DNA from: Sipunculus nudus
Lineage: Eukaryota; Annelida; Sipuncula; Golfingiida; Sipunculidae
NCBI GenBank assembly: GCA_026874595.1
Contig: CM049306.1
Span: forward strand, 36,286,019 to 36,350,018
Length of the DNA: 64,000 nucleotides
Direction of reading: 5' to 3'
The notes under the pieces are model-generated. The model was not told the origin of the DNA and did no database searches. It was given only the letters and a program-made list of their open reading frames with translations. Both the position numbers and the translations under genes were made by a program. Positions 1 to 64,000 of the stretch are shown in pieces (positions within the stretch are counted from its first letter, which is position 1; every line of letters starts with the position of its first letter).

Positions 1-177
1 TGGACTGTCATCCATGAGTTCTTCCATCATGCTAGTAACCTTGGCCTCTGTTGGTTCCTTTTTGATGACAGTCAGGCCGCTGGTCTGTTGGTTTATGACA
101 TCAGCGATGAGCTCACTATTACTGGCAGCTAGACCAGGGTTGGAGATTCCCTGTGCTTTCATCATCATCTCAAGTTC
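1..177 (-). CDS. Mitf: Mitf exon 8 (partial): end of zipper and C-terminal region
   Basis: The last exon visible (residues 375-433), open to the left edge of the window, so the C-terminus is not seen. ELEMMMKAQGI (375-385) continues the zipper as vertebrate ELEMQARAHGL. VIKKEPTE (411-418) corresponds to IIKQEPVLE, where MITF Lys316 is SUMOylated within a psi-K-x-E motif; here Ile412-Lys413-Lys414-Glu415 preserves it. The exon continues TSMMEELMDDSP, which resembles the LEDILMDD block before the C-terminal serine-rich tail. The acceptor aattaacag|GAA lies at 178/177 with a weak pyrimidine tract. The frame is open over all 59 codons. Confidence 0.96.
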
Positions 178-288
178 CTGTTAATTTAAAATAAAATAAA
201 AATAAAAGTTAATAAATAATTTTTTTTTTAATTGGTACCATTTATTCTGCAGACTGACTTCAACAAATATGATGATATATGCTAACTA

Positions 289-472
289 CAGTGAAACCTT
301 GTTGTGTTGAAGTCGAAGGGACCCTCAGAAAACTTCGACACATCCAAGGTTCAACACAAGTGGGTTTTGTTTGATTACAATACAACTGAAATTGTCCAGA
401 ATATCGAGTCTGTAACTTCGACATAAACAGGGTATTAGACTTAAGCGAGTTCGACACAATGAGGTTTCACTG
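289..472. mobile_element. pogo/Tigger-like MITE with TA target duplication
   Basis: A 184-bp element begins CAGTGAAACCTTGTTGTG and ends in the near reverse complement CACAATGAGGTTTCACTG. It is flanked by TA at 287-288 and 473-474. The TIR sequence and the TA duplication are those of Tc1/mariner-superfamily pogo/Tigger elements. Internal sequences (CTTCGACAC, GTTCAACAC) are also partly inverted. It has no coding capacity; it lies in the zipper intron, 110 bases downstream of the exon 8 acceptor in minus-strand terms. Confidence 0.8.
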
Positions 473-639
473 TATTTAGGTAATATTCCTAAATGTAATT
501 TTATCTTTTTTATTAGACTATATTCGAAATATCTGGGTAGTGTTTCTACAGAAGTAAAATTAGAACCTACTAAACAATACATTTAAGTGAAACACTTTAG
601 AGTAACAAAGTGTGAACATCAATAAATCAAATCAGGGTA

Positions 640-780
640 AAAGGTAACCTAGTGTTTAAGACCTTGGATTTCAGAGCTGAAGGTCCCTGGTTCAAACCTG
701 CTGCAGCCTCAATTTCCAAATGGTAAAATCTTAATAGGAGCTCAAAGTTTTACTTAAATATTCTAAACCCATGTATATAA
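640..780 (+). mobile_element. tRNA-derived SINE fragment
   Basis: A tRNA-like head on the plus strand: an A-box-like TAACCTAGTGTTTAAGA near 644-660 and a good B box GGTTCAAACC at 689-698, spaced as in a Pol III promoter. The body merges into AT-rich DNA before the piggyBac-like MITE; the 3' end is uncertain. Confidence 0.6.
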
Positions 781-802
781 CACCTGAATCCAGAAGACTT
801 AA

Positions 803-1068
803 CCCTTTACTGTTTACATTTATTTTAGATTTCCGACAAATTCTGACACTATATATATTTACACTAACAGCCATATCTTTTCAAGCTTTTTTTGTATCTT
901 TATCCAATTTTCAACAGTTCCCACTAAGAGGGTTTGCTGAAGATTATTGAAAATCATTGAAACTTAGAAATAATATGCAATATTTTTGTCCTGGAAGAAT
1001 CTATACATATCATGGCATTCTAGTTGCCCATTCAGAGTGCTCTTTAGTGGCTTGTAAACAGTAAAGGG
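803..1068. mobile_element. piggyBac-like MITE with TTAA target sites
   Basis: A 266-bp element has perfect 15-bp terminal inverted repeats CCCTTTACTGTTTAC (803-817) and GTAAACAGTAAAGGG (1054-1068). It is flanked exactly by TTAA at 799-802 and 1069-1072. TTAA duplication with CCC...GGG termini is the signature of piggyBac transposons. There is no transposase ORF. The perfect ends suggest fairly recent movement. It sits about 100 bases from the GC splice donor of exon 7. Confidence 0.88.
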
Positions 1069-1170
1069 TTAATAATAAGATATTTTTATAATATGGATAC
1101 ATTTATCCTCACTCTATAGACAGTGCCACCAACAGACCATGGAGCTATTTTTTTTTTTTTAATCTAACTT

Positions 1171-1172
1171 GC
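1171..1172 (-). promoter_or_regulatory. Non-canonical GC splice donor of the zipper intron
   Basis: The intron between exons 7 and 8 begins gcaagt after CAG, and ends aacag. The only GT nearby (inside gcaagtt) would add bases and break the strictly conserved RIQ-ELEM junction. CAG|GCAAGT is the typical context of functional GC-AG introns. Confidence 0.88.
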
Positions 1173-1320
1173 CTGTATCCGCAGCAGCATTTTTCTATTG
1201 GTGTCCTCCAGCTGGCGCTGTCTGTCTTCCATGCTGCGTAATCGTCCCTGGTCTCTCTTTAACCTTCTTATGTAGTCTACTGAAGCTTTCAAGATGGTCC
1301 CTTTGTTCTGTCGCATGTCT
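1173..1320 (-). CDS. Mitf: Mitf exon 7: helix 2 and leucine zipper
   Basis: A 148-bp exon encoding residues 326-374. [20 protein letters not shown] (326-345) is the end of the loop and helix 2. It differs from vertebrate [20 protein letters not shown] at Trp to Gln329 and Lys to Arg344. The zipper then runs through [20 protein letters not shown] (355-374), matching [20 protein letters not shown]. The family's zipper register limits dimerisation to family members. The acceptor is gttttacag|AGAC (1321/1320). The donor is CAG|gcaagt at 1173/1172, a GC rather than GT donor with an otherwise ideal context. The next exon begins ELEM, exactly as in vertebrate RIQ|ELEM, so the junction is secure. Confidence 0.98.
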
Positions 1321-2134
1321 CTGTAAAACACACAGAAAATGATTTTGAATTTGTCCAAAATGCAAACATAAGCAATGCAAGAGTGTATGATATGCCACTG
1401 ATATGTCTAGTGACCTCTTACATAATTAAATATGCACAGATTCTGCAGACAACTGAACCCAGGGGAGTCGCTTAAATGGTTAAATATTCTAACAGAATTT
1501 CATCAAAACCCATTAAATTCCTAGCTATAGTGAGTTTCTGGAAAATCAGTCAAAACCTAGGTAAGTTATCACCACAACACGAGAATTTAGATCACAGACA
1601 GCTGGATGGACGCTGCCCATACCACAATAAGACCGGTCTTAGAATTGAAATCTGAACTGTAAACGGTTAAAAAACAGATTTCCATTTTAAGGAGACATTA
1701 AACAATAGTCTCTAAATACATATCTTCCATTCATCCAGAAGGTCAACATACCTTTGTAATGAACAACAGTCTTACTTTAAATGACTTATGTTGAACAAGA
1801 ACCGCTGAAGTACAAAAGGGCTGAACAGTTACACCTCACAATGAAATCAGGTAAGTTATATCTGTAATCTGTCTCGAAGAATGTCAAGAGATGCTACATA
1901 AGCCTAAAAATGCCTCTTCAACTTCATTTACTTGTTGCAGTCAGGATAATTGAAACTTCCGCAATCTGATAGAAATTTTTCAGTTCATAATCAAAAAGTA
2001 ACCAACTTTAATGTGACCAATTACAGTGTAACTGTAAAATCAGTTAAACTTCTTTAATATAAATTTTAATCGTACAATTAACGCATAAATCTGTAAACTA
2101 TACACGTTCAGAGCCATCACCTAGTAATACTTAC
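1321..2134 (-). other. Intron 6
   Basis: An 814-bp intron within the helix-loop-helix, with gtaagt donor and acag acceptor. I see no repeat or reading frame of note in it. Confidence 0.9.
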
Positions 2135-2210
2135 GGGTCTGTGGTGTTGGGCAGCAGAGTTCCCAATTCTTTTATTCTGTCATTGATGTTAAAGCGACGC
2201 CTTCTTTCAA
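2135..2210 (-). CDS. Mitf: Mitf exon 6: basic region and helix 1
   Basis: A 76-bp exon encoding residues 300-325 including both split codons. [20 protein letters not shown] (301-320) is the core basic region and first helix; the ERRRR stretch contacts the E-box. Conservation with vertebrates is essentially complete up to GTL. The loop NTTDP differs from KSNDP. The intron phase is 1 at the 5' side and 2 at the 3' side, and the length equals that of vertebrate MITF exon 7 as I recall it. The acceptor is attttcag|TTG (2211/2210); the donor ACCC|gtaagt (2135/2134). Confidence 0.98.
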
Positions 2211-3119
2211 CTGAAAATATGATACACATATTAGCATCAGTAATTATAACCATCAGTAAGTCCAACCAGACACATGGAAGGGGAGAACTACTAAGCTTTA
2301 GACATCATCACAAATACAGAAGACTAATATTTTCTGGTATATAAATCTGTTCACATGTGGTGCCACTGTATTAGCTGTACAAGTCAAGCTGCTGCACAAT
2401 GTCAGTGTGTGTGACCTTCAAGCTTTTTGCAACCTTGAGTTCTAGTGTCATAGAAAATAATGTCTTCAGCAGATCTCTTCATCATGGAAAATGTGTATCT
2501 ACTTGATTTATGAATTCAGCAAGTAGTATGGGTTGTGCATGCAAATCACAAACATTTGTTGTTTTTCTAATATGTGTGAATGGGGCTCTACCAAAGCGTA
2601 ACTCTATGACAGAGCATTGCTTTAACAGTTAAGAACTACAAGTGAAGTTGCTGCGCCCCACATTTAATGACCTTTAAATTCCAGAGTTTCTGTTTATTTA
2701 CTACAGATATGCAGAATTACTAAAACTCGAAGCACATCTGGGTGGGATACTAATGGCTGTACTATAATTTTGATTGCTAATCCCAAAGAAATAATGTTCA
2801 TTTTTGTATATAAATGTACACCATTTCTACAACATTTCACTCATATGTATTTAATATGCAGTTTTTTAAAGGTATAAGATGTGATGGGAATCAGTCAGAG
2901 ACAGAAACAAAATTTCATATTTTCAACATTGATTCATAATCTTAAGACTGTGATTCTTTAATTCCGATACATAATTATAATCTATGCTTTCATGTTTTAT
3001 TTTGATACATAATTATAATCAATACTTTTAAATTTCATTCTGATACATAATTATTATTTATACAATTTTGTTTTACTTTGATATATAATTATAACTGATG
3101 TATTTAATTTTTCACTTAC
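2211..3119 (-). other. Intron 5
   Basis: A 909-bp intron in the basic region, phase 1. It holds the 38-bp tandem array at its 5' end; the rest is unremarkable AT-rich DNA. Confidence 0.9.
2955..3109. repeat. 38-bp tandem repeat, four copies, beside a splice donor
   Basis: Four copies with a period of 38 bp; the motif GATACATAATTATAATC or a close variant starts at 2966, 3004, 3042 and 3080. The array ends within about ten bases of the exon 5 donor (3119), so the first bases of intron 5 are continuous with the repeat. Confidence 0.85.
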
Positions 3120-3312
3120 TCATGTTGTGATTGTCCTTCTTTTGTCTTTCTTTCGCCCACATGCGTGCTTCATCATCAGTCATGAAAGGTGGCGCCTCCT
3201 GTCTTACACGACCTCCATGATGACCGACTGTTGCTGGACACGATGACGGATTATTTCCCGGGCTTTGATTATTGTCATAGAGGTGATCGGGAATATTGTT
3301 ATTCTGTGGCAT
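3120..3312 (-). CDS. Mitf: Mitf exon 5: 14-3-3-type site and start of basic region
   Basis: The exon spans residues 236-299 plus one base of codon 300. SSCPA (258-262) matches the NSCPA/SSCPA of vertebrate family members. The serine before Cys (Ser259) is equivalent to TFEB Ser211, the mTORC1 site that recruits 14-3-3 and holds the factor in the cytosol. VRQE (271-274) lies where vertebrates have the IKRE SUMO site, so the acceptor lysine is replaced by Arg272. DDEARMWAKERQKKDNHNM (281-299) leads into the basic DNA-binding region and is nearly invariant in the family from AKERQKKDNHN on. The acceptor has a long T tract (ttttttgcag|ATG, 3313/3312); the donor ATGA|gtaagt is at 3120/3119. No exon 6a-like six-residue insert (ACIFPT in vertebrates) is seen. 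Confidence 0.97.
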
Positions 3313-3477
3313 CTGCAAAAAATTTTTTTTTTGTTCAATACATGGATATGGAGTGACTGCCTGAATTAAAACATAATGATCTGGTGTTTTGATATTCAAG
3401 ATGGACACCTAAAATCTAAATAAACAATTCATTTAAAATGGATTGTAAAAAATAGTAATTAAACTAACTGAGACTCT

Positions 3478-3645
3478 TAATGACTCAGATCGTGGTGTTC
3501 ATCAGTCTCTAGAGGTGAATGAAATCAGAGGACCTAGAGAAAACCACAGGCCTTGGATGGTTTACAACAACCCACTCTCACATAGCAATGCCACGGACCG
3601 AACCTGGGTCACTAGCGTACAGAGCTGATGATTTAACCTTCAAAT
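3478..3645 (-). mobile_element. tRNA-derived SINE in the exon 4-5 intron
   Basis: Read on the minus strand, the right end has a tRNA-like head: an A-box-like ATCATCAGCTCTGTACGCTA, then a B box GGTTCGGTCC near 3598-3607. A unique body follows that runs to about 3480. It fills almost half of the 373-bp intron between exons 4 and 5. The family was not identified. Confidence 0.5.
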
Positions 3646-3685
3646 GTCCAATGGAAAATAGGTGACTTATAAAAAGTGTACTTAC

Positions 3686-3790
3686 TGTGTGTGACATTTG
3701 TGCGAGAGATGGTTCTATGAAGGTTAGGTCGTTGTCCATGGTGGCGTCCACAGACTCCAGACTCATGATTTCTCCGAGGATGTCATCCAC
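3686..3790 (-). CDS. Mitf: Mitf exon 4: acidic transactivation segment
   Basis: The exon spans residues 201-235 (35 codons, phase 0 at both ends). VDDILGEIMSLES (201-213) is the family's conserved acidic activation helix (DDVIDEIISLES in vertebrates), known in MITF as the contact for p300/CBP. It is followed by DNDLTFIEPSLAQMSHT, matching the EEILGLMDPALQMANT region. The acceptor reads gaaacag|GTG at 3791/3790 and the donor ACA|gtaagt at 3686/3685, close to full consensus. A tRNA-derived SINE begins only about 40 bases downstream in the short 373-bp intron, and a 42-bp minisatellite lies about 90 bases upstream in the preceding intron. Confidence 0.97.
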
Positions 3791-6554
3791 CTGTTTCAAA
3801 AGAGACATGGCCATTTTAGCAACAATATCTCACACCCTTATATCCATGGAGTCACAGATCACACATGAACCTCTGGTAGTAGTGTTATGGCCGTAGTAAA
3901 GTCTCAGACAAGAAACCAGTTACCTTGGTAACAGTGCCATTGCAACTAAGTATCAGAGCAAAATACCTCAGCAACCAGATCATAGGAGAAAAGTCTTAGC
4001 CCAAGGTAACAGTTCTGTGGCAATGAAGTCCCAGCCAAAATACCCTGACAACAGTTCTGTAGCAATAGTGTCTCAGCCACAGTACCTTAGCAACAGTTCT
4101 GTAGCAATAGAGTCTCAGCCACACTACCTTGGCAACAGTGCTATAGCAATAAAATCTCAGCCACAATATCTTAGCAACAGTTCTGTAGCAACAAAGGTCT
4201 CCTGCACTTTAACATGGCAACTATGTTATTAGAATTTGAAATGAAGTCCATTTACAGTCACACAGTGTAGCAGGGATGCCTTACAGAACCACTTTTTGTT
4301 AAGATTGTGTTTACCCAATTTCCACTGTGAAACCTATTAGTAACACTTTCATGAAAAGAAAGTCCTGATAGGGAAAATATTTGAGCAAGCTATCTTTTCT
4401 GTGTATCAGACTTTCAAGTCCATATCACTTAAAAATGGTCATCCATTTCTTCCTGTTTGTGATTAATAATTCCTTATTTGGTGCAGATCTTTCAAGGCAG
4501 GTATATTTCACTGATTACGCATTCATGATGAAAACACACTCTGGTCAATCCGTGCAAATGAATTATCGTAAGTTTCAAGGAAAACGCAATTTCTTGACCA
4601 GTCCAAAGTTAGCAAAGATCATAGTCCAAGGCACAGCTTATCTATATCAACAACACACTAGTGCAATGAATGTATGCAGATGTGTATCTCTCTATAACCA
4701 GGGAGAGAACATCCAGATAACCCTGGTTTAAGTACTCCTCCGGTAACCGTGTTGTGAGAAAAGCAGTAAAGTAAATAAGACACATGTATATATATAAATA
4801 AAATGATATACCAGCAAGTATCATCTGCTAACAGTGCCAACCATGATGAAATATAGTAAAGTTAATGCCATGTGTGGCTCCATTCCATATGTGTCTACAT
4901 CTTGCTCCGCTAGTTGTTACTTTTCTGTACTAGGGGGACGGGATCCGATTTTGGTTGTACAGCTTGTACTGAGAGGTTTGGGTCACCCATGTGTGAGAAT
5001 GGTCCCGTTTGCTGGACAGTGGTACATGCGACCCCATGCTGGTCCTGTGTACTCTTAAACACAGTGGGCTTTGACAGACAGCAGTTGGTATTGTTAATAA
5101 TTTGTCCGCCTGTTGGTTGAAAATCATGTACATCTGTCGAGTATTATTATGGATGTGTACTGACCAGACCAAACTGGTGCTTCCCTGATCAGATCAAATG
5201 TAAGCTTCTCCATTAAACTGGGCAGTAGGTTTGAGTCTGTGAAACATTTTTTTATAAATTCAGAGTGATTTTTCCATATTAACTAGCTAGATTCTACATC
5301 ATAATATAAACACACACAGTTATACAAATAAAGAGGAATAAAATTATTACTACTACATAGTTTGTGCAACATGTAGTTGCATTGAACAAGTAAGATTGCC
5401 TCTTGTTTGTTTTTTATTGCAGAAAAAAAACAGATTAATTTTAATATATAAGCATGTTTTACTTTTACTTGCTTACAGTTCAAATAAGGTTTAATGAAAC
5501 TTTGACATTAACAGGTTATTCAATTTTGAAAAATTAGAGAAGCCAACTTTTTTTTAAATAAATATATACATACACATATTATGAACTTATAAATTAATGA
5601 AATCTATATTATTCATACTGTCAAAGTAAAATAATCATTCAGTATACACCATTTCTTACTGGCAGACTTAGTATAAGCATAAAAGTATGAGGTCCAATAT
5701 TGATATAAATGGGTTTTCCCATTACGCAGTGTTTCTAAAAATAATGTGTTTTTATGCAAATAACTTGAAACTGAGCCAAAGGCCACTGTTAATTTAATCT
5801 AAGTGGGCTGTACAAAACAAACAACCGACCCCAGGGTATTTGTCAGCTGTTTAGACAGCCCACCCGGACTTCAGGTTTATGCGTGTCAAATGTGGTTCAC
5901 CACTCCTTCAAAATTAATAGTTGGATTTTCTGTGCATACTGAAGTCCACAACTGTAAGTACGGTTGTACCTCAAGTGCTATCACAATACCACCCCATGGA
6001 GGGAGATCCTATCATGCAACATCAGAAATACAACTGTGTTTAAGTCAAAAGAAATCTGAAAACTTAATACACCGGTCACAACCCACTATAACAAGCCTTA
6101 TATATACAAGCTTATCACGCTTTCATTGTGATGCATTTGAAGACCAGTTTAGTTTCATCCTAAATATGACAGATGGCGCTACAGGTGTGTTCATCCATTG
6201 GATACACAGTTTAAGTTGGTGATCAATGACATTGCAATAACCCCTTAGAAAAATAAATTTGGAAATTCTCAGGATGGGTTTATGGGGAAATATGGAAAAT
6301 GCCTCCCTCAGGACACCGCATCATTCATGACAGTTTAGACCAAAACTATGCACATGCAAGGTGAGGCACAGAGGAGTAACATAACAAATATTGAGTGGTA
6401 CTACAGTCAATTATAATATAAATTAATTAAAAATTCATAATTATAATATTACAATTATAATATTATAATTATGTATTATCACTCTTCCATACTTAAAACA
6501 TCCTCATACCTAGATTTGCATGGCGTACAAGGAAATGTAGATAAATTAGTTTAC
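3791..6554 (-). other. Intron 3
   Basis: A 2764-bp intron with the 42-bp minisatellite near its 3' end. The segment 5803-6222 is open on the plus strand for 139 codons, but the peptide resembles nothing I know, lacks an ATG context worth noting and is probably chance. An AT-rich near-palindromic stretch of TATAATTATA type lies at 6410-6475. Confidence 0.85.
3881..4201. repeat. 42-bp minisatellite in intron 3
   Basis: Four clean units of 42 bp (each starting AGTTCTGTAGCAATA or a variant, from about 4009) with three or four more diverged units to the left. Because 42 is a multiple of three and no stop falls in the unit, the plus strand shows a repetitive open frame with a 14-residue period (NSSVAIxSQPxYLS-like). 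It is antisense to Mitf and inside an intron, so it is not called as a gene. Confidence 0.85.
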
Positions 6555-6803
6555 CTCTGACACACTGGTGGCAGCACTGCTCATCCCGGCTGAGAGTGGG
6601 CTGTCGGGGTCAGCAGGTGCGCTCCCGTAATGTGCTGGAAGGAGCGAGTTTGACGAAGATGTCGGAACACTGTGGCAGGTGGCTGCCGGAAGCGACTGGA
6701 TGTGGCCATCATGCTGGTGGCCAGTGTTCAAAAATTCTTTAATCTGTCTTTTCTGACTTTGCTGTACATGAAACTTTGTCGGATGCAACAAGCGTGTTGT
6801 AAC
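6555..6803 (-). CDS. Mitf: Mitf exon 3: HPTKFH block and proline-directed serine region
   Basis: The exon spans residues 118-200 (83 codons, phase 0 at both ends). It opens VTTRLLHPTKFHVQQSQKRQ (118-137), the counterpart of [20 protein letters not shown] in vertebrate MITF, followed by IKEFLNT where vertebrates have VKQYLST. A His/Gln/Ser-rich linker follows. SAPADPDSPLS (178-188) corresponds to SAPNSPMAM; Ser185 sits where MITF Ser73 and TFEB Ser142, the ERK/mTORC1 sites, are found, with two extra residues in the spacing. The acceptor is tttcag|GTT at 6804/6803 and the donor GAG|gtaaac at 6555/6554. The start of the exon is certain from homology; the second half is variable in the family and was placed from the open frame and the donor. 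Confidence 0.96.
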
Positions 6804-9800
6804 CTGAAATACACAGAATATTTAAAATAAAACATAATTCCAAATCAAGAAATTTGATAGTTTATTTTCAAATCCTTAAAAAAATGATAAATCTACATAT
6901 GTGAACATTAATCATAGGAAATTTCTCACATCTGAAAAATGTTTGTCTTTTTAGTTAATAAATGGAAAATTCTATTTTCTTGGAAAGGATGGGATAAGGG
7001 TACATTTCATTTTCTTGAAGAGTGCAAGACAGTAATTTTACATACACAGTTTACATACAGTGAATGAATACAGGTACATTTTATTCATTAAATGAGCAAA
7101 TGCCTGGGAAAATTTTATTTCCCTGAAGCATATATTATAGTGAAATTCAGGAAAAACTCAGTTACTTAGAGGTTTTCCTTTCACTGGTAGGGTGGAATAT
7201 AGGGTAATTTCTTTTTTGCATTTAGAAGAAATAAAAAAAATTTGGAGAATGACAAACAGAAACATACATTTTTGTATGGAGGGTGAAATTTAAGAAATTT
7301 ACATTCTTGTAAAGTGTGAGGATCAGGAAAATTTTATTTTCTGAGAGAGAAGTATAATTAGAACACATGATTTTAGAAGCGGTCAGTAATTTTCTGGCAA
7401 GTGTAGGATTTTCCTTAGGTGCTGCCCTCTAGTGCACAAGTGAGCAGATCAAATGTTCTACCCCATCACAACACCCATCTATCCATGAATGGTATGAGTA
7501 AACAAGGCAGGGCACCTGTTGTCCCAGCTCCCTGCCCCCCATCTGTAGAAACAAACAAGATCCTTGACGATGCAGCAAAGATGCCGTAAAACTCATCAAT
7601 TGACCAAGTACAAAAATGGCATTCACATAATGACAGCCCATACTTGGCTTCGACAGAAGCAAATACCATCAGCCCTGAAGACGAACACGCTGCCAAAGCA
7701 CTTGTTAAGAGAAGCGGCACAAGCCGAACCCATCTGTGACAACTGCTGCTACCCAGCACTGTCCTCTGGCCTGGCTTGACGCATTTTGACATCTGTGTCC
7801 TTTTAGTTGTGGCTGCGTGCCTTACCAATTATTATGTTTTAGACTCTCTGGCCGAACAATCAGCCCATGACACAGCAAGTCCTAAACAGTCATACAAATC
7901 ATTCTCACCTGCCTTGCAGATGTATGGCCAACCTGTGTCTTGTGTCACTTGTGTGCTAATGACAAATTTGTGCTAAAAACTGATTCAGCACACAGGTTGT
8001 TAAGTTTACCCCTCACCCTGCAGCATCCTATTTCTAACCTTTAACCTGATTTTGCATCTCTTCAATTCATTATTAACTAGGCTGTTAGAGTTAACTTAAA
8101 CAAACTGTAAAATTAAGACCTTCTAAACTGAGCTGAAAAAGTGTAAGATAATATGAATTTCTCTCCTTGAAAGATTCCTCAAACAAAACATAATAAAAAG
8201 TTAAAAACCTACCACCCTTATTAACAGGAGCACTGGTAATGGTAACATTTCAAAAATATTAACTCTGCAGTTCAGGACTATCAAAGAAATCTGATTATAT
8301 TTTATTCTGATTGAAATGTATAATAATAATTCTGGAAACTGGATGGAATATTTTTGTAGAAAAGTAAAAGTCTGCAACTGGCAAAATTTAAGATCAAACT
8401 TATCTATTTCTTGATCCCAGAATAAACTATTAAATATATCGTATTGTCTTGCTTGTGTAACCAACATCGCTATGAAGAAGCTCCTTGTAATTCAGGAATA
8501 ATCATTTTAATATTTATATATTAAATTTCTCTAATGAACAAGTACATTAAGAACCTAATAAGAACTTGCAGTACTTATATGAGAGATGCAGACAAAAGGG
8601 CTATAGGAAAGAAATTGTTTTTGCCAAAATGCCAAAAAAGCAGTTTTCACAGAAACTAGTCTAAGCTTGTGGTTTAGGAGAACGATTTATCTAACAGTAG
8701 TAGACTTGAATCTTTTGTCCATGAACACATCAAGCTGACAGAGAGAACAACACATCCAGGATGTGGGGGGTACACATCATCCACCGCTTATCCTTTTTTC
8801 AGACACAGCAGGTGGACGGCCATCACTCTTCCAGAAAGTTGGTCAACACATGGACCCAGGATACTAGTAATAGTACCCTAGTGGTTAATATATGCAAACA
8901 ATTAATCTTGGTCCTACGTCAGTCATATTTGTGCTTTGGGTCTGCGGTTTTCTGGTGGTTTCAGCCTGACATATCATATTTTATTTTTCTGACGTTTCTT
9001 AGAATTCTTCCAGTCAGCCTGATTGTGATGATAGTGAAACTTGTACTGTATAATAAGCTTTCCAGTGAATGATTTCAATAAATTCAGCAAAATATAAGGT
9101 GGCATTATTGATTTATCTTCCATGATGTTTAAACAAAATAAAATATTATGTATATATTTGTGCATTTTTTTGTTAAATCAGTAAATGAATCATAAGTAAT
9201 AACACTGCAAGTAATTCAGTACAATATACTTTACAGTTATTACTTCATCAGATAAATCAGAGAGCACTGTATGAGCACATGCCTCCACCTGATCACATCA
9301 AAACTCCTTCTTTCCCATTAAGTCCCACTTATCCACTGAATTTCACTTACTGAAGTATCTTTACACAATCAAGGCATGTTCAGAGAAAAAAAAATCATGC
9401 AATTATATCTTTTTCTATATCTACTGCTTTGGATTACCCAAGTCCTTTTTTTAAACAATATTTTTCTGTTAAACACCTCCATTTTAAATGCAGGCTTAAA
9501 AGTTATCTAGGTACTATGTAGATCTGCAGAATTCCAATTCATTTTTGAACATTATGACACTGCGGAAACATATGATTATCCTGCTGTCTAACCAGGCTCT
9601 GTGTACCCCACCTGCAGGTCCCCGATGAGTATGACCAAGGAACCCACAAAATTTATATTGGATATAACATTAATTTGATAAGTTTTGCAAAATTTGATAA
9701 GTTTACATATAAAGAGACAGGTATCTGAATTGTTTTTAATTTCATACCACATGCTTATTATCCAAAGTTTTTGCTCACAATAATTATAATTCAGTGAGAT

Positions 9801-12800
9801 GCCCTGTTGTGCTCATATCTGTAAAATATTTTTGCCATTTGGGTCATGTGACCAAGATTTCTACAGATTAATACTAAAAGTGTTGGGCTATACTTTTTTT
9901 TATTTCTTAGCATGAAATGCAGTCCTCTGTTCTTGATGCTTTGTGGCCTCTGTCCAGGAAGGGAGAATCTTCATCCCCCTCCCCCCCCCCCCCACCCACT
10001 CTTCACTTTCTCTTTCCATTTGACAAATGATTTGTGCAACTGAGTTCACAGGAGGTTCTGGTCAAGAATTCTGATATCTTTATAATTATCTTTCTGATAA
10101 ACTTCACCCCAAAAATATATTTATAAAATGTCAGTTATGTACACCTTCTAAAGGGAATACAATGACACAGAGATTATGAGAATGTGCATTTTTTTAGATT
10201 TACTGCCCTGTACTCAGTGACCAGGGCACCAGCTGCCTGAGAAAATTATGCTACAGTGATGTGAGGGGCTTGATACACCTCATATCCTGGGTTATGATAG
10301 ATGACAGAAGTTACGTAATAGTGACAGACAACTAGGGCGAGATTTCCAGCACATCTTATTTATATAAACCTACAATCCAGGCACTTCTGAGAACCATGTA
10401 AACTCACACTAATAATACCAGTGTTTACAATAAAATAGGCTATTCTTGTGCTTTCATATAAATATATATTTGTCCTGTTTATTGTATAAATTCACTGGGA
10501 GTTACTAATATACTGTGAGCAATATATCTTGGTGTGGTAATTCATTTTTACAATAGCTGGCATGCATGCCGAGGCAAGTGTCATTTTGCCTCTTTTTAAG
10601 TCTTTCCTGGACTGGAGAACAAAGCACAACAGCTACTTAAACAAAACCTACAGCAAAGCAAAACCTGGCTCCATAAACCACAGTCACTGCACTCCGAGGT
10701 TATCAAGAGAGACCGGCCTGTAATGCTGAGACCTAATGGTTTGATACAGAGTGACAGCACTGAAGAGATTTAAAGCCCAGTCAATTAGACTTTGACAGCA
10801 GTGAGACTGTGTCTATACTGAGCTACTGTTGTATGCTTAATCACCAGGAGATAATTAATGAGAATGGTAGACGATACCGATCTACAGCAGTGAAACTTGA
10901 AGAACTGATGGAGTTGATAGTGCCCTGTAGGACCATGGCCATGAGCCCGAAACCCGGTAAGCTGTACTAATGAACTTATCACATAATAGTAAATCACACA
11001 TCACTCACGTCCATAGTGAAAAAGACCAACCCCCACCTTATGATATTGATACAGTAAACCAACCCCCATGGTAGCATAAATATTTCTTTTCTCATTCCAT
11101 CTACACAATGCATGGCTTAAGATTTCATTGGCACTAAGTGTGTTCATTTTTTATAAACAAAAGCAGGTTTTTAGTTTATTTTATATTTGGATTGTGATAA
11201 ATTTAGGTCTCTAAAACTGCTTGTTACAGACCAAGAATTAATCCTTACAAGGAAAGATTTAAATATTAAAATAGGATAATAGGATAATAAACTGATAATA
11301 ATATCCATTTCAAGAACAGTTTATCTGATACTAATTGATTTTATGCATCAATAAATATTTAAGAATTAGTTTCAGTTATAGCTTATAACATTTTAAAATT
11401 CTATGTATTATAAATTGTATTATCATTCATCAAAGTACATCTGAACTACTACCATATAAGGTTTATATAGCACCAATTAGTACCCATTCACCTGAAGCAG
11501 AATCTCAAATTCTTTAATTTTCAAGATTTAGAGATATAACTGTTACCTTTAAAGTAATTAAGGACAATTAGATTTTTCTGTAAACTTTTCAAAATTAATT
11601 TTCCCATAAAAGAACAAATTCAGGAACTGAAAAAGACACCTTATGACACCATCATTAAATATTACTTTCATATAAAGACCTAAACAGTTATATCAGGTCA
11701 TTTGAAATATTTGACAAAAATATGGTTGATCTAATCATGGGGAATGAATGTGTATGTGTCCATTATACTGCTGCTTCCATACCTTGTATAAAGGTATGAA
11801 TGTAAAAGCTTTGTAAATAAAGTTCAAATAAATTAAAAGGCTTAAAGGATATGAAGAAAGACCTTATTAAAACGCATAACTGCATGTATTTGCGGACAAC
11901 AAATGTAATATAAGAACACAATAATTAATCTACAGATCTAATACTGTATGGTTGGCTAAATGTTCCAAATAGATTTAGACAGAATATTAAAAACAAGGAA
12001 AACTGTTCCACTTTAGGCTTAATGATTCATCCAAGTATCGTTACATAAATTTTACTTTTGCATGGTAATAACTGCAAAAATAAACCACTTGCAAAAAATA
12101 TATGTGGAACCTAACCACTGTATCCTTTTGTGTCTGTGTGTGTCTTTAAACACATCTACCACTTTGCTAATCAGTACTGTCAGAAGAGATCATCAATCCA
12201 TGCAAATTAACCTGTTCCAATCATAGGACCACACACAGGTAACTGAAGATCAGAACTGCGAGGCAGTCACAATAAACCTCATGTATACAGGAAGATTTTA
12301 TTAAACAGTCCAAGAAAGACAACACAGGTACTAAAATAACCATAAAGGGGGATGGAGACACAAGATGGAAATTGGCAGGGCACACAAAGTGTGGGAAAAG
12401 ATACAAGAGTAGATGAATATACTGAGAGAGCATCCCAGAGGAAACAGAAAAAGAGCAGACAGATCTGAACGACGGAAAAGTTCAGCTGTCACGGAAAGAA
12501 TGATGCCATTAAAACTACATTAGAGGCCTGGGAAGACCAAAAAACGGCAAAAAAAATGATGTGTCAAGCTTACGGTAAGCGCAAATATTTAGGATTAGGT
12601 GAGGGGTCATGTGTAATTGGATACTTTGTATGTTAACAAATATAAGTAATTATTAATTAATAAATATTTATAATACACTTTGACATGGACAACTGTGACA
12701 GAAACTGCTAAAGGTGTCCACCAATGGAGAAGTAAATATAGGAGAGTGTTTATTTGTTATTAACAGCCAAGCCTGATATATAAGTATTGCCTTCATACGG

Positions 12801-13182
12801 GCCCTATTGCTGGTCTGATACAGCAGCCAAAATGTGAAGGCACAATCAGAATGGTTTATAATATCTTTATAAGATTACAATGCATGCTGTCAACCATGTA
12901 TGGAACCATTCTATTTTTCAACTTAACATTAACCTGCATATAACATTGTACTTTAATAATGATCATGCACATGCAATAGGCCTGAGAAGTTTGACACATC
13001 CAGGATAGAACAGCTTGTTGATTTCATCCCCAGGTTCAGCACATTTCACCCCCATGCACTTGAGGTGGCTGATACGGACAGGTGCCAGGGTGGTATAACC
13101 CACAATACCTGCAAGTTGGGGATAAAACTATAGGTACATCTCACATCATATTACAAGGGCAAGCAAATATGTAAGTTCTTAC
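6804..13182 (-). other. Intron 2
   Basis: A 6379-bp intron. Around 7430-7830 the base composition is more balanced and both strands have open frames of 70-120 codons without recognisable similarity; a decayed repeat is the likeliest explanation. A C tract lies at 9981-9993. No alternative exon with family motifs was found. Confidence 0.8.
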
Positions 13183-13405
13183 CTTTAATACTCTGGGTGG
13201 GACTTCTCCATTGGAGTTGGAACTTGGGAGTTCTATATTCTGGCTGGGTAAGCAGTAAGACTGGTCGGCAGGCTGTAGAGATGAGAAGCTCGGTAACGGC
13301 ACGGACTGTTCTCGACGCTCCTGATCCTCGACTTGTTGCTTCATCAACTGAAGCTTCAGATTCGTGCGATTGGTCATGGCAGTCTCCTTGACCTCAGGTG
13401 CTGGG
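13183..13405 (-). CDS. Mitf: Mitf exon 2: Rag-binding-type N-terminal block
   Basis: The first common exon (residues 43-117 of the 1A isoform; it starts with the last base of a split codon and ends in phase 0). It carries ATG-initiated TNRTNLKLQLMKQQ (54-67) and EDQERREQ (69-76). These match the family block SRIxLRxQLMREQ and EQERREQ. In TFEB this N-terminal block contacts the Rag GTPases and brings the factor to the lysosome for mTORC1 phosphorylation; here Gln62, Leu63 and Met64 fall in that block. The exon ends PPRVLK, just before the HPTKFH block of exon 3. The donor is AAG|gtaaga at 13183/13182. Met53 has a fair context (GCCATGA), so transcripts with a non-coding first exon could start here, as TFEB does. 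The acceptor is a tandem AAGCAG. Confidence 0.96.
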
Positions 13406-13411
13406 CTGCTT
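13406..13411 (-). promoter_or_regulatory. Tandem NAGNAG splice acceptor of exon 2
   Basis: The acceptor reads ...cattta-AAG-CAG-type on the minus strand: AAG at 13411-13409 and CAG at 13408-13406. Use of the upstream AG adds one in-frame codon (AGC, Ser) between the first-exon junction codon and PAPE. CAG is the stronger consensus, so the coordinates of exon 2 use it. Both products keep frame with exons 1A and 1B. Confidence 0.6.
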
Positions 13412-16400
13412 AAATGAAAATAAGACACAGTCAAGGAACTGACAGACTGTGATCCCTGTATTCAGGACACAAACTTGATAAAAGGAATGATAGGAATGTA
13501 GTATTATATCTACATAGAGTAAAATGAAAAAGAGATATTGAAATAACAAGTTAAGTTTGTGAGTTGAAGATTCTAGGAGTAAAACAGAATGGTAGAAAAG
13601 AGTTAAAGAAACATAGAAATAAGTCCTACAAATTACGGAAACAATTTGGTCTTGGAAAGAGTTCTAACTACCAGAATGTCAATGTGTCATTGTAATAAAG
13701 AAATACAGAATGAACAATATTTGTCACAAGTGGGAGGGGGATAGATTCAGAAAAAGAAGCATTCTGAAAATAGCTAGTGAACAGAGGGACATGCAGCTAC
13801 CAGTGCACCTTGGCAAAATGCCTAAATACGGCCAGATGAGCTATAATGAAGCAGATACTATGACTGAAATAATAAGATACAGGAAAGCATATAACAAATG
13901 AGAAAGAATTTGAATAAAGAGATGAAATAATGACAGAACAGTTCAAAGACCTGATTCAAGGAAGAACAACATATTTCAAGTACAACAAAACCGGCAAGAT
14001 GGGACATTACAGAGGCCAAAGAAAAACAAAATAGGTTAAATACTAGAGAACATGTTCAAACCATTATGGAATAGGATAAGGCTACGGTCAATGCTTAAGT
14101 ATAGGATGAACGAGGAATGTGAGGAATCCTACAGGAAGAAGCTAAGACAGCGGTCAGTGCCCACAGGTCAGTGTGAATGACCATCTGTTGGTACCACAGC
14201 AGTCAGCAGACATGGTATAAGGCCAGGGTTCTGCATGGTGATATGGTGATTTGATAAATGGACATCATTATTACAAGTCTACTGAACACTCGGGGGTTTT
14301 TATACAATACTCATGCCACCAAATAACTAAAAAGCAAATGTTTTCTTTACACACAGTGATGCATGCAGTATAAAGTTAGATTTCAAGATTAAGAGCAAAC
14401 ATTAATGACAGTATCCAAATGAATGGGATATTAAATCTATTTGTTTCAATCTCTTCTGCAAATAAATGTTTGAAACCAATGTGAGCATATCAAATTAATC
14501 AACATATGTCTTAATGTGTAGAGACTGCAGAACTTTTAACATGTTCAACACCAACTGTTCACATGCATGCTGTTATAAAATACAATGATGCTCTTTCAAG
14601 TACCACTGTATACATGCAGGTGAACATAAACCATGCAGAATTAAAGTCAATGTTTCAAAAAGTTTACAGGTATTCCTATTGGTTATATATTGGTTATATG
14701 AGAGCTAAGATAGCTGAGATATTTGCCATGCAAAATCAAACTAAGGGGAATACACAGATTTTGTGCCCAAAATAACTTTAACGAAAACTTTAAATCTATA
14801 TTGATGAAGAACTGCAAATATTTAAAATTCCTCCTTGTGTAATTATTCAAACTGTTCAAAATTCTAATTTGATACATATTATTTCAAGAGAAATTAATAA
14901 GCTCACCAGAAAGTTCACTATTTTAGGACCATTTACAAAACTGGGTACTATCACCAGTTTACAGGTATGTACCTGCACTGACCTGAGAACTTATAAATGC
15001 ATGAACAACTGACATATTTCCAATAAGTTCAGCAGAGATTCTCAAATCTATCCATTCTCAGGTAATCACAGTTTTCATATCTTTTTTTACTGATTTTGTT
15101 AAATTATACAGACACACATACAGGCAGAGCTGGTCATGCATATACTGCATGGTCCATACATACAGACATACATGTAATAACCACAATATGACATAATATT
15201 ATAACCTTAGCAGACCTTGAAATAAAATCCAAAGATATATACCCAGCTGGGCTCATATCCTTGAGCTAATCAGATGAAATAAGTACTGTAACTGGGTACA
15301 TATTATATATAAATACATGCCCCTATACCAAATTCATATATATATATATATGTATGACATGTTTTGCTGTGGCCTGTGTATCATGACTAGAATTTTATGA
15401 TACAGATCTTGAAACATGATTCAAGATCACCAGGGTAACTGGCCCTTTAATTTTTTTATGATCTTTACATGTTACTGATAAGCAAATCCAATTCAATTTA
15501 CTGCAAAAACTTAATTTATCCTGTTCTGTTTACACATATCATACATTTTGAACTTTCTTATCTGATTCTAACAATATCAGTACCTAACTTATATGAAAGT
15601 TTCACTGATTTCTGTGCAGAACATTTATAACATTTTTCAAAGCAGGAAAAATCCTTCTTGAAGTACTTCTTTATGAATATCTAATTTTTCCTATATGTTA
15701 AGATGTGTTGGTAATATTATTTACCCCTTAATATCAACTGTAACACACTCTTGAACAATAATTTAAACAACTTTTACATTTTTTTATATTAAAATAAAAA
15801 TTTTGAAATATTATACAGAGATACATTTTTACCACCTGGTAAAGCTCAAACTTCACAACCAATGTTAGCATTTGTAAGTATTAAGGGTGATCATTTTCAT
15901 AACATTTTAAATAAGGAACATTATGAAATTGAAAATTAAACTTCTAAATCACTGAGATTCACAGAGGCATACAGAGATCTTTTATTACAAAATATTTGTC
16001 TAAAATTATTATGGATTTAATATATAAATGGTCTAAAATATAGACCTATTGGATTAAAATAATAATGTTGCAGTAATAAAGATATATAAAAAGATATATA
16101 GAATACACATTTATATCTTTTTTTCTATTTAAAATTGTTTAACGTTGGACAAATATATAAATATACCTTAAAACAACAGATACTCATTAGAAATAATCTT
16201 TATCATAAATTAAATTAATTAATTAAGTAAATATGAAATAAAAGAATTGTTTACCTAGAAGTAATACATGTATAAATATAAGAAATACCAAAAAAAATAT
16301 AAAATCTCTACTTAGCCTCCAATAAAAATGAACACAAAACTAGTGAATAATTTGTGCGATTTCTAAATGGCAATAAACTTGCTATGTACAAACAAAGCAT

Positions 16401-17941
16401 GCAAATGAATTCTTGGTGACCTTTGGTTAAAAGTTTGTCTGAGCCTGCTTGGATAAATTATACCTCCCCCAAGCAGCATTGAAATTTATAAATAGTTCCA
16501 GACTGCCCACTATACCAGGATGAAAGCCAAAATCCTCTTGGCAATAGTCAGGGCCTCACACATGTGGAGCATCCATACGTGTTTGTACCTTATCACTCTG
16601 AGTCATCCTCACATATATTATACATATATTATATGTAAACTCTACCTACCCAAACACTTCATACCCCCACCCCCAAAGGTCTGATTGAAATACAATACTG
16701 TACATACTATATAGGGTATATATTAATTAAAACATCAAAAGAAGGGTACTCTCAGTAAATAAAAATAGTAGTTCATACAATTGCCAAGCGCATATAGTTC
16801 ATCAAGGAAAATGTGCAGTATTATTGTATTTAGTTTTTTTTGTCTAATATGTATTAGTCAAAGTTTAACCAATAGTAAGATAGACATCACATAAAAATTT
16901 AGCCTTCTGATATTCCCGCATTTTTATGCAATTTATAAATTATTTCTTTTCAAAGTTGTAAAGTTTATAATTGCATTAAACCTATAAAACAGATCATGAA
17001 ATGCAATGCTTATAAAGTTTTAAAGGTAACAAACTATGAAACCATGCAATTTCTTAAATCTATCACAATTTTTTCATGCCAACATATCTGAAAATGATAA
17101 AACATTAATTAAGTTTAAAGTCTGCTAATTATTAAGCATTCCTTTATTCTTAAACTATACAGTGGTAAAAATTCTAAAATTTTTTCTATAAATTAATTTA
17201 AATGCAAGAAATTAAATTGAAAATCATGCATTAATTTGCAAATGAAATGCATCACTCTCCACATCAGCACATATTAACATGACACCATGCAAAATAAGAA
17301 TTAAGCATGACTCTGTTATTTGTACACTTAACTTCAAAATATACTTCTTATTAAATCAATTATTTTGTCTGCTAAACTATAAATGCCAGAGGTAAAGAGG
17401 CTAACATCTCTGTGTAGGCCTTCACTTTATCAAATGACACAAGCAAACTGCACATCAAACATAAATCCATCACTTACATTTAATTTCCGAAGTCTGCATG
17501 GTAATACCAGTAAGGATCAATAAATAGAAAAAAGCAAACATATCTGAACTGAACTAATTTTTTTCTGATTTCATAATAAAACAGGTGGCTGTGTTTAATT
17601 CTAAAGTACAAAAAGCCTACAAAATATCTAGTAGGGATACTTATAAAGTAAATTTAACATTTTTGTCTGGATGACTCCAATTTATCCTGTACTCAAAGAA
17701 CAGTCACCTTAACTCAACTCCTTAAAGTTAAAATTTGTCATTAAAAAGTCAATTTTACTCAAATACATATTTTTTCAGCATGAATGACTGAAATGTTTTA
17801 AATTTATTAACTAATGATGTTTTCTGTACTGGGTGTTAGTAAAGCATTTATAAATGAAGCGAGTTAAAAAAAATGCAAAGAAATTTAAACTGCAAAATAA
17901 AATGCAACTAAATAAAAAAAATCTACAAAAGAAACACATAC
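13412..17941 (-). other. Intron between exon 1B and exon 2
   Basis: About 4.5 kb of AT-rich DNA. A purine-rich stretch at 13550-14150 has scattered short frames and may be an old transposon remnant, not identified. The segment 15000-17800 is very AT-rich with no recognisable feature. Confidence 0.75.
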
Positions 17942-18096
17942 CAAGCATACCAATAGGCCGCGAATCCATAGTAGTCATTACCACGATAGTAATCCTTGTA
18001 TTCGTAAAGGCACTGCGGCTGATACGACTTGGAATACTGACAGTCACTGTAGCTGTGATAGTTCCTATAATAGTCTTGTCCAACCATGGTTTCCAT
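17942..18096 (-). CDS. Mitf: Mitf alternative first exon 1B: tyrosine-rich N-terminus
   Basis: This putative alternative first coding exon starts at ATG 18096-18094 in a good initiation context (ACAATGG), with a second in-frame ATG at codon 4. An in-frame TGA lies upstream at 18174-18172. It encodes 51 codons plus two bases, beginning METMVGQDYYRNYHSY, with 14 tyrosines including three YY pairs, and no ESG motif. The preferred donor is TTG|gtatgt at 17942/17941. A second gtatgc donor at 17951/17950 leaves the same phase. Both leave phase 2 and so splice in frame to exon 2, creating a cysteine codon. I do not recognise this peptide. The evidence is the start context, the open frame, the donor and phase match, and the promoter-like DNA upstream. 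The alternative is a fortuitous ORF beside an unrelated CpG-rich element. Confidence 0.6.
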
Positions 18097-18560
18097 TGTT
18101 AAATATTTAATCTTATAAATTAACAAAATTAAGCGATTAAGTAAACATCCATTGATCGATAAGGCACAACGTCAACTGTTCCATGTGGCGTGGTGGCTTT
18201 TCTCGAGCACTGTTATTAACTTCCTAAATTGCCACGAAAAACTTGTGAAGTAACTTTGATACAGTGAGTGACGCATGCAGAGCATGAGGAGGGGCTGGTG
18301 ACAGTCTCAGTAGCACGTGCCAGCGACAATGTGGTTGGCCGGGTAAGGGAAGTACCCTAATATATACTCCCGCTGGAGGCTCATTATAATATTGCACAGT
18401 GGTTGGGTATGTTCTCTGACTGGGTGGCTTGGCTGTGATGATGTCATCACTACAGGCTACCGGGAATTCAGTTTACCAGTGTCTCTCTGATCCCTGCTGA
18501 CAGCTAGGTCCGTGCCTTTAAACGATATCCCAAGTAGCTGATAGGCTGATACTTCTCCCA
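18097..18560 (-). promoter_or_regulatory. Putative alternative promoter and 5'UTR of exon 1B
   Basis: A GC- and CpG-richer block in AT-rich DNA immediately upstream of the exon 1B ATG. Read on the minus strand it contains a TATATATTA-type element around 18357-18366, a palindromic E-box CACGTG at 18314-18319 and CACATG near 18182-18187. A TGATGTCATCA-like CRE/AP-1 sequence lies at about 18438-18449. The TATA-like element would place a start site near 18330, giving a 5'UTR of about 230 bases. CACGTG is the target of MITF/TFE proteins themselves, so autoregulation is possible, but one such site is expected by chance in roughly every 9 kb at this base composition. Confidence 0.5.
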
Positions 18561-18730
18561 GGTCCACTCCAGCTTTCAATTAACGTTTACCGTTACAGCA
18601 GTAAAGAGTAGCAAACTTATGGTACACACAGCCAGTATCAGAATTGTATACAAAGGCTCCAGTTAAACTAGCATACTCATATCTAAATTCCTTAATGTTT
18701 TTTAATGATATACCCATAACAGGGTTGAGT

Positions 18731-18779
18731 GGGGGAGGGAGGCAGGGGGGAGGGGGGCAGATGGGGGTGGGTGGTGGGT
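18731..18779 (+). repeat. G-rich tract with several G runs (possible G-quadruplex)
   Basis: A run of G blocks (five, three, six, six and five G, then further GGG/GG groups) separated by one to five other bases on the plus strand. It lies about 640 bases upstream of the exon 1B ATG, just behind the putative promoter. It satisfies the usual pattern for a G-quadruplex on the plus strand, the template strand of the gene's upstream region. It may also be just a low-complexity tract. Confidence 0.6.
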
Positions 18780-21473
18780 GTTAAATTGTCACATATTCTA
18801 TAATAACAATATGACACATAAAATATTATATTTACTCAGACATATATAATCTTTTCATAGTTCTTATGTGAAGTTCTGACCTTTTTACCTTTATATTAAT
18901 CTGAGCATATTTGACCTTTGATTTTTTATTTGATAATATTTATAAACAATCATAGGCAAACATGGGTCATTTCATTATTAATAAAACATGCTCAATTGTA
19001 CATGTGTATGTGTGTCAAACAATGCATCAATTTATCAATAAATGCTGTCAGACTGTATTTTGATCAATTCAATGACTTAAATAAAAATATACACGAAAAT
19101 TTTATCTTTAAAAATGAAAATGTCAGGATCAAGGTGCTTATATAGCTGGCCAATACAGTAAAGGTGTGCCTTTGCCAACACAATGGGCACTGTTTTGATA
19201 ATTTGCCAGAAAACTTACAAAGCATAACAGATAAGAAAGAAAGAAAAGCCAACCAGCCAAGACAGACAGTACTGTTACTCTATGGAAATCACTACAAGAT
19301 GTATCTAACCTTCAATACAGCCAGATGCATTTCATATAAGTTTGTTTGTAGATGTACTATGAGTATATAAACCACCTGCAGGGGTTAACGATCAGGCGCA
19401 GTAGTAAGTGGCCTTCTTTGGTCAGTTTAAGCTTTTACTTGACTATACAATTACTACACATATGTAAGAACTGGACAGCAGGTGCCCTGGCACTGACCAC
19501 TGGGATGACCACTGAGTTGACCACTGGACTGGTGGACATGCACACCTTTGAACATGCTTCATCCTCTCATTACCTATTCACCCTCCCAAAGAGCGACAAA
19601 CGTAGGTACCTGGTCATCGGTTTCTAATTAGCAATACATAATTACCTAGTGGGGCAGTGCCCTGTAACTTTATTACACATGTACATAAATTTGTCCCATA
19701 ACACATAAATACCTATGAACTACGTTGTTACTCAACCTCCCATGACCTATAGCTATTACTGGTCAGTGCTTCACTTGTTTATATAAATGATGCTATTGGA
19801 GCTTCTTCATCCAGAATTAATTAAAATAAGCTGTTTAAGGAGGAAATAACATACATGTTTGTTCAGATCTTTTTCATCTGCAATTTCATGCAGGTTTTTG
19901 TCTGAGCAGAGAAAGAATTAAAACTTCTTTACACATTGCTGGAAATTATAAAGAGGCCGGACTTCAACATAAATATTGTTAATTTGAAGTAGAGGGATTT
20001 AAAACAATATCCACAAATGCAAACTTTAAACTATACAACACTTTCATAATTTTGATATGTATGGAATCCAAAGTATGTAATTATGAGAAATTTTACTGCA
20101 TGGATTCAAAATTTCTGCACGGCAATAAAATGTATAACTTGTTTTTAAAGTAAAAACTGCAAAATCATGAGAGATATTGAGAAATTAAAGCAACTGTGAA
20201 ACTGTTATTCTTTTTATTATAAAATTGTATAAAATGATAATCCTCAAGTTCAGTTTGGTAAAAACCTTGTATTATGCGCAAGATAAATGATAAATGATCC
20301 CTGTTTCAGATAATTGGAATTCTCTCACAATATAACTAAAAAGAAGAATTTAACATACATGAAACATATAAGGTCAATTTGTGATCTGAAACTATTAAAT
20401 AAAAACATATAAAATATTATGTATAAACTGCATCCAGTTTCATCATATTTATCACACGCATATAACAACAACACTTTCATGGGCAGACTGTTCTCATACA
20501 CCTAATGATAAAGATAAAACATTATTTTTCCCAGGGCTCAGACAATATCCCCTGACATAATTATCTCTAAAAGTATAATCACAGCGCATCTACCAATAAC
20601 TAAAAAAACATTCAGAACAGTATCATCCAGTATCATGTGCTATCAAAAATATAAGAAACCCCTAAATGCCATATCTGGTGGGACATCTAAAGAGGAATCA
20701 TCTGAAGTATACGAGTTGTCATGTGGTTTTTGTTCCAGGACAAGTAATGTACAGAACTCACCAGTCTCTAAAACAGAAGAAGACATTATAGACCATGTAT
20801 GGTCACATGTCGTTTGGACTTGTATTGTCACAGAAACTACTCCTGGGTACTGGTATCAAATAACAAAGCATCTTGGGGGAGCCGCAAATTTCCTTAATAA
20901 TAAACGGCGGTGCTGGACCTGCTGTGTGAGATATGATGAGATTTCAGTATGGACATGGCGACAGGGTACTCAATGGAAAAAATAACTAATATACTGAGCA
21001 GCGCTGAGCCAAGACAAAAGACAGTCAGGACACGCTCTTTGACATGTAGTGAATGATAAAAACATGTGTGGCGTTGGTTTCGCTTAACAATTGAGACAGA
21101 CTTAAGCAAATATTATTACTACTACTTATGGTAATGCCAATAGCAAATACGTCAACACAGACTGCTACTGAAACAAAGACACTGACAGATGATGACACCA
21201 GTCAAAATCCCGTAAAAGTGACTGCCCTAAATTGCCACAAGGGGGTGTGACGATCAGGTGCCTGGATGAGATTAAAAAACACCCTCCCGTTACGACAGTA
21301 GCAGACTTCGACTCCCCATCCCAACAACAGAATCTATGCCATATGTGGTGACTTCATTAAAGTTGGAACATCTTGTAATAATCTATAAAGTAATGTTTAT
21401 CATACACTGTTAGTGTATGCAAGGAACAATAACTCGGTTCATAAAAGTAAGATACCAGATGCGTTAATATATG

Positions 21474-21496
21474 TATATATATATATATATATATAT
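21474..21496. repeat. Short TA dinucleotide array
   Basis: About 11 TA units, uninterrupted. Confidence 0.9.
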
Positions 21497-22639
21497 GGAT
21501 CTGTAAAATATCAAACCATACACATATATTTCTCTGGATATACTTACTAATTTTGCATTTGATTTAGTTAATGTTTCATCAACTGACCATTACTTTTTAG
21601 GCATTAACATATCATATTAGAGCACAAACTATAAGTTTATATTTCTGTTTGTAATAATACAAATTTTTTTTGTGCAGAAAAAATTAACATTCACTGCAGA
21701 CTCAAAGATAACATAAATTTACTTAATCCAGGTGTCATCCCTCACATCTTGTTGAGAATTATGGTCAAGGAGGGATAGACAACAGGATCAATACAGATTA
21801 TATCAGAATTAAGGATGCAATGAATGAGAATTAACAGTTTATCAGTAAAAACACTTTCAAAGTATATCTTGTAACTTGAAAAGATATCTCAGGATTAATA
21901 TGCTTTTACGCGGACCATGAGTCTGCAATAAAACATTACCTACATATGCTGATTATAATTACTATATTCATGAGTAAAACCACCTATTTTCATCAGGCAA
22001 CTTATTTACTTTTTTCTGTATAAAAATACACTGATCATTTCACTTAGAGCTGAATCATTAAATAATCATAATTAAACAGCAGGACCAGATGGTGCTCACA
22101 GTAACTGCCTGAGGAAATCCACTAAGGTTCAAGGTTCCTTACTTAAACACACTAATCAGTTCAGTTCTATCAGCATCCACCCAATTAAGAAATCAATTAC
22201 ACTTCTTTGAACCTGTTCTTGGAAAATATAATTAACCTTTAAGAGCCTGGTGAGACTACGTGCTTAGTGTTTGTTTCTGAGTGGACACTGCCTGCAGGAG
22301 TCTTCAGGTACCAGCAGTCTGATGACCAGGGGACAGTGTGGTCAGTGTGGCACGCGCACCCTGTGGGGGCTGCCACATAACTTGACACCTAATAAGGGCA
22401 CAACAAAAGATATATATCTCACCAAGCTCTATACACTGCATTGTTTAACCTGTGAAGATTTTCTATACTTTTTTTTCATTTGCTCTAAAGATACATATTA
22501 ATATATGGATATGTTTCTCCCATAAATAACTTTTCTTTTATATGATTCTGAGTTTTGCTTAATTATACTTTAATGAATTAAAGGACATTTGTAAATCATT
22601 TATCAAAGTGTTAAGTATGTAGATTTTTTTTTCTAAATT

Positions 22640-22960
22640 GGTGTTTTTTCTTTTTTAATTGTTAGGTCCAGGGGCCATTGGTCGTTCTCTCTTCTGAATG
22701 ATGATGACAGTAATTATAAGATACTTTAGACAAATAAGTCATTAATAAGCCTTCAGAATTTTAGGCTTTATATGAGCAGGGCAAGAAACAGTCCAGAAAT
22801 CATCATCATCCATCAAGAAATAAGAGTTTGTCAAGGAGATGCTACTGAGACTACACTGTTTCACCTTTGAGTTGATGCCAAGGATCAAACCAAGGACCTA
22901 TATAACTACAATCTAAAACTCTAACCGTGCACAGTACACAGAAGTTTTGCAATGGGGCTG
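22640..22960 (-). mobile_element. tRNA-derived SINE, copy 1 of a two-copy family
   Basis: On the minus strand the head at the right end carries an A-box-like GCACGGTTAGAGTTTTAGA and B box GGTTTGATCC. The body shares its order of motifs (AGCCTTC, TTTAGG/TTTCAGG, GGGCAAG) with the element at 27140-27440. The 3' end reads GGCCCCTGGACC near 22666. Moderately diverged. Confidence 0.6.
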
Positions 22961-23283
22961 TTATTTCATTTGATAGCTTGACGTACCCTCAGTATTTTTT
23001 AATCATAATGCTGACCCTTTTTTTTTCTTACAGGCTGTGCTGCTTACATCTGGTTGATTGACAGTATGACAAGTTTTTTTTTTCTTGTATTGTGTTCCCT
23101 CCACCATTATCTAAGTCCTGTTTTTCCTCACTGTTTTTTTTTTTGTTAACAGCACATGCATCCCCCCTCACGTCATTCTCTTTGTTTGGGAATTTTCTTG
23201 GTATATGGACTTGCCATATGAGTTTTTCTTTCCTTTCTCTTTTCATTTGCATTCTCTTTATTCTCTTATCTGTATTATTCCTT

Positions 23284-23306
23284 TCTCTCTCTCTCTCTCT
23301 CTTTCT
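23284..23306. repeat. CT-rich tract
   Basis: TCTCTC repeat in a T/C-rich region extending from about 23220 to 23320. Confidence 0.85.
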
Positions 23307-26300
23307 CTGTTGGTTATGTTTTCTTATTCCTTGCCAACATTATTGTTAATTGTACTGATATGAAGTGAACATTTGTAAGAATGGAGAATAACTGGTGTTT
23401 TCTAATCCTTTTTGTTTTTTTTTTAAATAAAATGTCTACACTAAATAAATTCAATATTAAATCACCTTAGAAAGAATCCTATATAAAAACAAAGAGCTCA
23501 GGAAAATGATCACTAAGCAAACATGCAGGTATACCAAATGTAACCAATTAAACAATGAACTGAGAAAGATTATAATTGACCAAAACCCTGCTGTTCTTTT
23601 AACCCCCTTTGTCATTTACTAACAAAAGCAGCAATTCTGGCTCGCTGCAAGAACAGATCGCTTGCGTTAAGTCCAATAAAATCCATTTTCTATGTCTATA
23701 AGCTCAGTGACTGGGTAGACCGCTCAGTTAAAAGAGCAAGGGACATCACATGACTGAGGGCAATGGGAACGATTTGTTCCAACCACAAGGGGTGTCATTA
23801 CTCGGTGGAGTACCCCTTCAGAATTCACTGTCCATGGTGACATTCAATGGGTAACCAGCTAGGCCGACGCTACAGCTCAGCACCACGGTTGTCATTAGTT
23901 AATATGATTATTATTCCGACTGAATGTGCAGGACAGTTCCATCCAGATTTTCCTGTCTGTTCAAGGTGTGAAGAGTGTGAGAGTTGCCAACTTGTTATCC
24001 CAGCTCAAGTGCTTAGCGTAACGTATTAGTGGTTTCTCCATGAAACGTGACCACAGGTTCTGAAATAATTGAATCAGTTAAGAATAGTAAATGGACACTG
24101 GGTTCTGTCAGTCTGTATGCAAGCTCCATAAGCTCATACAGGAGGCTGGAAACCCAGCAGCGATGCCCCAGACGAAACCCAACCAAGATGCATGATCGGA
24201 TGAATCAATTCTAATTCTTGTATTATGGTTACTGTAATAACGGTACAATTTGACGGTGTTGCCTTTCGGGTTTACAAGAACACTATCAGCAGGGGTGGCC
24301 AGGGGCAGGCCCATTAAAGTGAAGGGGCAACAATACCCTTTCAGCTGTCATTAAGTTTGTCAACACACAGACAGTGGTCTCCTTGTGCTGAGATACCTGC
24401 TCGCCTGATTAATGGCAGGGTTGTGGTCCACATCACTCCAGACTCCCGACCCTGGCCACTAGCCTATCTGTCAGTCAACTTGTTAATGCTACCCAACTCA
24501 GCACTTTTCTTAACGGTCTTTTTTCTTCTCAAATCCAATACTACAACACAAATACTATTTGCTTACAGGAAATTCAAATTAATTTATTGGTCATCAATCC
24601 TCCTGTTAATTAAAATACATATTATTCAATAACAATCTATATATAGTTATAATATTCAGACTTATGAAACTGACTTTTTTTTAATTTCTATCACTACTTT
24701 ATTACTACTACTGGTTTCTTCTGGTACAACAACTTGCACTGCTGTTATCTACATCTTTTATAGGATTAGAGAATATGATGGTTATGTTGATAAACCACAA
24801 CTTTTTGATTGATATGCAAGCAACTGACCTCAAAATTAATAAAATAATTTTAATAAAATCATCAGTGGTAACTTTTAATAACTTTCTTTCACACAATAAA
24901 GAGACTGTTAAGCATAACATATCCCTTGATTTTCTCACTTTCTTTCAGTCTTTCCTTATAAATATTTCTACAACTTTCCTTGTAATCATCACTGCACTAC
25001 AACAAGCAGACCCATAGAGGAGTGACCCTAAAAAAATATTCAATTTCTCAATGCAAGTTCTTTAAGATATTTATCATATTTTGGTGTTGAAAATAATAAC
25101 AAACATGCCTCACCGTACCTGGCTCTCATTACTACAGAAAGTTACCGCCAACACATCAAAGGTGAGACAACTTTGTCGGTTGAGACATCAGATATTGCTG
25201 TACCTTGGCCTCTGTATATTTATAAAGACAACCACATATCTAAAGCAGCGGTGAATCCCACTTTTATCCTGAATATATTAACTGAGGTCAAACGTATTAA
25301 TTAACCAGCTCATTAAAATATATTTAGCTTGCACTGACCCCTGAGAGGAGCAGCTTATTTAGTATTCAGAAAACAGCAAGTCTTATGCAAATCATGCACT
25401 GATTAAACCCAGGCAGTGGCTTTTTTGTTTTGTTTAAAGGTGGGAGTTTAGCATATAACAGTAGAAACCCCAGTTATGTATCCTTGTTTGTTTGACTGTT
25501 TTGGCAGAGACAAATGGCACACGCCTGCTGTTAACACAGGGTCTGTACATAATATGATGCAACAGGCCGGCAATTAACTCCCCGAACCTGCACTATAGCG
25601 GCCAGTACAGGGTGCTCCGGATAACTGCTTTTGATTATTACATTACAATGAGCAAACATGCTGAAAGCAACTTAATGCATCACACATCACACATATTGTA
25701 TTTTGTTACTTGGCGTTTTGTCACTTAATTTCTCATGGGGTGCCAAGACACTTTTGTTTTCTTTACAGAGCTGGGGGGAGTCTCAGTGGGGTGCCACTTT
25801 CACCCTCCCCTGATTATTTTAGAGATTAAAGAGGGTTCACTTTGATTATATTATTATAAAACTAGTTTGCTGAGCACTGACCCTGAAGAATTAATGATCA
25901 TCTACAAAATCTTATTTTTATATAGAGCCAAAGAGTTCTCAATCCTGCATATTGGTTTTTAAGGAAACTTGGTATAATTTCATAATGTAACTTAAAATAA
26001 CTATTATAAGTAACTATTAATATTATGTGATAGAATAACTGATTTCTATCATATTAACAAATACATGCTAATTGAAAAACATGTACTATTAGTGAACCCT
26101 ATTATGCTGAAATTGTATCAAACACTTTTTGAGTGAAGGCCTTGTGAGCTATTGGTTCCTGAAAAAGAAGTCCAATTAAATTATTTAATTGTTCAACTTG
26201 CTTATTTAACTGCTTTACTGTCAGATCCTTTGACACAATGGTTATGCATATGCATTGTTGTTAAATATCATAGTTCAGCTAATACAAGCATAAAATATAA

Positions 26301-27139
26301 TGTACAATATACAATATATAATGAAAGGAACTATATCTAACATTCTTAACATCTGCATGTATTGTCTTTTGTGGCTTAACAATAAACAACATCTGAAGTA
26401 ATCAATAAATATTTGTAAAATCAAAAGTTTTTAGGTTCTTTTATGTTTGATAAATCTGGTAAAACCACTCTGATATATGAAGTGTGGTATATATAGATAT
26501 ATATACTTCTGTATAGGAAAAAGTGACACGATGATGAAAAGTCATCAAGTAAGAAAAAGGAGGAAGAAGGAAGAAGTCAATAAAAAGTTGCAGGATAAAA
26601 GCCCCAGGAAATTAAGCCACAAGTAAATCTGAGTATAAAAGTAAGTAAAAAATTCAAAATTTAAACTATCTATATAAAATTCTCAGGCATAGCATATACA
26701 TTTGACTAAACAAGCTTGATTATATTTTAATGCGCTACAAAGGGTTTTACAGGATAACATATAATTAATTTTGAGAATTGTACATGCTTAGCTTAACTAA
26801 CTGCAGTATTTTTTTTATTTAATCATACGTACCCATGAACAATGCAGTTTTAAAAAGATGCCAGAAAACAATTATCAATATAAACTATCACCATATGGTT
26901 CTTAAAACTCATGTGATAAATCACAATTCTTCACCTCAAATTAATGGAAGGACCCATTTCCTTCTTATAACCAGTATGTCATGTTCTGCAAAAATTTATG
27001 CAAATCATTCTGTCAACCACCTGCGATGGGGTTTTTTATGAGGTATAAACGTACTTTAACAGTGCATCATTGGAATTTCTTAGTATTTAAAAATCCTAAC
27101 ATTCACTTTTGCTTGATATTTTGAAAGGGAACACAATTA

Positions 27140-27440
27140 AAATTTTTTCTAAAGGATCCGTCCATGGCCTATTGGTGCCACTCTCTACTGAATTAGGATC
27201 AAAGTAACTATATCATAAGAATGATAATCTATTATTAAGCCTTCTGGATTTCAGGTTTTATAACTGCACCGGGCAAGGAAGTACCCAGGAGTCATAATCT
27301 GCATGTGAATAAGACATTATAGAGCGAATCCCTGAGGTTTTACAGACTTCACCATTTTGTCATTGAATCACTCGCAGGATTCCAACAGGGGACTTTCAGC
27401 TCGTCAGTCTAACACCTGAACCTCCAGGCCATGCCCTATC
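27140..27440 (-). mobile_element. tRNA-derived SINE, copy 2 of a two-copy family
   Basis: The minus-strand head includes GGCCTGGAGGTTCAGGTGTT (A box, about 27430-27411) and GTTGGAATCC (B box, about 27375-27384), with a body matching the copy at 22640-22960. This is the clearest tRNA-like head in the window. Confidence 0.68.
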
Positions 27441-30400
27441 CCTAGGTGTATATACCTTTACTGTATATGTTAACTATGTTCCACCTTATCTTTAGATAAG
27501 TTACAGTAAATTAAGTGGTCACTTTAATGGTCATACAGATCTTTACTGGATTTAACTCTCATCAAATATGTTAGATATAGGTTGTGAATTATGAGAAATT
27601 ACTACAAATTAGCCTAGGGACCAATTAAAAAAATATTCCTAATGAAAAAACATCAAAAGTCAGGTGCTCTGACAGGTATGGTAAAATTGTTAATGATCTC
27701 GAAAGCCTTTTTTATAGTGTTCTTAAAATTTTGTTTTCATATGAGAATATGAATGAATTTGCAAACATGGGAATTTATGGACCTTTTAGAAAGATAATAC
27801 ACAAATAACATGGAGAGATATAGTATACTGCATGTTTTGGAAAAAGTATTGGAATGTATATATGGGAAATTGGAAATGAAAGTTGATTTGTTTCAATAAA
27901 AATTACTTTAAATCTGACAGTTTGTCTTGAGAACTTTAAGGCTGTAATTTTCTGTAATATTTCCATGAAAAAAAAAACTGATTCCTTAACCAAGTGTCAT
28001 TTACTGAATGTACAAAACCATCTTGATTCAACAATGATCAACAACTGTCTGAAGTATAGCAAATTCCTGGCACAAAGGCTATTGGAAAAATAACTTTTCT
28101 CTGTAATATACTGTAATATACTGGCACAAATACTGAAGGAATATCAACCTTCCCTGACATGTATAAATTAGATAATGTCAATTTAAGTTTTCTGTCATTT
28201 GTATTCTTGGACAGAATTTTTAACAAAATGTACTTCTTTTTTTTAATTTAGAAATAATTTATTCTTTGTATATGTGATTTTTCAGATAAAGTGGCTCTGT
28301 GAGATATGCAGACAGTGGCTTATGTACATGGTTGTCAGTGGAGCCAAATTAGGAAGAAGTCTGGTTGGCACCAGAACAGTAGTAGTCTCCCTGGGGGCCT
28401 AAACTGGCTACAGACACCTGCTGCAAGCGCTGCTTTGTATGGAGGACAGGCGAGGTAGTATACACCTCCAGACAAGGATATCTCACTCTCCGTTCATTTT
28501 AATCACCACTATGATCGCTCGATTCCCTTGAATGGGGTGTTTTGTTTTCACTGACAATCCTGTCCTATATCTGTCCGATTTGTGAGACCCATCTATAACA
28601 ATTACACCCAGGGTTCCGACACATGAGGTAGATTACCGAGGGGTGACAGACCTCCCCCCCTGGCCTAGGGCAGAATATTAACACACAATATAGGGGGCTG
28701 GGGCCACCCCACGATCTGATAACAGCTCATAATATGAAGTTTGATACCCCATGGCACCAAGCAACAGTCAACCCCATTTAGTCTTGTTTACCTATATTAA
28801 AGCCATAATCTGCCACCCGGACCTCTTCATGGAAGACTTAATTTTGAAAACAAGCAATCTCTGATCTGATCGTTAACTGATCCTGGTGGCACGCTTGCTC
28901 AGAAAGCCAGTCTTCCTGTTTACCGAGAGACACCTGTCGTTTTATCTCAGTAGTGAACAATGCGGCACTTAATTCCAATTTACACACTCTCTGAAGATCT
29001 CACAACAGTGTGTTGATGTTATCCAGATTTTCTTCCAAAGTAATTAGGCCTGATAACTTTTCAGATTAAGTTTGACTATAGTGAAAGAACATACTTTTTT
29101 CCTTGTGCTACTTCATGGACTTCGACCTCGACACATTCTCAATTAACTTGGACATTTATTCTGCTTGAAGCTTAAGCTATCTATATACATGCAGTAGGTA
29201 TAATTTACCAAAGGAGCAGTATACATTTTATCTTCAATATACCTGTCTGATAAGCATATTTTTTCAACTGAATGAACCACCACCAGGACTCCTACAAGTC
29301 TCCATATGACATATTAGCATTTTATAGGAACAGCTGACTAAAAAGAATAGGAGTCTGTAGGTATTATCAGCCAAAATATTAGAAATATATCGCAGTTATC
29401 ACTGCACAATGATGGTTAACATGGTAACTTACCAAGATCATCTGTTCTCTAAATAGCTTCTGAAGTTATGTTAAATTAGTTAACATGGCTGTACCTGCAG
29501 GACTGCATCACTTAAACACACTGTTCTGCAAACGACCTGAATGTTTTCAAGAACAATAGGTATTTACATCTTATTTATTCAGTAATAATAGTTGTATCAG
29601 AAACACAAGTGTGTAATAAAAAATAAAGCAAAATGTAGGAAATTAGTCTAAATACTGGAAAATATATGAAATTATAGGAGCCACCTTTTTTCATAGGAAA
29701 AGTTAAGAAAATATAGGGAATTTTTGGAGTCCGTGGGATTCTTGCACTAGAGTTGAGAATGCAGAGAGAATTGCAACTGAGTGAAAGGTTGATAATATCA
29801 TTTGCCACAAATGGAAACAAGCTGGGAGATAGGTATATGATAATAATACATATATATTTACTGTTTAAAGAGATTAAGGTTGTGATATCTGAATCAGTGA
29901 ATGGTTATGAATCTGTTAATAAGAATATCTGATATATTTATGTCTCTTATTTCAAACTATGCTACAACACTTTATTAGACATGTAATACACGTGATTCAA
30001 ACAACAACACACAAAAAAAAAGGATAAGTGGTAAATAAGAAATATGAATATAAAGTTTTTTAAATCAATACCATGGCTATGTATAAAATTTCCCATGATC
30101 AAACAATAAAACTTCAGTAAAGATATGACCCATTTCTAGTCATCTCTTTTCCATCTCCATTTTCCATCAAAAAGAAATAACTTCAGGTCATTTCTGATGA
30201 TATAAAGTTTGCAGAAGAACACCTGGAGTGCTTCTCAGGTCACCCTCCAGAGGGCTCTATCCGTCAAGATTGACCGAACTGGTCAGCTTGACCCCACAAC
30301 CTGGAGGTCATCATTAACTGATAAGCAGTCCCCTGCAGTGTACATCACCAGGGCAACCCATTACTCAATTTTTCTACTGAGTGATCAGTAAACTTGGCTA

Positions 30401-31019
30401 GTAAATTTCTCCATAGAAAACCCTTACAAATGATTGAATTTCCATTGTTCTCACTATTTGGACTGGGTCTGTAGGCTCTTTATTACAGCCTAAAGCCCTA
30501 AATATGTTTTTATCATTTATCAATTGGTTCCTCAGCTTTTTTGGTATTTATCAGGAAACCTATACATCAGGAAACACAGGCAAGTTTTTTAAATATTCAT
30601 GAAATTTTAACTGTATCGAAATTCAATTATATGATACATGAGTGATCTATTCACTATCCTCTCATCTCTCAGGTATTATATGTGGTCAAATGGTCATCAA
30701 AGCCTCATAGTGCAACCTGATACTGACAATTAATTCAATGAAGCCCCACAGACAGCACAGATCAGTGACCCTGTAAATAAAGATTAACATATACACTGGT
30801 CTATCTGAACCCAGTCCAACCACACCCCCATCTCTTGGCTCAACTTTAATGGCAGCCAGCTGATTTAAATTTAAATAATCAGTTAAACAAACATCTGGAG
30901 AAGTATGTAAGAGATAACAATGATCAGTAAACCCTTACTTATACTTAGTTTTCCTTTATACTGTGACTGGCTTTTTGTTCAGAACGGTTTTAAATTTTGT
31001 AATATTTACACAAGGTCAA

Positions 31020-31720
31020 TTTTACGCTACGCTCCCGAGGCAGCGGAAATCTTGCGCTTCTAAAGAAGCAACTGATTTTCATGCTGCCAGCTTTGACCGT
31101 TTATGATATATTTAGACACCAGATGGCGGTTCGTTGTCCGCTGAAATAAAAAGTGCGTATAATGTGACAAGCAGCCAATCAGGTGCCAATAAACAAATAC
31201 TCGACAGGCATCCTGGCTCCGCCTATTGCTGCGCTTCAAGTGCCGCTTGATGAGTTTCCGGTCAAATTTAAATTACTCCTGCATTCTCGCATCATCGACC
31301 AATTCGATTATGACATTATGACTGTGTTAGCGTAGCCATGTATCTGTTGTCTGCAGAACTGAAACAAGCCAGCGAGGTGTGCATGCAGCCATGGTTGTTA
31401 CGTTTCGTTTGAATTACAGCTCACAGGCCGAGCATCCTGTGTGCCCAAGGCCCTGAGCAGACCACGTCTCCGGCAATTCTCTCTGAGCCTGTGGCCTGTT
31501 CAGACGGTTACGCGGGGCGATGAGCTGTCACTCAAAACAAAATAAACATGATTGGCTCCGTGTATTCCTCGCTTGGCTTTGTCTTCCAGCACAAGGTCTC
31601 ATCTGATTGGACAAAAATACAGTGCTTCCCTCTGGTGTAGCAATTCAGGATACGAGGTCATAACAAACAGCGCCTTACGATATAGGTAGTAGCCCTATAG
31701 GTAAAGCGCTGTGTAAAGAG
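31020..31720. promoter_or_regulatory. GC/CpG-rich island with CCAAT boxes inside intron 1
   Basis: A sharply bounded block with many CG dinucleotides inside an AT-rich intron. It holds CCAATCA on the plus strand at about 31173-31179, and two more CCAAT boxes on the minus strand near 31549-31555 and 31604-31610. Such composition usually marks a promoter or enhancer. About 110 and 170 bases downstream of the minus-strand CCAAT boxes is an ATG (31435-31433) followed, after CTC GGC CT, by gtgagc. That is a possible tiny first exon, MLG plus a phase-2 end that would fit exon 2. The donor has a poor exon side (CCT), so I treat the exon as hypothetical and the island itself as the supported feature. 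Confidence 0.4.
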
Positions 31721-33400
31721 CGTAATTTTACGCAAAATTAACACCTTATATAATATGCCAAACATACCCAGATCATAATTCATATTTTATACACTCATCA
31801 ACTTACATCACCTCATTTACATTATCCAAGCCTGTTATTTCAAAAGTGGAAATGGTGAAGATTTATAAATACATGAAGGCCTAATAAAATATCTTTTTTT
31901 CTGTATTCCGTAATGATATATAATATCAGGCCTTTATATTAGCTACAAATAATCAACAAGAAGTTCTACTTTTTTGTTATTTCCATCTGACCGTTATAAT
32001 TTTTTAAAAGATTTTGCATGATTAAAATCTGCTATATTATAGTTATGGATATAATGGATATGAAGGAGGCAATTGTAAACATGGAATCCTTGCGTAATAC
32101 TAGAAAAATTTAAATTAGAAAAATTTTACACCTGCAAATATGAAGCCAACCACCATATATAGCCTCATGCCTTTCTACATCACACAACACACACATAGTA
32201 CCTTCCTTTGACTTAATATCACTGAGTTAATAATACATAGGTCACAGCTCATTAAAATTTAAATCAACAACTACATAAAACAAATAGGTCAGCATGTTTA
32301 ATTATTATATCATTATATTTATCAAGCCTTTTCTGACAGGGTTTCATAAATATCAGCACAGCACTTGAGCAGAAAACATTATGCATGCTAAGTTTTAACA
32401 TATTCCGAGACTTCTCCATGGCTATGGTTTGTTATCAATATATTAAATCTTCATACATCTACCAATTTGAAAATATACAGGACATCTGAGTACTCACAAA
32501 TATGCTAATTAATGGTAGGAATCAGTTGTAAAATTATATCTTTTGATTGATGGTCGATTTTTTATTATTTTATGTAATATCTATATTACTAGGAATTCTG
32601 CAGTATAGAATTTTACTTAAAATGGTCATGGTAATGGCCGCATTGTTATTGCGACACTAAGTGTCTTTGGCATTTCTGTGACAGAATAAGAATATTTTAT
32701 TGGGTTAATATGACTTCTTTGGATGTGCATACATCATCATTCATGATCAATAATGCAAAAATGCAATCAATTTAATAGATTATGAGAGAAAACGACCGAT
32801 TATCAATATTATCAATAACTGGCACACCACTAATTCTGATACACCTGATCTGACATTTCTAAAGGAGTAAATAAAAGTTCAAGAAAAATAATAAGAAAGA
32901 AAGCGTAAATTTGATACAAAATACCAGTTGTATATGTTCTCTTACAATGCATTCATGTTGTTTGCAGATAGCTGAAACTTGCTTGAAGTATTGTGATGCT
33001 TTGGGTGCAGTGGGTGTAATGATGCATATAGTTTTTCACTCAACAAAATACGTCATTGGTCAAAGTGAAAGAATAGGACAAAGCATACATATCATTTTCA
33101 CAAAATGGCCATTTATTTACAAGGGAACTGGATCTCAAACCACGTGCAGAAGTTGATCTTTAGAGGGGAAGTGCAAATAATCATGAGTATAAACAATATG
33201 CACAGTATTAAAAGGTGATTTTTTAAATGCAAAAATACTTTTTTTAGGAGGATGTGTGAGCACATCAGACAGACACAAGACAAAAAAGTTAATACAGACA
33301 AGACTTCAATACGTTATTTAAGTTATTCTTTACTGTTCTTTCACTTTCCTTATTCAGTGTCTCACACCACGCCCTGTCCCTGTCTAGTCGTGAACTAACT

Positions 33401-33909
33401 CAGGGTTCCAGCAGCCAACTCTGAGGAAAAAAAATTCCCTGACTTTAAGTTGGTTTTCGAGGATAAATTATCATGCAAAGTTTGAATTAAGTCTCAAACA
33501 TGTCATTTTACAGCCAGCCTAATGCAAAACTTTATTGCAAAAATTTAAGGAACACAAGAATCATACATCTAATCCGGCCTTTTTTAAATTACTGCTCAGA
33601 AAAAGAATTGGTCCATCATTAATTGTTGATGTTATATGTTGTGTATCCATACTCTTCATCATTAACATTAGATTTTTATACAAAAACTACAAGGGAACAA
33701 GATAAATCTGCAAACACACCAAATTTTTATAAGAGATGTAAAACTCTTTCAACCTGATTACTATCTGTGATCACCATAGCCATTAAAATTTTTTTCCGAC
33801 ATTTCCCTGTCTTCCCAAAATATCATAGAATTCTCTGACTTTTTATGAAATTCCCTGACTTTTCCCTGACCTTGAAAAAATAATTTTTCCCGAACTGCTG
33901 GCAACCCTG
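33401..33909. mobile_element. hAT-like MITE
   Basis: A 509-bp stretch begins CAGGGTTCCAGCAG and ends CTGCTGGCAACCCTG, inverted termini of the CAGGGTTGCC type found on many hAT elements. Internally it has TTCCCTGACTTT-type repeats near both ends (about 33433-33445 and 33850-33870). No convincing 8-bp target duplication remains and there is no transposase frame. Confidence 0.6.
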
Positions 33910-33966
33910 TATCTGTACTTCCTACGAGTTGTACAAAATTTCATGTACTGTACATATGATTTTATA

Positions 33967-34030
33967 TACTGTGGTTGCTTCTAGTTCACGAGGGTTTCAA
34001 ATTTGCGAAGTTTGCGAAAGGGAAAATAAA
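33967..34030. mobile_element. Partial copy of CTGTGGTTGCTTC palindromic repeat family
   Basis: TACTGTGGTTGCTTC followed by CACGAGGGTTTCAAATTTGCG, matching the elements at 41692-41841, 50009-50115 and 50305-50457. Only one end is present. Confidence 0.5.
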
Positions 34031-35532
34031 TCTTTCATAAATATGGCACCTGATCTACACAGGTGAACTGCCACTTACACTATGACCTTATTTGGCATCT
34101 TATGTAACATATGTCAGTGTCAATATAAATACATTTTATGTTAAATGTAAATCAAAGACTGATATATAAATAGTATAACTTGTGTATATCTGCCTCTGTT
34201 ATAGAAGATTTTTACTCTTATTCAAGATTTCCTTAGGTCCTCGTAAAATTGTTAAGTTTTTGTGTGAATATTAGGTAATTGATATAGAAATGTTATGTAA
34301 ACTATGTAATAAATGTAAGGTGAGTTCATGAATATTTTACCAACCAAAGTATATGTGTGTCAATAACATATCAATTTAATGGATTGTAATATTTAAAATT
34401 AAATTTGTATGGGGTATCTCAGCATGTCTTCATTATTAAATACAGTAAACTGCCATTGCATATCAGCCCCATCTTGTGTTTATTTAATGAAACATATGAA
34501 GTTTGAGTAAAGCATTAAAACTAGATAATTCCTTTGTATTTTCTTATACATTTGAGTGGATAGCCAATGAAAATACCTAACATTTCACTGCACTGAGCTG
34601 AAATATGATTAAAGTTAATGTTTATTGGAAAATATAGATATCTTGTTCAAAGGTGCCCTAATTTAAAACTTGACAAATATACTCATGAATGGAATATTTG
34701 AATAAACCTGTAAAAAAAGTAATGTGTTCGTGCTTAACCCTTTTTCATGTACCTGCATCTAGCTTTTACTTGCCCTACATGAATCTTTACTTGTCCTACA
34801 AAAGTGACCATAGCCATGAACACAGTGTGTGTTCCACACAGTTGTGGTGCATGGTAGACATTTAAAATGTTAAAATAACTGTTAACAATATATAATAATT
34901 TTAATAATATATTCTTAAACTAGTATTTTACCAGATTTACTCCCAAAAAGAAAATGGCTAACTGCAAAATACATTTCTTAGGTTAAATGCCTTAACGATA
35001 AATGCTTTAACCACCAGGAAATGTTGTATGATTATATAATTAATACGTTTAATCATAAGTCCTTTGATTTTATCTTGCTTGAACTTCACATGTGCACTAA
35101 ATTGTTCACTCCTGAATCTACTGGTTATTAGATTATCAAGAGATGCTATAACAGACTAAGATAAAGTAAAAAAACAAATAATAAATAAATAAAATGTAAA
35201 ATATTTGCATATGGGGGTACAAGGTGCAGAGAACACTGCCACCACTGTAATGCATATTATTAATTAGATTTTCTAATCAGTTTTATTTTTGTAAATTCCA
35301 GGTTCTTTCTATTTGGTTACAACAGTTAAACAGCCCTGCCATGATAAGATCAAAGTTAACCCCAGCCCTTAAAATGATACATGATGTTGGCTCAAATTTC
35401 TGAAATTCAATCAATACTTGATCATAATCTGACATGGAAAGTGATAGAATTACTATATGCCAGATATATCATTCCACCATTCCTGATGATTATTGACCAC
35501 AGATAGCGTATATAAACTTCCTACTGCTATGT

Positions 35533-35533
35533 A

Positions 35534-35579
<46 letters not shown>

Positions 35580-35600
35580 TATATATGTATATAAATATAC
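35533..35600. repeat. AT/TA-rich array with interruptions
   Basis: TATATA repeats with a few C and G interruptions, about 68 bp. Confidence 0.9.
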
Positions 35601-35899
35601 ACCGGGTTCATACCAATCCTGAAATTTAAACCTGCACAATATTTTAAGAACCTAACTTGACTATTTTATACAGGTCTTCAATGTTAGGCTATATCTGCAC
35701 TTGGTTAGCATCTAAATCGGATTATGCTAATCCGGTTTACTTTAGTCTCGAAGTTGTACGCCTTGCAACCACACTGTGGTTAACTTCATAAAAGCCTAAA
35801 TCGGTTTATTTAATAAAACGTTAGTTTGTTGTCTGCACTTGTTTGTTAATCTGATATACTGTGCTACAAAATGACATATTAAACGGCAAGGATTACATT

Positions 35900-36480
35900 A
35901 GTCCAGAACTGAATGCTGAGGGGCCTTGTAAAAACACCCCGTCTGTCAGCGTCTAGCACAAAAGCGCTATACATTCCATTCTTCCAGCAATCAAATCAGG
36001 CTGGAAAGTTTGTCATGGCTAAACGCTCATATCACAGCACCACCAACGGTAAACTTCAGGTAAGAATTATGAAATGTAAAATGCTTTACCTTCTTACAGC
36101 AATATTATGCTTGTCTCTTAACCTTTCAAATAACCCCATGTATTGTGCATTGACAATGTAACCGCACATTTGAAAGATAAGCAGAATTGTGAACTTCACC
36201 TTCATGCACAGTTTATTAAGGGATTATTTGATATTTTATCGACAGACAGGCGTGATACCACTGTCAGAAGGTAACATTTACATTTACATGTTACATTTCA
36301 TAATTCTGACCCGAAGTTTACCGTTGGTAAGGCTGTGATTTGAGCGTTTAGCGGTGACAAACAGTCGAGCCTGATTTGACGGCTGGAAGAATGGAATGTG
36401 GCTCTTTGGTGCTTGATGCTGACGACAGGGGCTTTGGTGGCGGGGGATTTGTGAGGACCGTCATTGTTCAGTTCTGGACT
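35900..36480. mobile_element. Foldback element with ~180-bp inverted arms
   Basis: The segment 35900-36080 is matched in reverse complement by 36291-36480 over nearly its full length. Shared blocks include GTCCAGAACTGAA, CATTCCATTCTTCCAGC, AATCAGGCT, GGCTAAACGCTC and CCAACGGTAAACTTC. A spacer of about 210 bp separates the arms. Weaker inverted similarity extends outside (GACATATT near 35872 and 36490; GGTTTACTTT near 35739 and 36586), so the whole element may span about 35700-36620. No transposase frame is present. It is a long-TIR MITE or foldback element of unknown superfamily. Confidence 0.8.
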
Positions 36481-37604
36481 TGGAATATGTCAAATGGTAG
36501 CAAAACTGGCCTTGCACAGACTTGAAACAAGATTTGCCTATGCAAGCATCAGGAATTAATTCACTGTAACCGGACAAAAAGTAAACCACACTTTTACCTG
36601 GACTAAAGAAAACCAAACTACTGCAGACCACCTTTCAAGCTGACTAAGAAACATTTGCAGAGTAGTAGCCTAGTACGGACAGAGTAAACTTATCACTCCA
36701 GGTTATTTGCTAGGGCAGATATATAGACTTAGACTCTCTTGGATCTCAGATCTTGGGGAAGATCCTGTTCATACAAAGCTTCTGGTCATATATAGACACA
36801 AATACTAAGATTATCATCAGATGCTCGTTTTTGTAAATGCACATAAATATTTAATTACCCCGAATATATACTGAATTACATACGTTATGAATACTTTATA
36901 AATTAATGTGTCAAGTGGTTCAGAGCTTTTGCACTAAATTACGCAACCTCCCCCCCCCCCCCTTCCCCACCACCATGCAGTACAATATACAGGTTTGAAA
37001 AAACATATGCTTACACCGATGGACAATTAGCATACACAATAATAAATAAACAGACTCAGGTTTGTGATAAATGGACACAGGTTTGTGACATAAAATATAT
37101 ACGGTCCTCCTTGATGCCTATGTGTACTGAAGCATTCCTTAATAAGCTTGATGAAGAAAACAATCTGTGACATTATCAAGGGGGAGGATACTCTTCATCT
37201 TGTCATCAAAGTTATAAACAACTACTAATCCTCCTCAAAAGATCCAAGAAGCAGTCCATGTAACCGTGTGGTATATCTGTTAAACGGTCTCCGCGGGCTC
37301 ACTAATCGACAGCTGTTATGTTTATATCATTACCATAACTCATCATGTATTTATGATACAGTAATATTAGTTGCCTGCAGCATAAAAAAATACCATACTC
37401 TTAAAATGTGCATGTGTTTATGATATACACAAATTTATATACACTATATTTATTTCATAAGTGAGTATGTGAAACCTTGTTGGTAAAGTATTCAGATGGC
37501 ACTATATATAGTATACTATTACTTTATAACTGATCAAATTATAAAATTCCAGTTTATATTTGTAAAGTATATAAACATACTACAAATTATGTTTGTGTCT
37601 AGGA

Positions 37605-37625
37605 GTGTGTGTGTGTGTGTGTGTG
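37605..37625. repeat. GT dinucleotide array
   Basis: About ten GT units. Confidence 0.9.
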
Positions 37626-40600
37626 GGTGAAACAAGAAGTACCAAGGTCATCCAGGGAGAGAGCTTAAATTTAGTACAAGCGGTACTGGTAACAATAAAT
37701 CAAGTACTTACAGTCAAGTTTAATAGATACTTGCAAAGATGCATAAAACCAGATTATACGGGAGATTATCAATCAAACAGATGAAACTGAAAAAAAACTC
37801 TTAGCAAATATATGTCTACAGTAGCTAGTCATAAGATGAAGCTGGTTAAATATACAAAACTGCATATTCATTATGTACCCACAATCTGGCCATGCAACAC
37901 ACACACCAGCAAAAAAAAAAACACCATGTATGAATCACCATGTATGGCACTATATCCCTGCAGGACTTGAACGAAGGGCCACTTCTGATCTGTCTGTTGT
38001 TGAAGTTTCTTATAAATTATTTATATACCTTTAACTGGTTCAGCTAACTAGTCAATAAATAACAATTCAATTTTTTTATATTCTTTGTAAATTTCCCTCT
38101 AATCTCCTGACTCTCCTTGTATTTCTTGTAAGGCTTAGAAAATAATTCAATTTTGTTCATGTTTAATGCACTGGGTCTAAAAAAAGTACCTTAAGTGTTT
38201 GTGAACTAGAATTTAGTGCACTAGTATAAAATATCACATATATTATGTCATAATTATAATACAAACAGTTGTTAACACATACTTGTCTTTGATCATTTCC
38301 AGTAACAAGTTAGTGAGATAAAAGAGGATGACTGACCAACTATCAAACTTGGGAAGTCTTTCATAGCATGGTAAAAAACACATAACCATATTAAAAACCA
38401 GATAATCACTGAATTGATGGAACTACTTTCAACTGTAGGTATCAACAGTACTAACGGTTAAACTTAGTATAAGAAATCATGGTTGAAACATTGAGAAAAT
38501 AACAATAATTAAGATGAATCAGAGGTTAAACATACGTATCACAAATGAAGCCATGTTCATTTGCTGAAAACTTTCAGAAACCCTAATATGAGTAGTTTCT
38601 GTGCTGTAACCAGGCAACTGTTACATTCATCACTATATATATCCCATTAATGCTCAATATTATTACTTGGGCATACAGAGCAAAGTGGGCCATTTCTGAT
38701 ATCAGTGACCAACAAATATATCTGCAATCAAACAGACTGCATAACACTTGTGAGGAATAGTAGTATTAAACCTTATGCTGTTTTAATAGCACCAATCTAA
38801 TGTTTATAATTAAACAGAAAAGTATAACTGATATAACTAATGACCATATTATTAAATATGTATATATTTTTACCTGGTATAAAGTTCCACAACCATGGTT
38901 ACTAATGGTCACAATTCTCTGACTTCAAATGATGTTAATGATAATGGTTAATAGTCAAAATAGCCTGAGCGGGCATGCAGTGCTCCCCCTGGACACTACA
39001 AACTTGACTCCTACTGGACTTTGACAAATCACTCCCCCAGCATAACAAACATGACTATACAAGTAGTGGCCCATTGACATAGCACTAATAGCTAGGAGGG
39101 TTATCAAATAGACGTAACACTTAACCTGGGAGTTAAACACATCTGTGTGTTACATCTCCTGAAGTAACACCCCTTGCCTACCACTCCCCCCCCCCCCCCT
39201 TCCATCGCTCCAGGGTGGCCTTGTGAATATTAACTAAGGTCAACTGACGCCAGCATGGTACAGATCAATAACAATATTATGTTAAACCACTCACCAAAGG
39301 TAGACAACATGCCCTTAATTTAAACATAGACAAAGTTTAGGCACTGGATGTTTCCCCTCAAGAAATTCTCATCTTGAATGTTTTAGTTACAGAGATGTCT
39401 GCTATACTTAACAATGAGGGCCTAAAGACTTGGTCATATTTATACCATGTTATGCATTATACATTTCTTTGGTTAATACAGAAATGAAGTATAAGCATTC
39501 ACAATCATTAAAATTCTTATTAAGTTTTAAACTAATCTGTTAAAAATTGATGACTAACTAACTGTAGGCATTATTATCATTATAGTAAATTGAGATAAGT
39601 AGCAATGTTTCAATTCAGTAATAAAAAAAATTCTGAATCAATATAAGTTTTAATAAGTTATTTTGCATTATATATGGATATACTATCTAGTCCTGTTCAA
39701 AGCTTGAATCACACCTAAAACAGGCACAAAGAGTTACAACAAAGAAAAGGGGGTTGAGGTGATGTAGACAGATTCATTAATTCAAAAGACGTAGCCATCA
39801 TCTGTCCTTTTAGTTGACCTGGAATATAGTAATCAAATTCATAAAACACAAAACACACAAACTACCCATAAATGTTACAGATATTAACATATAACTTTCT
39901 TAAACAAACAGACACACTAAATGACATATCTGCATGTTTTATTTGACATAAATTATCAGTTTAATTGCTTGACTGCACGAAGTCGCAACTTGATACTCCA
40001 TACATGTGCAAAACACTTTTGATAATTATGCTCATAGATGTACAAGACCAGAAACAACAAAATAAATATTATTTTAGTAGGGCAGATATCTGTTTGATCC
40101 ATCATTTTATTGTCCTTATTAATTTCTCATATTTTTGATTGACTATGAAAAACACAGCTCTGGTTGGTCATATGAATGTGGCTTTGACAAAAAAAACACA
40201 GGCTCCCCCTGTAGGAAATCTAAGTCACTACAATGCTATAAAGTAATCAGTCGCTCACAAAGTTATAGGTCTATTTCTTCCCCTACAACTTGCAGTAAAG
40301 ATCAATTTCGTTGTGAGGTTTGAGTTGTGTAAAATGAACTGCATATGGAAACCTGTATGCTCCTTCACCATAGCAAACTATCATCACTGCTGATAAAATT
40401 CCAGAGGCTTTTTAAATTCATCACATACAAAAATATTTGATTAAAAGCTGTGCATTTTGACATCAATTTCTGATTATTATACTTTTTAGACCAACTTTAT
40501 ACATTTTTATTTGGGTATAATCTATAAAATTTCATCACAGAATCTTAATTGGCGGCACTGACAGATGTTCATACCCTTTGTTACAATGTGAGATTTGTGC

Positions 40601-41691
40601 TTTAGTAGCATTATGTACATTTATCCATGATTTTATATAAATGCACTCATAGTCACAGAGATTAACAATTTCCAGAAAACAAAGACAACACAGCATCATC
40701 TTCAACCCCCCCCCCCCCTATATTCTTAACAAAGGAATAAGAATATAGCTGACATCAGCAAATACACTACACTATTTAGCAGACAGACTTCAATGGTAAA
40801 AAAAATTGCAAAGAACTGACATTGTTTGTGTACTTAGTGACATAATGTGCCATCCAGGCACTGTTAAAGCCCCAGGGGTTTACACTCTAATAACCAATGG
40901 ACATTTATTTAATAAGCACAGCGAAGTCACACAGGAGTCCACAGGTGATATTGGTTTCGGAAAAAAAGTGTGTCCCCCATCTTAATATTACCACAGCTGG
41001 TGTTTGTATCTTGTCATATGACTCTTCTGTAACTGAGGAAATATCAGAGGTTAATTTTGCTGTAATGTTAATATCAACCTCATGTTGTTGTGAGGAACAT
41101 ATTACGCTAACAGCAGACATGATTTGGATATGGGGGTCAAGTGTGTGTTTGACTACCATGCTGGGAAACTTTCCTCTCTGCCTTCTCACCCCCAGATTCC
41201 TACAGACAATAAATATACAGTGTGTAGAAAAATTTCACGCAGATAAGTAGATGATCGGATGTGCGACCACTGGTCTTAACCAGATCTGGCTGATATACAC
41301 TCATGACATTTTACCCGCTGCTGTTACTAGTGTTAGCTTTAATACCCACTTAACTGTGCTTCTCCAAGGTCAGCTTTATATACTTTATTATCTTCTGCCT
41401 CCCAGGCTGACTTTATTTTAAGTTTGTCAAAAAAAAAAATTTACAACCAATTCTTCCCTTTGATATCACCAATTAAAGGAAGATTCCAGAATTAGTATAT
41501 GTTTTTCATATCACTGTTCACAGAAAAACAAGCAAATGTGTAACTATATTTGGTTAATGATATACGTGATATTTCCTATATCATATGATAATTTCCAGAC
41601 CTGATTCACCTGGATAATTAATGCTTGTATGCATGGCCCATTTTCGATACTATACACAGATTATGATAAGGTTGCTGATAAGATTTTTTTT

Positions 41692-41841
41692 CCCGGGGGT
41701 ATGATAACTATTTGCACAGATGCATCATCCCCTCTTCTTCATCGTAGTTGATGGGGCATCTTATTCCTGAGGGTTTCATATTCACGAGTATTTCACATAT
41801 GCGAATACCAAGAAATTAAAACCCTAAAAAGACAACCACAG
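41692..41841. mobile_element. MITE of the CTGTGGTTGCTTC family
   Basis: It shares GCACAGATGCATCAT, CCTGA(G/T)GGTTTCATATTCAC and GAAATTAAAACCCT with the copy at 50305-50457, in the same order. It ends CAACCACAG, the reverse complement of the family start. Length about 150 bp, non-coding. Confidence 0.65.
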
Positions 41842-44800
41842 TTTATTGTTTATCTGCCCTTAGGTACAGAAGTCATGTAAAAAAGAAGAAAAATAATGAC
41901 TGTAAATGCAAGAATAAAATTTAATTATTTCATTTTGAAACAATTAATTACTACCTTTTTCAGTCCTGATATTTATTAAAAATTTATGTTTTGGTATAAT
42001 CAATATTATAAATGTTCACTTTAAATTGATTTTTACAGTACTAGAACCCTCCATCTGCCACCCTGGCCAGTGACAAAAAAATTTTCCAGGACCAAGTGCT
42101 GGCAAATAAAAGTTACACTGTACAGCATTATTTAATCTGTTCAAGAAAACACTAACATTCACAATAAATATGTTCTGATAGTTCAGAGGCAAACAAAAAA
42201 TTCAATACAAAGTGTTGTCCAGGACCCTGGAAAGACTGGTCTTATGGCAATGTTTGGTATACATGTACTTTTCTATTTTACTTTTCCTGTTATCCTGTAA
42301 CCTCAAATCTTGTAGCATTAATTATGGTTTACAGATACATGGTCCTATGGTGTACTGTTTGTACAATTTAGGTTAGTTTATTACCATTAAATGAATATAC
42401 AGGTAAACCTTGAAAGACAGGGTTTTATAGAGGAACCCACAAGGTCAGCTTGAACCAGCCAGGGATAACAAAGTCCTCACTAATTCAGTAAATTTCACAC
42501 CTTTATCAGTGGTAACCCTACTGTACAAACTTCAAGCCCTGTATAATCAGAATATATAAAAACTCAAGGACACAGGTTGTTTTTGATCTATCTTGAAGCC
42601 ATGATAAAACTCATACCTGGCCTTGTCAACATGTCACACAATTATCAAATTCATCTGGATACTGATCAACCAACATCCAAACCATACTTCAGCAGGTTTG
42701 TACTTGTTTGCAGGTTTCAAATAGTAATACATGTACTGCATTAAGTGTAGTTCATATTTTCATCTCTTAAAAAAAGTAAAATATTAAATAGCATGTGCAT
42801 TAAAGGGTTGTTCAAGATTAAGCTTTAATTTTCAATCATTAGTCAGCAAAGAAATAATTTTTTTTATCCTTTCAGAAATAAAATTTAAGAAATGTATAAT
42901 TATTAAGAACAAACTGTAACATGAACATTATAGAAACTCTTAGTACTGACACCCAAATCTTATATAAAGCAATTTAATTCAAGTTTTATTGGTACTGGCA
43001 CTTGTTTCTTTTTTTTATAGGAATGTAATTTCAGCATGTATAAGTTATAACAGAGTTGTGTCATTGTGCATGCTGGCATCTTGCTTGGATACCATACTTG
43101 GTTTAGTGTCTTTGTGTTCCTGCTTCTCTATAGAAACAACATAAGCATAAACACAGATCAAACATCATCTCATCATTTTTAGAAAATGAGTTCTTCAATT
43201 TTTAAGATGGGCTTGGCTGATTTAATTAATATATTAATTCAATGGAAAGACCAAAGAAATATATGTAATGAAAGAAACCTGTAAAGTAACCCATGTTCTA
43301 AAATGTTACCTTGCTGACAAGGGACCACAGAATGGTGGTGTCAATTCGGGAAAAGTTGTTTGAGGATAAATAATATTGACAGACCAGTATGGTTTAACTG
43401 GCCACTGGATGCATATTAACAGCTTTTCGATTGTCATAAATCATGGCCCAAAAAATTGCTGTAGACTCAGGTGAAAAGAAAACACAGCATAAACCTGTAA
43501 ACTGGTTTTTAGAGCTTTTGGACTTTGATACCTTTATACAGCTTGCAAACTGAACCACATTGAAACTGTATAAGAAAATATAACAGGTGATGCCCTTTGA
43601 CTATTTCACCTGAAATATTTTTTCATACTGCATATATTTATATAAAAAAGTCTTGTTCAGCTCAGTGAACTGACACTAATATCAATACTAATATGAACCT
43701 TAATGTACAAGTTTGTAGAGACCCTTTCACAGTTTATAATGCACCTCAACTTACTATCTAATAAAATATGCCATAATTCTGTGCTGCCCACATAAACATA
43801 ACCAGAATAAATGAAGCTATAGGAAACTTAAGTATTTTGTTTGTGCTCACCAAACCACTTGCCATTCTCTGGACTGACCCAATCTTACTTGTATGTAAGC
43901 AGTACCAGTAATTCTTGTTACCTGTACAGTTCAGGTAGGAGGTGTTGATAATACTGAGGGCTATATGTGAGTCAGAAAATGTGCCAGGGTCCCAATAATA
44001 TTAAACCATATTGATCAAAGTACTCTTGCACTATCTTGCAATATGTGATACTCCATGGCTTATGTTAGTGTTCCCATTTCACACTAGATGGCATGACATA
44101 CTAGGGTGGATTTGGGTTTTGGCCTTTTGGGAACAGTGGCACAGTAAGGTTGATAGCACCTTCATTGCTTTGTAACCAGGCAAATTGCTGCATTGCTTTG
44201 TGAGAAGTCAGTGCAGCCTGCTGGAATATAAATCAAAATAAAATTCTATATATAATTATATAATTTTCAAATATTTCATATTCACAACATCCCTGCACAA
44301 TAAATTCATGGTAGCAACCCTGCATGGTAAATGCCAGTAACAAGTATAACACACAAATATCATAAAAAATGTCATGGCTTTGATGGCGATTAGACCTGTA
44401 GCAGCAGAGAATAGGCCAGAAAAACATGTCTGTGTAACCATATCCTTCACTGTGTAATATTATAGGACTTGGAATGCAGCTATCCTAATATATCAGTGGA
44501 GTATTCAATATGAGTACATAATAAATCAAAGAGATAATACATATTTTGTGCAATAAGTATTTGACTTCCAATCAGTGTAATTATTGATCCCTTTGTTCAG
44601 GCGGATCAAAGTTCTAGATCAATAAACAGGTGAATAAGCGGACCAACATGGGACATTCAAGCCCTATAAATTAAATTTAAAATATTTATCTATGGGCAGG
44701 TATATACAGGTTGTGTTTTCCGGATGTGTGAATTTTACACTAGGTTTGATCTTACTGTAGTTTAAACAAGCTTGTTCATCTGTTTAAAAGACAAGTAAAA

Positions 44801-44899
44801 CAACTGTGTTTTCATAAAACACAAGGCAGAAAGGAAGACCAAGTTGTGAATCACAGTGATGTATTTTATGTGGAGGTGTTTTTGTGGAGTGTGTTATCA

Positions 44900-45160
44900 T
44901 AATTGTGGAGCGTGGTGGTGTTATAGCTAGGGGGCTAGACTTGAGACCACAACGTTGTGTTCCATTCTGAAGACCTTCCGCACAAATACTCCTAGCCAAA
45001 GTCTTTGCCACAAAGGTGTGCTCTCTTCACCCAGGAGTGAATGGGTGCTGGTCATGGGTGGCAGGCAAATGTAGAACATATAACCTTAGGGTGCATAGAG
45101 TGGATTCTTGTGTTTTATGCTCTATAGGGTGCCAAGAAAAGCTACAACTATGAACAGGCC
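44900..45160 (+). mobile_element. tRNA-derived SINE, invertebrate type
   Basis: A plus-strand element with a tRNA-like head (GTTATAGCTAGGGGGCTAGA) followed by TTCACCCAGGAGTGAATGGG, a central block I associate with SINEs of molluscs and other marine invertebrates. It ends near GTGCCAAGAAAAGC at about 45130. The name of the family is not asserted. Confidence 0.6.
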
Positions 45161-46164
45161 TAAAAGACCAAGAAGCCAAAGTGTAAAGAGACTGACATTG
45201 TTGGTGATATCACATCATAAACCACACCTTTTTACCTTAAATTGGATCTGGGGTTAACACCTATCTAAATCCACTATTAACGTTGGATCATGCATGCAAC
45301 ACTCAGGATTACAACTTTTGAAATCACTAGAAGGTTTTTCATATCAGGTGGATCCAGTAGGCAGTGTTTTTTCCCAGAACAACAACAGTCACATTTCAAA
45401 TCCCAATACAATCAGCTAATGCAACATATTTCTTCTCGCTTTCTTCTAAATGGATCTGAATGTACAACCTGGGAGGAGGCACTCGCCCTCTATCTAGTCT
45501 TATTTTACCTGCAGCCATTTATGTGCATAATTGAATTAATACATCATAATACACACTAATATTTAACTTGTTTCATTAACAAGAAATTTAAATACAACTT
45601 TTAAATGCCTACTGTATGCAAGGCATGTATCTCTCAGTTAAATTAAATCAGATTTGTCATAAATATTCCACTTACAAGCCCAGCCCCCTGACCTGAGGAC
45701 CCATTTACATAAAAAAGCCTTTAGCAAAACATGAACTAGCACCAAATGTACTCTGGCCAAGCATTATAAAACCAATGAAAGTTCATCCCCTCCAGGCTTA
45801 AGTGTAGCCATATGGTGATAGCACTTGATGTAGAGCACACTATAACTCATTAAACATGACACCACCAAATGATTTCCTAATAGTGTGGATCCAACAAGCA
45901 TTTGTGGTCATATCATGCAGCTGTTGTGATGTTTGTGTCATATGATCAAAGCCAGAGTGGGTTTTCCCTTGTCTAATAGTTGATACACAATAACTGTTCA
46001 TTAGAATAATAAGGCAATATACACAAGCAATCATATTCTGATTTAAATGGATACTATATGACTTATACATGACTCAGCATCCACTAATTCCAGACACTAA
46101 TAAAGCAGACTAGTTAGCTCAGCTGACAGTAAGTCAACTGAGTTATAGTGATCTGTCGGTGTCC

Positions 46165-46370
46165 GTCTGTCTGTCTGTCTGTCTCTCTGTTAGACTGGTA
46201 TGTTTTGACACCGCTGGACCTAGAATCCTGTAACTGAATAGAAAGACATTAAGAAAGATAGAAGGCAGAAAAGACAGGATGAGTGAAAGAGTGAGAATAA
46301 GAAAGAAAGACTGAAAGACAGAAAATAAAGAAAGAATGACTAAGAGAGACGAAAATGAGGAAGTAACAAA
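46165..46370. repeat. GTCT microsatellite and adjoining GAAAGA-rich tract
   Basis: GTCT units at about 46165-46187, then a purine-rich GAAAGA/AAGACA low-complexity tract from about 46223. The long open frame across it on the minus strand is a product of this composition. Confidence 0.85.
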
Positions 46371-46799
46371 GAATGTGACACTACATTGGAAACTATAAAG
46401 CAAAAAAGATGATGACAATATAAACAAATGGGAGTGCAATAAGTGACTGCATTTAATATCAAGCTCCCTGCATGGTAAGTCATCAATGCACTGTACTGTA
46501 ACAGATACAGACCACAGAAGGAATGAAAACAATAGTAAACCTCCTGTACTGGTCCAGGGTTACTGTACGCACCAGTGAATCACCACAGTGAGCTCATCAC
46601 TACCCCCATCTTCCCGAGGCCACTGTCGTTACATCAGCCACAAAATCTCTCTGAACTATTGTTACAGAATAACAAACTACAGTCCTGTCCTGCCCAGCCA
46701 TTTAGTGCATCAGAAAAATCAGTGAAACAATTGTGAATCTATACTTGCTTTATTTCAAATGTTAAATGTTCAATGAGCTGATGAATGGGCTTAACACAG

Positions 46800-47000
46800 T
46801 GCCTTGCAATTTTTTTAATTATAATATTCTGTTCTATAAAACCTTGATATTAAAAAGGACTTAATACAGTACATTACACTTTATTTTCAGAATAACAATA
46901 TTCTGTTCTATAGAACCCTGATACTAAATAGGACTGAATATACTGATTTACCCAAAAAAAATCAAAATTACAATATTCTGTTCTATAAAACCATCATACT
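46800..47000. repeat. ~75-bp tandem repeat, three copies
   Basis: AATATTCTGTTCTATA recurs at 46823, 46897 and 46972 (spacings 74 and 75), each followed by a GAACC/AAACC(C)TGATA-type block. Confidence 0.85.
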
Positions 47001-48105
47001 AATGACAGTATAAACCTGAATGAAAAATTACTTGTGTGAAAGGTGTGAAGGGATATAATACTTCAACAATTAGTAAATATTAACACTCTCCTGGCAGCTC
47101 AGTCCTTGAACCTGAGATATTAGTCTGCTAACACCAACAATTCTTTTTCACATTAAATTGAAAGAGCGCATTTTACTTTTATCTTAGGTAATAAGTGACT
47201 GCTCCTTGTGTTTTCATTTCACAGAATATTAATTTAAAATGCAATTAGTCTAACAGTGCTTGTCTATGAAATAGTTAAGCTGCAAGATACAGATATTAAA
47301 ATACAAACTGGAAATACAAACTGTGTGACCAGGCAGTGTGCTGTGAAAATCACTAGCCACTAGCTACTATCCTGTAGTAATCAAAATTTCAGGTGTAAAT
47401 CAATTAGCCTAATTAACCTGCATGATATGGGTACGCAGAAGAAAGGTGTCTTATGACTGTCACTTGTCATCCAGAAGATTAAAACATAAGGGATTGAATT
47501 ACAATGACAGAGGGAATCACATGCTACCGGTAAGACATAAGTATAAAATCAATGTTACCAGTATCTATCCCAGTTCATGTACAGGAGGGCCTCCATGGCG
47601 GGTCTCATCTATACGATTCTCTGCGTGCTTGTGGTGTAAGTGCCGTTACTTTTTAACACAGACTCAATCAATACTGAAAATCTATATACCTGAGGTGAGG
47701 TATGATTTATACACCTAGGAATGTCAGCCCTGTTAATTATTGTGAACATCTCTGTGGTTAATTGATTGGGTATCAATATCTCATTAATTACACCTGTATA
47801 TGCTATGTTATAATGTGATAATATAATGTGAATTACTGATCACCTGAACAGCCCTGTACATTACCTATATATCAATAGTGTCTTATCAATATTCCACCTT
47901 ATCAGAGTCTTGAAAGACTTACAGGTAAATGCACTTAATCATACCTGATTACAGGTCTTCAGGGGCACTCACAGTTACTTACATTAGGGGGAGGTGCCTC
48001 ATATATTTAAGATGAGATGTTATCCAGGTTATGATATATCCAAATACCTGAGGAGCAGATTCCAGCGTGATGATAATTAACTATTTTGAAGGTTCATGCT
48101 CTGTA

Positions 48106-48114
48106 GGTGGCGCT
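48106..48114 (+). promoter_or_regulatory. Candidate CTCF-type core AGGTGGCGC
   Basis: The nonamer fits the AGGNGGCGC core reported for insect CTCF, in GTAGGTGGCGCTGTCAG. A related sequence AGATGGCGCTACAG is at about 6173-6186, in near-inverted form, so both could instead be pieces of one dispersed repeat. Motif match only. Confidence 0.2.
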
Positions 48115-50008
48115 GTCAGATGAATGAGGATGAAGGTCCGGAACATGATTTAAAGTTTTTTTATGAATGGAGGTGGTCCATTTAAGTCTAAGAATAAGTC
48201 AAACAAATGATAAGACACTGGAGCTAATATGACAGTCTGCGCAACTTTGGATCAGCACTTTTCAGATTATTTTTTTAAAGCTTCCAAGGGACTACCTTTA
48301 TTTCTTAGACTTCAGATATTGGAATAGGTTCCTTTAATATCAATTTCTGCTATTTAGACACAAAGAAACTTAAGTACACATCATGAATGCTCAATCATAT
48401 CTGTTTCGAATCTCCAGTCACTCAGTATTTGGTTAGTTGTGAGATGAACTACAAAGAATAAGCTATAAACTATAACATCCATCCATCTGGGGTATCCGCA
48501 AAAAAAAATCTGTATTCTGCTTGTGACCTTATCAATTGTACACACATTATGCTTTGTGTTTATGGGAGTCAAGGTCCTTGGGATAGCTATGGCCTATTGA
48601 CTGCATTGTCTCGAAAAATTGAAAACAGGCAAAGCCTTCAGTGCATTGACTTGTACCATATGCAAGTGCAATAAAACTGAAATTCCTACACTTTGACAAA
48701 AATATGCATAGGATCTTCGTTTCTATTGTAATCATTTTATGAGAAAAAAGGAGACAAGCCCACCAGGCTTCCTAACTGACTATACATCTGGCAACCAGAC
48801 CAGACAATATATGATTATTATTTAAAGGTTGCTTGCTCAGCAAATATTTCAGGTTTTTTTACATCTTGTCTGAGTTACGCATTTCCATACATCACACTGT
48901 AAAATTCAATGAGAATCAAATTTATGTTTTTTATTTTTTACATCCCACATGAGTCAATATTTCAGTTTTCATCCCAATGTACTACAGTACTCACTAATTG
49001 TCTATTTGGCTAAATAACCTTGATTATGACTGACAAGGTATTTCCATGGAAACGGATTTTGGTTTACCGCTGACATCCAGCTCCTGTTGACATGGTGACC
49101 CAGTGACTGTGACCTACATAACTAGTCGTTTTTTGCCCACCCACTTCTAAATCTATTCATCACCCTGCCCCGACACCCCTCTCAGTTACCCGTGACTCAC
49201 CCCAAGTCTCTTAATCACCCTCTCATACTCATCTCCGAAGGCATGAACACCAATGTGTTTATTATAAAGACTACTTTTATAAAGACTACTTTATGAAATA
49301 TGTGACAAAGAAATTGAACACTGCTTCCCAAAATTTGAGCAATCTCACTGAATCATAGTGTTTGAAACTGTTGTAGAATCATGTTTGGTGACTGATACAA
49401 AATCTTAAGCAAACAATGATCAGTTATTTCATATACCTTCTAAGACTAAATCTAAGAAAGGAGAAGGATGGCGCCCAAGCTGCACTGTTGACTGGCTGCA
49501 CTTGGCTGAAACCATGCCAAGCAAGCACCCACAACAACTGAAGAATGGATAGATCAGGTTTTATAAATTTAATTTTGACCAAATTTTTGAAGAAATTTAA
49601 AAAAAAGGCTTTAGCTATTATTTTGCAGATGCCACAACAAAACCAGCACAAAACCTGCCAAGGACACTATGTACAGCACAGCTACAGACCACCCAGCCCA
49701 GGGACCAGAAGTGACTACAGAGAACCAGCAACCACACCCACTTACAGTCAATAACTTAATCTGGACTTCCACCAATATGAAAACATTTTAGCTTTGTCTA
49801 GAACCCTTGTTCGAATGATTTGGTACCACATCTTAGTTTTCATTTAATCAATGAGTCACTACAGCACTTCTTACTAGCATGTCTATTTTGAACCTGAAGC
49901 TCGGAGGAGGGAGACCTTGTGTAGGACAGAAATAAAATTTTACAACCCTTACGGTCATCTTGTGAAGGAAGGGGCTCAGGTAGGGATGAGCCCGAAGATA
50001 TTCCAATA

Positions 50009-50115
50009 TACTGTGGTTGGCTTCATATTCACGACACTGAAATCTCACGATTTCTTCATTTTGAGCATATCACTATGGTTTCATTTTTTGAGATCTAACC
50101 AGAACCTGTGAAATC
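50009..50115. mobile_element. Partial copy of the CTGTGGTTGCTTC family
   Basis: TACTGTGGTTGGCTTCATATTCACGA start followed by internal CACGATTTC and GGTTTCATTTTT; lies 190 bases from a second copy. Confidence 0.5.
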
Positions 50116-50304
50116 TAAATAAAACAGTTTTGCATTTATTACAAAAATAAATAAATTACACAATATCTAATTAATTATCTTTATAGCCATTGAATTATGA
50201 CCGGTGTGTCAGTTAATATTTTGACAATTATTATTGCATATTTGCATGAGCTGGTTTAGATAACATTCACAGATTTGTTGTTCATAAACAAACTATGTTT
50301 CCAG

Positions 50305-50457
50305 AGGTGTGATACCTGACCCATTTGTGCAGATGCATCATATCCTCTTGTCAATAATATAATTAATGGTGTTCCTGATGGTTTCATATTCACCATTAAT
50401 TCCTATTTGCGAATTTCATGAAATTAAAACCCTCACGAACAAAAAAGCTATCACACA
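50305..50457. mobile_element. MITE of the CTGTGGTTGCTTC family
   Basis: Shares a 150-bp arrangement with 41692-41841 (TGCAGATGCATCAT, GGTTTCATATTCAC, TTTGCGAATTTC, GAAATTAAAACCCTC) and ends AGCTATCACAC. Non-coding. Confidence 0.65.
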
Positions 50458-51504
50458 ATTTAAAATACCTCTAATAACGTGATTAGATAATCAAGTACCC
50501 AGACAAAGAGGAAAGGATGCATACAAATATGCACAAAAATCAAGATTTGTGCAGTTACTCTCTTTCCTTTTATCATACCTAATCATAACAACAGAACATA
50601 GATGAGCAGAGGTGCTGACATCTGGTGGTCAATTCATGAACCAAACTGATTCATCAGCATATCTTGTTTTGTGCACTTTTCCACCACATATATTTTATTC
50701 TTCAAAACAGTCTCGCATGATCTCAACCAAGATGTTATACTAGTGTAGCAGAGCTGTACTATCAGGTATCAACTCTGTTTTTATTAAAAATGTATGATTT
50801 TTTTCCAGATATATTTAAGTTTTTTTTTTGTACTGGCTTACAGACAAAAGCTAACAAATTACTCCCCCTACCACCCAGCTAACCCCACCCCACCCCCTGG
50901 GTAAAAACTCTCTTCCTTAACTAAAAAGAGGACAAACCCCCATCCTCCTACCCCCATGTCAAAAATTATTTTATTTCTTTAATATAGACAATTCCATGTC
51001 AGGAAATCATTAAGTCCTTGTTAAGACATGTAAAGAGTAAGTTTTTTTCTGTTTTATTCACAAACTGGTTTTATTTAACACACTGAAACCTAAGTGAAAA
51101 AAAAGTTTTGAAACAAAACAACTTTACCTCAAATAAAAAATTATATTCAAACAAATGCTAACTTACAGCAACACCACTGATACTGATAATAACAATAAAC
51201 ACATATTCTGTAAAAATGCCAGGAGATAACATTAACCAGTATGTATCATGTCCATAAAATAAAAATAATAATAAAGACTTTATTATTAACTTTACATTGG
51301 CCAATGAAACTATGTGCCACACAAACATGGTCTCATGCTCAAGAAGCCTATACAGGCTCTTTGAAGACTGCATGATGCCAGCCAACAGGAAAACATGCAT
51401 TACCTGTAATACCTGAAACCTTCCAGAAGCCCAGCAAAGCCTTGTGACTGCATCACCCCAGCCAGTTTGGTAGTTTTATAGATCTTTAAGTCAAAATTTT
51501 AAAT

Positions 51505-51626
51505 AAATCTAGGTTTTAGGCACTTTTGGTGCCTAAAACCTGCCTAAAACCTGTTTTAGGCAGGGCAGTTTTAACCAGGTTAAAACCTATGGTTTAAACC
51601 TTCTTGCCTAAAATATGCCAACCCTG
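51505..51626 (-). mobile_element. hAT-like end with stacked palindromes
   Basis: Read on the minus strand it begins CAGGGTTGGCATATTTTAGG at 51626, a hAT-type terminus. It then contains several self-complementary blocks, including a perfect hairpin AGGTTTTAGGCAC...GTGCCTAAAACCT at about 51512-51542, and GTTTTAACC/GGTTAAAAC. The opposite terminus was not found. Confidence 0.5.
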
Positions 51627-53094
51627 AATAAAGTACATATTAATACCAAAAAAAAATGTCCATATATTTTAATAATGAAATAATGATATAATATAATATG
51701 CTCATACATATAAAAAATGTTAATGCATGAACAACCCAGAATATTGGTATAAATGTAGATTTTTACAACAGGTAACATATGTAATACACATAAACCAGTA
51801 CAAAATCATGACCTGGCTACCAATTATTGCAATGTGACTTGATTTAACCTTTGACCTAAAGCCTGATGAGGCAACCAAAGATGTTAGCTCTCATATGATT
51901 CTAGTACCAGACAGTTATACACCTACACACATATGTAAGTGGAGAAATGTTGATAACTAGTTGTATAAAAGCCAACAGGATACCATTATTAGGTATGTAT
52001 AATAACAATATATGTACAGTTTTGCCAGCTACTGAAATTAAACTATCGCCTACACAATCCGGAATAGAGCTGAGAGTGGGAGCTTCTGATATTAACAGCT
52101 GAAGTCACTATGGAAACAATATTTAAACTTGTTGGGTGGTCATCAAATAGGACTTGGGGAATTCCAAAATCCCCACCCACAGGCTTCAATCTGGTTCACG
52201 TGCAGATTACACAACTGTCAGTAACATGTTCATGTTCACTGCCAGAAATCCCCAGATTTATTTGCCAAATAAGCATAAACATATGGACAATAAAGAATCA
52301 AGAAGTTTTTAACAAATGTAACTGAGTTAATATTTATTCATTGTTAAATTGTATCTCCTGAAGGTTTCGTAAAATGTAATTGAAAGTTTCCATTACTGTA
52401 ACGAGTGCTATATAAATGTGAATGTAATGTAATGTAATACATTGTATAAACTCATGTCAAAGCATCTTACGATTGTGGTTAACTTATTATTTGCGGGGAC
52501 TTCAAATTTGTGATATTAGTGACCGCAAAATTGAAACCATGTGTCATGAATCCTTACCAGCAGAGTATGAGAGATAACTTCAGAAACTATCGGTAGGGGG
52601 CGTTGGTTATAATCTGTACATATAACAATCATATCAACCACAGAGTGAAATGGGAACAGAACTTAAAGATAAGTTTGATTCATGGGCTGTTCAAATAAAA
52701 AATGTTGCAAAGTGTATTATTTCATTATTTTTTAAAATTTCTCTAAACAAACTCATTTATATTATTTTAATAAATATACATATATATTAATGATTTATTA
52801 AGAATAAGAAATCCCATAAAACTCTGAAAAACTTGGAAAACGTGAAAATACAGAGCCAGGGATATAAAAGTAATCACATTAATCCTTTACTACATGCACT
52901 GCCATGACCTCTACTCTTTCATATTATCAGTTCAGTCTTGCTTTATAAAAAAGTATCCCACGAAACTTTTCCAGCACACAGTCTTATTTCCTCACATACG
53001 ACTGTTTAACACCTTGTTATTGCCCTGTGTTGGTAAACACAGTCTGATTACCATAACAAGGCCGCGTGACCAGAGGTCCGATTAAAAGGGGCAA

Positions 53095-53174
53095 CACGTG
53101 GTGTTTCAGCCAGCGGGAACATGTACTACATTTTTTGGACCAAGTCAGTCATGGCAACTCTTGATTGGCACGTG
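53095..53174. promoter_or_regulatory. Pair of CACGTG E-boxes in a GC-richer patch of intron 1
   Basis: Two palindromic CACGTG sites at 53095-53100 and 53169-53174 stand 74 bases apart. A CCAAT-type GATTGG abuts the second, in a patch (about 53050-53260) with more CpG than its surroundings. MITF/TFE factors bind this core and are known to autoregulate in vertebrates and nematodes. The window holds seven CACGTG in all, about the chance number, so only the pairing and the local composition speak for function. Confidence 0.3.
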
Positions 53175-53699
53175 TTGTGGCTCCATGCAACACACGGCCC
53201 GACACATTGTGTTTACATTTACACCTTTGATCTCGCCCGGTTCACTGTCTAAAATTCACGTTTACTGGAGTAAGCAAATGGTTTCACAACAATATTTTGG
53301 CAGGTATAGATTTATTTTAAAGGAAAGAAGCTATTTTTCGAGCTTGTTAGATGATTAGGCCCCTTTAAGGATGCATGCAGTGATGTGGGGACCTGATTAT
53401 AGCGCTACTTATTGTAGTCATTTGTTTAACAGTTACAAGTGACCCAACAGTCATGACACTCAGTGGTCAAGCGTGACCTATGACATCATGAGCTGATACT
53501 TAAAAATTCAAGTCATCTGAACACAAAAGTGAGGATAAACATAAACTGTGACCTTGTATATATATAAAGTGCTTCCTTTACTGACTGGTAATATAATTAA
53601 AAGGTGAAGTTATAATACAATAAGCCTATCCCAAAATTTATCATCTAAGAAACATGCCATGCTTCAAAAGTTATGTTATTTACAATATTAAATAGATTA

Positions 53700-53890
53700 T
53701 ATTAGATGATTTGACCTTAAAGATCAAAATCAAGGTCATCAGTTAGATATCGGCTGAAGCAATTTGAGTATTATATTTTAGGGAGGAAATTTTCCTTCTA
53801 AAGTTAGTACTCGGAAGAAATCCTATATTTCAACAGATTTGACCTTGAAGATAAAATTCAAGATCATTATCTTTCGATCCCATTTGAGAT
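53700..53890. repeat. Diverged direct repeat with GATTTGACCTT units
   Basis: GATTTGACCTTAAAGATCAA at 53708 and GATTTGACCTTGAAGATAAA at 53836 introduce two related units 128 bp apart, each continuing with a CAAGGTCATC/CAAGATCATT block. Confidence 0.65.
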
Positions 53891-56800
53891 ACTGAATGAA
53901 ATACCGAACTTCATACACTTAAAAGAGTTTGACTTATATAGAGCTCAAAAGCATGTTTTCATTGTGTAACTCACAGCAACTATCAGCACAGACAAGGTAA
54001 AAAGCAAAATAATTGCAACATTTGCACACCTGTAGGATCAGGATTATTACAGGATATCTCAATGGGCATCAAGCCATAATTAACATATGCCCCATCTTTC
54101 CATGTGCGCTTACTTATTTGCCCAACAACACACCAAAGTGCCCTCAAGAAACCAACAAGTGAATCTATTTACATCACTGGCCAGGTTACAACACTGGTAT
54201 GCCGGAGATAATGTGGTTTCTGGGCTATTTAATGCTTATCCTGGTAAAGTTAGTATGAAATCATATTAACTTTAATAGGATCAGAAAGCATGGTTATATA
54301 ACCTCAGGATATGGCAGCTGCAGCTTGGCATGAGTACCATCAAGATAAATAAAAGTATAAATAAAACTGATGATGCTGCTGTTTGTTACACATACAGGGT
54401 TTAGAGCAGGATAGAATGATGAGCAGACATACTGTACATTCCATTCAAACTGCTAAGCGAACTGTTCTCAATGGTTTCAAGATGTTTCATACTTGAACAT
54501 GGGCCTAAGGTATTTTATTTTCAGACTGTAATGGAAAGGATTACTGATAATCTACCTGATGCTGTTATCTCAGTCATATTTTATTATACAGCACTTTACC
54601 AGTATACTACATGTATCAACCAACAACTCTCTGGAAAAACATTTTGGAGTGTTCACATGACACACACACATACACACTGTACAGCTGAATTTGCACTGAG
54701 ACCATTCAAAAGGGGGTCTCTATGTCAAATGTTGTACTTTCATTCTACAAAAGGAGAAATAAGCAGATACAGAGTGATTTGCGTACAGGCTGTACTTTTG
54801 GATGTGAACATATACATTCTGTGAGACTTTTGCAATTAAATGATACATCATCTTTTAGCAAATGTATCCCACTTGGCAACAGAACCTTTTTGAAGCTGCT
54901 TAAGCCACATCAAGGCCAGAGTTATCCAAATTTACCAGATGGATGCCAAATTGCATTTACTGTGGGCAAGGTGAATACCAATGTCTTTGAAGCAGATTTT
55001 ACTTCATATTCAAATATCTAAGAAACTGTCACATTCCCAATAGAGTACATGTTGTATTAGTATGGCATTTTCTACAAAAGAAGACAAAATTTTCTTAAGT
55101 CAGAGTGTGTATTGTTAAAACAGTTGATTAATACAAGTAGCACTATGTACACCTATCCCTAGGGCACTATTTACATACTCCAGTTACTATACATAAAGTA
55201 TGTGTATGTTAACTTAATACATGGTTGAACTCTACCCAACCAGACCATTACACCACATCATCTCATACTACACCAGTACAGCTGTATACATGAAATGTAC
55301 ATGTGGTAATCTAGGCTAAGTCACCGATTACAGATGATCCTTCTCTGCGTGATGTTTTACAACACATTGCATATGAAGGCAGCAATGCATTTCCTTTTAG
55401 TGTTCTGTTCAGTTAACTGTGACCTCCAACATAACACTGAGTCACAGCGTGTAGTCTCTGAACTAGGAAATTAATACCATACATACTAAAGTCAATGACA
55501 TACCAACTGGTGCATCAACAACCTGTTTCTATATATGTTATGTGTCAGGATGTAGTCAACCATTTTATTTCTATTGCATATCACAGCTATAAAGAAATTT
55601 TGCACTATTACCTCTGCCAGTGAAGTTGCTAATATTTTCACCAAAGTCTGTCTGTCTCACATATAAATATCTATGATTTTCCTTCCATAAAATCATGGGG
55701 TATATTATGTTTTAAAACATCTAAAAAATTCAAACTTTGTAACCAGCATATGTTCTTAAATGGCCTTTGTATTCACTGTAAACTGGATTTATGTTTATGA
55801 AGTATATATCCCATGTAAGTAGAACAATTTCACGGATTCTAATAAATTACTCAAACAGGTTACCCAAATTGCACTTGTGCCACTGCACAAAGTATGTGCT
55901 AAACAGGGCAACTCAAGAGTATGGATCTATCCAATTAACTAAAATAACACTGCATAGACCCAATTGTTACACAGTATTCAGGTTGCTTCAAACAACTATG
56001 ATGGTCATCTGTAGAGTGCATTCAGTGCATACTTCTGCAAAGCGAAAACAATTTTACTTGATGCATCCCCCTTATATTGATTTATACCAGAAAGGGGCCT
56101 TTGTTGCCCATGTTCTACCCTTCAAGAAAAGTTTGAGAATTTTAATCAGTTCATAAGTTTTTGCAATGTTTAAAAATAAACAGACCAACAAGCACATGCA
56201 AACCAACAAACAGGGGTGAAACCATAACCTCTATCCTTGGTGGAAGTAATAATATTTCATAGTTCAAACTTGTGATAAATACACAGAACCAGGTTTTATC
56301 TTACAACTTGAAGCAAGTTATTCACCTGCCTTATTTATAAAATTTATGTGACTTCTGGCTTATTCTGCGTACATATTAAAGGCCTTCGGAAAATTCCTGC
56401 TTAGAAAGGCTCTCATTACTCCCCCTGTTCTGGAAGCTTGAGATGGTTTAGAATCTTTTTTCATTTGTAAAACTTTGGTTCATCTGCTCCCAGATTTCCT
56501 TGTTGGATACAACTGGGTAGCAGCCAGTGACCATTTAATTAGCCCCCCCCCCCCCACGTTATATTATGTTCATTAAAACAAACATATAGCTAAAATACCT
56601 AAAAGTGAGAACATGTGGATATAAACAAACAGAGAGCCTTTACATCATATGATTTTCATATTTGAGCTTTTTATAAAAGATACAAGGAAGAATCTTAATT
56701 TAATAGATGTCAGAAAAATAGAATAGGCCCCATGAAGGAGTGTGTCTGACATGCAGCCATGCTGTAAAGGAGACTTACTTGAGGGAGAGTACAAATACTT

Positions 56801-57762
56801 GTTTGTGACAGGACTATCATAACATCTTCATTAAAACTGTGACATGTGTCATGATAACTACTGTTTGCTCACTGCATGAGTATAATTTCCACAGCATCCC
56901 ATTATCATGCATCTCATCTTTCTGCTCTTTTTTCAGGTCAAACATGGTGGTTATGTGTGATAATGGACTACAGCAACAGGACATGATGCTGTACACAGCA
57001 AGCTGGCCATGAATCCTGTATAAGGGGTTATATGATAAAATAATATGTGTACTCTACCAGCATCCATGCAGCGATTCAGTCAACCAACATTCATCCAAAT
57101 CAAGCATCCTTCACAGATTTATTGCTATGCCCTACTAAAATTACAATGTTAAATTCAAGCATAAAATTATTTTACCATAAAAAGCACTTTATAATTAAGC
57201 AAAAGGGTTACATTTGGTTACATGTTAGTATTTTGACTATAGCCTATGGGTAGTCCTCCAAGAATGTGACATTCTTTTGCATACTTTGCCATATATATAT
57301 ATATATCCTAATCCGTACAATAAAAGCACAATGAATTCTAGTTTTATCTGTGGTGGCTAAATTATTTGCATGAGTTTGCTCTCATAAATGTTAGAGTACC
57401 TGTTAGTAAACAAATTCCTGTTATAATTGATTGTTCCATAAATTCACTATGTTTTTTTTTACTTGGTCAAGTATTTAACTTATGATATATTCTAGTATAA
57501 TATACCCTTTTGTTATTGTTAGTCTACAAATACCCATCACATTACTATCCTTTACCATAAAGCATATTTCATTATCCTAGGTTTCATTAAACATTTAATT
57601 AACATTATCTCATATCAACAAATGATGGGAGCAGTTTGATCTAACCTTACCATCATATTCTATAATGATTCTGATATGATTAATAATAGTCCTGAGAATG
57701 AGTGGTTTACTGGAGAGTTAATGCACATATATTCTTGAAGACAATTAGCAATCACCTAATCT

Positions 57763-57773
57763 GTATATATATA

Positions 57774-57827
<54 letters not shown>
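57763..57827. repeat. TA dinucleotide array
   Basis: About 65 bp of TA repeats with two interruptions in the left part. Confidence 0.92.
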
Positions 57828-57828
<1 letters not shown>

Positions 57829-59167
57829 TGTGCTTATTTTTGTATTCAAAAGTTTTTGTATAGCTCATACATAACTGACAAACAAGTGTTCAACAAAAAA
57901 ATAATCATACCTTCACATCAGTCTATATTACCTCACATCAGTCTTAGTACCTGAAACATTTTCTAAATCCATTTCTAAATCCTGATCATCTCCAAAATTT
58001 GATTATCTCTCCTTAGATTAATTAAACCTCATCTTTAATCAACTGTTAAACAACATCCATCTAAATTTCACTGAAACCAAAAAATAATTCCTTTAAATCG
58101 TTATAATTATGGAGAAATGCTGCATTGAGCACTAATCATTATGATTTTATCACTAGACTCTCAATCAAAGTATGCTAATCTGAGTGTCATAGAGTATTGA
58201 AGGCTCTAGTTTTTTCACTCATATTTTAAACTCTCTGTTTTTCATTTTAAGCTTTATAAACTGTTGTGTATTTAAACCACATGAAAACCATTTATCAGAC
58301 ATGAAATGTGGTTTTAATTACAAACCGCAGTATATTTACAAAAATGTTTTGTAGCACAGTATATAAATATACAGTGAATTTGTGCATAAAAAATAAGTAA
58401 ACACATATTTATTTCAATCCTAAAGTTGGTCAGATATCATGTCAATGAAACTATCATAAATGAAAGTTGTGGGAATCATTTTCTGTTAGTGACAGTGCAC
58501 TAAATGAAATGGTCTTCTTGGCATTTGCTTGACCATTGTAATTACTGGAATGATCCCATTTTTATCCAGTTGATATTTATCAATACAAAATGCAGGTTGT
58601 GGACATCTGTCTTCCAGGCATTTGTCTGCACTTTATAATTATTTGGGTGAACCTGCATAATTTGTCAGTATAAACTGAGTGCGGTCCAGTTCTAATCTAT
58701 TATATGATATATGCCTTCAGCTAAACGTACTTTCCCAGGACACCAACTGGATTTTGTTAATAATGCTGATGACACAAAGCTATTTGTGTAGATACTGCGT
58801 TGTAAAGTACCATTTCCCAGGCCATTTACTGGGCCTTCATTTATAGTACCATATATGGGATTTGGGAGGATGACACTGTGACGTATTCATTGCTGCGCAG
58901 TACCTGTTGCTGTAGAGTGCATATGTACAACAGCTGTGTACAGAAACTAGCCTCCACTTTCAGCATAGTCACTGGGAGCATCCTGTTGTCCTTTTTTCTT
59001 GGAGTCCATCAAAGGGATCAGGCATCATTATTATTACTACACTTGTGTATGAGATTTTATCAGTATATCATATACTTTTTTTATAACATCAGATCCATAA
59101 GAGATTGATAGGGACTGATGAAAAAGCTTTGACCTATATGAGGTTCCACATAAGCAGGTTTTATTAA

Positions 59168-59230
59168 GCTGAGTAATAACTGAACTTTAAACTCCAAAGT
59201 TTGGAGTTTGAAGTTAAATTATTACTCAGC
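59168..59230. repeat. 63-bp near-perfect palindrome
   Basis: GCTGAGTAATAACTGAACTT... is followed, with practically no loop, by its near reverse complement ending ATTACTCAGC; the centre is CTCCAAAGTTTGGAG. Only a few mismatches break the 31-bp arms. Either a small foldback element or an inverted duplication; as RNA it would form a tight hairpin on both strands. Confidence 0.85.
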
Positions 59231-60840
59231 AAACATGAAACATCATTACAAGTGGGTAATTCAATTTAAGCAAGCTCAGACCAACAAGTTTTTACCATGA
59301 CACTAAAGTCAGCTGAAAAAATATTTTACTACATTTTTTACAAACTTGTAATTATCTCTAAAACAAACAGAAACTGCCCTGGGAAAAAACAATTTAGGCT
59401 GTTCTAGGAAGGGGTTTGACAAACCCCTTTTCATTCACCACATATGACAGAACAACAGTTCTTCATGTAACTCAATTATACCAAGGGTTCCCTTCTTTAA
59501 TGGATAAAAGGTAATGTAGGTATGCTATATTAGGCCCAAGAATAGGAGATGGTTCCAAGACACTTTTTTCAGAAATCAGTGCCTTAATACCTTTATAAAA
59601 TAAAATTTCATATTGCTTGAGAAACATACTTTTTTATGGCATAAGCTATAGTGGATGTTTTATTATTTCCATTGTGTTTTGTAAGTAGATACCATGATTT
59701 GTTTGTTTGTATAAAACTACAACATTGCCATCATGGTACAGGTTAAAAACTCTTCAAGTGGAAACTTGGGACTAACTTAGATGCAGTGAAGCTCTGTGTT
59801 CATGTCCTTCATTTATTAAGCAACCCATTTTAATATTTAATTATATATATAAAAAAAATTATCTAATAAGATTTTATTCCTTTTTCCTCTGAATAATCAG
59901 AATAATTAGTTCAGACCTAACAACCCTGCATTCATATAACAGAATCTGTAAATAAAGTGCAAAATCAAATTTAATTTTTTTTCAGTCACTGAAGACTTAC
60001 CAGGACATCTGACCTAGGCCTGGTGGTCTAATTCAAAATAATATTATGCAATTAGGCAATCAAAATAAGTACAGTAAAATGATATAATCTAAAATATATC
60101 AAGAACAAACAATGTAATGGTATGTGGTTATTCACTTGGTTCCTGTAAAGATTACTTTTTAATGTACATATTACTACATTCACACCAGAGCAATTATGAT
60201 TAGATTTACCATCAAATCTGGCAATGAACATGCTGGCAAAATTCAGTATTAAATTAAATTCTGCACAGACCTTATTCAGGCCTTTTCCTTGTTCCCCTTG
60301 CACATTTTACCACATAATGTGTAAATAAAAATATTTACAAAGAATATTCATAAGTTCTATATTCACAAACATTCACAATTGGACACAAACATAATATTCA
60401 ATTGAAGTCTGTCAGCTCTTTATGTAAGAGAATATGATCAGTAAACATAAGATGACTCAACAATGGTTTCTATTGTCATGTATCTAAGCCAATACTAGCT
60501 ATTAATATTATACAGTATACTGATGTGTCAAAGGTTCAGGATATGTACTGAGTTAACCCACTGCATCTGCTGTATCTAAGATGAAGTTTTGTAACCTAGT
60601 TAAGTCCTTGTGATAATAGCTGCTGCAAATTCAGTCCTGTTGTTCAGAAATAGGCTGTACTGTGTCCCACTGTCCTCTGCAGTCCTATAGTACTATCTTG
60701 TAAAGCTGGCTACCTATGGTCCTGCAACACAGTCTTGCTGTACTTAAGACATTCTCATTGTCTTAGGATTTAAAAATGTTCACAAATACTTCATAGGCCC
60801 CCTTCTTTTTATGCACGGCTAAAGAGTGTTTTATAAGTAC

Positions 60841-61420
60841 CAGTGATGTAGTCGAGTCCACAACATAAGAATCTGAGATCAAGTCGAAGTCCAAGCAACT
60901 CGAGTTGAGTCCAGCCAAAGTCCGCCTTTTTAGAGTTCGAGTCACTTGGAAGGTGAGCACAAGTCCGAATCCAATACCCACCTCCATTTTGCAAGAAGTT
61001 TTAAACTGATATTTTGAATTATCAAGTGTATTTTTAAGTTAGTTTATAGAGGTTTTTTAACTTTAATTTATTTAATTACCTGCAGCTCCCCATGCCAAAC
61101 TTAGGTTTGGTAAATATTATAGTCTGATATTGTATGACTAATATTATGTTGGTAGGTCACACATGTATACATGTCTTTATAGTATGTGACAGAGCTTTTT
61201 TTCTACTTGACTTGAGATGGACCTGGCTAATTTCTCGAGTTCTTACACCTGATTCCGAGTTCAGAACCTTCAAGTCCAAGTATCTAGAAAAGTAGACATG
61301 AGTCTGGAGTACTCCGGACTCTAGTCAAAGTCTAGACTCAAGTCCTACATCACTGTCAAGTCTAGGCTCAAGTCCTACATCACTGGCAAGTCACTGACTC
61401 AAGTCCTACATTACTACAGG
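60841..61420. mobile_element. hAT-like repeat with GAGTCCAAGTC motifs
   Basis: It starts CAGTGATGTAGTCGAGTCC at 60841 and its right part holds three inverted ends CCTACATCACTG or similar (about 61342-61412). Many AAGTC/GAGTC words recur throughout. The right side is a short tandem array of about 30-bp units. CAGTG termini suggest hAT; no 8-bp duplication was found. Confidence 0.5.
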
Positions 61421-62524
61421 GACTAAGGGTTTGTTCATGAATTACAACATTCCACAACCTAGACTGGATCAAACAATATGGACTGACTGGATTCATGGGA
61501 AGGACACCAAATTTTATGTGTTCTATATATGAGGAGATACAAATGCAAATGATTATTCAAGTGAAATGGGTCAATGCTTGCAAAATAAGGATTAATAAAA
61601 TGTAAAATAATGTCAATGCACTATATGAAAATATAACATGCAAATAGAGTCCATGGTTCATCATAAATGATTAACTTAATTCGCAGTTAATAAGCCGGAT
61701 TTAAAAAAGTAAAGAGACCATCAACTTTGAGAGAATTACATATCAATATTAGCCTGATAAATCTTGAGAGTTCACAAATCAATTACTAATGAATTACAGC
61801 TGTTATAACAGACCATATAAATAATATTTACTTAACAACTCATAACTCTTTTCATAAAAAAGTGTAGTTGCATTATTAACAGAACAGGTGTACTTCAGGT
61901 CCAGTGTCACAAATTGAATATTAATGTCACCTCTGGCAGGTCAAAGCACAATTTTTATCACACGTGAGTCCTCCATTCATTTGCACCATTGCGACACTTT
62001 ATTACTTTGTTTTTACTACCAGTAGGCAGTATCACAATTCTACCAATTTGACTTTTTTCAGTTTATGTAAGTGACATAGTGTTACACACAGTTCATGCAC
62101 ATGCATGTAAAATTTCATAAGCTTGTATGCTTCCTGCACATGAGCAATGTTCCAACGTCATAGCTTATCAGTATTAATGAGAAATCAATGGAGTAGATAC
62201 TTATATCAGGTGTGATCCCGATATCTCCGTTGGTAGCCTACTGTTGACATGTATGTACGTAAACTTACCCGAGCATGCTGTTATCTGGGTCACTTAGTAA
62301 ATGACTCAGCTCTAAGCCGTACTGTGTTTAGGATGTTCCTCGAAAGACAGCCTCCTGAAGAAAACAAATTCTTCCCCTCCCCACGGACCCCGCCTACCAG
62401 CGACCCCGTAACCCTGATACTAATAACACCGTACCTGCGCAACAATATGTGATCCGTGGGTTATGTCACAGTCGGTCAACCCTGATCTCGCCCCATGCAC
62501 AACTACTGAAGTGGGTTTATTTAC

Positions 62525-62652
62525 CTTCCGACAATGGGTTTGCTGATGAGGTCGTAAAACTGCCCTTGGTCCATTAAAGCTTCGTCAGACTCTAACAGTT
62601 TGTCGAAATCTAGATCAACCCCAGATTCCGTCATAATTGCTGCTGTGTCCAT
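62525..62652 (-). CDS. Mitf: Mitf exon 1A: start codon and degron-type N-terminus
   Basis: This is the first coding exon of the long isoform (residues 1-42 plus two bases of codon 43). The ATG at 62652-62650 is preceded by an in-frame TGA at 62712-62710, which fixes it as the first in-frame start. The peptide carries ESGVDLDFDKLL (residues 9-20) and FYDLISKPI (32-40). These align with ESGIV..D and FYELKSQPL in vertebrate TFE3 and with the MITF-A exon 1A peptide, which supports homology although only about 40 residues are compared. In vertebrates the serine of the ESG motif (TFE3 Ser47, as I recall) belongs to a phosphodegron linking nutrient status to turnover; Ser10 is the candidate equivalent here. 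The donor reads AAG|gtaaat at 62525/62524 and leaves phase 2, matching the exon 2 acceptor. No transcript evidence is available. Confidence 0.9.
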
Positions 62653-62960
62653 GAAATGAATTGATACTGGAGGATATTTTGACCAGGAAACTTCAGATTT
62701 TCTCGAACTTCAGCTGTTGACGTCCGCACGTCAGTGGGGGAATTTCCTGCTCGGCCCTCTCCAGTAGAGCCAATCAACAGCCTTGTCTCATATGATGCGA
62801 TGATATGTTGTGTAAGGAGATTGGCCATTCATGATATCACACAGCGTCATCAGCTAAAAATAGTAACAACCGGGCTTCCACCAAACAGCGGCTGCAATCG
62901 TTCGATAAATGTTATTGTTTATTACCAGATGGCGCCACGATTTGTTAGCGATTAGAAATA
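62653..62960 (-). promoter_or_regulatory. Putative promoter and 5'UTR of exon 1A
   Basis: This stretch directly upstream of the exon 1A ATG is richer in GC and CpG than its surroundings. On the minus strand it has CCAAT-type boxes near 62767-62771 and 62820-62825. CRE-like ACGTC/ACGTG sequences lie within 62719-62732, and a CAGATGGCGCC YY1/CTCF-like core at about 62926-62936. No convincing TATA box is positioned. The transcription start is probably somewhere in 62670-62800, but this is inferred from composition and motifs only. Confidence 0.55.
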
Positions 62961-63065
62961 TTTATGATATTGTAATGTGTGTCCGAAGTGGAAGGTTAAA
63001 CTAATAATTATTTTTAAATTTATCATACGCCCTGTGCTGAAGAACAATATACTGTCATGAACAAA

Positions 63066-63068
<3 letters not shown>

Positions 63069-63140
<72 letters not shown>
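63069..63140. repeat. Pure AT dinucleotide array (~72 bp)
   Basis: Uninterrupted AT repeat about 110 bases upstream of the YY1/CTCF-like end of the exon 1A promoter region. Confidence 0.95.
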
Positions 63141-63142
<2 letters not shown>

Positions 63143-63508
63143 GACTGAGTGAGTCACAACTGGAGCTTGATCGATTACCATGGCAACGATCATCAGTTTA
63201 GGGGCCATCTGCCATTATTCAGGGGTGGATCCAGGAGTCCTAATGACAAACTCTGATGAGAGGTCCCTGGACGGGAAAAAAAAGGGTCCAGGCCACAAAA
63301 AGTAGTCTGAAACCCTCGTAAAAAAGATTGCAGCGGCTGAAAACTGGTTGGGGTGTGTCTAAAATGATATTAAATGAACTTTGTGACAGGCTAATATTCA
63401 TTTTCAGTAGCGTCAATTTATATACAAGGGTATGGGGAGATAAATCGGAGTGGGATGGAGGGTAATCAAAGTAGGACCACTTTTTTTATAAAGACACATA
63501 AACACCCT

Positions 63509-63511
<3 letters not shown>

Positions 63512-63577
<66 letters not shown>
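63512..63577. repeat. Pure TA dinucleotide array (~66 bp)
   Basis: Uninterrupted TA repeat about 370 bp beyond the first array. Confidence 0.95.
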
Positions 63578-63579
<2 letters not shown>

Positions 63580-64000
63580 CTGTTTGTGTGACAAATTCAA
63601 ATATAATATATAATTATATAAATAAGTATATGGTTTAAAAAATGTTTTCCGGTCGTATAGATTACTTCTAAACCGGGTCAAGATAGGCCTATATAATATT
63701 TCATTGTAAACTGAGTAAAGGAAACAAAGTCTGTAATTCTAATTAATAATTTATTTCATTTCCAATATATAAACATTATCCTCTTTACAGATAGGGGGTG
63801 ATTACATTAACCCCATCCCTCTATATTGACGCCCCTGCACATTTTTAATCATTTATCCTTATTTACCCTAAATAACAATAATAATACAGTTTATTAATTG
63901 CACACTGAAAGTCCATATATTCTGTATACATATAATGACATGAATGTAGAAAAAAATATGGTAATAGATATATAAATAGAGATGTCTGCAGGGATAAATT

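Follow-up and report, generated by a model that had tools for sequence, protein, structure and literature searches.

From its alternative promoters, vertebrate MITF produces the isoforms MITF-A, -B, -C, -D, -E, -H, -J, -Mc and -M, and seven alternative 5′ exons are described for TFEB (PMC9363479). In all of these MITF isoforms but -M, the first exon is joined to exon 1B1b. This exon encodes a segment through which MITF can interact with active Rag-GTPase heterodimers; it is lacking from the MITF-M isoform (PMC7470386). The Mitf proteins of the bivalves Pteria penguin and Meretrix petechialis are, like the protein studied here, invertebrate ones: that of P. penguin, PpMitf, combines a conserved N-terminal domain with a bHLH-LZ and has been linked to tyrosinase, the synthesis of melanin and innate immunity (PMC8173187). 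No isoforms are described in the available text of the two bivalve papers, where the word ‘isoform’ appears 0 times (PMC8173187) and twice, in the reference list (PMC6620822). Neither a tyrosine-rich MITF N-terminus nor an alternative first exon of an invertebrate Mitf is found among the literature matches listed, which consist of titles and abstract openings and include few subscription papers.

Here we analyse a window of 64,000 nucleotides of the Sipunculus nudus genome, the minus strand of which carries the 5′ portion of a Mitf gene and with it a candidate alternative first coding exon, exon 1B, at 17942..18096. The best explanation of this stretch, to which we give a probability of about 0.68, is that it would serve Mitf as an alternative first exon that is coding and has an intronic promoter. 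The promoter, at about 18.1–18.6 kb, would give rise to a short Mitf transcript, the first coding exon of which (18096–17942) would be spliced onto exon 2; a 51-residue tyrosine-rich, probably disordered tail would thus replace the conserved exon-1A N-terminus, and the 1B isoform would retain the Rag-binding segment, the activation region and the bHLH-zipper. If what looks like a second promoter and start exon in intron 1 is used, a further Mitf protein, unusual at its N-terminal end, could be made. It is the transcription, splicing and regulation of 1B, and the disorder and function of its tail, that we infer.

Exon 1B would resemble the vertebrate MITF first exons in being an alternative first exon with a putative promoter of its own, joined to the Rag-binding exon (PMC9363479, PMC7470386); it would differ from them in its N-terminus, which is 27% tyrosine. 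While alternative first exons are the normal state of vertebrate MITF, exon 1B is unusual in its sequence and composition. We know of no vertebrate MITF first exon that is so rich in tyrosine. Expression of exon 1B would mean that an animal Mitf switches its N-terminus by choice of promoter, to a tail whose composition is extreme (14 tyrosines in 51 residues). Two questions would then become testable: by what route a coding first exon can newly arise at a promoter inside an intron, and whether an aromatic tail alters the activity or partner choice of a transcription factor regulated by nutrients, or its control by kinases.

The Mitf gene and its common exons

The canonical, MITF-A-type first coding exon, exon 1A, was located by a motif search of the minus strand at 62525..62652; it encodes MDTAAIMTESGVDLDFDKLLESDEALMDQGQFYDLISKPIVG, ends in a GTAAAT donor in phase 2, and is presumably the counterpart of vertebrate MITF exon 1A, which it resembles. 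No database match covers exon 1A, and the PDB match of the 1A form begins at residue 53. The common part of the gene starts with exon 2 (13183..13405), which encodes the Rag-binding segment MTNRTNLKLQLMKQQ and is entered in phase 2 and left in phase 0. It is followed on the same strand by exon 3 (6555..6803), over which the PF15951 match continues, exon 4 (3686..3790), placed by the spliced open frame, exon 5 (3120..3312), which runs into the basic region, and exon 6 (2135..2210), encoding the basic region and helix 1. Helix 2 and the zipper are encoded by exon 7 (1173..1320), and the spliced open frame then passes through exon 8 (1..177), which continues beyond the window edge. Up to this edge the frame comprises 433 residues when it starts from exon 1A and 442 when it starts from exon 1B. 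The zipper-coding region is interrupted by a GC-AG intron between exons 7 and 8 (1173 / 177), exon 7 having the donor CAG/GCAAGT, and exon 7 also encodes MRQNKG, with Gln in place of the tryptophan in MRWNKG of MITF and TFEB.

As judged by database matches, the gene is a bona fide Mitf, a member of the MiT/TFE family (MITF/TFEB/TFE3/TFEC). The spliced 1B protein matches the Pfam families MITF_TFEB_C_3_N (PF15951; E 1.9e-22, residues 65–214) and HLH (PF00010; E 8.4e-15), and the best PDB matches of the 1A form are to TFEB (1.1e-55) and MITF (3.6e-44), the first one outside the family being USF2 (3.1e-07). Exon 2 taken alone still matches PF15951 (E 1.5e-08), and finds nothing in the PDB up to an E of 1. 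In the alignment, MTNRTNLKLQLMKQQ of exon 2 pairs with MASRIGLRMQLMREQ of TFEB, starting from TFEB Met1; the Rag-binding residues R4, Q10 and L11 (the latter two a Gln-Leu pair) are retained, and Ser3 is replaced by Asn. By this comparison, exon 2 carries a TFEB-like Rag-binding segment. No tRNA genes were found in the window by ARAGORN with the bacterial code, and no Rfam families at gathering scores.

Exon 1B lies inside the 49-kb interval between exons 1A and 2. The two first exons are 44 kb apart, both end in phase 2 and both are in frame with exon 2; since the donor of exon 1A is in phase 2, the phase of exon 2 is supported independently of exon 1B. The acceptor of exon 2 is a NAGNAG (13408/13405), and either choice keeps the frame; the resulting exon 2 isoforms would differ by one serine. 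With a length of 223 or 226 nt, indivisible by three, exon 2 is obligatory from either first exon, and skipping it in the manner of MITF-M would be out of frame from 1A as well as from 1B, because both end in phase 2. Exon 1B is like exon 1M of MITF-M in that it would supply a short N-terminus of its own under an internal promoter (putative in the case of 1B), and unlike MITF-M, which does without exon 1B1b, in that it needs exon 2 to stay in frame. As exon 2 is obligatory, the 1B isoform would be expected to stay under lysosomal Rag/mTORC1 control.

Signals and boundaries of exon 1B

Exon 1B consists of 51 codons plus 2 nt, and ends in TG. Its start codon at 18096–18094 lies in the context AACAATGG, with A at −3 and G at +4, so that the good context described in the earlier note is indeed there; a second in-frame ATG follows at 18087, within ACCATGG. 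The in-frame stop that had been noticed upstream is the TGA at 18174–18172, separated from the ATG by 25 codons, and the reading frame is open from 18171. At its other end the exon stops at the GTATGT of 17941–17936 (TTG/GTATGT), directly after 17942, a phase-2 donor as claimed and as needed for exon 2, which is entered in phase 2. The strength of this donor is middling to weak: scored with a donor matrix it reaches 1.73, a value attained or exceeded by 4.7% of the minus-strand GT dinucleotides, and of the seven GT donors of the gene scored with the same matrix only that of exon 5 (0.74) is weaker. The exon anatomy, frame, phase and steps in composition are features of the sequence itself.

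The same boundaries bear on whether exon 1B could instead be an internal cassette exon, included between exons 1A and 2 and having no promoter of its own. While a weak acceptor-like TTATAAG/A is present just before 18111, near the ATG, a phase-2 entry from exon 1A would, when read by hand, meet a TAA at the fourth full codon, the exon 1B frame is open only from 18171, and a promoter-like CpG hump covers the region. We consider such a cassette very improbable.

At the donor the GC content drops from 0.43 in the exon to 0.22 in the next 100 nt. This step, and the end of the in-frame tyrosine bias, fall precisely at the phase-2 GT donor that exon 2 needs, which speaks against an independent small gene, or smORF, that would lie within intron 1 of Mitf and encode a tyrosine-rich microprotein unrelated to the Mitf protein. 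Read without splicing, the frame does continue for six codons beyond the last complete one of the exon, giving a product of 57 aa that ends in WYVFLL, a promoter-like hump lies upstream and an AATAAA is found downstream at 17808–17803; AATAAA is, however, expected often in AT-rich DNA. We regard an independent gene of this kind as quite unlikely, and prefer exon 1B as a first exon of Mitf.

The tyrosine frame of exon 1B

The 14 tyrosines of the 51-codon frame, both counts having been given correctly before, are at positions 9, 10, 13, 16, 21, 25, 31, 33, 36, 37, 42, 43, 48 and 50. The pairs noticed earlier amount to three YY, each of them preceded by D. The strongest coding test for exon 1B is the bias between frames. 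Over the three forward frames, TAT/TAC triplets are distributed 14:0:0 in exon 1B, as compared to 2:2:0 in the 153 nt upstream and 2:2:2 in the 153 nt downstream; the corresponding numbers of stop codons are 0:0:4 in the exon, 1:5:4 in the preceding 153 nt and 4:1:5 in the following 153 nt. If triplets were spread randomly, all 14 TAY would fall in one frame with P of about 6e-7. All 14 TAN codons in the frame are TAY, against a share of TAR among TAN triplets of 45–47%; this has P of about 1e-4 to 3e-4, a value to be read with caution because openness was a selection criterion. The tyrosine codons themselves are mixed, with a TAT:TAC ratio of 9:5.

Among the ATG ORFs of at least 51 codons in the whole window (40 on the minus strand and 50 on the plus strand), exon 1B has the most tyrosines, and the next three (13, 13 and 12) are (TA)n microsatellites; when stop-to-stop frames are considered, a microsatellite near 63663 has 17 tyrosines in 51 codons. 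Windows of 51 codons with at least 10 TAY form 14 clusters on the two strands, 10 of which contain the YIYI runs of (TA)n microsatellites, and the four clusters that do not are stop-free only at exon 1B. Likewise, separate windows with 14 or more TAN codons number 30, and three of these have an open frame: exon 1B and a pair at a single microsatellite near 63.7 kb. None of 40 first-order Markov sequences of 64 kb contained an open 51-codon stretch with 14 tyrosines, the maximum being 10, nor did an open frame with 14 tyrosines occur in any of 20000 first-order Markov sequences that took the exon as their model. The tyrosine frame of exon 1B is thus neither a chance opening nor a microsatellite, and the observation made from the sequence at 17942..18096 is confirmed as non-random.

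Other measures are less favourable to coding. Openness alone is weak evidence, since 4.2% of the exon-like Markov sequences are open, as are three more frames of the exon 1B stretch. Codon log-odds do not support coding: the value for exon 1B, −0.133 per codon in the right frame, is equalled or exceeded by 102 of 313 open stretches, while the next frame has +0.121 and exon 1A +0.339. The training set, exons 2–8 of the same Mitf gene, comprises about 1.2 kb and is poor in tyrosine. The three open frames and the negative log-odds would both be accommodated if the region were a non-coding CpG/GC-rich promoter or enhancer with a chance frame, translation then beginning at the exon 2 Met (MTNRTN...), which is the one aligned to TFEB Met1. 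The presence of upstream ATGs before exon 1B and of a similar hump at 31 kb with no evident coding first exon would fit as well. A chance frame does not, on the other hand, account for the confinement of the tyrosine bias to the span from ATG to donor, for the placing of all TAY in one frame or for the failure of the Markov windows to reach 14 tyrosines, and we judge a non-coding element to be unlikely.

With regard to a coding alternative first exon, the proposal of the earlier note stands as far as the anatomy is concerned, being borne out by the phase of exon 1A, the CpG/GC hump, the one-frame tyrosine codons and the frame into Mitf; its lineage-specific isoform, and the role that it gave to the tail as a low-complexity segment for interaction or phosphorylation, we retain as suggestions.

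Properties of the predicted tyrosine-rich tail

The 51 residues of the tail include 16 aromatic, six acidic and four basic ones and two of I/L/V, with a net charge of −2, and both Cys and Trp are present. We take the tail to be probably disordered. It contains three SY/QY steps, one YxN and one YxxQ; while a role in tyrosine-kinase signalling is possible, the latter two motifs count for little among so many tyrosines.

Tyrosine-rich low-complexity segments of the FET type (FUS/EWSR1/TAF15), with evenly dispersed aromatic residues, are joined to transcription factors in sarcoma fusions. The 1B form is like these in having a tyrosine-rich N-terminus (14/51) with SY/QY steps attached to a DNA-binding domain, and unlike them in that the tail is much shorter, has DYY steps, a negative net charge, and Cys and Trp, and has aromatics that are not evenly spaced. 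Even spacing of aromatics was not detected: 38% of 20000 shuffles were as even as the tail or more so, and for residues 9–51 22% of shuffles were as evenly spaced. One study finds that aromatic dispersion is uncorrelated with activity in a negatively charged backbone. The spacing, no more even than in shuffles, and the lack of such a correlation temper the reading of the tail as an aromatic interaction or activation segment, which we put forward tentatively, at somewhat worse than even odds. Bolder, and in our estimation doubtful, is the analogy in full: an aromatic activation or condensation segment would be natively joined to an MiT/TFE bHLH-zipper by a promoter switch, much as in a FET fusion, with the Rag-binding exon phase-locked and the product nutrient-controlled, and the first exon would have been born from intronic DNA in one invertebrate lineage.

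Searches with the tail returned no relatives in Pfam at E up to 1; 11 PDB sequences at E up to 10, of which the best, TYK2 (0.42), was judged a chance match; four pattern matches in viral contigs, none confirmed; and 53 pattern matches in prokaryotic genome contigs, none confirmed. These results mean little, because the collections searched (Pfam, PDB, viral and prokaryotic) are not animal genomes.

A putative promoter and the CpG landscape of intron 1

The stretch 18097..18600 (minus strand), upstream of exon 1B, is a putative promoter and 5′ leader, with a GC/CpG hump and the motifs TATATATTA (18366–18358) and CACGTG (18319–18314). The earlier note had called this DNA promoter-like, which its composition upholds: the CpG observed/expected ratio (o/e) peaks at 0.97 (17751–18250), as compared to a mean of 0.275 over 1270 windows of 500 nt. 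Exon 1A has a similar CpG hump (62151–63400, peak o/e 1.17). With a hump defined as o/e of at least 0.8 and at least 12 CpG per 500-nt window, the windows that pass are those at exon 1B, exon 1A, 30801–32000 and 35501–36050. As to the TATA motif, the TATAWA at 18366 is the only one between 18100 and 18700, and it is weak evidence for a promoter because such sites occur at 4.8 per kb. We do not claim autoregulation through the CACGTG, which is a single site with flanks that lack T/A; MITF prefers a flanking T/A around this motif.

Given the TATA at 18366, transcription would be expected to start at roughly 18330. Between this point and the exon 1B ATG there are five upstream ATGs, all frames of which end before the exon ATG, and for this reason the true transcription start may be nearer to the ATG. 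The upstream frame from ATG 18285/18276 (minus strand) shares the TGA at 18174–18172 that precedes the exon 1B frame; this frame and three shorter upstream ones could hold translation back, should the start be near 18330.

We also scanned the DNA upstream of exon 2 for first exons, requiring an ATG, at least 30 codons and a donor score of at least 1.7, a cut-off set when the 1.73 of exon 1B was already known and which the real donor of exon 5 (0.74) would fail. This yielded 11 phase-2 candidates, of which only exon 1A (CpG o/e 0.79), exon 1B (0.92) and one within a palindrome (0.67) exceed 0.34; the nine plus-strand controls have a CpG o/e of at most 0.55, and the four phase-0 candidates are all at up to 0.38. 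The third phase-2 candidate, with an ATG at 36205 and a signal-peptide-like start, was set aside because it lies inside an imperfect palindromic element. This element (35937–36430) is about 500 bp long, 73% identical to its own reverse complement and MITE-like, and overlaps the CpG window 35501–36050. CpG humps can thus be mobile elements, as the 36-kb palindrome warns; the regions of 1B, 1A and the 31-kb hump have no repeat match elsewhere in the window.

The remaining hump of intron 1, at 30801–32000, shows no evident coding first exon. With a CpG o/e of up to 1.00, a GC content of up to 0.51 and several CCAAT/ATTGG boxes, it may be an enhancer or an additional promoter whose first exon is non-coding.
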